Below, in pieces: positions 1 to 64,000 of a stretch of 64,000 nt of DNA. The stretch lies in NCBI GenBank assembly GCA_937931205.1, contig CALHBF010000008.1, forward strand, positions 1-64,000. The letters run 5' to 3'. A model generated the notes under the pieces. That model ran no database searches. It was not told the DNA's origin and saw nothing but the letters and a program-made list of their open reading frames with translations. Positions within the stretch are counted from its first letter, which is position 1; each line of letters opens with the position of its first letter. This DNA is from an uncultured Bacteriovoracaceae bacterium. Lineage in GTDB: Bacteria > Bdellovibrionota > Bacteriovoracia > Bacteriovoracales > Bacteriovoracaceae. Made by a program: the position numbers and the translations under genes.

Positions 1-26
1 AGAACTAAACCTGATAGATATTTCAT
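1..26 (-). CDS. 5' end of a truncated CDS (MKYLSGLV...), runs off window
   Basis: Reverse complement shows AAGGAGATTCGT-ATG-AAATATCTATCAGGT with a strong Shine-Dalgarno; only 8 codons are visible. Confidence 0.5.
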
Positions 27-100
27 ACGAATCTCCTTAAATTTATTAAACTTCTAAGCCCATTATAGACGCCGAATGTAAAGCAGGGTATATCCCTTCT

Positions 101-481
101 ATGAAAAAAGTTTGGGACAAACTGGGCATTGCCTTCTCTTCTGTGTGTGTTATCCACTGTGTGATGGTGGCGTTTATCCCTTTAGTTTTCCCTGCCCTAA
201 ACTACTTTGTTCACCTTGATTGGATTCACGTTGCCGTGGCCATCTCTCTATTGATCACTACACCTTTAGCATTTTATCCGGGCTTTAAAAAGCATGGACT
301 CACTTGGATTCTAGGACTTGCCTCAATCGGCATTGCCATCATTCTTTTAGGAATGCTTCTAGAGGAAAGAACGACTGAAGTGATTTCTCATTCAACTTCT
401 ATAGCTGGCAGCCTTCTACTCGTAACAGCTCACTTTAAGAACCTTCAGCACTCTCATAAGCATCGTCATCACTGTTGTTAA
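101..481 (+). CDS. MerC-domain membrane protein with His/Cys-rich C-terminus (HSHKHRHHCC)
   Basis: 126 aa; N-terminal CVIHC motif and several TM segments typical of the MerC family. Confidence 0.75.
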   Translation: MKKVWDKLGIAFSSVCVIHCVMVAFIPLVFPALNYFVHLDWIHVAVAISLLITTPLAFYPGFKKHGLTWILGLASIGIAIILLGMLLEERTTEVISHSTSIAGSLLLVTAHFKNLQHSHKHRHHCC

Positions 482-531
482 AATCATTAAGAAAAGAATT
501 GATAAGAAGCCTTTCTTTGAACAAAGAAGGC

Positions 532-564
532 AAAAAAAAAGCCCTCTTTGCAGAGGGCTTTTTT
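532..564. terminator. Bidirectional intrinsic terminator
   Basis: AAAAAAAAGCCCTCTTTGCAGAGGGCTTTTTT hairpin with A/T tracts. Confidence 0.85.
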
Positions 565-570
565 GTAGAA

Positions 571-816
571 TTACTTCTTAAGACCGTATTTTTTCTTGAA
601 GCGATCAACACGTCCTTCAGTATCCATAATCTTCTGAGTTCCTGTGTAGAACGGGTGAGAACCAGAAGAGATATCTACTTTAAAAAGCGGATATTCTTTA
701 CCGTTGAATGTTGTCTTATCAGATGTCTTGATTGTTGATTTAGTTAAAATTTCGAAATCGCAAGAAACGTCTTTGAAAACTACGTCTCTATACTCTGGGT
801 GAATACCTTTTTTCAT
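571..816 (-). CDS. rpmE2: 50S ribosomal protein L31 type B (zinc-independent form)
   Basis: [19 protein letters not shown]...[28 protein letters not shown]. Confidence 0.95.
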
Positions 817-891
817 ACATTATCCTTCTAATGATCAAATTTAAAACTAAGGCAATTTACCCGAGAGGTTTGCCTAATGTCAATTCAGTTT

Positions 892-3453
892 TTACTTCTT
901 ATTAGCTGCTAATACTATACTTGCAAGTTCAGCTTCTGTCATCTGCTCAATCACCTTCGGATCTCTTTTATCCTCTGGCAAAGTGATGTTTTTAGTCCCT
1001 ACTTTAATATAAGGGCCATATTTTCCTTCAAGAATTGAAGCTTTTTTCTTTAGTTTAGCTACCATTCCGAATTCACGCAGAGTTTTGATTCCACGACGCG
1101 CCGCACTCTTTTCTTCACTTAGAAGCTCGATGGCCCTTTTCAGATCCACAGTAAAGAGGCTGTCCTCTTTTTTGAGAGATCTAAACACCCCATCACACAT
1201 CACATAAGGTCCAAAACGACCATTATTGGCCAGAATAGGCTTACCAGTCTCGGGATGATTTCCAAGCTCACGTGGAAGGCTTAGGGCCTCAACAGCTTCT
1301 TCTACAGTAACTGTCTTCGGATCTTTTCCTTTCGGAAGTGATGCTCTTTTTGGTTTTGGATTTTCTTCGGTCACTTCTCCTAATTGGAAGTAAGCCCCAT
1401 AGCGACCAACCAGACAATAAATGTTCTGTTTAGTTTTTGGATCTTTCCCAATAGGAACTGGACCATTGGCCTGATTCTCAATTAAGTCTTTGATCTGTGA
1501 AGCACTAAGATCAGCAGGAGCAATATCTTCTGGAATAGAAGCGTGTACTTCTTCCTTGCCGTTCTTTTCAACGACGTAAGGACCAAAACGGCCTACTTTA
1601 ATATCAAGAATCTCGCCGTCTTTTTCAATTTGAATCGTGCGTGACTCTTCAGGTTTAATTTTTTTATCTTGCTCTTCAACTTTTTTCGCAAGCCCTGCTT
1701 TACCTTTGTAGAACTTGGTTAAATACTTCAACCAATCTTCTTCGCCGTAAGCAATTTTATCCAGCGACTCTTCCATTTCACTCGTGAAACTATAATCCAC
1801 GAGGTGATCAAAGTGACGCTCTAAAAGTTGAATCACGGCCATTCCTGTGAAAGTAGGAATAAGAGCTGGGCCTTCCTTGCGAACGTAACCACGATCTAAA
1901 ATTGTTCCAATAATAGAAGCATAAGTTGAAGGACGACCTACGCCCTCTTTTTCTAATGACTGAACAATACTAGCTTCCGTGAAACGAGCAGGAGCTTTTG
2001 TTTCGTGAGCAAGTGGTGAAATAGTTGTTGGATTAATCCCATCGCCCTTTTTTAGATTCGGAAGAATCACTTCCTTGTCTTCCAGTGCTAATTCAGGATC
2101 ATCTGAGCCCTCAACATAAACACGAAGGAATCCAGGGAAAAGGATACGAGTTCCCGAAGCCGTAAATTCAGCATCATCAACTTGAATTTTTACTGTCATT
2201 GATGCCTTCTCAGCTTCTTTCATCTGAGTGGCCATCGTTCTCTTCCAAATAAGCTCATACAAAGCTAATTCACGACCAGAGAGACCAGTTTTATCTGGGT
2301 GAGTAAACTCACTTCCTGCCGGACGAATTGCTTCGTGGGCCTCTTGAGCACCTTTGGTTTTTGCTTTATATTGGCGAACTTCAGGGTGAAGATAATCCTT
2401 CCCGTAAAGGTCAACCACCATGTTTCTAGCAGCATTGATCGCTTCTTGAGAAAGGTTTGGTGAATCCGTTCTCATATAAGTGATAAGACCTTCTTCATAC
2501 AGACGCTGAGCAGTTCTCATGGTGTCTTTTGAAGACATTCCAAGCTTTCTGTTGGACTCCATCTGAAGAGTTGAAGTGATGAAAGGAACAGCTGGTTTAG
2601 AGTTAAAAGTTTTCTCTTCAACGCTTGTTACTTTCCAGGAACCTTTCTCAATTTTTTTCGCTAGTTCCCGAGCTTTTTTCTCATCAAGAAGAACTACTTT
2701 TTTTGGATCTGTTAATTTACCGGTCAGGCCATCAAAGTCCTTACCACCAGCAATACGAACATTACCTAATGCGGATAGTTTTGCTTCAAAATGAGCTTTT
2801 TTATCATTTGATGGAGTAACTTCCGCTTTAATGTCCCAATAATGAGATTTTTTAAAGCGCATTCTTTCACGCTCACGCTCAACAATCATCTTTAGACCAG
2901 TAGATTGAACTCGACCGGCAGAAAGACCGTAAGCAATTTTCTTCCAGATAAGTGGAGAAAGTGTGTAACCGTAAAGACGATCTAGAATTCGGCGAGTTTC
3001 TTGAGCACGAACTAATTTCTCATCAACTTCGCGAGTATCTTTAAGAGCTTTTTGGATGGCAGTTTTGGTGATCTCGTGAAAGACCATTCGTTTAACAGGA
3101 ACTTTTGGTTTTAAAAGTTCTAAAAGATGCCACGAAATCGATTCCCCTTCGCGGTCTTCATCGGTCGCCAGATACACAGCATCAACTGTTTTAAGTTTAG
3201 CTTTTAGATCAGTGATGATCTTCTTTTTATCTTTTGGCACAACGTATAAAGGGTCAAAGTTTTCTTCAACATTAACCCCCAGCTTGGCCCAATCTTCTTT
3301 TTTTAACGCAGCAGGAATGTCTGCGGCCGACTGCGGAAGATCACGGATATGACCCATACTAGCTTCCACAATATAGTTACTTGGGAGAAATTTACGAATG
3401 GTTTTTGCTTTGGTTGGAGACTCAACAATAACCAGATATTTTTTGTCCGCCAT
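892..3453 (-). CDS. topA: DNA topoisomerase I
   Basis: Toprim VIVESPTKAKTI, DEDREGE, active-site region GLITYMRTDS; C-terminal GRFGPYV/GKYGPYI repeats. Confidence 0.97.
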   Translation of the reverse strand: MADKKYLVIVESPTKAKTIRKFLPSNYIVEASMGHIRDLPQSAADIPAALKKEDWAKLGVNVEENFDPLYVVPKDKKKIITDLKAKLKTVDAVYLATDEDREGESISWHLLELLKPKVPVKRMVFHEITKTAIQKALKDTREVDEKLVRAQETRRILDRLYGYTLSPLIWKKIAYGLSAGRVQSTGLKMIVERERERMRFKKSHYWDIKAEVTPSNDKKAHFEAKLSALGNVRIAGGKDFDGLTGKLTDPKKVVLLDEKKARELAKKIEKGSWKVTSVEEKTFNSKPAVPFITSTLQMESNRKLGMSSKDTMRTAQRLYEEGLITYMRTDSPNLSQEAINAARNMVVDLYGKDYLHPEVRQYKAKTKGAQEAHEAIRPAGSEFTHPDKTGLSGRELALYELIWKRTMATQMKEAEKASMTVKIQVDDAEFTASGTRILFPGFLRVYVEGSDDPELALEDKEVILPNLKKGDGINPTTISPLAHETKAPARFTEASIVQSLEKEGVGRPSTYASIIGTILDRGYVRKEGPALIPTFTGMAVIQLLERHFDHLVDYSFTSEMEESLDKIAYGEEDWLKYLTKFYKGKAGLAKKVEEQDKKIKPEESRTIQIEKDGEILDIKVGRFGPYVVEKNGKEEVHASIPEDIAPADLSASQIKDLIENQANGPVPIGKDPKTKQNIYCLVGRYGAYFQLGEVTEENPKPKRASLPKGKDPKTVTVEEAVEALSLPRELGNHPETGKPILANNGRFGPYVMCDGVFRSLKKEDSLFTVDLKRAIELLSEEKSAARRGIKTLREFGMVAKLKKKASILEGKYGPYIKVGTKNITLPEDKRDPKVIEQMTEAELASIVLAANKK

Positions 3454-3553
3454 TTTTTCCTACATATATATAAGAGAGATAATCAATAATAGAGATAAGG
3501 GCCATCTGGAAAAACGTCAAGAATTAAAATTGATTTGCATATCGTCAAAACGA

Positions 3554-3582
3554 AAAGGGCCCGAAACTCGGGCCCTTTTTGT
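3554..3582. terminator. Intrinsic terminator
   Basis: AAAAGGGCCCGAAACTCGGGCCCTTTTT hairpin between glnN and topA. Confidence 0.85.
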
Positions 3583-3584
3583 TA

Positions 3585-5777
3585 TTAGCGGATAAAGAGC
3601 ATGTCGTAGAATTTTGGAACCGGCCATGCCTCATCAGGCACGATTTCTTCAATTTGGTTACAAAGTGAAGCGATCTGAACTGATTGTGGCATCAACTCCT
3701 GAGCAATCACTCGTGCTGTTTTTTCTTCATCACTTCCGTGGTGAAGCTGATCCAACACTTCTGTCATTTTTGTTACCTGCTCAAAAAGAGACTTCGATAA
3801 AGCAGACAGATCAGTCAGTAGTTCTGTTTCTAGAGAATGATCAACGCCTGAAGCTTTAAGGTTAGCAATATTCTTGGCCAGAGCACCCTTATAATCAACG
3901 GCCACTGGAAGAACTTGTTTTAGTACCATCCCACGAAGTGTGCGAAGTTCAATGTCACGACACTTGATATAGCGCTCAAGCATAACGTTGTGACGAGTTT
4001 CAATCTCTCCTTCTTTAAAAATCCCAGTTTGCACAAGGAAGTTTGTTTTAGCAGAGTCTTTGAGAACTGAAATCGCTTCAGGAGTTGTACGGTGGTTTGT
4101 TAAACCGCGCTTCTCTGCTTCTTTTCTCCATTCTTCAGAATAACCATCTCCGTTGAAGATGATGTTCTTAGCGTGGGTGTACCACTTTTTAGAAAGTGCA
4201 GAAAGAGCATCGTTTACTGAACGGCCACTTGCTATTTCACCTTCAAGGAATGCGTTTGTTTCTTCAAAAACATCACAAACAGCGGCATTAAGAATTGAAA
4301 GTGGATAACCAGGAGAAGCTGAAGAACCGCAAGCACGGAACTCAAACTTATTCCCAGTGAAAGCAAATGGAGAAGTTCTGTTTCTATCAGTATTATCTTT
4401 AGCAAGGTTTGCTAATTGTCTTGCACCAAGGTCCAGGAACTTTTTGTCTGAAGCCACATAAGCGCTTCCAGAGATAATCGCTTGAACGATCATGTTAAGA
4501 GTATCACCAAGGAATACAGACATAATGCTTGGTGGAGCCTCGTTAGCACCCAGACGGTGATCGTTTGAGTGAGAAGCAATCCCCATACGCATCATATCTT
4601 GGTGACGGAAAACCGCTTCTGTTACAGTCGCTAGTACTGCTAGGAAACGGAAGTTTTCATGAGGATTCTGTCCAGGCTCAAGAAGGTTCACTCCTGTATC
4701 TGTCGACATTGACCAGTTCAAGTGCTTCCCTGAACCGTTCACTCCTGCAAATGGCTTCTCATGAAGAAGACAAACAAAATCATGCTTCAATGCTACTGTA
4801 CGTAGAATTGTCATAATCATTTGGTTGTTATCTGAGGCAACGTTTGAATCTTTAAAAATAGGAGCTAGCTCAAATTGTCCTGGAGCAACCTCGTTGTGAC
4901 GAGTTTTAGCAGGAATCCCTAGCTTATAAAGTTCAATCTCTACTTCCTGCATATACGCAAGAACACGATCTTCAATCATACCGAAGTAGTGATCTTCCAG
5001 CTGCTGATTTCGAGATGTCAGAGAACCGAATAATGCTCGTCCCGTCATCACGATATCTTGGCGGCCAAAGTAGAAGGCCTTATCAATAAGGAAGTACTCC
5101 TGCTCGATACCGCAAGTAGTGATCACTCTCTTCACATCGTTCATACCGATGATGTTACAGAATTTAGTTACGACTTCATTGATCTTAAGATCAGAACGAA
5201 GAAGCGGAGTTTTAGTATCGAGAGCATCACCGTGATAAGAAACGAATGCAGTAGGGATAACTAGCGTTTTCCCGTTTGGTGATTCTTTAATAAAAATCGG
5301 AGATGTTAAATCCCAAGTTGTATAACCACGTGCCTCGAAAGTGGCACGAGACCCACCGTTAGGAAATGATGAAGCATCCGGCTCACCTTGCATCAGCTGA
5401 GAAGCAGAAAGGCGCTCGATCGGACGATCATTATCAAAATCAAGGAAGGCATCATGCTTTTCAGCTGTCGAACCTGTTAGTGGCTGGAACCAGTGACAGA
5501 AGTGAGTGGCACCTTTAGAGATGGCCCAATCCATTACCGAGTTGGCCACTTTCGTAGCAAGTTCACGAGTAACAGTTGCTGTTCCTTCGATCACTTTTTT
5601 CAGGTTATCTTTATCTTCAAGGGATAGAGTCTTCGACAAATGATAGTTATAAACATTGTCCCCGTAATATTGACTAACTTTAAGAAATTTACCTTGCTCA
5701 TTGGAAGGTATGTTGCACTTGCGTGACTTTCTTCCTAATACGGTTTGACGTGCTTTTAACCTGAGATCACTGGCCAT
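3585..5777 (-). CDS. glnN: Glutamine synthetase type III
   Basis: ~730 aa GSIII-type protein (CGIEQEYFLID, HNEVAPGQFELAP, VNGSGKHLNWS). Start moved from 5795 to ATG 5777, which has a GAGGAG SD. Confidence 0.93.
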   Translation of the reverse strand: MASDLRLKARQTVLGRKSRKCNIPSNEQGKFLKVSQYYGDNVYNYHLSKTLSLEDKDNLKKVIEGTATVTRELATKVANSVMDWAISKGATHFCHWFQPLTGSTAEKHDAFLDFDNDRPIERLSASQLMQGEPDASSFPNGGSRATFEARGYTTWDLTSPIFIKESPNGKTLVIPTAFVSYHGDALDTKTPLLRSDLKINEVVTKFCNIIGMNDVKRVITTCGIEQEYFLIDKAFYFGRQDIVMTGRALFGSLTSRNQQLEDHYFGMIEDRVLAYMQEVEIELYKLGIPAKTRHNEVAPGQFELAPIFKDSNVASDNNQMIMTILRTVALKHDFVCLLHEKPFAGVNGSGKHLNWSMSTDTGVNLLEPGQNPHENFRFLAVLATVTEAVFRHQDMMRMGIASHSNDHRLGANEAPPSIMSVFLGDTLNMIVQAIISGSAYVASDKKFLDLGARQLANLAKDNTDRNRTSPFAFTGNKFEFRACGSSASPGYPLSILNAAVCDVFEETNAFLEGEIASGRSVNDALSALSKKWYTHAKNIIFNGDGYSEEWRKEAEKRGLTNHRTTPEAISVLKDSAKTNFLVQTGIFKEGEIETRHNVMLERYIKCRDIELRTLRGMVLKQVLPVAVDYKGALAKNIANLKASGVDHSLETELLTDLSALSKSLFEQVTKMTEVLDQLHHGSDEEKTARVIAQELMPQSVQIASLCNQIEEIVPDEAWPVPKFYDMLFIR

Positions 5778-5919
5778 AGAAAATTCTCCTCGCAAAAGAA
5801 TGGACTTTTGAATCGGTCATATTTGTCGTAAGTTATTAACTTATCGTCACTTTTAAAGAAAATTATAAACCCTTTTTAAAAAGTGATTTATTTTTTTTAA
5901 TAAATAGCTTTAATCAACT

Positions 5920-6510
5920 ATGCTCCGCCACCGCATTATTCTAAATTCTAGCTTAAGAGAAGCCACTGAAGAGTGGTTGGAAGTATTAAATCAGAGCTAT
6001 CCTGAGGCTTCTCACCCTGATCGTATCCAGGGTTTTTATTCATCCCGGAATGCTTTGCTGGATTCTCTCCAGAAATTCCATCCAAAAGCCTCCACTACTG
6101 ATCTTCTGTTAAATGACTTTCGGGGACTGCAGAATTTTCCAGATATGGTGGTTTCTCTTACCCACTCTGCTTTTGCTGGTGCCGCTGCCGTGGCCGAAAA
6201 AGCGCTATATATTTCGATTGGAATCGACATCGAACCCATCGATCGTTTGGTTAAAGAGAGTATTCTGGCCCGAGTGACCACAGTTGAAGATTTAAAGCTG
6301 CCAAGTATTCAAGTATGGTGTTTGAAAGAGGCCATTTATAAATGCGTTTCAAATTCTCATCTCTATCAGGGAGTTTTGGAATTTCGTGATATGAGGATAC
6401 AAGATAAAAAGTGGACCCACTCTCCCTCAAAACTTTCGGGAGAATGGGAATTGTTTGAAGAAAAAAATCATCAAATAGCGCTGGCTACTTTAAAAAATCA
6501 AAACTCTTAA
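5920..6510 (+). CDS. 4'-phosphopantetheinyl transferase superfamily protein
   Basis: IGIDIEP and WCLKEAIYK motifs. Confidence 0.85.
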   Translation: MLRHRIILNSSLREATEEWLEVLNQSYPEASHPDRIQGFYSSRNALLDSLQKFHPKASTTDLLLNDFRGLQNFPDMVVSLTHSAFAGAAAVAEKALYISIGIDIEPIDRLVKESILARVTTVEDLKLPSIQVWCLKEAIYKCVSNSHLYQGVLEFRDMRIQDKKWTHSPSKLSGEWELFEEKNHQIALATLKNQNS

Positions 6511-8215
6511 CCGCCAGCTCATGATTTACAACAGCGATTTCTTTCACTGTGCGAGGAGCTTTTGCTGGAGTGATTTCCACCCGCTCAAGCTTACCTAAGC
6601 GAGATACAATCAATTCATAACTCTTATCTAAAACAAGGTAGCTTGCAAGTGAGCTTGCCTCATCTTTAAGCAAACGAAGACCATTTAAGAATAAGACTTC
6701 GTCACCGGCATTTAATCCTGAACGATAAGCGGGAGAATCAGTAAGAACACTTTTTACAATTGCTCTATCACCTGCATACTCGAAATCTGCTCCGATCCAA
6801 GGCTGATTTGATTCTTGGTAACGAATTTCACATCCCATTTTTTTAAGATAAGAATCAAAATCAATATCCTCAGTTCCTTCAACCATTGTTGAGAAAGCAT
6901 TCAGAACATCTTGACCTCCAAGAGTCTTCACCATCTGGTAAACATTCTCTTTTGTCACACCTCTTTGCGGATGCTCTTTGAAGTCTGCCCATAGAAGTTT
7001 TAGGAGAGCATCAACTCCACTTCCTTTTTCAAGAAGAAGAGCGTGAAGACACATAAAGACTAATCCACCTTTTAGGTAGTAGCTGACACTTGAGTTTTTA
7101 TAGTTCTCATCAGGGCGATAAAGCTTAATCCAAGCATTGTATGAACTCTGCTCAAGCGAGTGATAGTAGCGGCCAGGAATAGAGAGGTAATTATCGAGAT
7201 TGCCTTTAACTACATCAAGGTACTCCTCAATTGTTGAAAGGCCAGCACGGAAAATAAAGAGATCATCCATGAAGCTTGTCATGCCTTCGGCCAGCCAAAG
7301 AAGACTGGTGTAATTTTCATTCACATAATCAAAAGGTCCAAGCTCAACGGGTCTGATTCTTTTTACGTTCCACAGATGGAAATACTCGTGAGCAACCAGA
7401 GAGAGATAAGTTTGATATTCTTTTTTATTATGAAGTTTTCGCCCATCAAATTGCAAGGCCGTTGAGTTCAAGTGCTCAAGCCCGCCATAAAGTTTTGGCA
7501 CAAAGTGAGTCATGAAAACATACTGATCATAAGGAAGATCTTCATCAAAATGACGAGCAACTGTTTCAACGACAGTCTTGATATCTTTTTTTAGATTCTG
7601 CCCATGAGGATAAAGAACTCCATAATTGATAATATGATGAGGAATTCCTTTATACTCAAAGCCATCCGTTTCGTGACACCCGATCTCAACTGGAGCATCA
7701 ATCAGTGTATCGTAGTCACTTGCTTCATAAAGGAAGACTTCTCTTTTTTGAGAGATATCTTTAAGGCCAGTGGATAATTTTGACCAAGCTGGTGGGAAGC
7801 GGAACTCAATTGTAGGATTTACGAGTTTCTGACCTGTAACTCCCATCAGATAACTTGGCCCATGAAGGAAAGCATGGCCGGCATCAACGTGAGAAGTTCT
7901 TACTGTTAATTCCTTACAGTAAATCTCATAACTGACCTCTACTTCATCACTTGATTTTTTAAGGTCGCTTTTTGTCCAATCAATTAAGTATGAACCTTTT
8001 GATACTTGAGAATGGAACAGAACTTCACCATTACTCTGCGTGGCACGAAACCAGCGAATATGACGGGAGTATTCTCTGAGAAGATATGAGCCGGGAGACC
8101 AAGAAGGTAGGAATACTTCCAACGTCTTCTGAGCAGCATCTTTTTTTAGTTTGAGAGTAACTTTAACTAAGTGATTTTGTGGATTTTCAATCTGAACGAG
8201 ATAGTGAACTTTCAT
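6485..8215 (-). CDS. M61 family metallopeptidase with PDZ domain
   Basis: HEYFHLWNVKRIRP zinc motif, downstream WLAEGMTSFMDD, C-terminal PDZ-like segment. Confidence 0.93.
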   Translation of the reverse strand: MKVHYLVQIENPQNHLVKVTLKLKKDAAQKTLEVFLPSWSPGSYLLREYSRHIRWFRATQSNGEVLFHSQVSKGSYLIDWTKSDLKKSSDEVEVSYEIYCKELTVRTSHVDAGHAFLHGPSYLMGVTGQKLVNPTIEFRFPPAWSKLSTGLKDISQKREVFLYEASDYDTLIDAPVEIGCHETDGFEYKGIPHHIINYGVLYPHGQNLKKDIKTVVETVARHFDEDLPYDQYVFMTHFVPKLYGGLEHLNSTALQFDGRKLHNKKEYQTYLSLVAHEYFHLWNVKRIRPVELGPFDYVNENYTSLLWLAEGMTSFMDDLFIFRAGLSTIEEYLDVVKGNLDNYLSIPGRYYHSLEQSSYNAWIKLYRPDENYKNSSVSYYLKGGLVFMCLHALLLEKGSGVDALLKLLWADFKEHPQRGVTKENVYQMVKTLGGQDVLNAFSTMVEGTEDIDFDSYLKKMGCEIRYQESNQPWIGADFEYAGDRAIVKSVLTDSPAYRSGLNAGDEVLFLNGLRLLKDEASSLASYLVLDKSYELIVSRLGKLERVEITPAKAPRTVKEIAVVNHELAVKSFDFLK

Positions 8216-8278
8216 ATATATCCTTCAATGATAAAGCTTTAGAGACAGGATCAGGGAAAACTGCTAAACTGGCCCTAT

Positions 8279-8659
8279 ATGGAATATACAATTAAACCTA
8301 CCGATATTCAGCTTGAAATTACTGTTGAAGCAAAAAATCAACTCTCTCTGATGATTCAGAATGACTACACCTTGAAAGATCAATTTTTTCGCATCCAAAT
8401 TGGTGGGAAAGAGTGTCATGGATTTACCTATAAACTGGGATTCACCACGACTGATCCTGCGGATTTGCAATTAGATTTTTCTGATTTTACCGTTTTGATT
8501 GACCCTTTTACCGCTTTCTATACTCAGCATGCCAAACTGGATTATCAGTTTAATGATCTGGGTGAAGACGGCTTTATTCTCACGAATTTTCAAGAGAAAG
8601 ATCATAAGGGGAAGTTCTTCAAGGACACTTCAAAACTACCTCCTTGGGCCAATAAATGA
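8279..8659 (+). CDS. HesB/IscA-like A-type Fe-S carrier family protein, degenerate C-terminal Cys motif
   Basis: GGKECHGFTYKLGF and DGFILTN motifs; no C-terminal CxC. Confidence 0.8.
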   Translation: MEYTIKPTDIQLEITVEAKNQLSLMIQNDYTLKDQFFRIQIGGKECHGFTYKLGFTTTDPADLQLDFSDFTVLIDPFTAFYTQHAKLDYQFNDLGEDGFILTNFQEKDHKGKFFKDTSKLPPWANK

Positions 8660-9468
8660 ATTTGAAGGTTGATTTCCGTTATCTTAAGGCCTTCTTGGTT
8701 ACGGCCAAACACCTTAACTTCTCAAAAGCGGCACTGGAATTAGGAATAGCCCAGTCTGCAGTAAGCAGACAAATAAAGCTTTTAGAAGAATCTCTCGGCA
8801 ATCAACTTATTATTCGTTCCTCTAAGAAAGTGCTCCTCACTGACAAAGGAGAACTACTCTTAAAAGAAATCTCTGATTTTGAAGGACAAGTTCAGGATAT
8901 TTTCTATTCTCATCGCAACAAAACTCTGCGTATCGGAATCCTTGAAGGGATTCTAGTGAATTGGTTTACTGACATCATTGAAGAGTATTCACAAATGAGT
9001 CAGCACCAGTTACAGATTGAAATCAACTCCATCGAAAAACTCAAAGAGCGACTTCACGACGGGCACTATGATCTCATCTTCACGATTGAAAACATTCAGT
9101 CTGAATTAGTGAGTTCGTTAAAACTTTTTGAAGAGAAAATGATTCTTATCTCAAAATATGAAATCAATCCTAAGGATACTCAGGATCTGACCTGGATTAC
9201 TTATTCAGAACAAGATCTTCTGGCCCTTTATAAAAAAAGACCTGAGAACATCATCGTTGTTAACTCTATGGCCACGATTATCAATCTGGTTGAGCGAGGT
9301 ATGGGAGTTGCTGTTGTACCTGAGCACACTCTGCGCTCAACGAGTAAAATTAAAAGATATGAGATGAAATCCCCTACTAAACAGTTTATTCATCTCTCTA
9401 CTCTTAACTTTAAGAATATGCCCGGACATATTAAAGAATTGATTGAACTTATTAAAAAGCGCTCGTAG
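8656..9468 (+). CDS. LysR-family transcriptional regulator
   Basis: N-terminal wHTH FLVTAKHLNFSKAALELGIAQSAVSRQIKLLEESLG; 4-nt ATGA overlap with upstream gene. Confidence 0.93.
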   Translation: MNLKVDFRYLKAFLVTAKHLNFSKAALELGIAQSAVSRQIKLLEESLGNQLIIRSSKKVLLTDKGELLLKEISDFEGQVQDIFYSHRNKTLRIGILEGILVNWFTDIIEEYSQMSQHQLQIEINSIEKLKERLHDGHYDLIFTIENIQSELVSSLKLFEEKMILISKYEINPKDTQDLTWITYSEQDLLALYKKRPENIIVVNSMATIINLVERGMGVAVVPEHTLRSTSKIKRYEMKSPTKQFIHLSTLNFKNMPGHIKELIELIKKRS

Positions 9469-11275
9469 GACAATTCATCTTACCTAAAAACACTCCTCCA
9501 TTTTCACAAAGAGTGAGTTCAATTGGGGAAGTATGTTTTTTAAATTTCCCAAGCGGGTACATCTTTTCAACGACCTCTCCGACCTGAAAACCTTTAGTTC
9601 GTACATACGGCCATCTCACCTTGACTCCCAAAACTTCAGTCTTGGCATCAACTCCGAAATGAACACCTTTCTCATTCTGTGAAGGGAGCCCTCCTTGCGA
9701 ATACTCCACCCATCTTCGCTGAACAACATCCTCTCCTTCGCGTCTGGTATAAAGCATGACCATGGCCCCTAGGGCGTCAGAGTTAGAATGAATTCCTTGA
9801 AGGTGAAAACGATAGGCCTTTCCAGTTGTCTTCACATGATTTTCAAAAACATAAAGTCTGGCTGGAATTTCTGATCTTCTGATATTGTTCTGCGAGGTAA
9901 TAATATCGAGCTTGCCGTCATTATTGAGATCTAAAACAATGGAGGACATAGGATTCACAATATCAATCCCTAACTGTCCTGCAACATTGGCGAATGCTTT
10001 AGTTTCTTCTTGTTCAAAAAAAACCAATTTGGAATGAGGAGGAAATCCAGAGTTATCGACCAAGAGGTCAATCCTTCCATCGAGGTTGTAATCAAACCAC
10101 ACCGCTCTTCGGTCACCTTGGTTCCAAAAATCATTATGAGCATCGCTTAGATATTCTGTTCTGATAAAGTAAGGTGGATAAGTATCCCGCGAGCCAGTCA
10201 GAACACTTGATTTATCAACAGAGGAATTATCATAAGCATGAGATAACTCTCCTAAAAAGATATCCATTAATCCATCTGAGTTATAATCAGCGCAAGCACT
10301 GAAGAAACTTCGTCCCCCTCCTGTCGGGATGAGACTTCCGTTGTGGTCGGCCGCATAGTTGGATTCAACTCCAACATCTTCGAAATATCTACCCCCTGTT
10401 GTTTTATCCAGGATATTCATCCAAAGCTTATTTCGATAGCCACCTGATGAAACAGTGAGGATATCTGGAAAGCCGTTTTGATCAATATCGCAGCTAGAAC
10501 TTCCAAAAGTAGGTCTGGCCTCTGGAGGAAAAAGTTGATCTGCTGACTTAATTGTTTCCTTTGAAAGCAGATGGCTCACATCCTTAAAGACACCTTTTTG
10601 ATTTTCCAGAAGGCGATCTGCAACCATCTTTGTTTCTGCTCCCATGTTATCAAACCAATTGGAAACAAAAATATCAGGCCACCCATCGAGATTGTAATCA
10701 ACAATGGTCACACTGCTGGTAGGCTCACTGGGAAGATTGAGTCCTGCATCTGTGAATTGCAACTTACCTTCGACCAATTTCCCGTAATAAACTTTCAGAG
10801 GAACTTGGGTCATTTCAGATTTTTGATTAAGGACTCCGCTGACTAAATCAACAACTCCGTCTTTATTCAGATCATTGAAAACGAGAAAAGAAGCTTTAAA
10901 GTCTACCGGAAGTGGATCATGATCCCACTCTACGAATTTATTTTCTTTGGCAGAAAAAAGATAAAAATGAGGACGATTGTAAAAATTAGGTAGCACCACC
11001 AGATCAGTTCTGCCATCTCCATTTAAGTCTACTGCATTGAAACTCACACCGTGAATTCCAGCAAGGCCATATTCCTTTGTCTTATCATGAAAAACAGCAT
11101 TAGGAACCGTTGGCCCGTAATTTGTTATTCGCTCGGACTTCTTCGGAATTTTTTTGGAGAAGATTTTTGGCGCTATCTTTTCAGAAGAACAACCAAAAGT
11201 AAAAAGGAGAAGCCCCCCGATGAGAGGGGCCAAACCATTCTTAGAAATCGACGATGTCAAAGCCAAATCCCTCAT
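9452..11275 (-). CDS. FG-GAP/VCBS-repeat lipoprotein with C-terminal ASPIC/UnbV-like domain
   Basis: Repeated DxNxDGxxD loops (DLNGDGRTD, DLNKDGVVD, DYNLDGWPD, DIDQNGFPD, DYNSDGLMD, DYNLDGRID, DLNNDGKLD); lipobox LLLFTFGCSS; start chosen at MRDLALTSS. Confidence 0.85.
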   Translation of the reverse strand: MRDLALTSSISKNGLAPLIGGLLLFTFGCSSEKIAPKIFSKKIPKKSERITNYGPTVPNAVFHDKTKEYGLAGIHGVSFNAVDLNGDGRTDLVVLPNFYNRPHFYLFSAKENKFVEWDHDPLPVDFKASFLVFNDLNKDGVVDLVSGVLNQKSEMTQVPLKVYYGKLVEGKLQFTDAGLNLPSEPTSSVTIVDYNLDGWPDIFVSNWFDNMGAETKMVADRLLENQKGVFKDVSHLLSKETIKSADQLFPPEARPTFGSSSCDIDQNGFPDILTVSSGGYRNKLWMNILDKTTGGRYFEDVGVESNYAADHNGSLIPTGGGRSFFSACADYNSDGLMDIFLGELSHAYDNSSVDKSSVLTGSRDTYPPYFIRTEYLSDAHNDFWNQGDRRAVWFDYNLDGRIDLLVDNSGFPPHSKLVFFEQEETKAFANVAGQLGIDIVNPMSSIVLDLNNDGKLDIITSQNNIRRSEIPARLYVFENHVKTTGKAYRFHLQGIHSNSDALGAMVMLYTRREGEDVVQRRWVEYSQGGLPSQNEKGVHFGVDAKTEVLGVKVRWPYVRTKGFQVGEVVEKMYPLGKFKKHTSPIELTLCENGGVFLGKMNCPTSAF

Positions 11276-13013
11276 TCTTACTAACAACTTTAGAAATTTT
11301 CGGAATAAGAGAATCACTTGAAGAACCAAGTGACTTTAAATTGGCCTTAAATACTTGGCGAGAGTTTTTACAGATAAAGTCTGTAAGATTTTTTACATAT
11401 TCTTTTTCTTCAGCAGAAACTTCCGCCTTACCTAGGATTGAAGTTGTACGAGAAAGAACACAAATTTGAGCGTAAAGTTCCATCGACATGTTAGCAATAC
11501 GCAGCTGAACAAGTTCGTTGCCAATAATATCTTTGCCGTACTTCATGATTGTGTTTTCAACTGCAATTCCAAAATCTTTAAGCTGAGTTACAAATTCATG
11601 GCCATGTTTTTCCAGGCTTGGGTGAACTTTAGTCAGAGTCTTTGATCCAATATATTTTGAAATTCTTTTTTTCGCAAAATCAGAAAGAATACCTACAGAC
11701 TTGATCGGATCTTTAAGTGCTTTAGAAACATCTGCGATTTTTCCAAGCTCTTTGAGATTATCAGAAGGACCTTTAATACCTGAAAGAGCATTAAAGATAC
11801 GAAGGATCTCGTTTGTCCCTTCAAAAATAAGGTTAATACGACAGTCTCTCATAATACGCTCATAAGGATATTCCTTCATGTAAGCGTTACCTGCAGCAAT
11901 TTGAGTTGCTTTATCGATCGTGTCCCAAAGTTTTTCAGAGCAATAAACCTTACAGATAGCAGACTCATGAGAGAAATCTTTCATTCCTTTCGTGATCTTT
12001 CCAGTTGTCATATAAACCATTGATTCAGAAGCATAAATATTTGCTGCCATCGTCGCCAGTTTTTCCTGAATAAGACCGAAATTAGCAATATAATCACCGA
12101 ACTGCTTACGAGTATTGGCCTGAGCTGCTGCCATTTTTAGAATTGTTTTCATTCCACCGACTGCTCCTGAACCAAGAGAAAGACGGCCAGTATTAAGAAC
12201 ATTCATGGCGATTTTAAAGCCCTTGCCTTCTTCACCGATAATATTTGAGGCTGGAACCTTCACATTATCAAAATACACAGCACGAGTTTCCGAAGCACGG
12301 ATTCCCATTTTGTCTTCTTTCTCACCAAAAGAAACACCTTCTCTTTCTTTCTCAACAATAAAGCATGTGATCTTTTCTTTTGTCTCACCATTTTCAGTAT
12401 GATCTGTTTTTGCAAACACTGAATAGAAACCTGCAAGACCAGCATTGGTAATCCATAATTTCTGTCCATTAATAGTATAAGTGCCGTCATTATTTTTCAC
12501 GGCTTTAGTCTTAATGGAATAAGCATCTGAACCAGAGCCAGGCTCAGTTAGACAGAAAGCACCAAAAACTTCTCCTGAAGCAAGTTTTGGTAACCAGAAT
12601 TTTTTCTGTTCTTCATTTCCTTCATTGAGAAGAGCTTTAAAGCCAATTGATTGGTGAGCACCAAGTGTTGTAGCGATAGCACCGTCAATTCCCGCAATTT
12701 GTGAGAAGACACGAGCATAAAGAGTTGTATCAAGACCAAGGCCTCCGTACTCCTCTCCAACTGCTAGTCCACATAATCCAAGTGCCGCTAGACCCTCCAG
12801 TACATCTTGAGGAATCTTCGCTTCCCTATCAAATTTTGCTGAATCGATTGAATCCTGAGCAAATTTATCAATTGCATCGATCATGGCCTTTGCCATTTCT
12901 ACTTGGTTTTCATCGAGGTGAGGAAATGGAAAAGCTTCATCTTCCAATACTTCTCCGTAGAACATTGCCTGAGCGATTGATGGAATTTCTTTCTGGGAAT
13001 CATTAGCTGACAT
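11241..13013 (-). CDS. Acyl-CoA dehydrogenase
   Basis: GAFCLTEPGSGSDA, KLWITNAG, RMMRDCRINLIFEGTNEI-like C-terminus (YERIMRDCRINLIFEGTNEILR). Confidence 0.95.
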   Translation of the reverse strand: MSANDSQKEIPSIAQAMFYGEVLEDEAFPFPHLDENQVEMAKAMIDAIDKFAQDSIDSAKFDREAKIPQDVLEGLAALGLCGLAVGEEYGGLGLDTTLYARVFSQIAGIDGAIATTLGAHQSIGFKALLNEGNEEQKKFWLPKLASGEVFGAFCLTEPGSGSDAYSIKTKAVKNNDGTYTINGQKLWITNAGLAGFYSVFAKTDHTENGETKEKITCFIVEKEREGVSFGEKEDKMGIRASETRAVYFDNVKVPASNIIGEEGKGFKIAMNVLNTGRLSLGSGAVGGMKTILKMAAAQANTRKQFGDYIANFGLIQEKLATMAANIYASESMVYMTTGKITKGMKDFSHESAICKVYCSEKLWDTIDKATQIAAGNAYMKEYPYERIMRDCRINLIFEGTNEILRIFNALSGIKGPSDNLKELGKIADVSKALKDPIKSVGILSDFAKKRISKYIGSKTLTKVHPSLEKHGHEFVTQLKDFGIAVENTIMKYGKDIIGNELVQLRIANMSMELYAQICVLSRTTSILGKAEVSAEEKEYVKNLTDFICKNSRQVFKANLKSLGSSSDSLIPKISKVVSKNEGFGFDIVDF

Positions 13014-13176
13014 CTTATATCCTTTAGAACTTATATAATGTTAAGAACATTATAATAAAGCTTCCGTTTCAAAGTACAGTGAAACTCTAGAGAAGTTTAA
13101 GCCGACAAAAAAACTCTCCTTTATTTTGTACTCTTATGCTCTTGCGTAAAATGCTGATTTTGATGAAAATGAATTA

Positions 13177-14517
13177 ATGATAAATAAAATCAAAGAGTTT
13201 TTAAAATCTAAGTTCTCTCGCCGTCGTGCCCAGGAATGGGAAGATGAAGATGAATATGAAGTGGTTGCTGAGGAAAGCGATCAAGAAACTCCTCCGGCAC
13301 TTGAAGCAGTCTCTAACAGTGAAGAGAAAATTGAAGAGTCGAGAGTAGAAACGCCTCCTCTCCAAGAACAAAATGAAGATTTCACACCGGAATTTCAGAA
13401 GATCCCTTCTCCTTCTAAACTAGAAGAACTCAAAGCAAGTTTCGCTTTGAAGATGGCCGATGTCTCTAATCGTCTCAGTGTTTGGAAGGCCAAGTTAACA
13501 AAAGTACAACTTCCCAAAAACGCTCTCAAAGAAAGAAAATTTGAAGCAAGTTTCAATGCTCTTCGTGCTTCTAATAGTGCGAAAAAAATTGTGGTATGGC
13601 TTGATAAAGTCCTGCTGCCTAGCAGTCGAGAAACAATTCACCAGACATTCTTGATTTTTCTTATTGCTCTCATCACTTACCAAGTGGGAAAACTAACTGC
13701 TCTTGCTTTTAAAGGGACTCAACTTCCTCATGTAGCAAGACATTCAGAAATTTCAGTCAACGTCACTGATGACTTCAATGCCAACAGTTTGAACCTTGTG
13801 AAGACTCTTAATCCTTTCCGCACAGATAAAGGTAAAGGTCCTGTACAAATTGCCAGTCAATCAAAATGCGAATCAGCATCTCAAAAAACAAGTCTTCCAC
13901 TTAAACTTGTTAATGCTGTTGTCCTACAGGATGAGGTGAAATCACTCGCAAGTGTTCAAGTAAGAAGTGATCGCAAGCTTCTCGAAGTGCGTATTGGTGA
14001 TAAGATTCAGAACATGGCAGAAATCTTTAAAATCAAAAGAGATGAAATCGTTGTTAAAAATCTTCAGACTGGAACCTGTGAAGCAGTAAGAAATGAGAAC
14101 CCAGCCCTTGCCAAGAGTTCACCAATCAGTGTGTTGTCTCCAAGTCAGAGCAAAACATTCTTAAAAAATAAAACAATTCCAGGCATCGAGAACTCTGGGA
14201 ATAATTTTAAAATCTCAAAATCTCTTATCAATGAAAAACTAAAAGATATTGGTCAAATCCTCACTCAGGCCAAGGCCGTTCCTATCCAGAATCCTGATGG
14301 AACAATGGCGTTTAGAATGACAGAGATGGATCCAGAAGGAATCTTCCCTTATCTGGGCCTTCAAGATCAAGATATTATTACAAGTATTAACGGGCAACCG
14401 ATTCAGAATATCAATGAGGTCATGAGCCTTTTTGGTAAGATAAAAAATGTAGAAAATCTCTCGTTAGGAATTCGTCGAGAAGGTTCTGAAGTAACACAAG
14501 AATATTCAATTAAGTGA
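13177..14517 (+). CDS. gspC: Type II secretion protein C with long N-terminal cytoplasmic extension and PDZ-like C-terminus
   Basis: Single TM (TFLIFLIALITYQVGKLTAL) after ~150 aa, HR-like region, C-terminal GLQDQDIITSINGQPIQN; first gene of gsp operon. Confidence 0.88.
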   Translation: MINKIKEFLKSKFSRRRAQEWEDEDEYEVVAEESDQETPPALEAVSNSEEKIEESRVETPPLQEQNEDFTPEFQKIPSPSKLEELKASFALKMADVSNRLSVWKAKLTKVQLPKNALKERKFEASFNALRASNSAKKIVVWLDKVLLPSSRETIHQTFLIFLIALITYQVGKLTALAFKGTQLPHVARHSEISVNVTDDFNANSLNLVKTLNPFRTDKGKGPVQIASQSKCESASQKTSLPLKLVNAVVLQDEVKSLASVQVRSDRKLLEVRIGDKIQNMAEIFKIKRDEIVVKNLQTGTCEAVRNENPALAKSSPISVLSPSQSKTFLKNKTIPGIENSGNNFKISKSLINEKLKDIGQILTQAKAVPIQNPDGTMAFRMTEMDPEGIFPYLGLQDQDIITSINGQPIQNINEVMSLFGKIKNVENLSLGIRREGSEVTQEYSIK

Positions 14518-14531
14518 TAAGGAACGATTTA

Positions 14532-17087
14532 ATGAAGACAAGATGTCAAAGTACTCGTTTAGTAGCACCAGTCATTATTGCCTCAATACTGACCACTACT
14601 CCAACGCAAGCTCAGTTCGATAAGTATCGTTCCCAGACTAATTTTAATACTGAAGGTGCTCAACCTGTTGTTGATCCAGATGGTAATCAGCCTCCGCAAA
14701 ACTTTTCATCAGTGACTGACCTTGATTCAATGACTGAAGATGAAGCGCAAGCGGCCCTAGAAGCAGCTGAAAGATCGGCCGATCCTAATTCTGGTTTTAT
14801 TAATCCTGATGATGCTGAAGAAGTTATTTTTGATAATGCAGCGGCCGATACTCCGGAAGATGAGGCCAACAACAAAACTTTTGGTAACCGTCCATCTACC
14901 AAGCTAGCGGCACAACCTAAGAATGAAAAATATGTAAACTTAAATCCTGAGACAGCGTTCGGTCCTGAGATTGTTGAATCATTTGATTTCCCTGATACAG
15001 ATATCATGGAGATCACTCGTCACATGCAAAAGCTGACGGGAATTAACCTCATCCTTGATAAGGATGTAAAAGGTAAAGTATCAATCATCGCTCCCACTCC
15101 GATTACTGTAGGAGATGCCTGGAAAGCTTATCTTGCTGCCCTTAATATGGCCGGATACTCGCTGGTTAAATCAGGAGCTTTCTATAAAGTTATCAATGCT
15201 CGTGAAATTCGTTATACGCCGACAAAGATTTATACAGGTAACTACACACCTGATACAGAAAACTATGTGATGAGAGTTATCTCTCTTAAATCCGTTTCAG
15301 CTGCAGAGATTGCCCGAAACTTCCGTCCATTCATGTCTCGGTATGGGCGAATCATTGATATCAAACAGACAAATACTATTATTATCGCTGATACCGGTTC
15401 AAACATTAACCGTCTTGCCAAGATGGTTAAATTCCTTGATGTTCCAGGACACGAAGAATCTCTGCAAATTGTAAAAGTGAAAAACTCTTCGGCCCAAGAG
15501 ATTGCCAAACTTTTAGATAATATTCTTAAAGGTGGCTCAAGCGCCGGTGCCAGAGGACAAAACAGTGCTACTCCTCGCTTTAGTGCTGCAGGTGGAGCTT
15601 CAAGTGACACGACAACCTCTATTTCAAAAATTATTGCGGAACCTAGAACAAACTCCATCATTGCGATGGCCAATGCAGAAGGGGCGAAACAACTTCGTGA
15701 CCTTATCTTAAAACTAGATGTGAAGCTAGTTTCTAGCAGTTCAAATAGAGTTCACGTCTACTATCTAAACTATGGTGACTCTGAAGAACTTTCAAAAACT
15801 CTTCAAAGTATTGTAACAGGTGCTTCACAAAGAACGGGTGGAGCAGCAGCAGGAGCGGCTTCGCGCTTCTCGACATCTGCTTCTGGGGAACCAACAAACC
15901 CTATTTTCTCAGCAGAAGTTAAAATTACTTCAGATAAAAATAACAACGCACTTGTGGTAACAGCATCTCCTACTGACTGGTTAACATTAAAAGATGTTAT
16001 CGGTCGTCTGGATATTCCACGTGACCAAGTTTATGTTGAAGGATTAATCTTAGAGGCCAACATTACTAAGATTAAAAGTTTTGGTGTTGAGTATGCCGGT
16101 GCTTACGGTAACGGAAATATTCAGCGTGCAGGTCTAACGAACTCTGGATCATCCGATATTCTTAACCTTCTCACAACTGGTGTTCCTACTGCCCTTGGTG
16201 GATTTTTTGCCGGTGTAGGTATTGGTCCAACAAGAAAAATCACAGCGGGAACTGGTTCAAGCTCTTCAACCGTAACCGTCAATGCAGTTAACGCTTTCAT
16301 TAAGGCCATCGCAAGCCACACTTCTACTAACGTGCTGGCAACACCTCAGATTCTGGCCCTGGACAACACAGAGGCAACGTTTGAAGTCGGAGATACAGTA
16401 CCTATTCAGAATGCGACCGTTTCAAGCGGTGGGGTTCAGTCTTTCAGTACAACTCAACAGGAAGCGAAACTTTCTTTAAAAATCACTCCGCAGATTAATA
16501 AAGTGACACGTTTCGTGAAATTAAAAATTAACCAGAAGATTGATGACTTCCAAGACACAGGAACAGCATCTCAGTCTGGTGGACGTCCGACCACTACTCG
16601 TTCTGCTATCACTGAAGTAATGGTCCGTGATCGCGATACTGTGGCCATGGGTGGACTACTACGCGATCGTGAAACCATTACGAGCAATAAAGTTCCTGTT
16701 CTAGGAGATATTCCGGTTCTTGGATGGTTATTTAAGAATAAGTCGAGAAACCTGACTAAGGTAAACCTGCTATTCTTTATGACACCGAAGATTATTGCTC
16801 CTTATGACAAAACGGCTTCGCAAAATACCAAAGACGTTCTTGAGAAAAGAAATTCTGGTATGTCGGAAATGTTTACCGGTGATGATGAGGATCCAAGCAA
16901 GAAGTTGAGCAATGAACTCAACGCAAAACTTGATCGTCAAATGGTTGCCCCTCTTTATGATGAAGAAAGTGCCGCTAAATACCGCGACCTAAACAATGAC
17001 GAAATCAGAAATCGCCGTGATGAAGACGAGTGGGACACTCCGAATTATCAAGAAATCATTCGCGAAAAGAGTTCCGGTCAAAATTAA
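14532..17087 (+). CDS. gspD: Type II secretion secretin
   Basis: Secretin motifs (VPVLGDIPVLGWLFKNKSR), N-domain repeats; start at 14532 (MKTRCQS) or 14514. Confidence 0.95.
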   Translation: MKTRCQSTRLVAPVIIASILTTTPTQAQFDKYRSQTNFNTEGAQPVVDPDGNQPPQNFSSVTDLDSMTEDEAQAALEAAERSADPNSGFINPDDAEEVIFDNAAADTPEDEANNKTFGNRPSTKLAAQPKNEKYVNLNPETAFGPEIVESFDFPDTDIMEITRHMQKLTGINLILDKDVKGKVSIIAPTPITVGDAWKAYLAALNMAGYSLVKSGAFYKVINAREIRYTPTKIYTGNYTPDTENYVMRVISLKSVSAAEIARNFRPFMSRYGRIIDIKQTNTIIIADTGSNINRLAKMVKFLDVPGHEESLQIVKVKNSSAQEIAKLLDNILKGGSSAGARGQNSATPRFSAAGGASSDTTTSISKIIAEPRTNSIIAMANAEGAKQLRDLILKLDVKLVSSSSNRVHVYYLNYGDSEELSKTLQSIVTGASQRTGGAAAGAASRFSTSASGEPTNPIFSAEVKITSDKNNNALVVTASPTDWLTLKDVIGRLDIPRDQVYVEGLILEANITKIKSFGVEYAGAYGNGNIQRAGLTNSGSSDILNLLTTGVPTALGGFFAGVGIGPTRKITAGTGSSSSTVTVNAVNAFIKAIASHTSTNVLATPQILALDNTEATFEVGDTVPIQNATVSSGGVQSFSTTQQEAKLSLKITPQINKVTRFVKLKINQKIDDFQDTGTASQSGGRPTTTRSAITEVMVRDRDTVAMGGLLRDRETITSNKVPVLGDIPVLGWLFKNKSRNLTKVNLLFFMTPKIIAPYDKTASQNTKDVLEKRNSGMSEMFTGDDEDPSKKLSNELNAKLDRQMVAPLYDEESAAKYRDLNNDEIRNRRDEDEWDTPNYQEIIREKSSGQN

Positions 17088-17111
17088 TCCCTTTCATTTA
17101 TAGTTTTCTAG

Positions 17112-17129
17112 CGCCCCGTTCGCGGGGCG
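17112..17129. other. Perfect 7-bp GC stem with TTCG tetraloop between gspD and gspE
   Basis: CGCCCCG-TTCG-CGGGGCG; no T-tract downstream. Confidence 0.8.
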
Positions 17130-17154
17130 TGCTATAATTTCAATATCGTATAAT
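17130..17154 (+). promoter_or_regulatory. Candidate internal promoter before gspE (extended -10 TGCTATAAT plus a second TATAAT)
   Basis: TGCTATAAT at 17130-17138 and TATAAT at 17149-17154; no clear -35. Confidence 0.45.
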
Positions 17155-17177
17155 TCAAGTGGTAAGGTAAAACTCTT

Positions 17178-18908
17178 ATGAATTTATCAAGTGAAGTTTT
17201 AGGAAGCTTTGAGCAATCGAAAGAAAAAATTGGCGAGCTCTTATTAAAGAATACTCACCTCACGCGCGCTCAACTTAATGAAGCCCTAGAAACTCAAGAA
17301 ATCCAGGGTGGACTTCTTGGAGATATCCTGGTTGAAAAAAACTTTATCCAGCCCCATGACCTTATTAAAATCGTTTGTCTGCAAATTGGCATTCCTTTTC
17401 AAATCGATATTAAGCTCGAAGATATTGATCCCAATCTGGTAAAAGATCTTTCCATCAACTACTCAAAACACCATCAGGTTCTTCCTTGTTTTGAAACTGA
17501 TTTTTGCGTCACCGTTTTAATGAGTAATCCTTTTAATTATAATGTGATCAATGATCTTCACATGATCTTCAAAAAAGAGATCAAGATCATCTGCACTACT
17601 CCTGCTCGTTTAGAAGACGCCATCAACCGCGTCTACGAAAAGGCCAATAGAAACATTGTAGATTCGATTGAAGATCAGGAATTTGAAGAGAATCTTGATC
17701 TTGAAGGACCTATTGATATTCTTGATGCCACTGCTGATGAAGCTCCCGTGATTCGTTTTGTAAACTCGGTAATTTTTCGTGCAGTGAAGGAAAGAGCATC
17801 AGATATTCACATTGAGCCTTATGACAAAGAAACAGTTTATCGCTTCCGCATTAACGGGGTGATGACTGAAATTTTAAGACAACCGAAGAAAACTCACGCT
17901 GCTGTATCAAGCCGTATTAAAGTTATGGCAAAACTTGATATTGCTGAAAAGCGTCTTCCTCAAGATGGTCGTATTAAGATTAAAATTGCCGGTAAAGATA
18001 TTGATATTCGTCTCTCTACAATTCCTATCCAATCAGGAGAGAGAATTGTAATGAGGATTCTAGAGAAGAATAATACGGCCCTTAAACTTGAGACACTTGG
18101 TTTCAGAGGGAAAGTACTAGAAGGTCTGCAAGAACTTGCCAGCCATAAGCACGGAGTTCTTTATGTTACTGGTCCAACAGGTCATGGTAAAACCACTACT
18201 CTCTTTGCTATTCTAGATAGAATTAATTCACCTGATAAAATGATCATTACTGTTGAGGATCCGGTGGAGTATGAAATCCCTGGTATTTCTCAGATTCAAG
18301 TGAATCATAAAATTGAACTATCTTTTGCTGTAGCCCTTCGTTCTATTCTTCGACAAAACCCGGACGTGGTGATGGTGGGAGAGACCCGTGACCAAGAAAC
18401 AGCAGAGATGGCCATCAACGCCTCACTTACCGGTCACTTTGTATTATCTACTCTCCACACCAATGATGCTTCAAGTGCACCAACTCGACTCATTGATATG
18501 GGTGTACAGCCGTTTTTGATCTCTTCATCTTTAGTAGGAGTTCTTGCTCAACGACTTGTTCGAACACTCTGTAAAGAATGTAAGCAGCCAACTAAGATTT
18601 CTGATTTTGAGAAAGTAGTTCTCGATGTAGAAAATGTTCCAGCTGATACCACAATCTTCAAACCGGTTGGTTGTGCAAAATGTTCTAATACTGGTTACGC
18701 AGGTCGAACAGTTGTATCTGAACTTCTTCTTATCAATGATGAAATTCGTGCTCTGATTATTCAAAAAGCAGATGCTGCTACTATTAAAAAAGCAGCTGTT
18801 AGAAATGGTATGAGAACACTTCGTGGAGATGCTCTTGATAAAATTTTCGAGGGTGTTACTTCGGTAGATGAAGTGATGAGAGCTATTAACTCTGAAGAGG
18901 CCAACTAA
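17178..18908 (+). CDS. gspE: Type II secretion ATPase
   Basis: Walker A GPTGHGKTTT, RQNPDVVMVGETRDQETAEMAINASLTGH, CKEC...CAKC zinc motif. Confidence 0.97.
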   Translation: MNLSSEVLGSFEQSKEKIGELLLKNTHLTRAQLNEALETQEIQGGLLGDILVEKNFIQPHDLIKIVCLQIGIPFQIDIKLEDIDPNLVKDLSINYSKHHQVLPCFETDFCVTVLMSNPFNYNVINDLHMIFKKEIKIICTTPARLEDAINRVYEKANRNIVDSIEDQEFEENLDLEGPIDILDATADEAPVIRFVNSVIFRAVKERASDIHIEPYDKETVYRFRINGVMTEILRQPKKTHAAVSSRIKVMAKLDIAEKRLPQDGRIKIKIAGKDIDIRLSTIPIQSGERIVMRILEKNNTALKLETLGFRGKVLEGLQELASHKHGVLYVTGPTGHGKTTTLFAILDRINSPDKMIITVEDPVEYEIPGISQIQVNHKIELSFAVALRSILRQNPDVVMVGETRDQETAEMAINASLTGHFVLSTLHTNDASSAPTRLIDMGVQPFLISSSLVGVLAQRLVRTLCKECKQPTKISDFEKVVLDVENVPADTTIFKPVGCAKCSNTGYAGRTVVSELLLINDEIRALIIQKADAATIKKAAVRNGMRTLRGDALDKIFEGVTSVDEVMRAINSEEAN

Positions 18909-20122
18909 TGCCTATTTACTCTTATAAAGGTTTAGATCGCACCGGCAAAGAAGTTAAGAATACTATCAATACTGAGAGTATTGTTGCTGCCAAACAAAGA
19001 ATTAAATCGATGGGCGTTATGCTTATCGAGATTAAAGAGCAGAAAGCACAAGGGACTGCGGGAAAACCAAACCTTTTTAAAATAGGTAGTGGTGTTCCAG
19101 TAGATGACTTGGCGATGATGACCAGACAGCTGGCCACTCTTATTCGTGCCAAAATTCAAATTGTAGAGGCACTCGCTGCCCTCACTGACCAAGTAGATAA
19201 TGCCAATCTTCGATTAGTTCTTGCTGATCTTCGCCAAAAAGTAAACGAAGGTTCAAGTCTTGCGAAGGCCCTGCAAGATCACCCTAAGGTTTTCAACTCC
19301 ATCTTTGTTAACATGGTGGAGGCCGGAGAAGCTTCAGGAACTCTTGAAGTCGTTCTACTTAGACTTGCCGACTTCACTGAATCTCAAGTGAAATTAAAAA
19401 ATAAAATTCGTGGGGCCATGACCTATCCTGCTCTTATGGGAATCTTTGGATTTGTGATGATGAATGTTATTTTCATCTTTGTGATCCCGCAGATTGCTAA
19501 AATCTTCACTTCCATGAAAAAAGAGCTGCCGCTTATTACTAGAATTTGTATTCAGATTTCAAATTTTTTACAGGACTGGTGGTGGGCCACATTTGCCGGA
19601 ATTATCATCGCTGTCTTCTTGATTCATCGCTATATTAATACGGAAGGTGGAAGATCCAAATGGCATGCCCTGCAACTTAGACTTCCTATGCTGGGAATGT
19701 TGACAAAAATGATCAATGTGAGCCGTTTTTGTTCTACGCTAGGAACACTTCTCAATTCAGGAGTGCCTATTTTGGCCGCCCTTACCATCGTTAAAAACCT
19801 CATCCCTAATGTGCACATGAAAGATGCGGTAGAAAAAGCACGCATCAGTGTTTCAGAAGGTGCGAGTCTTACCGGTCCATTGATGCAAAGTGGTCACTTC
19901 CCAACTCTTGTTACCCATATGATTCGACTGGGTGAGAGAACAGGAGAACTTGAACCAATGCTAAAAATCATTTCAGAAAATTACGAGGATCAAGTACAAT
20001 CAAAAATCAATGGACTCACCTCTGTACTTGAACCCTTAATGATGATATTTCTGGGAGCAGCAGTTGGGTTTATTGTATTTGCAGTAGTAATCCCAATGAT
20101 GAATCTGAATAGCCTTCGTTAG
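18908..20122 (+). CDS. gspF: Type II secretion inner-membrane platform protein
   Basis: PulF/GspF architecture, MTRQLATLIRAKIQIVEAL, C-terminal LEPLMMIFLGAAVGFIVFAVVIPM. Confidence 0.97.
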   Translation: MPIYSYKGLDRTGKEVKNTINTESIVAAKQRIKSMGVMLIEIKEQKAQGTAGKPNLFKIGSGVPVDDLAMMTRQLATLIRAKIQIVEALAALTDQVDNANLRLVLADLRQKVNEGSSLAKALQDHPKVFNSIFVNMVEAGEASGTLEVVLLRLADFTESQVKLKNKIRGAMTYPALMGIFGFVMMNVIFIFVIPQIAKIFTSMKKELPLITRICIQISNFLQDWWWATFAGIIIAVFLIHRYINTEGGRSKWHALQLRLPMLGMLTKMINVSRFCSTLGTLLNSGVPILAALTIVKNLIPNVHMKDAVEKARISVSEGASLTGPLMQSGHFPTLVTHMIRLGERTGELEPMLKIISENYEDQVQSKINGLTSVLEPLMMIFLGAAVGFIVFAVVIPMMNLNSLR

Positions 20123-20139
20123 TGAATAAGGAGTTTTCC

Positions 20140-20586
20140 ATGTTAAAACAGTTGAAAGTTATAGTTAAATCAGAGCAAGGGATGAGCTTAATTGAGATCC
20201 TCATCGCCCTTACCCTTCTAGCTCTTGCTGGTACATTCGTAGGTGGACGTGTATTTGAAAACCTTCAAGAAGGTAAAGTACAAACAGCAAAAATTCAGAT
20301 GAAGTCTTTAGCTGATCGTCTTAAAGAATTCAGAAGAGACTGTAACACGTACCCAACAACAGATCAGGGCTTTGATGCTCTTATTGAAAAGCCTACTGGT
20401 GGAAGAGAATGTAAGCGTTATGCTCCAGGTGGATACATTGAAGGTGGAAAAATTCCTCTTGATCCTTGGGATAATGAATACATCTACGAATCAGATGGTA
20501 AAACATTTACAATCATCTCCCTTGGTGCTGATAACGCCGAAGGTGGCGAAGGCGTAGATGCTGACATCAACTCAAAAGACCTTTAA
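20140..20586 (+). CDS. gspG: Major pseudopilin
   Basis: EQGMSLIEILIALTLLALAGTFVGGRV prepilin motif, DCNTYPTTDQGFDALIEKP. Confidence 0.96.
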   Translation: MLKQLKVIVKSEQGMSLIEILIALTLLALAGTFVGGRVFENLQEGKVQTAKIQMKSLADRLKEFRRDCNTYPTTDQGFDALIEKPTGGRECKRYAPGGYIEGGKIPLDPWDNEYIYESDGKTFTIISLGADNAEGGEGVDADINSKDL

Positions 20587-21253
20587 TTCTAAAATTTGGG
20601 CCACCCAAGGATTTTCACTTATTGAAATCCTGGTGGCCCTTCTTCTTGCTGCCCTTATGTTCTTGGCCATACCTTCCGGGGACAGTACTCAACGTCATAG
20701 AGAGCTCAAGACTGCCGTCGATAATTTTGATCGCGCTGTTCGTTTTGCTCAAAATGAAGCGATTCTTCGTAATGCTATTGTTCGTCTAAAAATTGATTTG
20801 GAAAGTACTCCTGTAAACTATGTTGTCGAATATGGTCCTTCCGGCAATGTCCCTATTCCCGAGTCACCCGACGTCTCTAAAATGTCGGTTGCTGAGAGAA
20901 AGATCTGGGGAGAACAGCAAAAGAAGTTTTCTTCTCAATTCACTCCGGTGGAAGAATTTGAAGATATTAAGTTTGAAATCTCCGAAGAAGTGATGGTTCT
21001 CGGAGTTGGTATCGGTGACCAGAAAGGTCTGATCCAGGAAGGCACTCCTACAATTTATTTTTATCCGACTGGTGAAAAAGACTCTGCCCTCTTCTTCTTT
21101 GGAACAATTGAAGAATTTGCTTACTTAGAAGTTTCACCATTTTTAAATAAAACAAAAAATTATTTTGAACCACTTAATACAGAAAGTGTTTCAAGAATCG
21201 AAGATATCCTGCAAACTAAGATGACAACAATCTATCGAGAGTGGCGACTGTGA
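20558..21253 (+). CDS. gspH: Minor pseudopilin GspH-like
   Basis: TQGFSLIEILVALLLAALMF prepilin motif, position in operon. Confidence 0.8.
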   Translation: MLTSTQKTFNSKIWATQGFSLIEILVALLLAALMFLAIPSGDSTQRHRELKTAVDNFDRAVRFAQNEAILRNAIVRLKIDLESTPVNYVVEYGPSGNVPIPESPDVSKMSVAERKIWGEQQKKFSSQFTPVEEFEDIKFEISEEVMVLGVGIGDQKGLIQEGTPTIYFYPTGEKDSALFFFGTIEEFAYLEVSPFLNKTKNYFEPLNTESVSRIEDILQTKMTTIYREWRL

Positions 21254-21813
21254 AACTGAAAAATGAATCGGGATTTTCTCTTCTTGAAGTGATGATTGCG
21301 ATAACTCTTTTCGCTTTCTTCATTTCAGCTTTTTTGAGTTCTCAGGGCTATAATGTTGCCGATTCGGTCAATTCCGAACAACAGCTTGAACTCCACACTC
21401 TCGCTGAAAGAACGATGAATGAGCTGCTCATTAATCCTCCCAAGTTTACCAATGCTCAAAGAAACAGCATTGAAACAAAAAAATTCACAGAAACAGAATT
21501 CTCCCATTTTGAATATGATCTTGAGATTAGAAAAATGGAAATCCCCGACTTCGGTCAGCTCTTTGCCCAAAAAGGTCAAGGTGGCGAAGAAGGCGGTGGC
21601 GGCGGTGATAGCTCCTATTACAACAATGCCAACAAGGCCAATCGTAATTCAGGACTTGAAAAAGTGATTTTTGAGCAGCTGAAAAAAAATATTGAAAGAA
21701 TGCTATGGCAAGTTCGTATCACTGTCCGAAACAAAGAGACAGGAATGAGTTACTCTCTTTCAAGCTATATCACTGACTACAACCAAAGAGTGCAACTGAA
21801 TGTGGGCTTCTAA
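21241..21813 (+). CDS. gspI: Minor pseudopilin GspI-like (GTG start)
   Basis: ESGFSLLEVMIAITLFAFF motif, position in operon. Confidence 0.8.
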   Translation: MATVKLKNESGFSLLEVMIAITLFAFFISAFLSSQGYNVADSVNSEQQLELHTLAERTMNELLINPPKFTNAQRNSIETKKFTETEFSHFEYDLEIRKMEIPDFGQLFAQKGQGGEEGGGGGDSSYYNNANKANRNSGLEKVIFEQLKKNIERMLWQVRITVRNKETGMSYSLSSYITDYNQRVQLNVGF

Positions 21814-22780
21814 CAATCAAAAGGGTTTTACCCTTTTAGAAATTCTTATCGCCATCAGTCTCCTCGCGTTTATCACGTTTGGAGTTGTTCAGATTACTGA
21901 CGATGCCGTTAATACTAAAGAGCGCACTACTCAAATCAATGAAGATAATTTACAAATTGAAACGGCTTTGGCGCGAATGGATTGGGATATTACCCAGACC
22001 TACTCACCTCTTTATTTTTCCACTCCGATGGCATTCGCCGCTAACAATGGCGGAATGAGTCCAGATGGAGGCATGAGCAATCAGCAAAACTATGTGAATA
22101 TGTACCGAGAGCAGCTTCGTAACCGCTTTCAGGTCAGCCAGCACTTTTCAGCAGTGAGTGCGGAAGGAATTCCTGTTCCGAGATTCTATGCTCCTGAGAA
22201 AAACTTTTTTGAATTCTTTACCACTGCCAACAGAAGAAAAACTCAAAACTCTACACAGTCTCACTTCGCATGGGTTCGCTACTCTCTTGAGGATCAGGTC
22301 ATTAATACTGATGAACCAAGAAATGAGGCCATTCCCTCAAATGTAAAAAATCTTGTCCGCTACATCGCCAACAGTGATCCATGGGAAGATACTCGTATTG
22401 ACCCGGAAAATCCTGATAAAGTGAAAAAGGCCGTACTGCTGGAGAATGTTGAAAACCTCGAATTCCAGTTTTGGGATCTTGACCGCAGAAAATGGGAAAC
22501 AAGTCTTCGCAGTATTAAAAATGGTGAAAATATTATTCGTGGTGTGAAGATGAAGATCGTCTGGTACGACGAAAGCGGAGTTAAAAGAGAATTAATCAAA
22601 GTTTTTAGAACTCATTGGCCACTGGTCGCTCCTGTGCCGACAACTCAAGGAACAAATACCACTTCCGGAGCAACTGGGGGAGCAACCTCAGGATCAACAG
22701 GAGGTCTTACCACAGGTGGACAGACCAACGGAAGTATAACAAATGGTAATGGGGCCGGAGGTTTTGAAGATGATAATTAA
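21800..22780 (+). CDS. gspJ: Minor pseudopilin GspJ
   Basis: QKGFTLLEILIAISLLAF motif; VENLEFQFWD. Confidence 0.85.
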   Translation: MWASNNQKGFTLLEILIAISLLAFITFGVVQITDDAVNTKERTTQINEDNLQIETALARMDWDITQTYSPLYFSTPMAFAANNGGMSPDGGMSNQQNYVNMYREQLRNRFQVSQHFSAVSAEGIPVPRFYAPEKNFFEFFTTANRRKTQNSTQSHFAWVRYSLEDQVINTDEPRNEAIPSNVKNLVRYIANSDPWEDTRIDPENPDKVKKAVLLENVENLEFQFWDLDRRKWETSLRSIKNGENIIRGVKMKIVWYDESGVKRELIKVFRTHWPLVAPVPTTQGTNTTSGATGGATSGSTGGLTTGGQTNGSITNGNGAGGFEDDN

Positions 22781-24143
22781 AGATCTCTCACATATTCTGA
22801 AAAACCAGAAAGGTGTTGCGCTCATTATGATTATGACGACCATTATCTTTCTGTTAATGATTTATTCAGAGTTTACTTTTGAATCCAAGATCTCTCGTAT
22901 CAAAACGACTAATATTTTGGATAAGTCGCAGGCAAAACTGATGGCCGAATCAGGACTGCAAATGGCCATCACAAGGCTCAAACTTTATGTTGAAGCTTAT
23001 AATAAAGTACAAAGTAACGAGACAGCAAAAACCACTGTTTCACCACAACTTCTCAATCAGCTTTGGGAAGTCCCATTTATGTACCCTATTCCTGTTCCCA
23101 ATGGAGCAGCGGCAGCTTTCAAAAGTACGGTAGAGAAATTCCAGCAAGAATCTATTCTTGACGGAGAAATGAGAGTCTCTATTCAGAGTATCTCCAATAG
23201 AATTAATCTCAATCAGCTGCGTTTAAGTTATCTCACTTATAATCCTGATACCGACTTTGATAAAGTCAGCTCGCGCCTTGATACTTCTGAGACCGCTATT
23301 TTAAATGATGTTTCAGTTGATCAGTCCCTTTATTACATGCTTAAAACTCTGGCCGATAGAAAGAAAGATACGGATGAGATCTTTGCTGAAAAGTATTCGC
23401 GTATCAACTATCAAGAGCTTGTTTCAAACCTTAAGTTCTATATGTCTGATCAGGGAGTTCTGGCCCAAGACCCGTTTTCAGCTCAAGCAAGTGCCAACTT
23501 TCAGCAAGCAGATATCACTCCTAAATATGGGCCACTTGGCAGTTCCAGTGAGATTTATGCCATCCCTGGATGGGATGACGAACTAGTTGAACTGGTTAAA
23601 AATGAGTTCTCATTCTATCCAACTAACCAAATTGACCTGAATAAACTTTCGGCCAATATGCTAAAGCTCCTCTTTCCTACGCTGATGGAAAACGACATTG
23701 AGGAGTTTTTTACTTTTAAAAATGATCCGACAAAAGTTCGTTATTTTAATACCACTGAAGATCTTAAAAAATATTTTGTCTCGACGGCACGCAACCTGAC
23801 TGAAGACTATTTTAATCAACGAATTGAGCTCTTCACTAAACAAGGCTTCACCTTCTCATCTAACCCCAATCTTTTTAAGATTGTCGCGGAAGGAATCTAT
23901 AATCGCTCTAACTACACGATCATTGCGATTGTCAGTGTCGGATCGATGACCACATCAACGACTTCAACGAACCCCAATAATCCTAACCCTAATGACCCCA
24001 ACAATCCTAACAATCCGACCAACCCAGCTGGCGGAGCAAATAATCCTAATGGAGCGACGGGTGGCACTGGTGGTACTGGCGGGGCAACAGATCAAAAAAC
24101 TCAGTTATACGAGCCACGTATTATTGAAATCCAAGTAAATTAG
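22770..24143 (+). CDS. gspK: Minor pseudopilin GspK
   Basis: QKGVALIMIMTTIIFLLMI N-terminus, IDLNKLSANMLKLLFP; start chosen at 22770. Confidence 0.88.
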   Translation: MIIKDLSHILKNQKGVALIMIMTTIIFLLMIYSEFTFESKISRIKTTNILDKSQAKLMAESGLQMAITRLKLYVEAYNKVQSNETAKTTVSPQLLNQLWEVPFMYPIPVPNGAAAAFKSTVEKFQQESILDGEMRVSIQSISNRINLNQLRLSYLTYNPDTDFDKVSSRLDTSETAILNDVSVDQSLYYMLKTLADRKKDTDEIFAEKYSRINYQELVSNLKFYMSDQGVLAQDPFSAQASANFQQADITPKYGPLGSSSEIYAIPGWDDELVELVKNEFSFYPTNQIDLNKLSANMLKLLFPTLMENDIEEFFTFKNDPTKVRYFNTTEDLKKYFVSTARNLTEDYFNQRIELFTKQGFTFSSNPNLFKIVAEGIYNRSNYTIIAIVSVGSMTTSTTSTNPNNPNPNDPNNPNNPTNPAGGANNPNGATGGTGGTGGATDQKTQLYEPRIIEIQVN

Positions 24144-24179
24144 CTAGGAAACAATTCGAGTCTGTTTTAAAATAAATCT

Positions 24180-25760
24180 ATGCATATACTGGCCATAGAT
24201 TTAGGAAATTATAGTGTAAAATTCATCTCATCTCATGTTGAACGCAAAAAAGTTCAGCATCAGAAAATGAGCGAAATTATCATTGCTGATTATCAAAAAG
24301 AAAATCAGATTGAAAATTTTTATGAAGCTCAGATGAGGGTTGTTAAAGATATTCTCGATGAATATAAACTGCCTGATACCAAAGTTATCTATCAAGCAGA
24401 AAATGAAATTATCACTTCCCGCTTTCTGCAGCTTCCTGTCAAGAACAAGAAGAAAGCTGAACTGATGCTTCCCTTTCAGCTTGAGGAAGATCTTCCCTAC
24501 TCACTGTCTGAGACTCATTATTCTTATCGCCTTGATAATCAAAAGACTCATTACAGTGCCATCGTCGAACTTGTTAAGCAAACTACCTTCGATGATTACT
24601 TTGGGCTAATCCAAAAATTTAAGACAACACCTTCTATTCTCACCACAGAAACTTCTGCTTTAGAAAATTACTTTCAACAGAATAGTGAGCAAGGCTGTAT
24701 CTGTGTTCTTGATCTTGGCCATAAAACAACCAAGGCCTACTTCTTCTACAATTCAAAATTGATCGTAAATAATGTGAGCTATTTTGGCGGACAACACATT
24801 AACGAGATGATTTCTGAAACTTATAAAATCGAAGCTGATGAGGCTCAGATTTATAAACATCAAAATGCTTTCTTACTGACAACTTCTCAGTATGGCGAAG
24901 TCAATGAAGCTCAGAAAGAATTTGCCAATGCAATGGACAGAGTTTTCTCAACACTTAATTTCGATTTTAATCGCTGGAAAATTGGTCTTAAAGTTAACTT
25001 TGGTCTAAAACTAGACAAGGTTTACATCACTGGCGGAAGTTCAAACATTAAAAACATTAATGCTTATCTTTCAGAAAAATGGATGACTGAAGTAGAACTT
25101 TTTAATCCATTCAATGACATTGATACTACCAAGATCGATCTTAATCATAAGTCCCGTACTAAATACTTTCTGGCCAATCTCCTTGCTGGAAGCTACCGCA
25201 GAAAAGACCTACTGATTAATTTACTGACAGGTAAATACGCTCAGGCTTCAGGAATCGACTTTCCTCTTCACTCGTTTGGCTTTATTGGAACACGTGTTGC
25301 GGCCGCCACTCTGCTTTTTGTCGCCGCACTTTTTGTTGAGCGCTACTTCATTAATCAAGATATTAAAGTGGTTAATAACAAACTCACCACGATTCTAAAA
25401 AATGATGAATTGAATCTAACTCCACGTCTGAGAAGAAATATTCAAGGCCAGCCAGAAGAAATATTAAGCCATTTAACAAAAAGAACCCGCTCCATTGAAC
25501 AGGAAGTTTCAACCATTCAATCAGCAGTTCACATTCAGGCACTTTCTCCTCTGGTGATCATTTCTCAGGCCATGGGAAAACTCGATGCAACTCTGATTGA
25601 ATATCAGGTAACAGAAGATAAGAAAATCTCGGCCAGATTTACTGCAGAGGATGCCAAGATTATCGCCAGCTTAAAATCACAGCTATCCGGTTCAGCACTT
25701 TCTGCTGTTGTGATTGAGGATATTGACGAAAAAACGATTCAACTAAATGCTGAGTACTAA
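24180..25760 (+). CDS. gspL: Type II secretion protein L (PilM-like actin fold)
   Basis: HILAIDLGNYSVKFI, CVLDLGHKTTKAYFF, C-terminal TM and ferredoxin-like region. Confidence 0.85.
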   Translation: MHILAIDLGNYSVKFISSHVERKKVQHQKMSEIIIADYQKENQIENFYEAQMRVVKDILDEYKLPDTKVIYQAENEIITSRFLQLPVKNKKKAELMLPFQLEEDLPYSLSETHYSYRLDNQKTHYSAIVELVKQTTFDDYFGLIQKFKTTPSILTTETSALENYFQQNSEQGCICVLDLGHKTTKAYFFYNSKLIVNNVSYFGGQHINEMISETYKIEADEAQIYKHQNAFLLTTSQYGEVNEAQKEFANAMDRVFSTLNFDFNRWKIGLKVNFGLKLDKVYITGGSSNIKNINAYLSEKWMTEVELFNPFNDIDTTKIDLNHKSRTKYFLANLLAGSYRRKDLLINLLTGKYAQASGIDFPLHSFGFIGTRVAAATLLFVAALFVERYFINQDIKVVNNKLTTILKNDELNLTPRLRRNIQGQPEEILSHLTKRTRSIEQEVSTIQSAVHIQALSPLVIISQAMGKLDATLIEYQVTEDKKISARFTAEDAKIIASLKSQLSGSALSAVVIEDIDEKTIQLNAEY

Positions 25761-25761
25761 T

Positions 25762-26391
25762 ATGAAAAATGCTCTTTTTAAAAGACTAGATACTGAAGTA
25801 TTTCAAGGACTCGATAAATTAAAGACTCATCCTAATTATCAGTCATTTCTTGATTTCTACACCAACCTGGAAGACGATCAACAAAAATTCCTGAAATCAG
25901 GAATGATGATTGCCCTGGTCGCAATACCAATGATCCTGGTGACTTTTCTATTTTTCCAAAACCAGAGTCTCAAATCAGATTTTTCTCAAAGAGTGGAAAT
26001 CTACAAGAAGGCCAATGAAATTCTGGCAAAGAATCAAGGTGTGCGAGATATCTCTAGCAACATCTTCTCACAAAATCCAATCGACAGTTCTGAGATGATT
26101 ATTTCAAAAATATCAAGTGCCGTTGGACCAACTGTAGATTTGAATAAAATCAAAGTTTCAAACTTTACCTCTGACCAGATTTCCTCATCCATTGTCAATT
26201 CTCAGGCGACTTTTTCTTTTAAAGAGATGAGCGTTAATGAACTTATGGATACTTTTATGGGTTTCATTCGCAGAGAAAAATTCCGCATTCAAAGTATTCA
26301 AATTATCAGAAATGAGAATACAAATCTTCTTCAGGGAAGTTTTGTAGGAATTCATTACAGCGTTGTTTCTCAAGAATCGGATGAAGAATAA
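25762..26391 (+). CDS. gspM: GspM-like T2SS protein
   Basis: Single TM, position between gspL and gspN; start ATG 25762. Confidence 0.6.
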   Translation: MKNALFKRLDTEVFQGLDKLKTHPNYQSFLDFYTNLEDDQQKFLKSGMMIALVAIPMILVTFLFFQNQSLKSDFSQRVEIYKKANEILAKNQGVRDISSNIFSQNPIDSSEMIISKISSAVGPTVDLNKIKVSNFTSDQISSSIVNSQATFSFKEMSVNELMDTFMGFIRREKFRIQSIQIIRNENTNLLQGSFVGIHYSVVSQESDEE

Positions 26392-27296
26392 TGAGTACTG
26401 AAATTAAGTCACTTGATCTTATTGATTATAAGTTTAAGATCAAAAAATATCTTCTCATCATCTTTATTCCCATTATTTTCATTCTTAGTTTTTTGAGTTA
26501 CTTCCCTATCAGTGGCAAACTTAATGATTTAATTCTGAATGCTCTAAAAAGCAGCGGCTGCCCGGCAACTTTCACTCAGCTGGATATCGAATTTCTTCTT
26601 CCTAAAGTGATCATCTCTGACCTCGCTGTTCCAATGACCTGTACGGGTGCGGCAGAGGATCTTTTCTTCAAGAAAATTACGATCAATTATCACCTGATTA
26701 GTTTCTCACCTTTCGGTATTCCATTTAAGGCTGATACCCGTCTTTATGGACAAGACCTTTCCCTTCATTATGTTCTGGGCATAGGTAAGCAGTCGGTGCG
26801 TCTTAAAGACCAAAAACTTGATCTCTCTAAACTTGCTCCTCTGTTTCCTCAATTGAAACTAAAAGGGAGCCTGACTGTTGATATGCGCGCGGGCCTTGAT
26901 GACAACGCACTCTCTGAGCTTACTCTCAAGGCTTCAAGTTCAAACTTCGAACTTCCTGGCCAGAATATCCAAGGTTTTGCTCTTCCACACATGAATATTA
27001 AGGATCTATTTATTGATATTGAAACGGCCGATGACGCCAAATTAAAGATCAATAAATTCATTATTGGTGGAGCGAATCAGGACTCTCCTATTCGCGCTAA
27101 TTTCGTTGGTAACATCAACCTCTCCAAGACCAATACGATGAGCTCACAGCTGGCCCTTAGTGGTGAAGTGAAGCTTTCTGAAGGAATGAAACAAAGCATT
27201 CCTCTCTTGGAGATGATGCTTGAGAATTACGCCATAAAAGATGGCTTTTATCAGTTAAAAATTGGTGGTACATTAGGCGCTCCTACTTTCAAATAA
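26391..27296 (+). CDS. gspN: Type II secretion protein N
   Basis: N-terminal TM, beta-rich AsmA/GspN-like sequence, end of operon. Confidence 0.75.
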   Translation: MSTEIKSLDLIDYKFKIKKYLLIIFIPIIFILSFLSYFPISGKLNDLILNALKSSGCPATFTQLDIEFLLPKVIISDLAVPMTCTGAAEDLFFKKITINYHLISFSPFGIPFKADTRLYGQDLSLHYVLGIGKQSVRLKDQKLDLSKLAPLFPQLKLKGSLTVDMRAGLDDNALSELTLKASSSNFELPGQNIQGFALPHMNIKDLFIDIETADDAKLKINKFIIGGANQDSPIRANFVGNINLSKTNTMSSQLALSGEVKLSEGMKQSIPLLEMMLENYAIKDGFYQLKIGGTLGAPTFK

Positions 27297-27304
27297 AGGA
27301 AAGA

Positions 27305-27469
27305 TGGGGTTGGCCAATGTTGGGGTGGCCAACTGAAAAGCAGTTTGTGAAAGCTTACCGACCTGTAGAAGACGGCAGGAAAATCAAAATTGTGCACGTA
27401 GCTCTCTAAGATGAATCTTTTTTTACAGATAAACCTTTCGAGCTAGACCCCAACATTGAGCACCCCTAC
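27305..27469. mobile_element. Candidate MITE-like non-autonomous element (165 bp) with TIRs and 9-bp target duplication
   Basis: TIR core CAATGTTGGGGT (27315-27326) / ACCCCAACATTG (27447-27458), outer GGGGT (27306-27310)/ACCCC (27462-27466); direct repeats AAGGAAAGA at 27296-27304 and 27470-27478; no coding capacity. Confidence 0.55.
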
Positions 27470-27483
27470 AAGGAAAGAGCGCG

Positions 27484-28383
27484 ATGCTGATCGAGTCCAT
27501 TGAAAAATCCCTAAAAACTTCTGTTCATCACCCTGAACTCAAAAAAATTATGGATTATGCAGTACTGCCTGCTGGAAAACTCTTTCGCCCAAAACTAATT
27601 GAGGCCATAGCTTTGGATCTAGGCCCCGTACTCACAGAAGATCATCTTCATCTCGCTTCTGCGATTGAAACCCATCACGCTTACACTCTCGTTCATGACG
27701 ATCTTCCTAGCATGGACAATGACATGTACCGCAGAGGGAAACTATCAACCCATGCGGCGTTTGGTGAGTGGAAGGCCATCCTTGCAGGCGATGCTCTTTT
27801 GATTCACTCATTCAATGAAATTAATAAAATTCAGAACTCACAATTAAAACTCATTCATAACTTTTTTGGCTGGGCCAATGGTGCGAAGGGTTTAATCCTT
27901 GGCCAATTTCTAGATTTAGGTGCTCAGGGCAAGGCCAACTTAAATCAAATTGTACGTATTCATGAATTAAAAACGGCAAGACTCATTCAAGCGGCCATCA
28001 TCGGCAGCTACCTTATAGCCCGACCTTATAAATTTCAGGAAATGAAAGACTATTTTCTTCTAGGAAATGTTATTGGCGTAAGTTTTCAGCTACTGGATGA
28101 CCTCGGTGAATTGACAGAGAAAACAGTGAGTGAACATGAGTTGGAAATTAATCCTTTTCTCCTCTACCCTGATGAAACGCTGGAAGTTCTCACAAAGAAA
28201 CTTGATCAACTCTACAGTATCCTCAAAAAACAGAAACTAGTCCACACCACTGCTATGATGAAAGAATATCTGGATAAGAATAAAAAGAATTTTACGGAAA
28301 ATTCAGAGATCCTATTAGGTCACTTCCCAGAACAGTTCAAAGAGAAAATGGCCAACTGGATTACCAGCTTCTCTTCTCTTTAA
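27484..28383 (+). CDS. ispA: Polyprenyl (farnesyl/geranylgeranyl) diphosphate synthase
   Basis: LVHDDLPSMDND first Asp-rich motif, AILAGDALL, QLLDDLGE second motif. Confidence 0.88.
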   Translation: MLIESIEKSLKTSVHHPELKKIMDYAVLPAGKLFRPKLIEAIALDLGPVLTEDHLHLASAIETHHAYTLVHDDLPSMDNDMYRRGKLSTHAAFGEWKAILAGDALLIHSFNEINKIQNSQLKLIHNFFGWANGAKGLILGQFLDLGAQGKANLNQIVRIHELKTARLIQAAIIGSYLIARPYKFQEMKDYFLLGNVIGVSFQLLDDLGELTEKTVSEHELEINPFLLYPDETLEVLTKKLDQLYSILKKQKLVHTTAMMKEYLDKNKKNFTENSEILLGHFPEQFKEKMANWITSFSSL

Positions 28384-28735
28384 TCACCCTAATTTCCCTA
28401 AGAGCAGCGTGAAGAAGGTTTGAAACTTCCGTGAAATCAGCAGGAACAACTGCTACCGCCGCAACTGCTGCCTCTTCAAAAGAATCAAGCTCACTCAGCA
28501 TTTTCTTCGCTTCGGGAATTGATAATTTCTTATCAAAAAGAAGCTCTTTGATTTTCAGGATAAATTCAACATCTTGGCGAGAATAAATTTTTTGACCAGA
28601 ATCAGATTCGACGGGATTAATCTCATGAAACTCAGTTTCCCAGAATCTAATGACATAAGGCTTCACCCCAGTAATTGGGGTGAGCTCTTGAAATTTGAAA
28701 CTACTTTTCTGAGGAATCATGGAGGAATTAATCAT
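28361..28735 (-). CDS. MerR-family transcriptional regulator
   Basis: KFQELTPITGVKPYVIRFWETEF...YSRQDVEFILKIKELL. Confidence 0.9.
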   Translation of the reverse strand: MINSSMIPQKSSFKFQELTPITGVKPYVIRFWETEFHEINPVESDSGQKIYSRQDVEFILKIKELLFDKKLSIPEAKKMLSELDSFEEAAVAAVAVVPADFTEVSNLLHAALREIRVIKEKRSW

Positions 28736-29157
28736 TACTCATCATCATTATCATCGTCGTCACTGTAAACAGTATCATCGATGTTGTTCAAGAAAGAACT
28801 AAGTGCACGAGGCACTGCTTCTTTAGCTTTAACAGTAACGTCTTCATTCCCATTTTCATCTAAACGGTGAGAATACCTGTCAGTAATGTCTTCTTTTAAA
28901 ATTTGCGATGGTTTAAAAGTAAGTACACGACGAGCACTAATGTTCATCGCAGTTCCTGTTTGAGGATTCCTTCCTACTCGAGTAGCTTTGTCACGAATAG
29001 AAAAATTCCCGAAACCAGAAATTTTCACTTTTTCACCCTTGGCCAAAGTATCTTTAATTACTTTGAATACCAAATCGACTAATTCAGCAGCCTCTTTTTT
29101 TGAGAACCCTGCTTCCTTGTAAATACGTTCAACAATGTCAGCTTTAGTCATGCTCAT
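28735..29157 (-). CDS. ihfA: Integration host factor alpha-like protein with C-terminal acidic extension
   Basis: SMTKADIVERIYKEAGFSKKEAAELVD...GRNPQTG; start chosen at MSMTKAD (GGGGGA SD) rather than 29202. Confidence 0.9.
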   Translation of the reverse strand: MSMTKADIVERIYKEAGFSKKEAAELVDLVFKVIKDTLAKGEKVKISGFGNFSIRDKATRVGRNPQTGTAMNISARRVLTFKPSQILKEDITDRYSHRLDENGNEDVTVKAKEAVPRALSSFLNNIDDTVYSDDDDNDDE

Positions 29158-29309
29158 TGAAATTCCCCCATGAAGTTTCAAAAGCTTATCGGCAATATGC
29201 ACTAATAATTAATAGGTTAGCAGTAAAAGTAATTTGTTCAATAAAAAAAGTTATCTTTTTTTTGGGGAAAATACGAGGTTTTACGAAATTTCAGACACTT
29301 AGAAAAGAA

Positions 29310-29332
29310 AAGGCCCTCATAAAGAGGGCCTT
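29310..29332 (-). terminator. Intrinsic terminator downstream of rplT
   Basis: AAGGCCCTC-TTTAT-GAGGGCCTT followed by TTCTTTTCT on minus strand. Confidence 0.8.
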
Positions 29333-29346
29333 AAAGTCAGGGCAAA

Positions 29347-29691
29347 TTATTTAGTAGCTTCAAAGATGGCCTTGAAAGCATTGAAATCATGAATCGCAAG
29401 CTCAGAAAGCATTTTACGATTGATTTCGATATTCTTCTTTTTAAGACCAGAAATGAATTGTGAGTAAGAAGTGCCGAGCATACGAGCACCAGCATTAATA
29501 CGAACAATCCAAAGCTTTCTAACATCTCTTTTAAGAAGTTTACGGCCAATATATGCGTAATGAAGAGCACGACGAACAGTCTCTGAAGCATGCTTATACT
29601 TCGTGCGACGATCGAAATGAAAACCTTTAGCAAGTTTTAAAATTTTGTTTCTTCTTTGACGGGCCTTAAACCCGCGGCGTACACGTGACAT
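29347..29691 (-). CDS. rplT: 50S ribosomal protein L20
   Basis: MSRVRRGFKARQRRNKILKLAKGFHFDRRTKYKHA. Confidence 0.97.
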   Translation of the reverse strand: MSRVRRGFKARQRRNKILKLAKGFHFDRRTKYKHASETVRRALHYAYIGRKLLKRDVRKLWIVRINAGARMLGTSYSQFISGLKKKNIEINRKMLSELAIHDFNAFKAIFEATK

Positions 29692-29770
29692 AGTTGTCTC
29701 CTTCTTCGTTCACAGGGGGAATATCAATTCACTTAACCCTGATTCACTACTCTCGAATATTAATAAAAAA

Positions 29771-29971
29771 TTATCTCAGGTATGGAATACAAGAGATTGC
29801 GTTATGATAATCAGCAGGATTTACATATCCTGGAGTCCCTTTATCTTTCTTAGCCTTTTTAGACTTATTGATAAGAAGGTGACGTAGGTGAGATTTTTTA
29901 TACTTAATCTTACCTGTTGCAGTAACTTTAAAGCGCTTAGCAGCTGCACGCTTTGTCTTCATTTTAGCCAT
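29771..29971 (-). CDS. rpmI: 50S ribosomal protein L35
   Basis: MAKMKTKRAAAKRFKVTATGKIKYKKSHLRHLL; start at 29971 with AGGGAG SD. Confidence 0.95.
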   Translation of the reverse strand: MAKMKTKRAAAKRFKVTATGKIKYKKSHLRHLLINKSKKAKKDKGTPGYVNPADYHNAISCIPYLR

Positions 29972-29992
29972 ATATATGCTCCCTAAATTCGT

Positions 29993-30018
29993 AAAAAAAT
30001 GCACCCTAAAAGAGTGCA
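29993..30018 (-). terminator. Intrinsic terminator/attenuator in infC-rpmI intergenic leader
   Basis: Minus strand TGCACTC-TTTTA-GGGTGCA followed by TTTTTTT, ~22 nt upstream of rpmI; second hairpin GTTATC-CCGT-GATAAC at 30023-30038. Confidence 0.75.
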
Positions 30019-30059
30019 TGAAGTTATCACGGGATAACCAATAGATAAAGTCTTTTTAA

Positions 30060-30590
30060 CTATTTTTTCTTGCCTGGAGCAATCATCGCAATAACGCGAT
30101 TCCCCATAAACTTCGGCTCAGCTTCTACCACTGCGCTCTTAGTCTCTACAAGATACTTAAGAATTTCAGTAAATTTAGCTAGACCAAGGTCCTTATGGGC
30201 CATTTCACGTCCACGGAATTGCATCAAAAGCTTCACTTTATCCCCTTGATCAAGGAATTTTTCGATCGATTTTGTTTTTACTTCCACATCGTGTTTTTCA
30301 ATATTTGGTCTGAACTTAATCTCTTTTACTTCAATGACTACTTGTTTTTTCTTCGCTTCAGCGACCTTTTTCTGGACCTGATACTTGTATTTCCCATAGT
30401 CCATCATCTTCACCACTGGTGGTTTAGCACTTGGGGAAATCTCAATTAAATCTAGTCCCTCTGAATCGGCCATTAAACGCGCCTGCGCCAGAGTCACCAC
30501 ACCGTATGCTTTACCATCATCGCCAATTAAACGAATCTCGTGAGCACGAATTTTCTCATTTACGCGTGGTTCTTGAATCTTCTCGGTAAT
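30060..30590 (-). CDS. infC: Translation initiation factor IF-3, AUU start
   Basis: ITEKIQEPRVNEKIRAHEIRLIGDDGKAYGVVTLAQA...; ATT at 30590 preceded by GGAGG; ORF track starts late at 30500. Confidence 0.93.
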   Translation of the reverse strand: MTEKIQEPRVNEKIRAHEIRLIGDDGKAYGVVTLAQARLMADSEGLDLIEISPSAKPPVVKMMDYGKYKYQVQKKVAEAKKKQVVIEVKEIKFRPNIEKHDVEVKTKSIEKFLDQGDKVKLLMQFRGREMAHKDLGLAKFTEILKYLVETKSAVVEAEPKFMGNRVIAMIAPGKKK

Positions 30591-30665
30591 AACCCACCTC
30601 CATCAATACTTGGGCATCTATAAAACAGACAAAAAATTACAATGTAACCGTTAACCTGACAAGCA

Positions 30666-31079
30666 TTAACGGAATAACACTTGTTTAATAAACCCTAATT
30701 GGCCTTCCATCATTCGGCGCTTAAATACAATCACGAAGTCACTACCTAGCTGGTTTTTGGCCTTGATTTGCGCCACTTCTTCAAAAAGATCCTCCCACTG
30801 CACGGATTGCAATGGAAAAAGATCAACTTCTTCCGTTTCCCAGTCATTAACTATAAAGGGCGACTCCATTTCAATCAATGGGCCAAGAAATGACCTACCC
30901 ACCAAAACTTGAGGAACTTTGGGCCAGGAAATGAATTGGATATAGATATCCTGCACACTCAATTCCAAACCCTTATCTTCTAGTTTTTGATCCAGCTGAT
31001 TTGCCAGCGACTGCCAGTCCCTGCCCCACTCACCTGATTCTAAAAGCAGGAGCCTAAGATTAGGTAACTGCTCTTTCAT
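30666..31079 (-). CDS. Hypothetical protein (137 aa)
   Basis: Open ORF, ATGA-type overlap with plsB. Confidence 0.7.
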   Translation of the reverse strand: MKEQLPNLRLLLLESGEWGRDWQSLANQLDQKLEDKGLELSVQDIYIQFISWPKVPQVLVGRSFLGPLIEMESPFIVNDWETEEVDLFPLQSVQWEDLFEEVAQIKAKNQLGSDFVIVFKRRMMEGQLGFIKQVLFR

Positions 31080-32851
31080 AATGAAGCCTTATTGAACTTC
31101 ACATTAATCGCAACCTGATCGTTTAGATCTTTTACAAATTTATCGAGAGCAACTTCTAGTTTTTCCTGATCATTTACATAAAACTCACGGGCATCATTTC
31201 GACCTAGAACTTTCTCATTCTGGAAATGAATCAAAGTATCTTTCAAAATAGGCACAGCAAAAGCCTCATTGTAACGAATCACTCTACCATGCTCAATTTC
31301 CAGCTGAAATAATTCTTTTACCACTTGCAGGAACTTATCCTGAGTAAAACTTCCGCCTTTGAGATAATTGATCGCAAGAATGGAAATGTAATAACTCTCA
31401 TATAGGTAAGATAGAGCTGTTGAGAAGTTTTTTACCTTCGTGGCAATTTGATACATCTCTTGCGTAGAGAATTTCATACATTCATCAAATGACTTAATCT
31501 CACGTCCCAAGGCATACGAGAGAACCTTCATAGCTTCGCTCATCATTTCTTTGATGCTTGGAAGGTAGAATTCATACTTTAATTCTTTGCGCTTTCTCAT
31601 CAGATAACGAGTCAGCTGCATGCCATCTTTAATGTTACCATTAAACACATTAAACCAAGCAGAGTTGATCATGTTAGGAACAAGGAAATGATGAAGAATC
31701 ATATTTTTGTGATAAAGAACTTCAATACGACGATCGGCCTTAATCACATAAAAGATCTGATTCAACTTTTCACTGCGGATAACTTCTATTTTCTTATTTC
31801 CGATAAACATATCAAGAGCGGAACGAAGAGATGCTCTGAATTCACTTTTTGCTAGTGAAGGAGTCAGAGGAATTCCTACGGCCTGACAATAATCAATAAT
31901 CTCATCAGCACGCTCTTCAATCTGTTTCCAAGTCATCGCTCCCGATGGTTCATCAAGCATAATGAGAGCAAGAAGTGAGGTCGGGGTTACCGGCATGTTT
32001 TTACCGACAGCAATGAAGCAATCGAAGGCAAGTTTCTGAGTTTCCTCTTTAAGATCCCCTTTAATTCTATCGACAACAATTCCTTTCCCAAAGTGGATAT
32101 GGATTGTTCCCAGACGTTTTCCAAAAAGTTTAAAGAGTTTGAAAAGCTGAGCTCCGCTTTCAGGAACTTTCTTTCCACCACCCAATTCACGAGCATGTGC
32201 TTTTTCTTCTGGAATATGTTCATGGGCCAGAGAAACAGGAATAAACATCAATGGTTTGGCATCATCAAGATTGGAATGAGTCTCCAACAACATTTGATAC
32301 AAACCAAACTTAGGCTTTAATAATTTTCCAGTCCTTGTTCTTCCGCCTTCAAAGAAAAACTCAACCACTTGATTGGTTTTTAAAAGGTAGTAAACATAGG
32401 CTTCAAAACAAGTTTTATAAAGAAGATCACTGGTGAAAGTTCTTCTGATGAAAAATGCTCCACCCTTTCCAAAAAATTGCCCTAAAGGAAAAACATTCAG
32501 GTTAATTCCTGCGGCCACACGTAGGGCGACGCCAAATTCTTTGAACATACAATATGTCAGGGCCACATAATCAGCATGAGACTGGTGATTAGGAACGAGA
32601 ATGATACTGTACTTTTCTTGCAGTTTTTTAAAATCCATTCCCTCCGGAACTTCCAGATTAACTCCATCATAAAGTTTTCCAAAAGTAGCATCTAAGAACT
32701 TAGAAGCAGATTTTACAACGGCCGGAGAAAACTCTCCGTGGATTTCTTTAAATAATTTTTTTACTTTCTTCTCATCGGCCGGCTTCTCAAGTAAGCGTTG
32801 AGCAAGCTTTGGGTATGAGATCGCTATGTCGTATGCATTCTCTGGAGTCAC
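31076..32851 (-). CDS. plsB: Glycerol-3-phosphate acyltransferase, PlsB-like
   Basis: LVPNHQSHADY (NHxxxxD) and FFEGGRTRTGKLLKPKFG. Confidence 0.88.
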   Translation of the reverse strand: MTPENAYDIAISYPKLAQRLLEKPADEKKVKKLFKEIHGEFSPAVVKSASKFLDATFGKLYDGVNLEVPEGMDFKKLQEKYSIILVPNHQSHADYVALTYCMFKEFGVALRVAAGINLNVFPLGQFFGKGGAFFIRRTFTSDLLYKTCFEAYVYYLLKTNQVVEFFFEGGRTRTGKLLKPKFGLYQMLLETHSNLDDAKPLMFIPVSLAHEHIPEEKAHARELGGGKKVPESGAQLFKLFKLFGKRLGTIHIHFGKGIVVDRIKGDLKEETQKLAFDCFIAVGKNMPVTPTSLLALIMLDEPSGAMTWKQIEERADEIIDYCQAVGIPLTPSLAKSEFRASLRSALDMFIGNKKIEVIRSEKLNQIFYVIKADRRIEVLYHKNMILHHFLVPNMINSAWFNVFNGNIKDGMQLTRYLMRKRKELKYEFYLPSIKEMMSEAMKVLSYALGREIKSFDECMKFSTQEMYQIATKVKNFSTALSYLYESYYISILAINYLKGGSFTQDKFLQVVKELFQLEIEHGRVIRYNEAFAVPILKDTLIHFQNEKVLGRNDAREFYVNDQEKLEVALDKFVKDLNDQVAINVKFNKASL

Positions 32852-32862
32852 AATTTTCCCTA

Positions 32863-33921
32863 TTAATTATTTAGCCCGTGCGGTTTTGACTCGATCATTC
32901 CAGAAGCGGTCATTTCCATAAAAAGAGCATTTTTATAAATATCAGCTATCGACTGGGCATTAAGATACGTCATTCCTGAACGAACACCACCACAAAGTTC
33001 ATGAATAATGTGTTCAACACTACCCTTGCAAGTGACCCAACGGGCCTCACCTTCTGCGGCCATCCCCACTGGAAGTTCCCCTCTCCAAGACACTTGCGCA
33101 TCTTTTGAGGCCATTCCACGATATCTCTTTTTCCCATCTTCAACATCTCCCGGTGTCTCAAGACAGCCAGAAAGAATAGAGCCTAGCATAACGGTTTGAG
33201 CTCCTGCTGCAAATGCTTTTACAATATCTCCCGAAGTTTTTATACCACCATCGGCAATGACTGGGATATTAAACTTACTGGCCTCTTGAGCGCACAGGGC
33301 AACAGCCGTCAGCTGTGGCACACCACAACCAGTGATAATTCGAGTCGTACACATTGATCCAGGTCCAATTCCCACCTTCACAGCATCTGCTCCAGCGTTA
33401 ATAAGGCGACGGGCACCATCCGGCATGGCCGTATTTCCCGCAATCACATCAATGTGAGGATATTTATTTTTCACATAAGTCAGTACTTCAAGCATCATCA
33501 CTGAATCTCCGTGGGCAATATCAATGGTTAAGATATCCACACCGGCATCACTCAAAAAATCTGCACGACGCATTCCATCTTCTTTCACTCCAATACTAGC
33601 AGCGACTGGAAGCCCAAGAGGCTTAATCTTCTCTCTCATTTTTTTTACTGCTATCACTTGTTCTTCCAAAGTCATAAAACGATGAAGAATCCCTAGTCCT
33701 CCTAATTCAGCCATTTTGATGCACATCTCAAGCCCTGAAACAGTGTCCATATTGGCAGAGATCATAGGAGTTTTGAGAAAATAATTTTTCGTCACTTGGG
33801 AAGAAAGATCAGGAGCTTTACGAGAATTAAGTTCGGAATGGCGGGGCATCAGTAGGACATCATCAAAAGTGAGACCTCTTTCACGCTCCATAATTTGACT
33901 TGCCGAAAATATTAGACCCAT
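32863..33921 (-). CDS. guaB: IMP dehydrogenase/GMP reductase family, no CBS domains
   Basis: [45 protein letters not shown]-terminal [12 protein letters not shown]; start MGLIF with AGGAGG SD. Confidence 0.85.
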
Positions 33922-33975
33922 ATTCCCTCCTAAGTAGTAAATGATATTAAAATCATAACTATTGAAGAAAATATG

Positions 33976-34007
33976 TGTCACGTACTCTTTTGCAAGAGTA
34001 CGTGACA
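33976..34007 (-). terminator. Perfect 14-bp hairpin between Na/Pi transporter and guaB
   Basis: TGTCACGTACTCTT-TTGC-AAGAGTACGTGACA; modest T-rich tail (CATATTTTCTTC) on minus strand. Confidence 0.55.
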
Positions 34008-34026
34008 GACAGAAAATGAGAGGAAA

Positions 34027-35700
34027 TTAATCGAATTTTTGGTTCAGATTACTAATAGCAGTGGCCATTAGTAACGAGTGAGCACGAATTTTACGGAGTG
34101 CAACAACCATATCAGAGTAAGTAAGGGCCGTTACTGGAAGGTATGATCCCTTAGAAATACGATCTAAATGCTTTTCTCTCATCGAATCTGCCCAAAGCTG
34201 AAGCTCATGGCTCTTCGTTTCAATTCGAGTCATATCGATTTCTTCTGACTCATAAAGTCCGTGAGTAACAAGATCAAAGAATCCAAGAACTTCATCAAAG
34301 AATTGGAAAAACTCTTCACGAGACTCACCTGAGAAAGTTTCATCATTCTTAAAACGATCACGGTAGTTTGCTAATCTTTCAACATAGTCGGCAACACTCT
34401 CCATCTCATCAGAGATGCGAATAAGGGCCTGAACTTGCTCAGACTGCTGATGACTCATTGGCTTTTCCATCACGTAACAAAGGAACACTGTTATTTCTCT
34501 GTGAATATTATCCGTGATGCGCTCATAATCGATAATTTTCGCAAGCATCTTCGGATCATATTCTGCTTTTTCCCAGAACTCACGATTAAGCTTATACATG
34601 CGTTTTACGATATCACGCATTTTCTTTAATTCACTTTCTGCCTGAGCAATAGAAGCAGCAGGAAGCATATTGGCCGGGTCTCCTAAAACAAGAAGGTGAG
34701 ATTTCTCCTTCACTTCTTTGTCGGGAGTTAGCTTTGTCACAAATGCAGCAAGTTGATTAATAAAAGGAATAAACAACAACGTTGCAGTTACGTTAAAAAG
34801 CGTATGAGCAAGAGCAATGTGCTGAGCTACATAAGGAAAACTTCCATCTTCTGCTACAAAACGTGGATTTCTTGGAATCATCCAATCAACGAGATCAAAG
34901 AAATAAGGTAGCCACAGCATCATGATGAAAACCCCAAAGAGGTTAAAGCTTGCATGAGCACGGGCAGCACGACGGGCATTAACGTTACCACCTACCGAAG
35001 CGAGAAGTGCCGTAATGGTTGTTCCAATATTCTCCCCTAAAACTAGACAGATGGCCGTGGTAAAGGGAATAACCCCAGAAGTGGCCATGGCCATCGTTAT
35101 CCCCAGCATCGCTGATGAAGACTGCACGATCATCGTCAGGAGACAACCCATCATGATCGAAGCCAGATAAGCTCCGTAGTGAGTTCCAGAGAAGTAAGCA
35201 ATCGAATCAAGGAAAGGCTTACTTTCTCTCAAAGGGACGAAAGCTCCTGACATTAATTTTAATCCCATAAAAATAAGACCGATACCAAGGATGGCCTTAC
35301 CGATATGCTGCCAACGATCTGATTTAGAGAAAAGTGCTGGAATGAAACCGATACCTACAAGAAGTAGTCCGTATTTATCAACTTGAATGGAAATGATCCA
35401 ACCAGTGATGGTTGTTCCGATATTAGCTCCGAAGATAACTCCGATAGCTTGAGTAAGAGACATAAGACCCGCGTTTACGAAGCCCACTGTCATGACGGTA
35501 GTAACTGAAGAAGATTGAACAAGACAAGTAACTAAGAGACCGACACCAACTGCTAAAAAACGATTTGAAGTAAGTGAGTTGATGATTTTTCTAATGGCGT
35601 CTCCGGCCACTGCTTGAATCCCGTCGGACATGAACTTCATTCCGAAGAAGAAGATCCCTAAACCTCCAAGCAAGGTATAGATAATTGTAAAGGCTTCCAT
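34027..35700 (-). CDS. Na/Pi cotransporter family protein with C-terminal PhoU-like domain
   Basis: GLGIFFFGMKFMSDGIQ, repeated QSSS motifs (TCLVQSSSVTT, TMIVQSSSAMLG), GANIGTT/GENIGTT. Confidence 0.93.
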   Translation of the reverse strand: MEAFTIIYTLLGGLGIFFFGMKFMSDGIQAVAGDAIRKIINSLTSNRFLAVGVGLLVTCLVQSSSVTTVMTVGFVNAGLMSLTQAIGVIFGANIGTTITGWIISIQVDKYGLLLVGIGFIPALFSKSDRWQHIGKAILGIGLIFMGLKLMSGAFVPLRESKPFLDSIAYFSGTHYGAYLASIMMGCLLTMIVQSSSAMLGITMAMATSGVIPFTTAICLVLGENIGTTITALLASVGGNVNARRAARAHASFNLFGVFIMMLWLPYFFDLVDWMIPRNPRFVAEDGSFPYVAQHIALAHTLFNVTATLLFIPFINQLAAFVTKLTPDKEVKEKSHLLVLGDPANMLPAASIAQAESELKKMRDIVKRMYKLNREFWEKAEYDPKMLAKIIDYERITDNIHREITVFLCYVMEKPMSHQQSEQVQALIRISDEMESVADYVERLANYRDRFKNDETFSGESREEFFQFFDEVLGFFDLVTHGLYESEEIDMTRIETKSHELQLWADSMREKHLDRISKGSYLPVTALTYSDMVVALRKIRAHSLLMATAISNLNQKFD

Positions 35701-35722
35701 TCATTCTCCTAAAAAAGGCCTC

Positions 35723-35986
35723 TTAATCAATCCAAATAGCAAATGCGATCGGAATAAGAATATAGAGGATGGTATCTCTAACTAAATAAAATAAAAAAAA
35801 GTAGATAAAAGCCTTTGGTCCCTTCATGAATAACTTTTCAAGACCTAAGTATTGGGCCTTTTTACTCATGGCAACCATAAATTTTGTCTTACCATAGTGT
35901 TTAACAAAAAATGTCGCAGCGCCATCGACCTTACGATCAAACGCTAAAAACCGATCTTTAAACCAAGCAACCATAAGAAAACCCAA
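35723..35986 (-). CDS. Small hypothetical membrane protein co-oriented with Na/Pi transporter
   Basis: 87 aa (or 83 aa from MVAWFK), C-terminal hydrophobic segment; 22 bp from the transporter gene. Confidence 0.6.
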   Translation of the reverse strand: MGFLMVAWFKDRFLAFDRKVDGAATFFVKHYGKTKFMVAMSKKAQYLGLEKLFMKGPKAFIYFFLFYLVRDTILYILIPIAFAIWID

Positions 35987-36023
35987 ATTTGTGAATGTTA
36001 AATATCAAATCTTCATTAAAGTT

Positions 36024-36046
36024 ATTGTCAAGATTGTGTCAAGAAT
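36024..36046 (+). promoter_or_regulatory. Pho-box-like direct repeat, site A
   Basis: ATTGTCAAGATTGTGTCAAGAAT: TGTCA-N6-TGTCA (11-bp period). Confidence 0.6.
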
Positions 36047-36106
36047 TAGAAGCCTAAATAAATAACCATGAGAAAAAGGCGGGGAAAAACCTAAGAATAT
36101 TTCATT

Positions 36107-36129
36107 ATTTATGACACTATTGTGACAAT
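36107..36129 (-). promoter_or_regulatory. Pho-box-like direct repeat, site B (opposite orientation)
   Basis: Reverse complement ATTGTCACAATAGTGTCATAAAT: TGTCA-N6-TGTCA, 18/23 identical to site A. Confidence 0.6.
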
Positions 36130-36159
36130 CTTCCGATTTTAATTTATTAACCTTAGCCC

Positions 36160-37092
36160 ATGATTAACGCTCTAAAACTTTGGAACTTCACAGCAGGAGT
36201 TCTTCCACCAGAAGAACTGATGGCCCATGCTTTCGTATTGAAAACATGTCAAAGAACTATAGTGCTTACTCTACAAGATAAGATTATTAAGTCTCCTACC
36301 CTTTCCCATCAATTATATGTTGGACAAGACTCCTACCTATTCCTGCTTGAAACAATTTGCGGATTGAAATCAAAACTAGTTGGGGAAAATGAAATCGTTG
36401 GGCAATTTAAAGATGCCTACAAGGACTATCTTTCACGCGCTGACCGCGATAACAAACTATTGATTGTGCTGGAAAAGCTCTTTAAAGACGCTAAAGATAT
36501 CAGAACCCAGTACCTCATTGGCATCTCGCAAAAGACTTATGCTTCGCTTACACGCAGACATCTTCTTTCTCGTGTTCATGCTGATCATATTGTGGTGCTA
36601 GGTTCAGGTCAGTTGGCCGAAGATCTTATTAATCAATTTAAGAAAAAAACAAAGGTTTCTATTTGTGCTAGAAATCTTACTCGTGTTTCCGAACTTTGCC
36701 GTCTCCATCAGATTGAGTCCATCGACTGGGAACACAGAGACCAGCTTCACCAATACGCTTTCATCGCCAATACAATTGGTTCGCAATCAGTTCTATGGGA
36801 TGAGAGTTTCTTTGAAGCATGGGCCAGTAATCATTCAAAAAAACTTTTTGTGGATCTAGGTTCACCTTCTGTCATCCAAACTCCAATGACCTATATTGAT
36901 GGAATCATTAGACTAGATGACATTTTCAACGAAGGTGCAGTCGTTGAGGGTCAAAAACAAACTCAAATAGCCCTTGCCCGTGCTGCCATGCTTAGTATCA
37001 GCGAGCGTCGTAAGGACCTCTTTGAGAAAAAATTAAATAAACTGGCGCCGCTACCTACTCCTCATTTAACTTCAGGCGTGAGATATCTCTAG
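36160..37092 (+). CDS. hemA: Glutamyl-tRNA reductase (short form)
   Basis: VLKTCQRT, GENEIVGQFKDAY, VLGSGQLAEDL; 310 aa. Confidence 0.88.
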   Translation: MINALKLWNFTAGVLPPEELMAHAFVLKTCQRTIVLTLQDKIIKSPTLSHQLYVGQDSYLFLLETICGLKSKLVGENEIVGQFKDAYKDYLSRADRDNKLLIVLEKLFKDAKDIRTQYLIGISQKTYASLTRRHLLSRVHADHIVVLGSGQLAEDLINQFKKKTKVSICARNLTRVSELCRLHQIESIDWEHRDQLHQYAFIANTIGSQSVLWDESFFEAWASNHSKKLFVDLGSPSVIQTPMTYIDGIIRLDDIFNEGAVVEGQKQTQIALARAAMLSISERRKDLFEKKLNKLAPLPTPHLTSGVRYL

Positions 37093-37093
37093 T

Positions 37094-38626
37094 ATGAAAA
37101 CTTACAAAATTGGAACTCGTGGGTCACTTCTAGCTGTGACTCAATGTACTCTCGTTAAAAATCAATTAGAGGAGATCAGTGGCAAGAAATTTGAACTTGT
37201 TTTGATCAAAACTCAAGGGGACCAAATTGTAGACCGCCCTCTTTGGCAACTGGAAGGAAAAGACTTCTTCACCAAAGAACTCGATGAAGCTCTTCTTTCA
37301 GGTCAAGTCGATATGGTAGTTCACTCCTATAAAGATTTGGGTTCTGAGCGTCCAGCAGGAATTAAACTAGCGGCCATTACTGAGAGAAAATTTGCTCAAG
37401 ATATTCTCCTTATCAGAAAAGATATTTTAAATAATCTGGCCAATCATGAAGGTGAATTTATCGTAGGAACATCAAGTCCTCGAAGAATCACGAATCTCAC
37501 CCGTGATCTTGCTGAATTTATCCCACACGCTAAATCTCGTAATCTTACTATCCGTTGTGAAACTCTTCGTGGAAATGTGAACACTCGAATTGGAAAGCTT
37601 AAAGCTGGCCAATATCACGCCATTACTCTGGCCCTTGCTGGTCTTGAGCGACTGGCCTCAAAAGAAGAATCAAAACAAGAGCTACAATCTCTGGTTGATG
37701 GACTTGATTATTGCATTCTTCCTCAGACTCTTTTCCCAAGTGCCGCTTCTCAGGGAGCTCTGGGGATTGAGGTTGCCCACGGCCGAACTGATAGCGGAGA
37801 ACTTGAGGACTACATCTCAAAACTTGCTCATGCTGATACTATTGCAGAAGTCACGCGCGAACGAGAATCATTTAAGAGCTACGGCGGCGGATGCCACCTT
37901 GCTGTAGGGATTAATGTCAAAAAATGGGGCGAGCACTTCATTCATATTCATGCCGGCTCTGTTGATGATGTGAGAGTCGAGAAAAGATGGATTGAAGGAA
38001 TTGAAATTCCAAACTTTAAAGCTAACCAGACTTTCTTCGGCATGCCAGTCAGTAATCTTAAAGTTGTGACAGATAAGTTCTATAAAAAAACATCTCTAAC
38101 AACAAAAACTGATCTCACAAATGCTCATGCCTTTATTACCACTCACTACGCTTTGGATTCTTTCAAAGCTAGCAATAAACCACTTGGTCTTTGGGCCGGC
38201 GGAACAAGAACTGCACAGAAATTGGTTGAACTAGGCTTCTGGGTTAATGGAACCAGCGATGGTCTAGGAATCCGTGATCTTAGTGAGCTTAAAACATCAA
38301 AAGCTCTTGCTCTTTTCCATGATCTTTCAAACTGGAAAGTATTCTCACATGAAGATGCTCATAGCGGACTAGGTCAGATTGTTCCCAGCTACACCCGCCA
38401 AACAGTTGAAGTAGATTCAGCTTGGGAAGAGAGTTTAAAAAACCTCAAACAGTGCTTTTGGACCAGCTTTGGCCAATATCACGCCTATGTCACTCGCTAC
38501 CCTTTCTTAAAAGACCTCGCTCACTATTGTGGGATGGGAAAAACTTTTGATGAGTTTGCGAAAGAAAAAATTAAAGTAACTCCAATCATTTCTATTCAAG
38601 ATTTTATTTTACACGTTAAGGATTAA
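37094..38626 (+). CDS. hemC: Porphobilinogen deaminase fused to a uroporphyrinogen-III synthase-like C-terminal domain
   Basis: IGTRGSLLAVTQ, HSYKDLGSE, GTSSPRR, GGGCHLAVGI; C-terminal ~180 aa with LWAGGTRTAQKLVELGF. Confidence 0.88.
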   Translation: MKTYKIGTRGSLLAVTQCTLVKNQLEEISGKKFELVLIKTQGDQIVDRPLWQLEGKDFFTKELDEALLSGQVDMVVHSYKDLGSERPAGIKLAAITERKFAQDILLIRKDILNNLANHEGEFIVGTSSPRRITNLTRDLAEFIPHAKSRNLTIRCETLRGNVNTRIGKLKAGQYHAITLALAGLERLASKEESKQELQSLVDGLDYCILPQTLFPSAASQGALGIEVAHGRTDSGELEDYISKLAHADTIAEVTRERESFKSYGGGCHLAVGINVKKWGEHFIHIHAGSVDDVRVEKRWIEGIEIPNFKANQTFFGMPVSNLKVVTDKFYKKTSLTTKTDLTNAHAFITTHYALDSFKASNKPLGLWAGGTRTAQKLVELGFWVNGTSDGLGIRDLSELKTSKALALFHDLSNWKVFSHEDAHSGLGQIVPSYTRQTVEVDSAWEESLKNLKQCFWTSFGQYHAYVTRYPFLKDLAHYCGMGKTFDEFAKEKIKVTPIISIQDFILHVKD

Positions 38627-38630
38627 TCAT

Positions 38631-39890
38631 ATGAACTCTAAAGAACTTTTTGAAAAGTCTCTCAAACTAGTCCCAGGCGGAGTTCACTCTCCTGTTCGTT
38701 CTTTCAAGGGACTTCATACTACACCTCGTTTTATTAACCGTGGTGATGGTGCTTATATTTGGGATGAAGACGGAAAAAACTATATCGATTTCTGTATGAG
38801 CTTCGGGCCACTTATTCATGGGCACCAAGACAAAGATATTAAAGCTGAAATTATCAGCGCTCTTGATAATGGCTGGACTTTCGGAGCTTGTGAAAAATAC
38901 TCTCTGGAACTTGCCGAATACATCATTGGCCGTATTCCTTTTATCGAGCAAATCCGTTTTGTGAATTCTGGAACAGAAGCTGTTATGACTGCTGTTCGTC
39001 TTGCTCGCGGAATTACTGGTAAAGCAAAAATCGTAAAATTCAATGGCTGCTATCACGGTCACCTCGATGCCATGCTCATTAAGGCAGGCTCAGGTCTAGC
39101 TGGCGAAGCCGAAGCTTCTTCAAAAGGTGTTACTGATATTCAAGCAAAAGATACACTTATCTGTGAACTTGGAAACCTTGATGAAGTGAAAGAAGTATTC
39201 AAACAATTTGGTAATGAGATCGCTTGTATCTTCATTGAACCACTTCCAGCAAACAATGGTCTTCTCATTCAAGAGCAAGCCTTCCTACAAGGACTGCGTG
39301 ATCTGTGTACCCAATACAATGCACTTCTCGTTTTTGATGAAGTGATCTCTGGTTTCCGTATTGGATTCGGTGGAATGAGTGAGAAAACTGGTATTACTCC
39401 AGATCTAGTGACTTATGGAAAAATCATCGGCGGCGGTATGCCAGTTGGTGCAGTGGCCGGTCCTAGAAAACATATGGAATTCCTTGCTCCAGTTGGACCT
39501 GTTTATCAGGCAGGAACTCTTTCAGGAAACCCAGTTGCGATGCGTGCGGGTCTAGTGAATCTGCAAAAGCTAACAAAAGAAGCTTATGCAACACTAGAAG
39601 AGAACACAAAAAACATCGTGGCCCTACTGCAAGACTGGATGGATAAAAATGGTTTCGCAGATTATCAGATTATCCAGTACGGCTCTCTTTTTTATCCGAT
39701 CAACACAAAAGATAAGCTAACAAATATTACTCAGCTTCCAAGCAATATGGGTGAGCGTTTCAAGGCCCTTTTTGAAGTGCTTCTTAACAAAGGTATTTAT
39801 CTTGCGCCAAACGGCTACGAAGTTGGTTTCGTCAGCCTAGCACATGATAAATCGGTTCAAGAGGAATTGAAAAAACGCCTATGGAACTAA
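38631..39890 (+). CDS. hemL: Glutamate-1-semialdehyde 2,1-aminomutase
   Basis: PGGVHSPVRSF, VNSGTEAVMTAVRLARG, VFDEVISGFR, TYGKIIGGGMPVGA. Confidence 0.97.
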   Translation: MNSKELFEKSLKLVPGGVHSPVRSFKGLHTTPRFINRGDGAYIWDEDGKNYIDFCMSFGPLIHGHQDKDIKAEIISALDNGWTFGACEKYSLELAEYIIGRIPFIEQIRFVNSGTEAVMTAVRLARGITGKAKIVKFNGCYHGHLDAMLIKAGSGLAGEAEASSKGVTDIQAKDTLICELGNLDEVKEVFKQFGNEIACIFIEPLPANNGLLIQEQAFLQGLRDLCTQYNALLVFDEVISGFRIGFGGMSEKTGITPDLVTYGKIIGGGMPVGAVAGPRKHMEFLAPVGPVYQAGTLSGNPVAMRAGLVNLQKLTKEAYATLEENTKNIVALLQDWMDKNGFADYQIIQYGSLFYPINTKDKLTNITQLPSNMGERFKALFEVLLNKGIYLAPNGYEVGFVSLAHDKSVQEELKKRLWN

Positions 39891-40804
39891 ACAAGACCCG
39901 CCGCTGGTTTTACGGACTAACTCTTTTCTGGGTTATCTTCCTTCTCGTTTTAGGGAGCTGGTGGCTTTATCTTGTTTTTGAACTCCACTCAAGTCTAAGT
40001 GCCTTGCGCCTTGATGCATTGGCCGGACAGGAGAAATTTTTGAATATGATGAAATGGGAAGGTTCCTTTTTCTTCATTGTTCTCATCATTCTGGGATTCT
40101 CTCTTACTATCATGTACCTGCGTGATATGAGAAAAACTCAAGCACTAGGTGCTTTCTTTTCATCCTTATCTCATGAACTAAAAACTCCGCTGGCCAGTAT
40201 GCGCCTGCAAGCAGAAGTCATTAAGGATTTGATCGAAGATGAATCTCATTCTCATGAGCAACTCTCAAAGCTTACGACCCGTCTGATTGAAGACACTCAT
40301 AAACTTGAAGGTGAGTTAGAAAAGAGTCTACAACTATCTCGCATTGAAAACGATGCCCCTCTTTCTCTCGCTCCCCTATCACTTGAGCGTTATCTTAAAA
40401 GACATCAGACAAAACTTGCTCCAACTCATCAATTAGAATTAGTGTTTCAAGATTCTGCACGAGAAGTGATGGCCGATGAACTTGCTCTCAATATGATTTT
40501 TAGAAATCTTTTTGAGAACACCAAAAGACATCAGGCCACCTCCACTAAAATTAGAATCACGACGGTAAAACAAGGTGAATATATTCACGTTCTTTATGAT
40601 GACTTTGGGCTTCCTTTCCAAGGAAACTTCAAACAACTAGGAACGCTGTTTTATAAGTTCAATTCAACCAAAGGCTCAGGTCTTGGTCTCTTTCTTATCA
40701 AAAACTTGATGAAAAAAATGCAAGGACAGCTTGAAATTGAACACAACGGACACCTAACTTTTAAACTTACTTTTAGAGCTCCGGCAGGAGACTCGCATGA
40801 GTAA
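39881..40804 (+). CDS. Sensor histidine kinase, two TM segments
   Basis: SLSHELKTPLASMRLQAE H-box, GSGLGLFLIKNLM G-box; overlaps hemL by 10 nt. Confidence 0.93.
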   Translation: MELNKTRRWFYGLTLFWVIFLLVLGSWWLYLVFELHSSLSALRLDALAGQEKFLNMMKWEGSFFFIVLIILGFSLTIMYLRDMRKTQALGAFFSSLSHELKTPLASMRLQAEVIKDLIEDESHSHEQLSKLTTRLIEDTHKLEGELEKSLQLSRIENDAPLSLAPLSLERYLKRHQTKLAPTHQLELVFQDSAREVMADELALNMIFRNLFENTKRHQATSTKIRITTVKQGEYIHVLYDDFGLPFQGNFKQLGTLFYKFNSTKGSGLGLFLIKNLMKKMQGQLEIEHNGHLTFKLTFRAPAGDSHE

Positions 40805-41495
40805 TTTTTCAGTCCTACTGGTTGAAGATGAAGAGAACCTAGGCAGCACCCTTAGGGATTATCTCCGTACAAAAAGATTTGAAGTTGAATGGGCCTCGAC
40901 TGCCAAAGAAGCTCGATCTCTTTTTAGCAGTATGAAGCCGGCCATCGCCATTTTAGATATTGGTCTGCCTGATGGGAATGGAATTGAGCTGGCCAAAGAA
41001 TTTCGAAAGCTTTCTCGCGAATGCGTTCTTCTTTTTTGTACTGCTCTCAACGATCCTACACTTCGAGTAGAGAGTTTTGAATTAGGTGCAGAAGATTACA
41101 TCACCAAGCCTTTTGAACTCAAAGAACTGACTCTAAGACTTGATCGCATTTTAAAGTCGAGAAAGACAGCTCTCCATAATCCGGATGAGTATACCTTTGG
41201 GAAACTTATTTTTTGGCCAAAGCGTTTTGAAATTCAAGATGCCGAAGGTTTAATCAGCTCACTTGGACAAAAAGAATGTGCCATCTTGGAACTTCTTCTT
41301 GAGCTAAAAAATGAAGTTGTTTCACGCGATCAGATGATTGAACTGATCTGGGGCGAGAACAGTTTCCCTACCAACAGAACAATTGATAACTATATCGTTA
41401 AATTACGCAAATGGGCCGAATCCGATAATGAAGGAATTCTCAAAATTTCTTCCGTTCGCGGTATTGGCTATAAACTTGAATTAAAAGAGGGATAA
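40797..41495 (+). CDS. OmpR/PhoB-family response regulator
   Basis: VLLVEDEENLG receiver, AILDIGLPDGNG, C-terminal wHTH TIDNYIVKLRKW...SVRGIGYKL. Confidence 0.95.
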   Translation: MSNFSVLLVEDEENLGSTLRDYLRTKRFEVEWASTAKEARSLFSSMKPAIAILDIGLPDGNGIELAKEFRKLSRECVLLFCTALNDPTLRVESFELGAEDYITKPFELKELTLRLDRILKSRKTALHNPDEYTFGKLIFWPKRFEIQDAEGLISSLGQKECAILELLLELKNEVVSRDQMIELIWGENSFPTNRTIDNYIVKLRKWAESDNEGILKISSVRGIGYKLELKEG

Positions 41496-41497
41496 TT

Positions 41498-42523
41498 ATG
41501 GGTATTTTTGAGAATCGTGGAAATACACTTCCAGTATGGTTTATGAGACAAGCGGGCCGCTACCACTCTCATTATCAAAATATAAAAAAAGATTCTGACT
41601 TCATGACTATGTGTAAGAATCCTGAACTAGCTTGTGAAGTTACTCTTGGACCAATCCAAGATTTTGGCTTCAATGCTGCTATCCTTTTCTCTGATCTTCT
41701 CTTCCCCCTTGAGCAGATGGGACTAGGGCTTTCTTATAAATCAGGACCTCCTACACTAGAGTGGCACCTGCAAAGCCCAGCTGACATTCAAAAATTAAAA
41801 GTAACTCAGCCATCTAAGGAATTCTACGATTTCCAAGGAAAGGCCTGTGCTCTTTTAAGAGAAAGACTTCCAAAAGATGTAACTCTTATTGGTTTTGTTG
41901 GCGCTCCTTTCACTCTTTATACTTATGCAGTTGAAGGCAGCCACGCAGGAAATCTCGTGAGTGCCAAGAAAGGACTTTTTGACGGACGTTTTGAAGCTTT
42001 CACTAAACTTCTTCTTCCAGAACTTCTTGAAGAGATGTCTATCCAAGCTTCAAATGGAGCTGATGCTGTTGCTCTTTTTGATACAGCTGCCGGTGAGCTT
42101 TGTGTGCAAGACTATAAAGAATTTATCATTCCTAAGATCACTGATCTTCTAGCGAAATTTAAAGCTCGTCACCCGCAAACAAAGGTGATCTATTACTCTA
42201 AGCACACGCAAGCTCAATTTGTTCGCGCGCTCGATCTTAAGAACATCGATGTTATCGGAGTGGACTGGAGATGTGACTTGGTTGAAATTCAAAAACTTCT
42301 TCCTCCACATGTTTATGTTCAAGGTAACCTTGATCCAGCTTGGCTTCACCTTCCAGGTGAATTGCTAGAGAAGAAAGCGAGTGCTTATTATCAAGATCTT
42401 CGCGAACGTGGGCTTGATTTTAATCGTTGGATTGCAGGTCTTGGTCACGGAGTTCTTATTCAGACTCCAGAAGAGAACGTTAGAAATTTGGTCAAACTTA
42501 TTCAAAAACAAAAAATTTCATAA
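41498..42523 (+). CDS. hemE: Uroporphyrinogen decarboxylase
   Basis: PVWFMRQAGRY, FSDLLFPLEQMG, GFVGAPFTLYTY. Confidence 0.97.
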   Translation: MGIFENRGNTLPVWFMRQAGRYHSHYQNIKKDSDFMTMCKNPELACEVTLGPIQDFGFNAAILFSDLLFPLEQMGLGLSYKSGPPTLEWHLQSPADIQKLKVTQPSKEFYDFQGKACALLRERLPKDVTLIGFVGAPFTLYTYAVEGSHAGNLVSAKKGLFDGRFEAFTKLLLPELLEEMSIQASNGADAVALFDTAAGELCVQDYKEFIIPKITDLLAKFKARHPQTKVIYYSKHTQAQFVRALDLKNIDVIGVDWRCDLVEIQKLLPPHVYVQGNLDPAWLHLPGELLEKKASAYYQDLRERGLDFNRWIAGLGHGVLIQTPEENVRNLVKLIQKQKIS

Positions 42524-42526
42524 TTT

Positions 42527-42552
42527 TCGGGGGCTTAAGGCCCCCTTTTTTA
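42527..42552 (+). terminator. Intrinsic terminator after hemE
   Basis: CGGGGGCTTAAGGCCCCCTTTTTT. Confidence 0.85.
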
Positions 42553-42613
42553 TTCCACAATTCTTTCATACTTCCATGCTAAAATGACTTTCACCAAACA
42601 AGGGGGACGTTTT

Positions 42614-42742
42614 ATGAAGAAGACCTTACTGGCAACTTTCATCCTATGCTTTTCAATCGGTGCTATGGCCTGCAGTGGTGACAAAAAAGAGCACGACAAA
42701 GGAAAACCTAAAACAGATCAACGAATCGAAACTTCTCTTTAA
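42614..42742 (+). CDS. 42-aa putative small lipoprotein (MKKTLLATFILCFSIGAMACSGDKKEHDKGKPKTDQRIETSL)
   Basis: Signal peptide with AMAC lipobox-like motif, GGGGGA upstream; absent from ORF track (too short). Confidence 0.6.
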   Translation: MKKTLLATFILCFSIGAMACSGDKKEHDKGKPKTDQRIETSL

Positions 42743-42751
42743 TTAAGTGGA

Positions 42752-43783
42752 TCAGGCTCCCACAAAGAAATCTTTTGGGAGCCCTACCTTATGAAGACGA
42801 GAAACTTTCGATGGAACAAGACCTGAGAATTTTAGATTATCATCTTTTACAATTCCCACATCCTGCATAAGAATTCGCTCTCCTTCCATTCCCGCAATTT
42901 CTGTTATGTGAGCAACGTGTCTGCGGCCTTTACGATCCCTTTTTATTTGAACGATAAAATCAACAGCGGAACTAATCTGATAACGAAGTGCTCGCAAAGG
43001 AAGATCGTGTCCAGAAAGAAGATAAAGGTTCTCTAAACGCATTAGCGTCTCACCAGGTGAATTAGCGTGAACTGAAGTCATCGACCCTTCATGCCCGGTA
43101 TTCATGGCCTGCAGAAGATCAAAAACTTCGCCACTTCTTACCTCACCAACAATGATGCGATCAGGACGCATGCGCAGAGTATTTTTAAGAAGATCTCGAA
43201 TACTTAAACCTTGTCTGTCTAAAACAGAAGGCCTTGCTTCCAGACGAACAACGTTTGGAAGGTGAAATTTTAACTCTCTGGTATCCTCAATGGTAATAAC
43301 CCTCTCATCAGAGGAAATCTCTTGCAGCATCAAGTTCAAGAATGTGGTCTTACCTACTCCTGTACCGCCGGCAACGATAATATTAAATCGGGCCTTCACC
43401 ATTAACTTTAAAAACTTCACCCATGACTCATCAAGACCAAAAATTCCCGGAGTTCCATCAAAGGTCTGAATAGACTTGGAATATCTTCTGATCGTTACTG
43501 CATGAGTATTATTGGTATAGTCTTTGTGCAAAAGATTAACACGAGAGCCATCAGGAAGATTCCCATCCAGTATAGGGGTTTCAGAACTAAAATCTTTGCG
43601 ATTGTATTTGGCGATATCCTTACAGAATGCATCGATCTCTATTTCAGTGAACTGAACATCAAGACGAATAAGCTCGCCGTCTTTTTCAACATAGACGTTA
43701 TCTGGTTTATTAATGATCAACTCACTAATCCCCATCACTTTGGTGATCTCATCAATCAGGTCATAAATTCGATTGCGTGCCAT
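42752..43783 (-). CDS. CpaF/TadA-like type II/IV secretion ATPase
   Basis: VAGGTGVGKTTFLN, RPDRIIVGEVRSGEVFDLLQAMNTGHEGSMTSVHANS. Confidence 0.93.
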   Translation of the reverse strand: MARNRIYDLIDEITKVMGISELIINKPDNVYVEKDGELIRLDVQFTEIEIDAFCKDIAKYNRKDFSSETPILDGNLPDGSRVNLLHKDYTNNTHAVTIRRYSKSIQTFDGTPGIFGLDESWVKFLKLMVKARFNIIVAGGTGVGKTTFLNLMLQEISSDERVITIEDTRELKFHLPNVVRLEARPSVLDRQGLSIRDLLKNTLRMRPDRIIVGEVRSGEVFDLLQAMNTGHEGSMTSVHANSPGETLMRLENLYLLSGHDLPLRALRYQISSAVDFIVQIKRDRKGRRHVAHITEIAGMEGERILMQDVGIVKDDNLKFSGLVPSKVSRLHKVGLPKDFFVGA

Positions 43784-43785
43784 AG

Positions 43786-44469
43786 TTAAATTTTTGCATA
43801 GAGAACAAAATCCTGTTCTCCAATGCTTGCTCCATAGTTTAGTAAATTTTCAAACATGAGTTGGCGCTGACTTGAACTCATCAATTCATAAAGATCATCA
43901 ATTTTTTTCTGGGCCGATAAGTGATTCATGATGAGCTTCTCATCAAAGAAGAGGCATAAATGGGCAACAATCAGAATAAGCCAATCAATTCGCTCCGACT
44001 TCCCTTCAACGGTAGCAAGAATTTTTTCCAAACTATCCGGTATCACAATCATCGTGGCGTCTTTAAGAGTTTTCTGTCTGATATTGACGAGCTTTATATA
44101 AAACCCAAGTAGAAAAAGTCTTGAAAAGCTTGAAACTGCAAAGTTGTGAAAACGACTTTCTAGTTCTTTGACATCGTTGATAATTTCAAGATCTGTTTTC
44201 TCAAGATACTTTCCATAAAGAGACTTGGAAACGTAGAGACTGCTTAATCGATCCCGGAAGCTAGACCATCCAAGTGCAGACATAACCTTTTCAATTCCAC
44301 GGCCATCATCAAATTCAGCAAAGGCCCTGCCCATCACCAGCGTAAGAGCTGGATTAGTGTTAAGAACTTTGAAGATATCACTGGCAGCGGGAGTTCCGCC
44401 CATATTTCTCTTCAGGAGTACTGTAAACTCCACAGGCAGGCGAATAAAGGGTAGATGAAAGGATTTCAA
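43786..44469 (-). CDS. Hypothetical protein (227 aa) upstream of CpaF-like ATPase
   Basis: Open ORF 2 nt upstream of the ATPase gene. Confidence 0.75.
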   Translation of the reverse strand: MKSFHLPFIRLPVEFTVLLKRNMGGTPAASDIFKVLNTNPALTLVMGRAFAEFDDGRGIEKVMSALGWSSFRDRLSSLYVSKSLYGKYLEKTDLEIINDVKELESRFHNFAVSSFSRLFLLGFYIKLVNIRQKTLKDATMIVIPDSLEKILATVEGKSERIDWLILIVAHLCLFFDEKLIMNHLSAQKKIDDLYELMSSSQRQLMFENLLNYGASIGEQDFVLYAKI

Positions 44470-44582
44470 TGTCCGACTCTTTTTATAAAATAAATAATGA
44501 CTTCCTCTAACTCTATTTAATCACATCTCGGATTTTTTACAATCACGACTATCGGTTGCACTAGATTTGGAATTGAAGGAAA

Positions 44583-45089
44583 ATGGAAACTATGAACATC
44601 CCTTTCTACCATGTTTTTTCCCCTAAAAGTTCCTCTTATGAAGAACTCAGCATACTGCTTACTCCTCAGATGAATTTAAAACATCCGATAGTACTTAGCT
44701 TGAAATCTCTGGAGTTTGATGTTCAAAGGGAATTTATCGGTTTGATTGAGAACTTCTTCTCTCTTCATAATATGAATTACAACTTTCCTTACCCTATCTA
44801 TGTTCTCACTGATCATGAGTCCTCCATCTCCAATTTAAGCCTTATCAAAGAACTTGCCGAGCTCCCTTCATTCTATAAAAAGAAAGAAGGCAAGATGAAT
44901 GTCAAAGAAACTCATCTCCTTTCAAAGAATAAGCTTCTTCAACAAGAAATTATGAATACTGATACCCAAATGACTTCCGAAGCTCTGGAAGAATTTGGAA
45001 AAATGCATGCTACAATCTATGAACTGGAAGAAATCAGAACTATTCTGAAAGACTTAATGACCAAACTTCTGAAGGCCAAAAATGGATAA
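44583..45089 (+). CDS. Hypothetical protein (168 aa) with C-terminal coiled-coil-like segment
   Basis: Open ORF, AAGGA SD upstream, overlaps next gene by 8 nt. Confidence 0.7.
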   Translation: METMNIPFYHVFSPKSSSYEELSILLTPQMNLKHPIVLSLKSLEFDVQREFIGLIENFFSLHNMNYNFPYPIYVLTDHESSISNLSLIKELAELPSFYKKKEGKMNVKETHLLSKNKLLQQEIMNTDTQMTSEALEEFGKMHATIYELEEIRTILKDLMTKLLKAKNG

Positions 45090-45459
45090 GAAAAAATTAT
45101 TAAAAGTACTTCCTCAAGAAGATCTTCAGGGATTCCAGGATTTTATTGAAGCTCAACCTAAAGAGACGAACTTTCTTCCCAAGACCCAAACCCCAAAAAA
45201 AGAAAGCTCTTTTGAGCATTTCGAGTTTTTAACAACCGATGCTCAAAGACTCTTGAAAATTAAGAATCTTCTTGGCAGTAAACTGCCGTTCTTTAAGAAA
45301 TTCAATCAGGCCCAAACACTTATCAGACAACAGCAAGCCGAGATTACATTTATTAAGAACAATCTTTTTATGATTAGTGATAAGAAGGACTCCCTTTACA
45401 GGAAGTCCCTAAGTGATGTTTTTGATAATTACTTTGAGCCGCCTAAGGAATCTAATTAA
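45082..45459 (+). CDS. Hypothetical protein (125 aa)
   Basis: Open ORF translationally overlapping the upstream gene. Confidence 0.7.
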   Translation: MDKKKLLKVLPQEDLQGFQDFIEAQPKETNFLPKTQTPKKESSFEHFEFLTTDAQRLLKIKNLLGSKLPFFKKFNQAQTLIRQQQAEITFIKNNLFMISDKKDSLYRKSLSDVFDNYFEPPKESN

Positions 45460-47164
45460 GATTCTCATTCAAAAGAATCGGCCCGCCAATATGCTTAAAC
45501 TCTTCAGCATCCAATGAATCTATTTCATAACCATTAAGCTGCTCTACGAGAATCTGATAGAGATAGTTCTCAATGCGCGAAACTGTCGAAAGACCAAACT
45601 GAGAGCAAAAGCTCTCAATGGCCGGATGAAGTTCACTGTCTTCAAAAGATTTTAAAAGATATTCTTCACCATGTTTTTTGAAGAACTTCTGATAGAACTT
45701 TTTAAGTTCAGAAACTTTCACTCCCATCTTAGCATTCTCACTCCCAAGATTTCCGAGAGAGAAATTGATGAAACTTGAAATAATGAGGGCTTCAAAATCA
45801 ATGCTATCAACTTCATAGTTCAAGTAAAATTGATCTTGCAGAAGATTATCTTCTTTTAGCTTAAGGATACCTTTGAAGAAAGTAAGCATAAAAGGAACCA
45901 GATTTGAGAATGTCTCAATCTGCTGCTCCCACTTACGAAGAACTTCGTAAGAATTAATCTCGATCGCAGGAGTTGAACCATCAATTTTAAACTTGGCCAC
46001 TTCTTCTTCACTGGCATCAATGAATTGTCCCCAATACTGGCCGACAAAATAATCATACTCAGAACTTTCAAAGTAGTTCTTGCTGATAGCTTTTTTAATT
46101 TTCTTTTTATTGATTTCAATAAGACTGTTTCCAATACGGTAGAGATCAATAAAATCAAATCTTTTGAAAATATTTTCTTCGCTGCCTTCAAGATAGCTGA
46201 AACCCAGCTCGATGGCCGCTTTCGTCTTCGCTCCGACTTTACTCATCATCAAAGAACCGCTCTTAAGAGCATCGGCCAAAGTCATTTTAGCATTCACTAA
46301 ACGCACAAATGAGAACTGTAGAAATTGTTCACGAATAGGATTATTCACTTTAAGCAGAGCATCTCGGATAGAATCAAGTCCTGACTGATAGCTCACAAGA
46401 CTTGAGGCATGAAGCGCCTGATTACTGCTTAGTGAATCTAGTTTTGGAGTTGAAGCCATTTTGTTTTTTACAAAATGATCAAGAACAATGACATCGTTGA
46501 AGCTTACTTCATATTCAAGAGCATCATAATAATCAACAAAACCGAAATCTCTTAGGCGGTCAATTTTCTCCTGATAGCTCTCTTCTTCCATTATCATGTA
46601 AGAATCAACCACCATCTTGAAAAGATAACTATAAGCATTTTCAACACCAACATCGGCATAGAGCTTACGAATAAGTTCTTTTAACTCCGTTGCGTATTGA
46701 AAATCGTCCTTATACTCGACCAGTAGTAATGTATCATCAGTTAAAAAATAATTATCATGATCCGGATACTGAGGATCTTCAGAATCGAAAGTATAAATAT
46801 TAAACTGACTCTTCAGTGAAAGAAGAAAGTCTTCGCTTTTTAAAAACTCTAATGTGACTTCCTCATCAGGACACTTGGCATAGATTTCAATCCAACGAAG
46901 TGCTGCATCAGGATCAATGGTATCTCTATTCCAAAGTTCGATATCTCTAAAGGCCTGACGTTGCTCTGGTGATAGTTTTGGTAAAACAAGAGCAAGTTGA
47001 TCAGTTCCTACATTTTGCAAAGAAACATAGAGCGGTTGAACAGGAAGGACGGAAAGGTCTTTTCCCGCTTCCACTAATTTTTCAATATCATCAAACTTCT
47101 GATAAGCACTCGCCTCATATAATAACTGGCTTAGTAGATCTTTTCTGATCTCTGATGAACTCAT
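45452..47164 (-). CDS. Hypothetical acidic cytoplasmic protein (570 aa)
   Basis: Long ORF, no signal peptide, SD-like GAGGAG upstream. Confidence 0.8.
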   Translation of the reverse strand: MSSSEIRKDLLSQLLYEASAYQKFDDIEKLVEAGKDLSVLPVQPLYVSLQNVGTDQLALVLPKLSPEQRQAFRDIELWNRDTIDPDAALRWIEIYAKCPDEEVTLEFLKSEDFLLSLKSQFNIYTFDSEDPQYPDHDNYFLTDDTLLLVEYKDDFQYATELKELIRKLYADVGVENAYSYLFKMVVDSYMIMEEESYQEKIDRLRDFGFVDYYDALEYEVSFNDVIVLDHFVKNKMASTPKLDSLSSNQALHASSLVSYQSGLDSIRDALLKVNNPIREQFLQFSFVRLVNAKMTLADALKSGSLMMSKVGAKTKAAIELGFSYLEGSEENIFKRFDFIDLYRIGNSLIEINKKKIKKAISKNYFESSEYDYFVGQYWGQFIDASEEEVAKFKIDGSTPAIEINSYEVLRKWEQQIETFSNLVPFMLTFFKGILKLKEDNLLQDQFYLNYEVDSIDFEALIISSFINFSLGNLGSENAKMGVKVSELKKFYQKFFKKHGEEYLLKSFEDSELHPAIESFCSQFGLSTVSRIENYLYQILVEQLNGYEIDSLDAEEFKHIGGPILLNENLN

Positions 47165-47280
47165 GGTTTTCTCCTCGAAGTGAATAGGTTTTTTTACACG
47201 AATGGCGACCTATTGGCCAGAACTTGCAAGGGGTGCAAAAGAGCTGGTCTTTTCCTCGAAATCTGGCCTAGAATGCCTCC

Positions 47281-47916
47281 ATGAACAAACTGACTGCTAT
47301 TCCCCGCCTGAGCGAAATTTTAAAGATTTATCCTCAAACTCGTGCCCTTTTTTTTGATATGGATGGGACTCTTTGTGACAGCGAGCACCTGCACGCCAAA
47401 GCTTTCGCTAAAATGTCGCAAGACCATCAGATTAACATTCCCTATCCTCCTGAAATTGTTCACCAGAAATTAGTCGGCAAGGCCGATCATTTTGTTTTTG
47501 AAGAAGTGAAAAGCTGGCCAGGGTTTCCTACTCACTTTACGCTGGAAAGCTTTCGAAATGAGAAAAATAAAAATCTTTTAGACCTCTTGGATTTACCGCA
47601 AAAGCTTCTCAGTCAGGAAATGAATATTCTTCTTAACGAGATTAAAGAGAGCAAGCTCACATTAGGATTAGTGACCTCAAGTGAGAAAATCATCACAGAG
47701 AAAATTATTAAAAATTCAGACGTGACTCATCTCTTTGATTTTTTCATCACTAGAGATGATTGCCCGAAACATAAGCCTGATCCTTATCCCTATTTAAAGG
47801 CCATTGAATACTCAAAGATTGCAGCAAGTGAATGTGTGATTTTTGAAGATTCTCAAGTAGGTCTGGATGCGGCGATCGGCTCTGGTGCCAATTACTTTTG
47901 GGCCCAGTGGTATTAG
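47281..47916 (+). CDS. HAD-superfamily phosphatase, beta-phosphoglucomutase-like
   Basis: FFDMDGTLCDSEHLH, LVTSSEK, KPDPYPYLKA, VIFEDSQVGLDAA. Confidence 0.93.
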   Translation: MNKLTAIPRLSEILKIYPQTRALFFDMDGTLCDSEHLHAKAFAKMSQDHQINIPYPPEIVHQKLVGKADHFVFEEVKSWPGFPTHFTLESFRNEKNKNLLDLLDLPQKLLSQEMNILLNEIKESKLTLGLVTSSEKIITEKIIKNSDVTHLFDFFITRDDCPKHKPDPYPYLKAIEYSKIAASECVIFEDSQVGLDAAIGSGANYFWAQWY

Positions 47917-47925
47917 GGCCCGAAA

Positions 47926-49488
47926 CTAATCTTCTTTAACAATATAGATCTGCCAGTTTCTATTAGTTGAAGCATCATTTAAAAGTTCAATCTTTTCAAC
48001 TTTTGGTTTGTAGTAAGTATCAATTTCATTTGATACATAAAAGCTTGTACCAAGAACTGAAACAAGATTCCACAACCCCTGATGTTCTTGATAATCAATC
48101 ATAAATTTTAAAAACAGAAGAGGCACTGGCCCCTGTTTTGAACCTAGCTTATCGTAACTTGCCATTTCTTTAAGAGCTTCTTGAGTCATAAATGACTTGA
48201 GTCGCTCCGAGAGAGCATTCGTCATAGAAAGAGTGAAAACATAATCGTATTTAAGTTTCAGCATATCTACTGCAAGACGATCCAGATTCTGTTCACTTCT
48301 GGCCTGAGCAGCTTGTAAGAAAGCACTCTTAGGATTGGCCGGCATCTCCGGCTTCTTCACATGAGCAACCTTAGGAGCTTCCACCACTGCTTGAGTTTTC
48401 GCTTCAACTTTTTTTGTCTCAACTTTAGCTGCCACTTTAGGGGCAGGCTCTTCAGCAACTAACTCCGGTGCCTTCTCTACAACAAGAGTCTGATCCTTAA
48501 CCCAAATATCAGCAAGACCCTTCTCTTCATACTCCTTGGCCGCTCCATAGAAGAAAACTCGTCCTTGGAGGAAGCGCTCTTTATGTGTTTTTTTCAAATA
48601 ATCATAAATCACTGGGAAAAGAAGTTTTATCACCGGATACTGTGGCTCTCGATGGGCCATCACTTCAGAAAAACGTCTAAGGCATCCATTGGCCTCACCC
48701 TTTTTGTTGAAAGTATTGATGATGTTAGAGGTGCTCAATAAGTGATAGGCTTCCAGATTAGTCGCTAGCCCCCAAACTTCGTCTTCCTCAGAACACACTT
48801 TCTTCATTAGTTCTTTATGTTCATCACAGCTTGCCTGAAAATAGCGGGGAAGCTCAGACTGAACACAATTTCTGCCGCAGGACTGGGCAACCTTGTATTG
48901 AGAATAATGATTGAACTTACGTCCTAAATACTCTTTCCACCAAGAATCAGCATTCACTTCTCTTGAAATTTTATCAGCGTACTTAGGATTATATTGTCCT
49001 AATCTTTTCACGAACTTTTTCATTTCTTCATTCTTAGGACGACAGCTTTTTAGAAATTCACCCACATCAAATTTGCAGCTATTAAATCGAAGATGACGAG
49101 ACATTTCCTGAAAATGCCACATCCCTTCTAACAGATAACTGAACGTGATTAAGCGATAAGAGTAACGAATGTCCTCAAAGTGTGACGCCAGATCCGTATT
49201 GGAACAAGTCGCAGCGGAATAGAGTTCTGAATTAATATAAAAATTTAACTCATTTCCGTTTTCAAAAATATATTGATTAAGAAAGTTTCCAAAGAAGATC
49301 TCGTCTACAAAAGTCAGCTGACCGCGATAGACGTTCTGAAAAATAAGCGGCTGATAGCGCTCAGAATAGGAATCTAACCGTTTCTCCCCCAAGTAACTCT
49401 TATTCAAAAAAGCTTCACCAAAGGCCTGTGAAGAAAACAGGAAAACAAAGAATATAAAAAAATAGGAAGGCTTCTTTAAAAACATCAA
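47926..49488 (-). CDS. Hypothetical secreted protein (520 aa) with Ala/Lys/Pro-rich linker
   Basis: Signal peptide YFFIFFVFLFSSQAFGEA; linker EEPAPKVAAKVETKKVEAKTQAVVEAPKVAHVKKPEMPANPK. Confidence 0.75.
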   Translation of the reverse strand: MMFLKKPSYFFIFFVFLFSSQAFGEAFLNKSYLGEKRLDSYSERYQPLIFQNVYRGQLTFVDEIFFGNFLNQYIFENGNELNFYINSELYSAATCSNTDLASHFEDIRYSYRLITFSYLLEGMWHFQEMSRHLRFNSCKFDVGEFLKSCRPKNEEMKKFVKRLGQYNPKYADKISREVNADSWWKEYLGRKFNHYSQYKVAQSCGRNCVQSELPRYFQASCDEHKELMKKVCSEEDEVWGLATNLEAYHLLSTSNIINTFNKKGEANGCLRRFSEVMAHREPQYPVIKLLFPVIYDYLKKTHKERFLQGRVFFYGAAKEYEEKGLADIWVKDQTLVVEKAPELVAEEPAPKVAAKVETKKVEAKTQAVVEAPKVAHVKKPEMPANPKSAFLQAAQARSEQNLDRLAVDMLKLKYDYVFTLSMTNALSERLKSFMTQEALKEMASYDKLGSKQGPVPLLFLKFMIDYQEHQGLWNLVSVLGTSFYVSNEIDTYYKPKVEKIELLNDASTNRNWQIYIVKED

Positions 49489-49627
49489 TCCTCAAGTTCG
49501 TTCTAGTTAAACACCTTCTATTGTAGCTCAACCCCTTGAATTTCCTAATATTACCCCTATAGGAAAATATTCCCTCATTTACCGACAAAGGTTGTGTTTT
49601 ACACCACTTTAGATATAAGCTTGGTAT

Positions 49628-49635
49628 GCCGATAA
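49628..49635 (+). promoter_or_regulatory. Candidate sigma-28 (FliA-like) -10 element GCCGATAA
   Basis: Exact GCCGATAA in a long intergenic region ~100 nt upstream of the 56-aa ORF; weak -35. Confidence 0.35.
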
Positions 49636-49733
49636 AGAATAAAAAAGGACTCTATTGAGCAATTTAATCAGATAACCCCCTTTGCTGCTTTTCAGACGCT
49701 CTCGGGGAAACTATTAAAACCTGAGGAGATGTT

Positions 49734-49904
49734 ATGAAAAAGAATCCAACTATTCTAAATACTGAAATTGAAACCAACCCGCTACCGATCAAACCAAGAA
49801 GCTTACGTCCTACTCCATCGCTAAACGCGACTAAAAGTCTTAAGCCTAAGGCAGTTGTTACTGTGAAGCCGATCAGATCTGTAAAAAGTCCGGTGGTAGG
49901 TTAA
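49734..49904 (+). CDS. 56-aa highly basic Pro/Lys-rich small protein
   Basis: MKKNPTILNTEIETNPLPIKPRSLRPTPSLNATKSLKPKAVVTVKPIRSVKSPVVG; GAGGAG SD; absent from ORF track. Confidence 0.6.
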   Translation: MKKNPTILNTEIETNPLPIKPRSLRPTPSLNATKSLKPKAVVTVKPIRSVKSPVVG

Positions 49905-50311
49905 AAGTTTTTTTCGAACTGGGCCTTGATTTTCTCGAAGTTCTCATTCAAGAGATTCAACTGTTTTTTGTAAATGACTTCAAGGTACTTCTTCTTTAAA
50001 TCATGAACAGCATTAAGGGCACTCAAATAGTGCCCTTTCATTTTTCGAAGACAAATTTGACGATTTTCTTTTGCAACCACTGCACCACTCTCAGTGCTCA
50101 TCTCACCGATACAAATGCTTTTTTCCTTCTCAAACAAGGATTCTAATTCTTTGACCTGCTGGTTGAACTCATCTTCAAAACTTTCAAGATTGGCCGATTT
50201 TATCTCTTTGAGCTTCTTCGTTACTTCAGGAATTTTGCTTGTGAATTCAAACTCTGAATCAGCAAAGCTATTAAGTGAAAAGCACAACAAAACTAAAAAT
50301 ATTTTAACCAC
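49901..50311 (-). CDS. Hypothetical secreted protein (136 aa), coiled-coil-like
   Basis: Signal peptide MVKIFLVLLCFSLNSFADS, Lys/Glu-rich helix. Confidence 0.7.
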   Translation of the reverse strand: MVKIFLVLLCFSLNSFADSEFEFTSKIPEVTKKLKEIKSANLESFEDEFNQQVKELESLFEKEKSICIGEMSTESGAVVAKENRQICLRKMKGHYLSALNAVHDLKKKYLEVIYKKQLNLLNENFEKIKAQFEKNF

Positions 50312-50925
50312 ATTTCCTTCTTTTCAAAATGCTTATCAAAAAAGCTTTGAGTTTCTGCTACAAAACGTGAGAGGGGAAAACCTACCACATTGGCATAATC
50401 CCCTTCAACTTTACTGATAAAAGTGAGGCTCGGACCTTGTATACCGTAAGCTCCGGCCTTATCTAGAGAATCTCCCGTGGCCAGATAACGCCTCATCAAT
50501 TCATCATTGATATTATTAAATGTAACTCTCGTTTCTTCAACAAAGCTTGTCTGAAAAACTCTGCCCTCAATACTTAAGCACATAAACACCCCAGTAAAAA
50601 CGGAGTGCGTTTTACCTGCGAGCTGACTCAAGAATACTCCCGCTTCATCACGATTTTTAGGCTTTCCATAAATCAGTCCATCAAGACTGACGACAGTATC
50701 GCTTGAAACAAGAAAGATATTTTCTGAATCTTTGAGACTATTAAAAACGGCCATCCCCTTCTGGGAAGCAATATCTACAGCAAATTTATCAGGAGCAAGC
50801 TCCTGGGAGACTTCATCAATATTGCTGGTGATAATTTCAAAAGGTATTTGTAAATGACCAACCAATTCCTTTCTGCGAGGAGAGGCACTGGCCAGAATAA
50901 ACTTAATCTTTTCGTTCTTTAACAT
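50293..50925 (-). CDS. maf: Maf-family nucleoside triphosphate pyrophosphatase
   Basis: FILASASPRRKELV, VSSDTVVSLDG, DKAGAYGIQG. Confidence 0.95.
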   Translation of the reverse strand: MLKNEKIKFILASASPRRKELVGHLQIPFEIITSNIDEVSQELAPDKFAVDIASQKGMAVFNSLKDSENIFLVSSDTVVSLDGLIYGKPKNRDEAGVFLSQLAGKTHSVFTGVFMCLSIEGRVFQTSFVEETRVTFNNINDELMRRYLATGDSLDKAGAYGIQGPSLTFISKVEGDYANVVGFPLSRFVAETQSFFDKHFEKKEMWLKYF

Positions 50926-52414
50926 TTTTTAAAATCCAAACATAGTATTGTAGATTATTTGTCTCACGAATCTGCATCTGATCAAAGCTAAATTTATTTT
51001 TGAGACTCCATAAATAATACTCTAATGATTTCTTAAAATAGATATCAGAAAGACCTTTATTGATCTTCTCCCCTCTGTTTTCCATCTTGCTGATCAGATT
51101 GGACAGAGATTGCAGATGAGTCGTATCAAGTCGTCTCGTGTATTCTTCTAAAAATTGTTTTCGCTCCGACAGATTATCAGACCATAAAAAATATCCTGAA
51201 AACTGCGCCAACTTTTGGGCCGACGAAAGGTTCTCAAGAATGGGAATGGTATTCTTTTGAAACCATATTTCCTGAGCAAGCTGTAAGCTGGGAATTCTTT
51301 TTGTCAAAAGGCTAATCAGCTCCAACTCTCTTGGAGCGGCCTCTAGCATTTCAAAACCTCGTCCTAGTGAATTGATCTCAAGCCACTTTTCATCCCAGAT
51401 TTCATAAGGTTCTGTTCTTTGATATCCTCGAAGAGACAGATCAATTTTCTTATCTCCTGATTTTTTTAAGTATCCTTCTCCACCCATTAGATACATCATC
51501 TCAATCTTGCTCTCACCTGCCCATACACTCATATTGGGAGCAGCAATTAAGACCTGAGATTGAAATTCTGCTACTGGAATATTATTCGATGCTTTGAGTT
51601 CATTTAATTTTTTAAAGAGATGCCTCTTCCCATGATCTCGATAAAGGAGATATTCATTCAAGCGCCCTTGAGAAGTTTGTTCTTGAAAAATTTGTCTCTC
51701 AAAATATTCTTCGTTGGCCTCTTCAACCATTAAAGGCAGCACTTGAGCATCGGTCTGTGGCCCTAAATCCACCACCGCTTCTTCTCTTTGACGTGGATGA
51801 TAAGAAATATGTCCTTCCAGTAGTTTTAGATAAACAAAAACTTCCTTGGGAGCAAAATTGATCTCACCAAAAGTAACAGTACTTTCAGGAGAAACACGCA
51901 GTAGACTCCCATTGTGAAGATAAACCCACGCCAGAGAATCACTTCCCACTTTTAGCTCATCACCCTCAAGAAGCTGGGAGAGATAAGCTCCCTTAACCGT
52001 GGTTAATCCTCGAACGACCTCACATTCGCCAGAGCAGGCCAGAATATTTCCTACTAGCTCCATTTGGCGAAAGTGCCTTAAGCGCTTTAACCAATCAGGA
52101 GTTTTTTCCTTAAAATCAACCTGAGAAACCCATTTATGAATATCAGTTGCTGCATCATGATCCTCACTCCAATCAATCATTGACCGTGACTGACCTTTGA
52201 TCATTCCCAAATCTTTAGCTTCCTTGGATCGATCAACCTGCCAACCTTCTTTTTTAGGACCAAAGTCCTTAGCAGACCAGGCCTCCAGAAGCTCGCTATC
52301 CACCGCCAGGGCCCCTCCAGAGACGGTAAAAAAAAGACTCAACGCAAAAGTTGATAAAAATGCTTTAACCGGACGAATATTTCTCATACTTTTACTTCGG
52401 AATTTGCGCCTCAA
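50903..52414 (-). CDS. FecR-like domain secreted protein (503 aa)
   Basis: Signal peptide; GAYLSQLLEGDELKVGSDSLAWVYLHNGSLLRVSPESTVTF resembles FecR fold. Confidence 0.65.
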   Translation of the reverse strand: MRRKFRSKSMRNIRPVKAFLSTFALSLFFTVSGGALAVDSELLEAWSAKDFGPKKEGWQVDRSKEAKDLGMIKGQSRSMIDWSEDHDAATDIHKWVSQVDFKEKTPDWLKRLRHFRQMELVGNILACSGECEVVRGLTTVKGAYLSQLLEGDELKVGSDSLAWVYLHNGSLLRVSPESTVTFGEINFAPKEVFVYLKLLEGHISYHPRQREEAVVDLGPQTDAQVLPLMVEEANEEYFERQIFQEQTSQGRLNEYLLYRDHGKRHLFKKLNELKASNNIPVAEFQSQVLIAAPNMSVWAGESKIEMMYLMGGEGYLKKSGDKKIDLSLRGYQRTEPYEIWDEKWLEINSLGRGFEMLEAAPRELELISLLTKRIPSLQLAQEIWFQKNTIPILENLSSAQKLAQFSGYFLWSDNLSERKQFLEEYTRRLDTTHLQSLSNLISKMENRGEKINKGLSDIYFKKSLEYYLWSLKNKFSFDQMQIRETNNLQYYVWILKNVKERKD

Positions 52415-52482
52415 AATTTACCTTGTAGTCCTTTTCTGCTATAGTGATGGTTCATTTTTACCTATTTTGGAGCGCTCACGAG

Positions 52483-55400
52483 ATGGAAACCCGCGAATCA
52501 CAAGAAAACTTCTCATTTCCTCAGGAAGAAGAAAAAGTCCTTAAGTTTTGGAATGACAACGACATTTTTAAAAAGTCGCTGGAAAAGACTAAGAACTCTA
52601 AGAACTATATCTTCTACGACGGGCCTCCTTTTGCGACAGGTCTTCCGCACCACGGACACATTGTAGCCTCAACACTTAAAGATATTATTCCTCGCTACTT
52701 CACGATGAAGGGCTTTTACGTTTCTCGTCGTTTTGGTTGGGACTGTCACGGTCTTCCGATTGAACAAGAGATTGATAAAAAATTTCAAATGTCAGCATCT
52801 GACTTCGTGGCCCAGCATGGTGTAAAAAAATACAATGACGAATGTCGTGGGATTGTTGACCGTTACGTAAACGAATGGGAAAGAACAATCTCTCGTCTTG
52901 GCCGTTGGGTTGATTTTAAAAACGATTACAAAACTATGGATGTTACATTCATGGAATCTGTATGGTGGGTTTTTAAATCAATCTGGGATCAAGGTCTAAT
53001 CTATCAAGGAAACAAAATTGTTCCTTACTCTCCTGCTCTGCAAACAGCGCTTTCAAACTTTGAAGCAGGTCAGAACTACCAGGATATTCAAGATCCGGCA
53101 GTGACTGTTCTCTTTAAATCTCGTGAAGAAGAGAATACTTATTTCGCTGCTTGGACAACAACTCCTTGGACACTTCCATCAAACCTCACTCTTTGTACGA
53201 ATGCTGAGATTGAGTATGTGAAAGTAAAAGATCTTGAGAAGAATATCTTCATCTACATGGCAAAAAGCCGTCTGGAAGCTTACAAGAAAAACTTCAAGTA
53301 CGAAGAAGTTGAAACTGTTAAAGGAAGTGATCTCAAAGGTAAAAAATATGAGCCACTCTTCCCTTACTTCTCAAATCTCAAAGATCAGGGCTACTTCGTT
53401 ATCCTCAATGATGACTACGTAACAACTGGAGACGGTACAGGTATCGTTCACCAAGCTCCAGGTTTTGGTGAAGACGATAACCGTGTGATGAAAGCAGCAG
53501 GACTTCTAGAAGTTGTTGTTCCCATGGACAATGCTGGTCGATTTACAAGTGAAGTAACTGACTTCGCTGGTAAGGGCTTTAAAGAAGCTGATAAAGATAT
53601 CATCAAAAATTTAAAAGACCGCGGACAGCTTTTCCATCAATCAACATTAGTTCACAGCTATCCGATGTGTTACAGAACAGATACTCCGCTTATGTATCGC
53701 GCGATGCCTCAGTGGTATCTTGCTGTTGAAAAAATCAAAGAAAAAATGATTGCGGCCAATGCTGAAATTAACTGGGTTCCAGGAACAATCAAAGATGGCC
53801 GTTTTGGTAAGTGGCTAGAAAACGCTCGCGATTGGGCGATTTCTCGTACTCGTGTATGGGGAACTCCTCTTCCTATCTGGATCAACGACGTTACGGGCAA
53901 AGCAATTTGTGTTGGTTCCATCAATGAACTAAAAGAAATGTCTGGCGTACAAGTATCCGACCTTCACCGTGAATATGTTGATGACATCACTTTCACAATG
54001 AAAGGCGAAGAAGGAACATACAGAAGAATTCCAGAAGTTCTAGACTGCTGGTTTGAATCGGGTGCAATGCCTTATGCTCAACTTCACTACCCATTTGAGA
54101 ACAAAGAAGTTTTCAAAGACGGCTTCCCAGCAGAGTTTATTGCTGAAGGTCTGGATCAGACTCGTGGCTGGTTCTACACTCTGACAGTTCTCTCGGCCGC
54201 TCTTTTCAATAAGCCTGCTTTCAAGAACGTTATTGTTAACGGTCTAGTTCTCGCAGCAGATGGTAAGAAGATGAGTAAACGTCTTCGTAACTATACTCCG
54301 CCTGATGAGCTTATCAATGCTACAGGTGCTGATGCTCTTAGACTTTTCCTTATTAACTCAGGCCTGGTTCGTGCAGAAGAGCTTCGTTTTACTGACGAAG
54401 GTGTGAAGGACATGGTTCGTCGTGCCCTACTTCCATGGTACAACTCATTTAAGTTCTTCCAGACTTACGCCAAAGTTGATGGCTTCTCTGCCAAAGACCT
54501 TAATATTAAATCTGATAACATTCTTGATCAGTGGCTAATTTCTAAGCTTCAGACTCTTATCACGAATGTGAACCGCGAAATGCAAGGCTACCGTCTTTAT
54601 AACGTTGTACCTGAGCTCTTTAACTTCATTGAAGATCTTACTAACTGGTATATTCGTTTAAATCGTCGCCGTTTCTGGGAAGATGGCAATTCTGCTGATA
54701 AGAAAGCAGCTTATGCAACTCTCTACACCACCCTTGAAAACCTTTCTCGTCTAATGGCGCCATTTGCTCCATTCCTAAGCGAGCACATCTATCAAGAGCT
54801 AAAAACTTTTGGTGGATCATGTGAAGAGTCGGTTCACCTATGTGCATATCCTGAAGAGAACGAAAAACTAATTAACGAAACTCTGGAAGTGGCCGTAGGA
54901 CGTATGCAGCAGGTAATCAACCTTGGACGTCAAAAGCGCGTTGCTGAAAAGGTTAAGGTTAAAACTCCGCTTAAAACTCTTAAGGTGCTTCACCAAGAAT
55001 CATCTCTCTTAAAAGAGATCGCTAAGCTTGAAGAGTACATCAAAATCGAATTGAATGCGAAGAACGTTGAGTACATGACCAACGAAGAAGATTTCGTTGT
55101 TCTTTCTGCTAAAGCAAATCTGCCAGTCCTTGGTAAGAAGCTTGGTAAAGATATGGGGAAATTTAAGGGAATGATTGAATCCCTTTCTTCAAATGAAGTG
55201 GCCAAGATTGAGGCCGGTGAGAAGATCACTCTTTCTGGAGTGGAATTTGATTCGGAAGAAATCCTGGTATTCAGAAATGCTAAACCTGGTACTCAAGCAG
55301 TAACAAATAGATTCATCACGATTGATCTGGACTGCTCGCTTGATCAGGATCTGATTGATGAAGGTCTTGCCCGTGAAATGGTAAATCGTATTCAAAAATC

Positions 55401-55608
55401 TCGTAAGGATTCTGGATTTGAAGTATCAGATCGTATTCATGTGGAAGTAGCGACTTCTCCTGAATATCAGGTGATTTTTGAGAAATACAAAGATTACATC
55501 CAGTCGGAAACTCTCACTGTGAAGTTTGCCTTCAACTCAAATCTCGCCAATGCCATGACTCACGAAATTGAAGAAGTTCCATTCTCTGTAAAGCTCACAA
55601 AAGCATAA
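52483..55608 (+). CDS. ileS: Isoleucyl-tRNA synthetase, eukaryotic-like (IleS2-type) clade
   Basis: DGPPFATGLPHHGHIVAST, RRFGWDCHGLPIEQEI, KMSKRLRNY; start chosen at METRES. Confidence 0.95.
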   Translation: METRESQENFSFPQEEEKVLKFWNDNDIFKKSLEKTKNSKNYIFYDGPPFATGLPHHGHIVASTLKDIIPRYFTMKGFYVSRRFGWDCHGLPIEQEIDKKFQMSASDFVAQHGVKKYNDECRGIVDRYVNEWERTISRLGRWVDFKNDYKTMDVTFMESVWWVFKSIWDQGLIYQGNKIVPYSPALQTALSNFEAGQNYQDIQDPAVTVLFKSREEENTYFAAWTTTPWTLPSNLTLCTNAEIEYVKVKDLEKNIFIYMAKSRLEAYKKNFKYEEVETVKGSDLKGKKYEPLFPYFSNLKDQGYFVILNDDYVTTGDGTGIVHQAPGFGEDDNRVMKAAGLLEVVVPMDNAGRFTSEVTDFAGKGFKEADKDIIKNLKDRGQLFHQSTLVHSYPMCYRTDTPLMYRAMPQWYLAVEKIKEKMIAANAEINWVPGTIKDGRFGKWLENARDWAISRTRVWGTPLPIWINDVTGKAICVGSINELKEMSGVQVSDLHREYVDDITFTMKGEEGTYRRIPEVLDCWFESGAMPYAQLHYPFENKEVFKDGFPAEFIAEGLDQTRGWFYTLTVLSAALFNKPAFKNVIVNGLVLAADGKKMSKRLRNYTPPDELINATGADALRLFLINSGLVRAEELRFTDEGVKDMVRRALLPWYNSFKFFQTYAKVDGFSAKDLNIKSDNILDQWLISKLQTLITNVNREMQGYRLYNVVPELFNFIEDLTNWYIRLNRRRFWEDGNSADKKAAYATLYTTLENLSRLMAPFAPFLSEHIYQELKTFGGSCEESVHLCAYPEENEKLINETLEVAVGRMQQVINLGRQKRVAEKVKVKTPLKTLKVLHQESSLLKEIAKLEEYIKIELNAKNVEYMTNEEDFVVLSAKANLPVLGKKLGKDMGKFKGMIESLSSNEVAKIEAGEKITLSGVEFDSEEILVFRNAKPGTQAVTNRFITIDLDCSLDQDLIDEGLAREMVNRIQKSRKDSGFEVSDRIHVEVATSPEYQVIFEKYKDYIQSETLTVKFAFNSNLANAMTHEIEEVPFSVKLTKA

Positions 55609-55613
55609 TAAAA

Positions 55614-55634
55614 AAGGCCCCGTAAAGGGGCCTT
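55614..55634. terminator. Intrinsic terminator between convergent ileS and lipoprotein gene
   Basis: AAGGCCCCGTAAAGGGGCCTT preceded by A tract, followed by CTTATTT. Confidence 0.8.
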
Positions 55635-55658
55635 CTTATTTGAACTGAAAGCAATTTA

Positions 55659-56399
55659 TTAATTAGCTGTGAAGAAGTCTGAGATTAGCTTGTTAACGCC
55701 CTCAGGTCCCATTCCTGTAACTTGAGAAGCTGATTCAATTCTATTCTGAAGAGATTGACCGTTACCAGATAGGATATCGTTCTTAAATTCTGTAATTGTA
55801 GAACCAGTTAGTTCTTTTACAAAAGAATCGTAATCAGAAGCTTTGAAAGTTCCTTTTGGAGAATTTTCAATTTTATAAGCAAAAGAAGCAACATCTAAGC
55901 TCTTCTCGCCAGATAGACCATATTGAACTTTTAGTTTATCAGCTAGGCTGTTAACAGAAAGTTGCTCTTTTAGGGCCTGCATTTTTGCTAGGTTTTTTGA
56001 AGATACTTCTTGTTTTTCGAATCGAGTACCAGTGTATGGATCTCTGTAGTAGTTACCTGATTCAGAAACTAGATCGTAGTAGAAATAAGAATTGTACTTG
56101 TTCATGTAGTTAGCAACGTTCTCACCTACATTGAATGAACCGATGTAATAAGCATCATAAGTACGGTAGTAACGATCATAAACAACGATATAATCGTATT
56201 TAAGAGTTTCAGACTTCACTAACTGAAGGTCATAACCATAAACGTCAGAGTTCACACGTCTTACGAACTCTTGAGCAAGTTGTTCATGAGTATAGTAGTT
56301 ACCACCTGTTGATGTACTTCCACCACCGCTTCCGCCACCACAGCTCACAAGAGAAAGTAACGCTGTCATTAAAAAAACATACATTCCTAGCTTCTTCAT
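55659..56399 (-). CDS. Tyr-rich putative lipoprotein
   Basis: MKKLGMYVFLMTALLSLVSCGGGSGGG lipobox; Tyr-rich middle. Confidence 0.8.
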   Translation of the reverse strand: MKKLGMYVFLMTALLSLVSCGGGSGGGSTSTGGNYYTHEQLAQEFVRRVNSDVYGYDLQLVKSETLKYDYIVVYDRYYRTYDAYYIGSFNVGENVANYMNKYNSYFYYDLVSESGNYYRDPYTGTRFEKQEVSSKNLAKMQALKEQLSVNSLADKLKVQYGLSGEKSLDVASFAYKIENSPKGTFKASDYDSFVKELTGSTITEFKNDILSGNGQSLQNRIESASQVTGMGPEGVNKLISDFFTAN

Positions 56400-56519
56400 T
56401 ATTGCCTCCAAAATTGTTTTTTATTAATAAGCGTCCGTGCCTTTATATTTTCAATAAATCAAATTTGATAAATTATGTAACCTAAAAATTCGCTTTCTTT
56501 TTCTTACTCAATTTCGGTG

Positions 56520-59444
56520 TCAAAATGCAACTAACTCAATACTTTCGGGCCCATTTTGACCCTTGCAGAACAATACAGCATGAGATTGCTTCTTATAAAG
56601 CAGAGGATTCATGGCCAAGCAGTGAGAAGGAACTTCAAAAGAATGCTTCACAGGTACGTAAACCTTGTCTTGATCAACCATCCACATATAGAAAGTGGGT
56701 GAAAATAACGCAGTGTTATCCACATAAAGTGAAGGAACTAGCTCTCCTCGTGCATCACGGGCCAGCATTGGGTTAAAGCGTAATGAAAAGGTAGATCCTT
56801 GCACAAAGCTTGTTCTATACAAGGGAGCTGAGAAGGTTTTAGTCTCATTCGCAAAGACACTGATAACTTCAAGAGTGGTATCAAGCTCAAAGAAGCGCAC
56901 AGATTTCTCACTCCAGTGATACTCTTTAATAAGAGATGCAACAAACTCTTTCGGATCTTGCGTTTTATAAGAGAAAACAGACTCTGCTTGGTTTTCACCT
57001 AATAGGATTGAGCGCATTCTATCTTTAGCAAACTGACCTTTTAAAATCGTCTGTCTGCTTAACTCTCCCTCTTGCCCTATAATAAAAGCAGCATCAAAAA
57101 CTTGATTCGAAAAATCATAACGTGTTTTGAACGCAGATAATTTCAGTGGTTCCTTAAGAACTGGTTTTTTATTTAAAGCAAAGGCCAGTACATCGCGGGC
57201 CTTGAGATTGAGATGGAAATAATCCTGAACAATTCCACTGCCTGTTCTCAAGAAGACAGATACTTCATTCGATGCACTCTCTTCTGGAAGTCTTAAAGTC
57301 AGTAACTCAAAATTGGCCCATGAAGGAAGATCCAATTGTAAGCGCAGCTGTTTTAAAAAGGAGGCATTAGTAAGTGTTCTTACACGCCAGACGATCTCTT
57401 CCCCTTCACGCTCAGGCATCAGGTAGTTTAGATGTACACTTCTTAATTCCCTATTCGGATCAAAGGCATCAGTTGATTGATCAAGTAATTCAACAGGACC
57501 GAATGAAAAAAAGAAAGCTGAATGAAATTCTCCCCACTCGGGGTGAGTTAATTTCATAAATCGACTTTGAGCAGGGATAGGCAGAGAGAAGTCAGAGACA
57601 AGCTTCAATGTTTGCTTAGAATTCTGGTGAAACTTTTGATTAATAAATCGGCCTTCATCATTGAAGAAGAGATAGCGAAGCTCTTTGGCCCTTCCCGCTT
57701 CATCGGCAACAATTCCACTTACCCAGTAATCAAGAATTCCATCTTGATCAATATCTACACGCACAAGCCCTATGCCATCGAGAAGGAAATCAATTTCTCC
57801 CAATTTGATATCAATCTTAAGTTTTACTTCCCCATCTTCAAGGGCATAGACCGACAGCTTTTTATCATCTTTAGAGAAATGAAAAAATCTTGGAGCAACA
57901 TCTCCTTGAGATGGAACAGGTACCGTCTGAAGATTTTGCAAAAGACCATTCTTCGCGGTAACAAAAGTATTCTTTTTATTCTTAATTTTCTTAGTCAGAA
58001 GGACCTGATGAGAAAATGTTTTGCCACGAATAACGACTCTCAGTTTAAGGATGGCATCGACCCACTCATCTTGGGCCACAATTTTAAGAAGAAGTCCTTC
58101 TCGTTGCCATTGCCATGAGATATCAACACCAGCATTTAATGATTCCACTCTGATATCTTTAGCAGTTAGTTTTTCATTCTGAACAATGGGAAGTAACCAT
58201 TGGGCTGAAAGACTGTTCTCATCCAAAGACACACGATCAAATTCTTTAAAGACAGGGCGTGGGAAATTGACACTATTATCTTGCAGAAGTTTAACGGCCT
58301 TTTTAATTTGCATTAATCCAGACGATGAAAAGACAGAAAGCCCACTGGCCATTGCTGAAATATTTCTTGCCGAACTCATCAAAGCAGAACGTATTTCTTC
58401 ATTAGAAGCATTCGGAAAAATACCTTTCATGATGGCCGCAGCTCCGGAAACATAAGGAGCGGCCTGACTAGTTCCAAACTTAATATCATATCCCTTCATT
58501 CCAAAAAAATCAGATGAAAGAGTCATGGGGATGAGTCCTAAGATCTGTCCACCTGGGGCAAGGATATCCACCTGCCCACCAAAGTTTGAGAAGCGGGACA
58601 TTTCTCCATCAACATTGATTGAACCAACACAAAATACCGATTTGAAAGCACACGGATAAATTTGAGCTTCATGACGATCATTTCCTGCTGCCGCCACGAC
58701 TAAAATGCCATGATCCTCCGCTCTTTGCAGCGCCGTCTTCACTTCTGCCACATTGGCAAGAATCGGCCAGCCTAAGCTGAGATTAATAACATCTACTTTT
58801 CTATCAATCGCATAATTTATAGCGCGAGCAACTCGCACGCTGATAACCTCTTGGGTTCCCGCAGGCATTTGTCCTTCGCGAGTATCATAAACTTTAAGAG
58901 GAAGAATTTTAATTCGATTACTAAGACCTGCTAAACCAATTCCATTATTAACATTGGCCGCGATAATTCCTGCCACATGAGTTCCGTGCCCAACATCATC
59001 ATCTGCCAGTCTTTGACGACGAACATCTTTAGTCGCAAAATTCCAACCAGCACAGTCTCCCTCGAATCCATTTTTATCTGGATCACCCGTAGGACCTAAC
59101 GGCACTCTTCCATCTCTACACTCACTTGGATTGAGAAGGATACGACCTTTAAGGTCTTCATGCTCAAGATCAACTCCACTATCAATAACAGCAACCACTG
59201 TGTCACGAACCATCAAAGAATCAAGTTCAATGCTCCAGTCAATATTGGCCCAACTCTCCCCTTTTGTTTCATAGGGAGTAATATCATCAATGTCACCGAT
59301 AACAATTTGTCCTGAATTCTCCAGTGCCCACTGATAATTAAAATAGAGGTCATTTAATACAGAAGTTTTAGAACTAGGCTTAATGGCCGAATACGACTGC
59401 CAAGAGAAGAAGAAAGTAGTTAAAAGAAGAAGAACATTTTTCAT
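56520..59444 (-). CDS. Secreted S8 subtilisin-like serine protease with large C-terminal region
   Basis: VAVIDSGVDLEHEDL (Asp), DVGHGTHVAGIIAA (His), FGTSQAAPYVSGAAAIM (Ser). Confidence 0.95.
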   Translation of the reverse strand: MKNVLLLLTTFFFSWQSYSAIKPSSKTSVLNDLYFNYQWALENSGQIVIGDIDDITPYETKGESWANIDWSIELDSLMVRDTVVAVIDSGVDLEHEDLKGRILLNPSECRDGRVPLGPTGDPDKNGFEGDCAGWNFATKDVRRQRLADDDVGHGTHVAGIIAANVNNGIGLAGLSNRIKILPLKVYDTREGQMPAGTQEVISVRVARAINYAIDRKVDVINLSLGWPILANVAEVKTALQRAEDHGILVVAAAGNDRHEAQIYPCAFKSVFCVGSINVDGEMSRFSNFGGQVDILAPGGQILGLIPMTLSSDFFGMKGYDIKFGTSQAAPYVSGAAAIMKGIFPNASNEEIRSALMSSARNISAMASGLSVFSSSGLMQIKKAVKLLQDNSVNFPRPVFKEFDRVSLDENSLSAQWLLPIVQNEKLTAKDIRVESLNAGVDISWQWQREGLLLKIVAQDEWVDAILKLRVVIRGKTFSHQVLLTKKIKNKKNTFVTAKNGLLQNLQTVPVPSQGDVAPRFFHFSKDDKKLSVYALEDGEVKLKIDIKLGEIDFLLDGIGLVRVDIDQDGILDYWVSGIVADEAGRAKELRYLFFNDEGRFINQKFHQNSKQTLKLVSDFSLPIPAQSRFMKLTHPEWGEFHSAFFFSFGPVELLDQSTDAFDPNRELRSVHLNYLMPEREGEEIVWRVRTLTNASFLKQLRLQLDLPSWANFELLTLRLPEESASNEVSVFLRTGSGIVQDYFHLNLKARDVLAFALNKKPVLKEPLKLSAFKTRYDFSNQVFDAAFIIGQEGELSRQTILKGQFAKDRMRSILLGENQAESVFSYKTQDPKEFVASLIKEYHWSEKSVRFFELDTTLEVISVFANETKTFSAPLYRTSFVQGSTFSLRFNPMLARDARGELVPSLYVDNTALFSPTFYMWMVDQDKVYVPVKHSFEVPSHCLAMNPLLYKKQSHAVLFCKGQNGPESIELVAF

Positions 59445-59445
59445 C

Positions 59446-62400
59446 TTAGTACCTATTCATCAGCCAAAGGAGAAGGAACTCCCCTTCAGACATTCCTGAC
59501 TGAGTTTGAATCAACCGCAGAGGACCTTGAGGGCTCATCGAGCCAATCATACCGACTGTGTGGGAGAAAATATCTCTATCTCCATTCTCCATACGTGAAC
59601 GGAAACCACTCATATGTCCACTGACATAAAGGTTATCAACTCCCCCTGAGAGCAGTGCTAATCCTTCAAAAGTAAAACATCCTTCAAGATCATTAACGAG
59701 ATTGGCAAGAGCACGTCCAAATTCTGTCGAGTTATTCTGACGATAGAATTTCTGAACTTTACTAAATCTCGTCCATACACGAGAAACGTGAGCATTAAAG
59801 GTATTGGAGTCAGAAGTATTGAACTTGTAATGTTTCGTCATGGCCGCTCGAACAAGAGAGCGGTCAACTTTAAGAAAATTTCTGAAGGCCATTTCATAAA
59901 AAGCAATGTTGAGATTAATGGCATAGAAGCGAACTTTGCCACTACCAATAAGATTCTCTGGTGAGAAAATTGTTGATCCGACTGCATTGTTTAATTTCTT
60001 AAAGATAGAGTTGATCTTCTGAGGAGAAGCACTCCAGCCTTTATAGCGATAACCTACAGAGAGATAGATATTTTCAAGTGAAAGTTCTGAACTCTCCCCC
60101 TCAATACTGACTACTCGAGTATGAGAATGACCTTGGAAAGTATCGGCTGGGTTTCCGCTGTTGGTTGATCTTAAACTGACGTACTCACCAATTTCTTGAA
60201 TTTCATTAAGAAGTGAATCCACTACTTTCAGAGCAAAACTCTGATAATCATATCCACTGCGCTTTCCAATATTATAGCGGTAGAAATCCTTCTTATCTCC
60301 TGAGGGATGAGTAATGGACATCTGATCATTTTGTTTTCCGCGCTGATGTCTCCACCAGAAGAAATCAAAATTAAACTTTCTCTCAGAGAAATCATGATTG
60401 ATCACCCAAGGTTTCTGCACACTACGGGCCTTATCCAGTTTCCCCCATTTTAGGGCACGGGAAAGGGCGCGGATATTATCAAAGAAATCAGGATTGGCCT
60501 CAAAAGGATCATTGTCCATTGTATTTAAGGTTAGATTTAGATTAAAGAATTCTGTTTTCGCGATCCCTTTATTAAAGCCTGCTCCCAAATTGAGAACCTG
60601 CACATAGGCCTTCAATGAGAGGGAAACATCAAAAGAATTCATCAAGGCCGGATCATTATAGATATGAAAAGAGTCTTCAGTAGCTCGATAGATATGAAGT
60701 CTTGAAATAACAGTCAGCTTATCCTGCAGTCGTAAATACGCTTGGGCATAGTCCCCAAGTCCTTGTCCAACTAAGAAAGACAGATCAGGGCCAAAACCTG
60801 TTTGAATAATCACAGATTCGCCAATACCAATATTATCTTTGAATTCTTTTAACAACTTTGCCGATTTCTCGGCCAGAACTTCTGAATCAGTTTCAGTGCG
60901 GCTTAAGGCTTCTAACTCATCTAATACTCTTGCATCGAGAAACTTTTCTAGCGGAACAAGCAGATTCTTAATGGGCTCTTTAAGAGATGATTTAATACTC
61001 TTAATAGGTCTAAGACTTGTATAGGTGCGATAAAGATTTAGCTTGGCACTTCCTTCGGCCATCATGCTCGAAGATGGCAGCCCATCCACTCCAAGATAAA
61101 TTCCTAAATCGAGGCTCGCTCCAACTGTATCAGCAAGCTGTACAATATTATCAGAGCCCATATAGTTACCGGCAATGACCTCACGGTTAGCAATCAGATT
61201 CATATCAAAGAGCTTAGTGTGCCAAAAACCAAAAGGAACTTTAGAGACCTCACCAGTCTTTAAAAATTCCACAAACTGCTTCGTTGCTAAATCTAGCTGA
61301 TGATCAAAAATAGCAAACTGCAGATCAGTGCGAGGAACAAATCTTTTATTAAACTCAGTCATCAGAGTTGTAATAACGTTAGTAACTGCTTTAGAGCCGA
61401 CAAATGACCAAATTTCAGAAAGAGAAAGTGGGTCATCGGGATTTGTTCCCGCAAATTGCGAAGCATATCCTTCCCAACTCACTCCCCCGATTAGCTTACC
61501 TTTCTTCAGGCGAGGTGCAAGATTAGGTGATGCTTCAAAAGGGATTAGCGGATACTCTTTTTCCAGAGCGAAGGATTTTCTGAGATATTGAACTCGTGAA
61601 AGTGTCTTATGCAGAATCAGGGTTTCTACTTCTTTTGGATAGGCCCCAAAAGCAACGATCTCCTGCCAGTCACTAAGAGTTAGAGAAAGAATTCGTCTTG
61701 TGATCCATCTGGCATCCTCATATGAAGTGCTAAACTCTCTTCCATACTCATAATCAAGGACAAGCTGATTATTAAAAACACGTCCTGAAATCCAAGACAT
61801 GAGATTCACACTTTCAGGAACATCAACAAGATTATAAGGAACAAGAAGAGCGTTAAGGAGTCTTCTGCCACGAATCTTAGAACTTGGAACAACACCTAGA
61901 GCGAGGTTATAAAATTCATCTTCAGCATCTTCTAAGACAAATACATCCTGAACTTGAATGGTGTCCGAATCCTCTTCCGGATTATTCTTTACCCAACGAT
62001 CGGCATCTAGAAACGTTCCGCGTTTCAGCTCCTTGAGCATCTCATTCTTTGAAAAAACTCCCTTGAACTTAAGATCAAGAGTTGGAGCATGATGAAGAGC
62101 AGGAACTTGATAGCCTATCTTTTCAAGTAGGGCCTTTCTTAAAAGATTATTATGACCTTTAGTATCGAAGATCACTCGAAGAACTTTTTTCTCTCCATTA
62201 GGCATTACTTTCAGGGCCCTCAGCGCAAACTGCCCAATAAGTGTTTCAGTGCGAGGGATAGTCTCTATGACTTCTAAAGTTTCTTCTGCTCCTAGGATAC
62301 TCTTATATTTGAGAGGACGAGATAACTCATTTTTCCAAAGAACGGAGTCTTGTGTTGGATTAAGAAGAGAAAGATCACTGATCGCTCCCGTTTCATACAA

Positions 62401-62592
62401 CTCTCGTGCTTCATCAGGAAGAAGAAGGTTGCCTTGATAAACAAGATCCGAAGCGGCCTGACGTTGATATCCAAGAGGAATAGCACTAGGGTATTGATCA
62501 AAGGGAGCAGCAAATAAACTCGTGTACGTGACAAATATGCCAAGCAGAATGAAAGTCAGTCTACTGAAAATCGGTTTATTTTTCACATCCAT
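59446..62592 (-). CDS. Large hypothetical secreted protein (1048 aa), operonic with the subtilase
   Basis: N-terminal signal segment FILLGIFVTYTSLFAAPF; stop is 1 nt from subtilase start. Confidence 0.75.
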   Translation of the reverse strand: MDVKNKPIFSRLTFILLGIFVTYTSLFAAPFDQYPSAIPLGYQRQAASDLVYQGNLLLPDEARELYETGAISDLSLLNPTQDSVLWKNELSRPLKYKSILGAEETLEVIETIPRTETLIGQFALRALKVMPNGEKKVLRVIFDTKGHNNLLRKALLEKIGYQVPALHHAPTLDLKFKGVFSKNEMLKELKRGTFLDADRWVKNNPEEDSDTIQVQDVFVLEDAEDEFYNLALGVVPSSKIRGRRLLNALLVPYNLVDVPESVNLMSWISGRVFNNQLVLDYEYGREFSTSYEDARWITRRILSLTLSDWQEIVAFGAYPKEVETLILHKTLSRVQYLRKSFALEKEYPLIPFEASPNLAPRLKKGKLIGGVSWEGYASQFAGTNPDDPLSLSEIWSFVGSKAVTNVITTLMTEFNKRFVPRTDLQFAIFDHQLDLATKQFVEFLKTGEVSKVPFGFWHTKLFDMNLIANREVIAGNYMGSDNIVQLADTVGASLDLGIYLGVDGLPSSSMMAEGSAKLNLYRTYTSLRPIKSIKSSLKEPIKNLLVPLEKFLDARVLDELEALSRTETDSEVLAEKSAKLLKEFKDNIGIGESVIIQTGFGPDLSFLVGQGLGDYAQAYLRLQDKLTVISRLHIYRATEDSFHIYNDPALMNSFDVSLSLKAYVQVLNLGAGFNKGIAKTEFFNLNLTLNTMDNDPFEANPDFFDNIRALSRALKWGKLDKARSVQKPWVINHDFSERKFNFDFFWWRHQRGKQNDQMSITHPSGDKKDFYRYNIGKRSGYDYQSFALKVVDSLLNEIQEIGEYVSLRSTNSGNPADTFQGHSHTRVVSIEGESSELSLENIYLSVGYRYKGWSASPQKINSIFKKLNNAVGSTIFSPENLIGSGKVRFYAINLNIAFYEMAFRNFLKVDRSLVRAAMTKHYKFNTSDSNTFNAHVSRVWTRFSKVQKFYRQNNSTEFGRALANLVNDLEGCFTFEGLALLSGGVDNLYVSGHMSGFRSRMENGDRDIFSHTVGMIGSMSPQGPLRLIQTQSGMSEGEFLLLWLMNRY

Positions 62593-62710
62593 AATCGGGC
62601 AAAAATACCCTTAAACCATGAATTTATATAGAGCTTGTGAAGAAATTATAGAGACAGAAAGGACTGGTAAGTCTCTGCAAATTCGAATAATGACCTTTTT
62701 TTTGGGTTTC

Positions 62711-62724
62711 CTGATCTAAATCAG
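62711..62724 (+). promoter_or_regulatory. FNR/Dnr-type binding site upstream of hemN
   Basis: CTGAT-CTAA-ATCAG perfect inverted repeat, 35 bp before the hemN ATG. Confidence 0.6.
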
Positions 62725-62758
62725 ATAATTATTTTCTCGTTTGCCGAAAAATCAGGTC

Positions 62759-64000
62759 ATGAAAAAGATAAATGAACTTATTGAAAAGTACAATCGCCCT
62801 GGTCCTCGTTATACCTCTTATCCTCCAGTTCCCTTCTGGAGCAAAACGCCGCAAAAGGAAGAATGGTTTTCCCATGTAAAACATCATTCTCACGATGGAG
62901 TTGATCTTTATGTTCATATTCCATTCTGTGAGAAACTTTGTTGGTATTGTGGCTGTAATAGAACCATTACAAAAGATCACTCAGTAGAGAAGCATTTCAT
63001 CAATCTGCTTTTAAAAGAATGGGAAATGTATCAGAAAGAGTTCGGAGCTCTTCAAGTCAACTCCCTTCACTTAGGTGGCGGAACTCCCACTTTCTTATCA
63101 CCAGATAATCTCAAGTACCTCATTGAGTCTTTGACTAATCTTACTTCTTCACAATTTGTTGGCTCAATCGAAGTTGATCCTCGTACTTGTACTCAAGGTC
63201 ATTTGGAAGTTCTCAAAGAACTTGATTTCAAAAGAATCTCTCTAGGAATTCAGGATTTCGATCCTAAAGTTCAAAATGCTATCAATCGGATTCAGCCAGT
63301 TAATTTAGTGGAAGAGTTAGTTAAAAAAATTCGTGACTTTAAATTTGAGAGCATCAACTTTGATCTGATCTACGGGCTTCCTCATCAGAGAGTTTCTAGT
63401 ATTTCTGAGACGATCCGTATTGTGAATGCTCTCTCTCCTGATTTGATTGCGTTTTACGGATTCGCTCATCTTCCTCATAAAATTGCCAATCAAAAACTTA
63501 TTTCTAAAAATACTCTGCCAACGGCCGCTCAAAGGCAGGAGCTTTATCAATTAGGAAAGAAGCTTTTCTTAATGGCAGGCTTTGAAGATATCGGTATGGA
63601 TCACTTCGCCAAGCCCGACAACTACCTTTATCAAGCGAAAGTGAATAAAAGACTTCACCGCAACTTTATGGGTTATACAGACAAAAAATCGAATGTTCTG
63701 ATTGGTCTAGGCCCAAGCTCAATTTCCGATTCTGGAATGAGTTTTATTCAAAACCAGAAAGATCTTAAAGCTTATGAACAAGCTATCTTAAATAATAACT
63801 TACCAATCAGTTTGGGGCATACTCAAACGACCATTGATCTAGTGACTCAAAAACTTATTCTGGGAATCATGTGTGAAGATTCAACGACTCTCTCCCCAAA
63901 TTTACCTTACATGAATGAAATTGAAGAAGAGCTAAAAAGTTTTGTTGATGATGGGCTGATTAGTCTTCAAAGCAACAAGCTTGAACTTACTGATCTCGGA
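62759..64000 (+). CDS. hemN: Oxygen-independent coproporphyrinogen III oxidase, 3' truncated by window
   Basis: RYTSYPPVPFW, YVHIPFCEKLCWYCGCN radical-SAM CxxxCxxC, LHLGGGTPTFL; open through base 64000. Confidence 0.95.
   Translation, partial: MKKINELIEKYNRPGPRYTSYPPVPFWSKTPQKEEWFSHVKHHSHDGVDLYVHIPFCEKLCWYCGCNRTITKDHSVEKHFINLLLKEWEMYQKEFGALQVNSLHLGGGTPTFLSPDNLKYLIESLTNLTSSQFVGSIEVDPRTCTQGHLEVLKELDFKRISLGIQDFDPKVQNAINRIQPVNLVEELVKKIRDFKFESINFDLIYGLPHQRVSSISETIRIVNALSPDLIAFYGFAHLPHKIANQKLISKNTLPTAAQRQELYQLGKKLFLMAGFEDIGMDHFAKPDNYLYQAKVNKRLHRNFMGYTDKKSNVLIGLGPSSISDSGMSFIQNQKDLKAYEQAILNNNLPISLGHTQTTIDLVTQKLILGIMCEDSTTLSPNLPYMNEIEEELKSFVDDGLISLQSNKLELTDLG

Follow-up and report, generated by a model that had tools for sequence, protein, structure and literature searches.

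The window, a stretch of 64,000 nucleotides from the genome of an uncultured Bacteriovoracaceae bacterium, carries a 165-bp non-coding segment (27305-27469, + strand) enclosed by the 9-bp direct repeat AAGGAAAGA (27296-27304 and 27470-27478). It is bordered upstream by a gspN-like gene, the final base of whose TAA stop is the first base of the left repeat, and downstream by a polyprenyl synthetase (ispA-like) gene (27484-28383, + strand), for which the right repeat doubles as Shine-Dalgarno sequence. The name of the upstream gene rests on its position behind a PilM/GspL-like gene, and its predicted protein had no Pfam match. The segment contains no ORF of at least 80 amino acids, and a search with Rfam models gave no match inside it up to E = 5. 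Its ends form imperfect inverted arms. The left arm (27306-27326, + strand) consists of an outer GGGGT, a single-sided insert of the GTTGG type and the inner sequence CAATGTTGGGGT, and the right arm (27447-27466, + strand) of ACCCCAACATTG, the complement of the left inner arm, followed by an outer ACCCC. A 12-bp perfect core, CAATGTTGGGGT, is formed by 27315-27326 and the complement of 27447-27458. Direct repeats, enclosed segment, imperfect arms and core were all found where the initial annotation of this DNA had placed them.

Searches of the host genome by BLASTN and with a covariance model detected exactly three copies of the element, on two contigs and in both orientations; the model, made from the three copies, recovered those three at full length and none further. 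By BLASTN, the other two copies were located on contig C15 (223586-223716, + strand, and 231101-231253, - strand), with identities of 80% and 74% to the copy in the window (copy 1). Copy 2 (locus L004 of the same contig, 970-1135) lies between an M23/EnvC-like gene and the gene for a CtpA-like protease, antisense to both, while copy 3 lies in sense orientation between TonB/TolA-like and TolB-like genes; in this tol/ctpA neighbourhood the two (L004:974-1127 and L004:8500-8654) are about 7.4 kb apart and oppositely oriented. Blocks GGGGTGGCCAACTGAAAA (27322-27339), TAGCTCTCT (27399-27407) and TTCGAGCTAGACCCC (27437-27451) are the same in all three copies, and GTAGAAG(A/G)CGGCAGGAAAAT (27365-27384; all on the + strand) shows one difference across them. 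TAGCTCTCT is partially complementary to the next block, TTCGAGCTAGACCCC, which has exactly three genomic sites at up to 2 mismatches.

The target duplications of copy 1 (AAGGAAAGA, spacing 174) and copy 2 (AAAATGATC(T), 9 or 10 bp, spacing 175) differ in sequence, as the initial annotation anticipated for a repeated insertion, and join the element at the homologous base. The duplication of copy 3 has decayed, with GGAG left on both sides (spacing 170); according to the corresponding junctions of relatives (e.g., CTATAGGAGCGATTATG), this GGAG is part of the original site. A 9-bp direct repeat by itself is weak evidence, and a single copy would be merely suggestive. The window holds 190 pairs of 9-bp direct repeats at 100-320 bp spacing, and a 9-mer repeat around arms of at least 9 bp arises about 9 times per 100 random 64-kb sequences, in a scan of 9-mers with at least three letter types that left out two-letter repeats, AAGGAAAGA included. 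The question of a chance origin is settled by copy 2, which is built alike, with a 9/10-bp repeat at near-equal spacing, together with the empty sites described below.

Empty sites were found at all three loci in relatives of the same genus. The gspN/ispA junction is empty in 15 relatives with an orthologous prenyl synthase, only a few bases separating stop and ATG, and the direct abutment of the two genes that had been proposed as ancestral is thus observed in these genomes. The tolA/tolB junction is empty and equally tight in 25 relatives, and the envC/ctpA gap measures 23-51 nt in 24 relatives vs. 204 nt in the host. Since the IspA protein of the relatives is about 45% different from that of the host, these sites come from other species rather than from sister strains. 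In eight same-genus genomes (L053-L060) the best prenyl synthase match was 35-39% identical and in a different context, which suggests that these genomes lack the T2SS-linked gene or that it was not assembled.

The element itself had no match in the 25 genus relatives, either by BLASTN or with the covariance model, and no confident match in 378 other genomes of the phylum. The one weak match, in genome G150 (covariance model, 29 bits, E 0.005 per genome, 379 genomes), lies half inside a coding region and was discounted as probably due to chance. Exact matches to GGGTGGCCAACTGAAAA at 18 loci of public genomes were at chance level, and none of the 18 was accompanied by the rest of the element; the best of them, in a Bdellovibrionales MAG (L012:3472-3527, - strand), has TGTTGGGGTGGCCAACTGAAAA, a stretch of 22 bases of the left end only, and may also be due to chance. 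Twelve viral matches to a gapped pattern were attributed to chance, the right-end pattern had no match in viral sequences, and BLASTN against phages and plasmids gave no match to the element. The three insertions are separate events.

A single copy with the same intergenic sequence conserved in relatives, the outcome that would have spoken for a structured leader RNA, was not observed; there are three copies, and the relatives' junctions are empty. The segment does lie on the sense strand just upstream of the prenyl synthase gene and can fold as a single long closed stem, as a conserved cis-regulatory leader or intergenic RNA of that gene might. However, it is missing from all relatives at the gspN/ispA junction, occurs at two other junctions unrelated to this one, at one of them in antisense orientation, has no match in Rfam and is flanked by target duplications, at copy 2 as well as here. 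Given the empty sites at three of three loci and the absence of the element elsewhere, which indicate that it moved, the leader RNA was rejected as extremely improbable. Insertion into an existing palindrome was also ruled out, as the empty sites show none.

It is therefore very probable that the approximately 165-bp segment is a copy of a small non-autonomous, MITE-like mobile DNA element, whose movement most likely depended on a transposase provided in trans. The MITE-like insertion originally suggested is borne out by three dispersed copies, target duplications on two of them and, for each of the three loci, empty sites in relatives. The transposase, presumably of the DDE type, would cut the target with a 9-bp stagger, and filling in of the gap would produce the 9-bp target duplication; its putative binding sites are the invariant blocks close to the ends. 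Of the features by which MITEs are recognized, short length without a long ORF, several dispersed copies, a duplication of fixed length (9/9 and 9-10/10) and empty sites were all found, but not terminal inverted repeats conserved between copies, which is why "MITE-like" is preferred to membership in a named family. The outermost bases, where a TIR is normally best conserved, are not the same from copy to copy. Pairwise identity among the copies (approximately 73-80%) points away from a single recent burst. With duplications still intact at copies 1 and 2, but a difference of 20-27% between the copies, divergence in the source lineage probably preceded insertion.

The search for an autonomous IS sharing the ends, proposed along with the insertion, was unsuccessful: neither an autonomous element with matching ends nor any further occurrence of the conserved end blocks was found in the host genome (about 86% complete). 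As regards the three transposase models used, the IS256-type and IS1-type models had no match in the host genome, and DDE_Tnp_1 had a single match, in a broken gene without sequence similarity to the element. This transposase-like gene (L125:1267-2422, - strand) is split into several frames, and a short ORF beside it (from 631, + strand) resembles an outer-membrane efflux gene in truncated form; the locus is probably an old IS insertion. The parent of the element may have been lost, or may lie in an unassembled part of the genome.

By published description, the element resembles two known systems, although membership in neither is claimed. YPAL / RU-2 of Yersinia, which is intergenic, non-autonomous and about 168 bp long (PMC2229807), is similar in these respects and in its target duplications, empty and filled sites and inverted repeats set in from the ends. 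Its duplications, however, range from 3 to 26 bp, in contrast to the clean 9 (or 10) bp found here, and it is abundant and has an open reading frame, whereas the present element has three copies and no long ORF (PMC2229807). MITEAba12 of Acinetobacter (113 bp, parent ISAba12) is likewise small and non-coding with a 9-bp target duplication, but is described as highly conserved and shares 16-bp near-perfect TIRs with its coresident IS (PMC6382973), while our search yielded no parent and the arms vary by copy. ERIC/IRU and Correia/NEMIS repeats are also small, intergenic and mobile, with transcripts forming one long stem closed by both ends; their ends are mostly TA (PMC2229807), as opposed to the unconserved ends and 9-bp duplication of this element. 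The three copies are best read as a new family, ordinary in kind, of small mobile elements that are non-autonomous and similar in layout to YPAL/ERIC-type elements.

The term "TIR" applied to the arms in the initial annotation holds in that each copy has inverted arms, but not in that their sequence is conserved between copies. The arm sequence beside GGGG is ATGTT, ACTCA or TCTTG depending on the copy, with outer matched bits GGGGT, TGA and ATT, and the arms of different copies share mainly GTTG, an AA pair and GGGG, the remainder being different. Each left arm nevertheless pairs best with its own right arm (scores of 12.5, 12.5 and 10.5, vs. -0.5 to 8.5 for foreign arms), and five arm pairs, counted on a MAFFT alignment of the three copies (A3), vary on both sides, which was matched by 2 of 500 shuffles and not by slid controls. 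Together with the stable folds of the whole element on the sense strand (z from -3.3 to -4.9), these observations would fit a mobile element in which selection on a transcribed hairpin maintains the pairing of the arms, the stem being functional in the operon mRNA, for instance as an RNase III site or stabiliser; selection of this kind has also been put forward for NEMIS-type RNA. We consider this rather unlikely. The opposite strand folds about equally well, the antisense orientation of copy 2 relative to its genes implies no fixed RNA strand, and the comparison is based on three sequences. Once the arms are removed, the interior is no more stably folded than shuffled sequence, whichever strand is taken (z from +0.7 to -1.6), and its predicted folds differ from copy to copy; among the three copies the two inner helices showed no covariation, one being invariant and the other varying on one side only. 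Because the interior folds at chance level without the arms, its conservation is better understood at the level of DNA sequence than of RNA structure.

As read from the alignment of three copies, the variable arm pairs beside GGGG are Watson-Crick and include no G-U, an indication that the matching takes place in DNA. In copy 3 the stem is longer by one G-C pair, inserted on both sides (GGGGG/CCCCC); the only other difference from copy 1 in the inner arm is one matched change. Both observations are in line with homogenisation of the arms of a mobile element at the DNA level, in which template switching or hairpin-primed repair would copy one arm onto the other, mutations and indels thereby appearing in both. 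This process is a plausible candidate, if somewhat short of an even chance; the support is indirect, as among three copies an intermediate with one changed arm is not recognisable, nor can the process be separated from selection for pairing. Considering the lack of G-U beside GGGG, the pair gained by both arms in copy 3 and the antisense orientation of copy 2, we lean, from three copies only, towards the DNA explanation of arm matching over RNA selection. Pairing selection and homogenisation concern the upkeep of the arms and are not alternatives to insertion. It is improbable, though conceivable, that the mobilising enzyme, transposase or other, reads the folded arms, for example as a single-stranded hairpin beside the fixed inner blocks, so that the ends drift while keeping their pairing; if so, the ends of this mobile element would be defined by structure, in combination with a 9-bp target duplication.

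As read from the sequence, the Shine-Dalgarno of ispA (AAGGA) is given by the right-hand duplication, GGAG is kept before tolB at copy 3, and copy 2 lies upstream of the GGAG that precedes ctpA. Translation of the downstream gene should therefore survive in all three cases, the ribosome-binding site being restored or left intact, which would explain why insertions in tight operon junctions are tolerated. With the loss of close stop-to-start spacing, translational coupling of the gspN-like and prenyl synthase genes was probably lost through the insertion. The annotation of this region is corrected in that the upstream gspN-like and prenyl synthase genes were ancestrally contiguous. The element offers a natural example of how a small element, absent from the 25 genus relatives searched, splits operon junctions without disturbing the signals for translation, and its arms, specific to each copy yet matched, raise the testable question of how such elements maintain their palindromes.

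Follow-up and report, generated by a model that had tools for sequence, protein, structure and literature searches.

Two near-identical direct repeats lie in the short intergenic region between a Na/Pi cotransporter operon and a heme operon, which raises the question of which regulator reads them and on behalf of which genes. The exact pattern TGTCA-N6-TGTCA occurs only twice in the window (the whole 64 kb stretch of DNA that was analysed), at the two sites that a first-pass annotation had described: site A (36026-36041, plus strand, TGTCAAGATTGTGTCA) and site B (36112-36127, minus strand, TGTCACAATAGTGTCA). That annotation was also right to describe them as direct repeats with an 11-bp period, the operator type of the OmpR/PhoB family. 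On the opposite strand the pattern reads TGACA-N6-TGACA, and in this sense site B, 32 bp upstream of hemA, points toward hemA and site A toward the small membrane protein and Na/Pi genes (Table 1), such that the orientations first assigned (B toward Na/Pi, A toward hemA) were swapped. The genome holds five exact matches in 3.08 Mb, without enrichment over a reversed control pattern (also five). The remaining three all fall within open reading frames, and from the control rate the chance probability of two exact matches in a given stretch of ~170 bp is, by simple arithmetic, of the order of 1e-7. The plain motif count is uninformative about the sites, and their reality is decided by conservation rather than by the pattern alone.

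Table 1 Features of the heme and Na/Pi operons and the region between them, in window coordinates; the boxes are given in the TGACA sense.
Feature	Coordinates	Strand	Basis
Na/Pi cotransporter with PhoU domain	34027..35700	-	Domain matches; in relatives not always a hemA neighbour
Small membrane protein, conserved hemA neighbour in the family	35723..35974	-	Start ATG placed at 35974 after comparing relatives
Possible extended -10 (TG-A-TATTTA) in the promoter of the small-protein and Na/Pi genes, ~21 bp past site A	35999..36004	-	Inference
Second hem-box-like repeat (site A), TGACACAATCTTGACA, directed at the small membrane protein/Na-Pi operon	36026..36041	-	Weight matrix, orthologous position
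Site B, probable hem-box TGACACTATTGTGACA (TGACA-N6-TGACA) of the hemA operon	36112..36127	+	Conservation, spacer test, top weight-matrix score
Predicted -10 TAACCT, 20 bp past the box and 6 bp ahead of the hemA ATG	36148..36153	+	Sequence, TAnnnT spacing
hemA, divergent glutamyl-tRNA reductase	36160..37092	+	GlutR_N, Shikimate_DH; TIGR01035 62.6 bits, below cut-off
hemC, hydroxymethylbilane synthase, 510 aa	37094..38626	+	Matched to bifunctional HemC/HemD-type protein of Leptospira
hemL, glutamate-1-semialdehyde aminomutase	38631..39890	+	Family profile match
HemK-like sensor histidine kinase (HisKA, HATPase, two TM segments by eye, short loop)	39881..40804	+	
HemR-like response regulator of the OmpR family, proposed to bind both sites	40797..41495	+	Identity, reciprocal best match, tree
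hemE, uroporphyrinogen decarboxylase, last operon gene	41498..42523	+	Domain and family profile matches

We assessed conservation of site B within the genus using loci found via the Na/Pi protein, and it was exact in all 21 orthologous loci, with a consensus on the hemA strand close to TTATGACAYTTCTATGACAA. Conservation in relatives, a check proposed by the first-pass annotation, was thus found, though for a reason other than phosphate control (see below). A flanked 19-bp form of the site was present in 22 of 26 genus genomes, as a single copy in 21 of these, and always 32-34 bp from the start of hemA as located by protein search. The sole extra copy, in genome G004, lies within an open reading frame and was rejected as a further target, as were the three other exact boxes in the window genome. 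Among the four genomes without the 19-bp form, three retained the 16-bp box, while in the fourth hemA was not found by protein search. With a weight matrix made without genus sequences, site B was the best match of the window (24.7 bits) and site A the second best (17.4 bits), followed by a position scoring 5.4 bits.

The box was then assessed across the phylum by taking HemR-like regulators from 192 genomes and adding about 80 fetched loci to the earlier ones, of which the 90 loci holding hemA plus kinase or regulator were counted over ~300 bp upstream of hemA. Exact TGACA-N6-TGACA was found in 62 of these loci and a match with at most one mismatch in 71, counts that are no formal test since related genomes are not independent, although the sample covers many families of the phylum. 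Fifteen other spacers gave no exact match in the same loci and one to six matches with one mismatch. Heme operon gene order was retained almost everywhere in the sample, and the box stayed upstream of hemA with the kinase-regulator pair where the Na/Pi gene was missing, which led us to reject an operator role for site B at the Na/Pi genes. Six hemA loci, two of them short contigs (L101, L102), showed neither a kinase nor a regulator match in the stretch; the box was absent from all six, the best candidates having three to five mismatches. One locus with the pair but without heme genes (L193, genome G117) was treated as uninformative. Boxes of the site B type occupy the same promoter position across a phylum made up mostly of predators, and also in the spirochete Leptospira.

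Most loci lacking the box at one mismatch or fewer carried CTACA-N6-TGACA and belonged to one family. Upstream halves reading CTACA or TTACA occur in divergent genera of the family of the window genome, indicating that specificity has drifted, which we counted against reading site B as a hem-box; the change is a lineage-specific drift of the operator. The downstream TGACA was fixed in the loci with such upstream halves (L077, L081, L084, L178, L179, L182, L183, L190-L192, L195, L196). In one of these, L191 (genome G188), the heme operon seems broken up, with kinase and regulator divergent beside hemA and no hemC, hemL or hemE in the stretch, and a CTACACTTCCATGACA box is still found upstream of hemA.

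The motif of site B is identical to TGACA[N6]TGACA, the hem-box published for HemR, which is the OmpR-family response regulator in the HemKR system of Leptospira (PMC11426443). We consider it very probable that site B is a hem-box, serving as operator for the HemR-like regulator whose gene lies in the same heme operon. That operon, hemA-hemC-hemL-kinase-regulator-hemE, contains both partners of the two-component pair and has the same order, apart from hemB, as the operon of L. interrogans (hemA-hemC-hemB-hemL-HemK-HemR-hemE), where an exact box, TGACACTTCTTTGACA, lies upstream of hemA. The window kinase matched L. interrogans HemK at 33.6% identity (E 3e-46). The window regulator matched L. 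interrogans HemR at 40.5% identity, its best match in a 7.3-Gb plasmid collection in which the HemR-bearing replicon is filed as a plasmid. In the reverse search of the window genome, L. interrogans HemR returned this regulator at 1.2e-47, followed by the next at 8.1e-28, and the recognition-helix region (FPTNRTIDN-IV-LR) is near-identical between the two. A quick tree placed the candidate HemRs and Leptospira HemR in one group (SH-aLRT 99) that excluded seven further OmpR-family regulators of the window genome. Within a 13-row set L. interrogans HemR (L111) fell inside the Bdellovibrionota HemR group (SH-aLRT 99), the tree containing one Leptospira sequence only. The second PDB match of the window regulator was 4q7e, which we take to be the HemR receiver domain. 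On sequence comparison the window regulator is orthologous to HemR, and the gene that the first-pass annotation had put forward as candidate binder was the right one. Its phospho-acceptor D54 is invariant in the alignment and the kinase has a HisKA domain; membership of the HemKR group would further imply phospho-transfer from kinase to regulator and phospho-dependent binding.

The first enzyme of the operon, HemA, is short and very divergent, scoring 62.6 bits against a TIGR01035 cut-off of 209.55, and L. interrogans HemA is likewise short and divergent and annotated just as a hypothetical protein. In one relative (G029:C41:6799-7485) the regulator match contains an in-frame TAG, which may reflect an assembly error or a broken regulator.

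At the hemA promoter, a TAnnnT element followed the box at 20 bp in 61 loci out of 88 and at 19 bp in 12, compared to ~1.3 loci per other distance, and a -10-like TAnnnT lies 19 bp downstream of the box in L. interrogans. With the predicted -10 at 20 bp, the box would cover the -35 region, which is expected of a class-II activator promoter of the OmpR/PhoB type. With six bases between the predicted -10 and the hemA ATG, transcription is expected to start at or beside the ATG, such that hemA mRNA is probably near-leaderless. In the circuit we infer, a tandem dimer of phosphorylated HemR would occupy both TGACA half-sites, spanning the -35 region and switching on transcription from the -10 located 20 bp downstream. 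The product would be a hemA-hemC-hemL-hemK-hemR-hemE mRNA whose 5' end coincides with the hemA ATG or precedes it by a few bases, and the circuit would be autoregulated. By analogy with Leptospira, porphyrin precursors (5-aminolevulinate or a product) might trigger HemK phosphatase activity and hence shutdown, a response that for 5-aminolevulinate has been described in L. biflexa alone (PMC11426443). In an L. biflexa hemKR mutant under standard conditions, no significant change of the hemA operon was seen (PMC11426443), so the strength of activation may be condition-dependent.

Site A presents a more evenly divided case. We see an even chance that it is the ordinary promoter of the small-protein/Na-Pi operon, with TTGACA as its -35 and the exact box match arising by coincidence. 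Site A overlaps this -35-like hexamer, its TTGAC half is the only one strongly kept, and its exact form is special to the window genome, relatives keeping TTGAC[A/G/T]-N5-TTCACA-like repeats at the same place. Five loci (L006, L013, L015, L022 and L025) carry TCACA or TAACA as the second half, with hem-box scores no better than those of many shuffles, and inspection by eye of other genera in the family revealed no site A. Against an ordinary promoter, the best-scoring spot of the region was the position orthologous to site A in nearly all genus loci, if often degenerate and low-scoring there, its second half reading TCACA or TAACA, and none of 300 shuffles scored as high at site A in the window genome and in L007, L009-L012, L020 and L023. 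A -10-like TG-N-TAT also follows 20-21 bp downstream, as at hemA, within a TTTGnTATnnn conserved at that distance (~20-21 bp) in most relatives. Site A may therefore, with a likelihood of about a third, be a weaker second HemR box facing the small-protein/Na-Pi operon. That HemR binds both boxes, bringing the small membrane protein-Na/Pi operon and heme synthesis under joint control, is likewise possible, if on balance doubtful. The joint control of Na/Pi and heme genes proposed in the first-pass annotation could stand in this form, via site A and HemR, but not via PhoB. If true, HemR acting on both boxes would link heme to the transport of phosphate or another anion, a link not known from Leptospira.

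The Na/Pi gene itself is often not beside hemA in other genera of the family. The small membrane protein had no Pfam or NCBIfam match, and in the family its gene (~83 aa) is conserved beside hemA in divergent orientation, even in loci that lack the Na/Pi gene (L076-L081, L083, L085 and most of L177-L196). The protein may be functionally part of heme synthesis.

Returning to site B, the downstream TGACA overlaps the -35 position, so part of its conservation could be due to promoter sequence alone. Taken further, site B would be merely the core promoter of hemA, with that TGACA in the expected place of the -35 hexamer, an incidental second half-site and no regulator. We find this very improbable, as the upstream half recurs at the exact 11-bp period in many families and at no other spacing exactly, and the six hemA loci of the same phylum that showed no HemKR match are without the box. 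The 20-bp gap between box and -10 also exceeds the 16-18 bp usual between -35 and -10 of sigma-70 promoters.

The weakest reading, that both sites are Pho boxes through which PhoB couples phosphate uptake to heme synthesis, draws on the Pho-box spacing of E. coli, on the adjoining Na/Pi transporter with its PhoU domain and on PhoB-like regulators below the family cut-off in the genome, but is very improbable given that the best matches in this 86% complete genome scored 227.6 bits for PhoB (cut-off 296.2) and 154.5 bits for PstB (cut-off 343.2), that no box with one mismatch or fewer lies near the best PhoB-like gene (C15:130035), that the motif count equals that of the control, and that the box tracks hemA with HemKR where the Na/Pi gene is missing and was not found where HemKR is missing. 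We therefore rejected a Pho regulon, and with it the phosphate control that had first been proposed: in the genome scan suggested as a check, the motif was absent at other Pho genes, the five exact matches being the three within open reading frames and sites A and B, which leaves no set of boxes upstream of several phosphate genes. The likeness to E. coli PhoB extends to an OmpR-family regulator, an 11-bp direct repeat and a box overlapping the -35 region, whereas the window regulator scored only 124 bits against the PhoB cut-off of 296.2, the sequence reading toward the regulated gene is TGACA instead of TGTCA, and no Pho regulon was detected in the window genome.

The hem-box and its regulator most resemble Leptospira HemKR, with which they share TGACA-N6-TGACA upstream of hemA, an OmpR-family regulator, a kinase with the same domain layout, a location of both genes within the hem operon (as in L. 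interrogans) and a -10 at 19-20 bp from the box. They differ in belonging to another phylum, in an operon without hemB, in the drift of a half-site to CTACA in some Bdellovibrionota genera and in the possible second box facing the Na/Pi operon. In L. biflexa, HemR has further targets, among them hmuO and exbBD, whereas no other exact intergenic box was found in the window genome. The Leptospira HemKR system and its hem-box were reportedly also treated by Morero et al. in 2014. In Corynebacterium, the heme-responsive two-component systems ChrSA and HrrSA likewise control heme synthesis genes, but with NarL-type rather than OmpR-type regulators and another operator. In the literature searched, HemKR studies concerned Leptospira only, and we found no report of a hem-box in Bdellovibrionota beyond a remark on gene linkage by Louvel et al., who mentioned a kinase-regulator pair linked with heme genes in Bdellovibrio bacteriovorus (data not shown; PMC2266917).

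The position of Leptospira HemR inside the Bdellovibrionota group suggests that the HemKR module, or the hem operon with its regulator, was transferred between phyla. HemKR would be the usual control of the heme operon in much of the phylum, including predatory bacteria, and our analysis supplies its predicted operator together with the layout of the promoter, in which the box is followed after 20 bp by a -10 and then by a near-leaderless hemA. These organisms offer settings other than Leptospira for testing the HemKR signal and mechanism, and the hem-box provides a prediction on how predators may tune heme synthesis.
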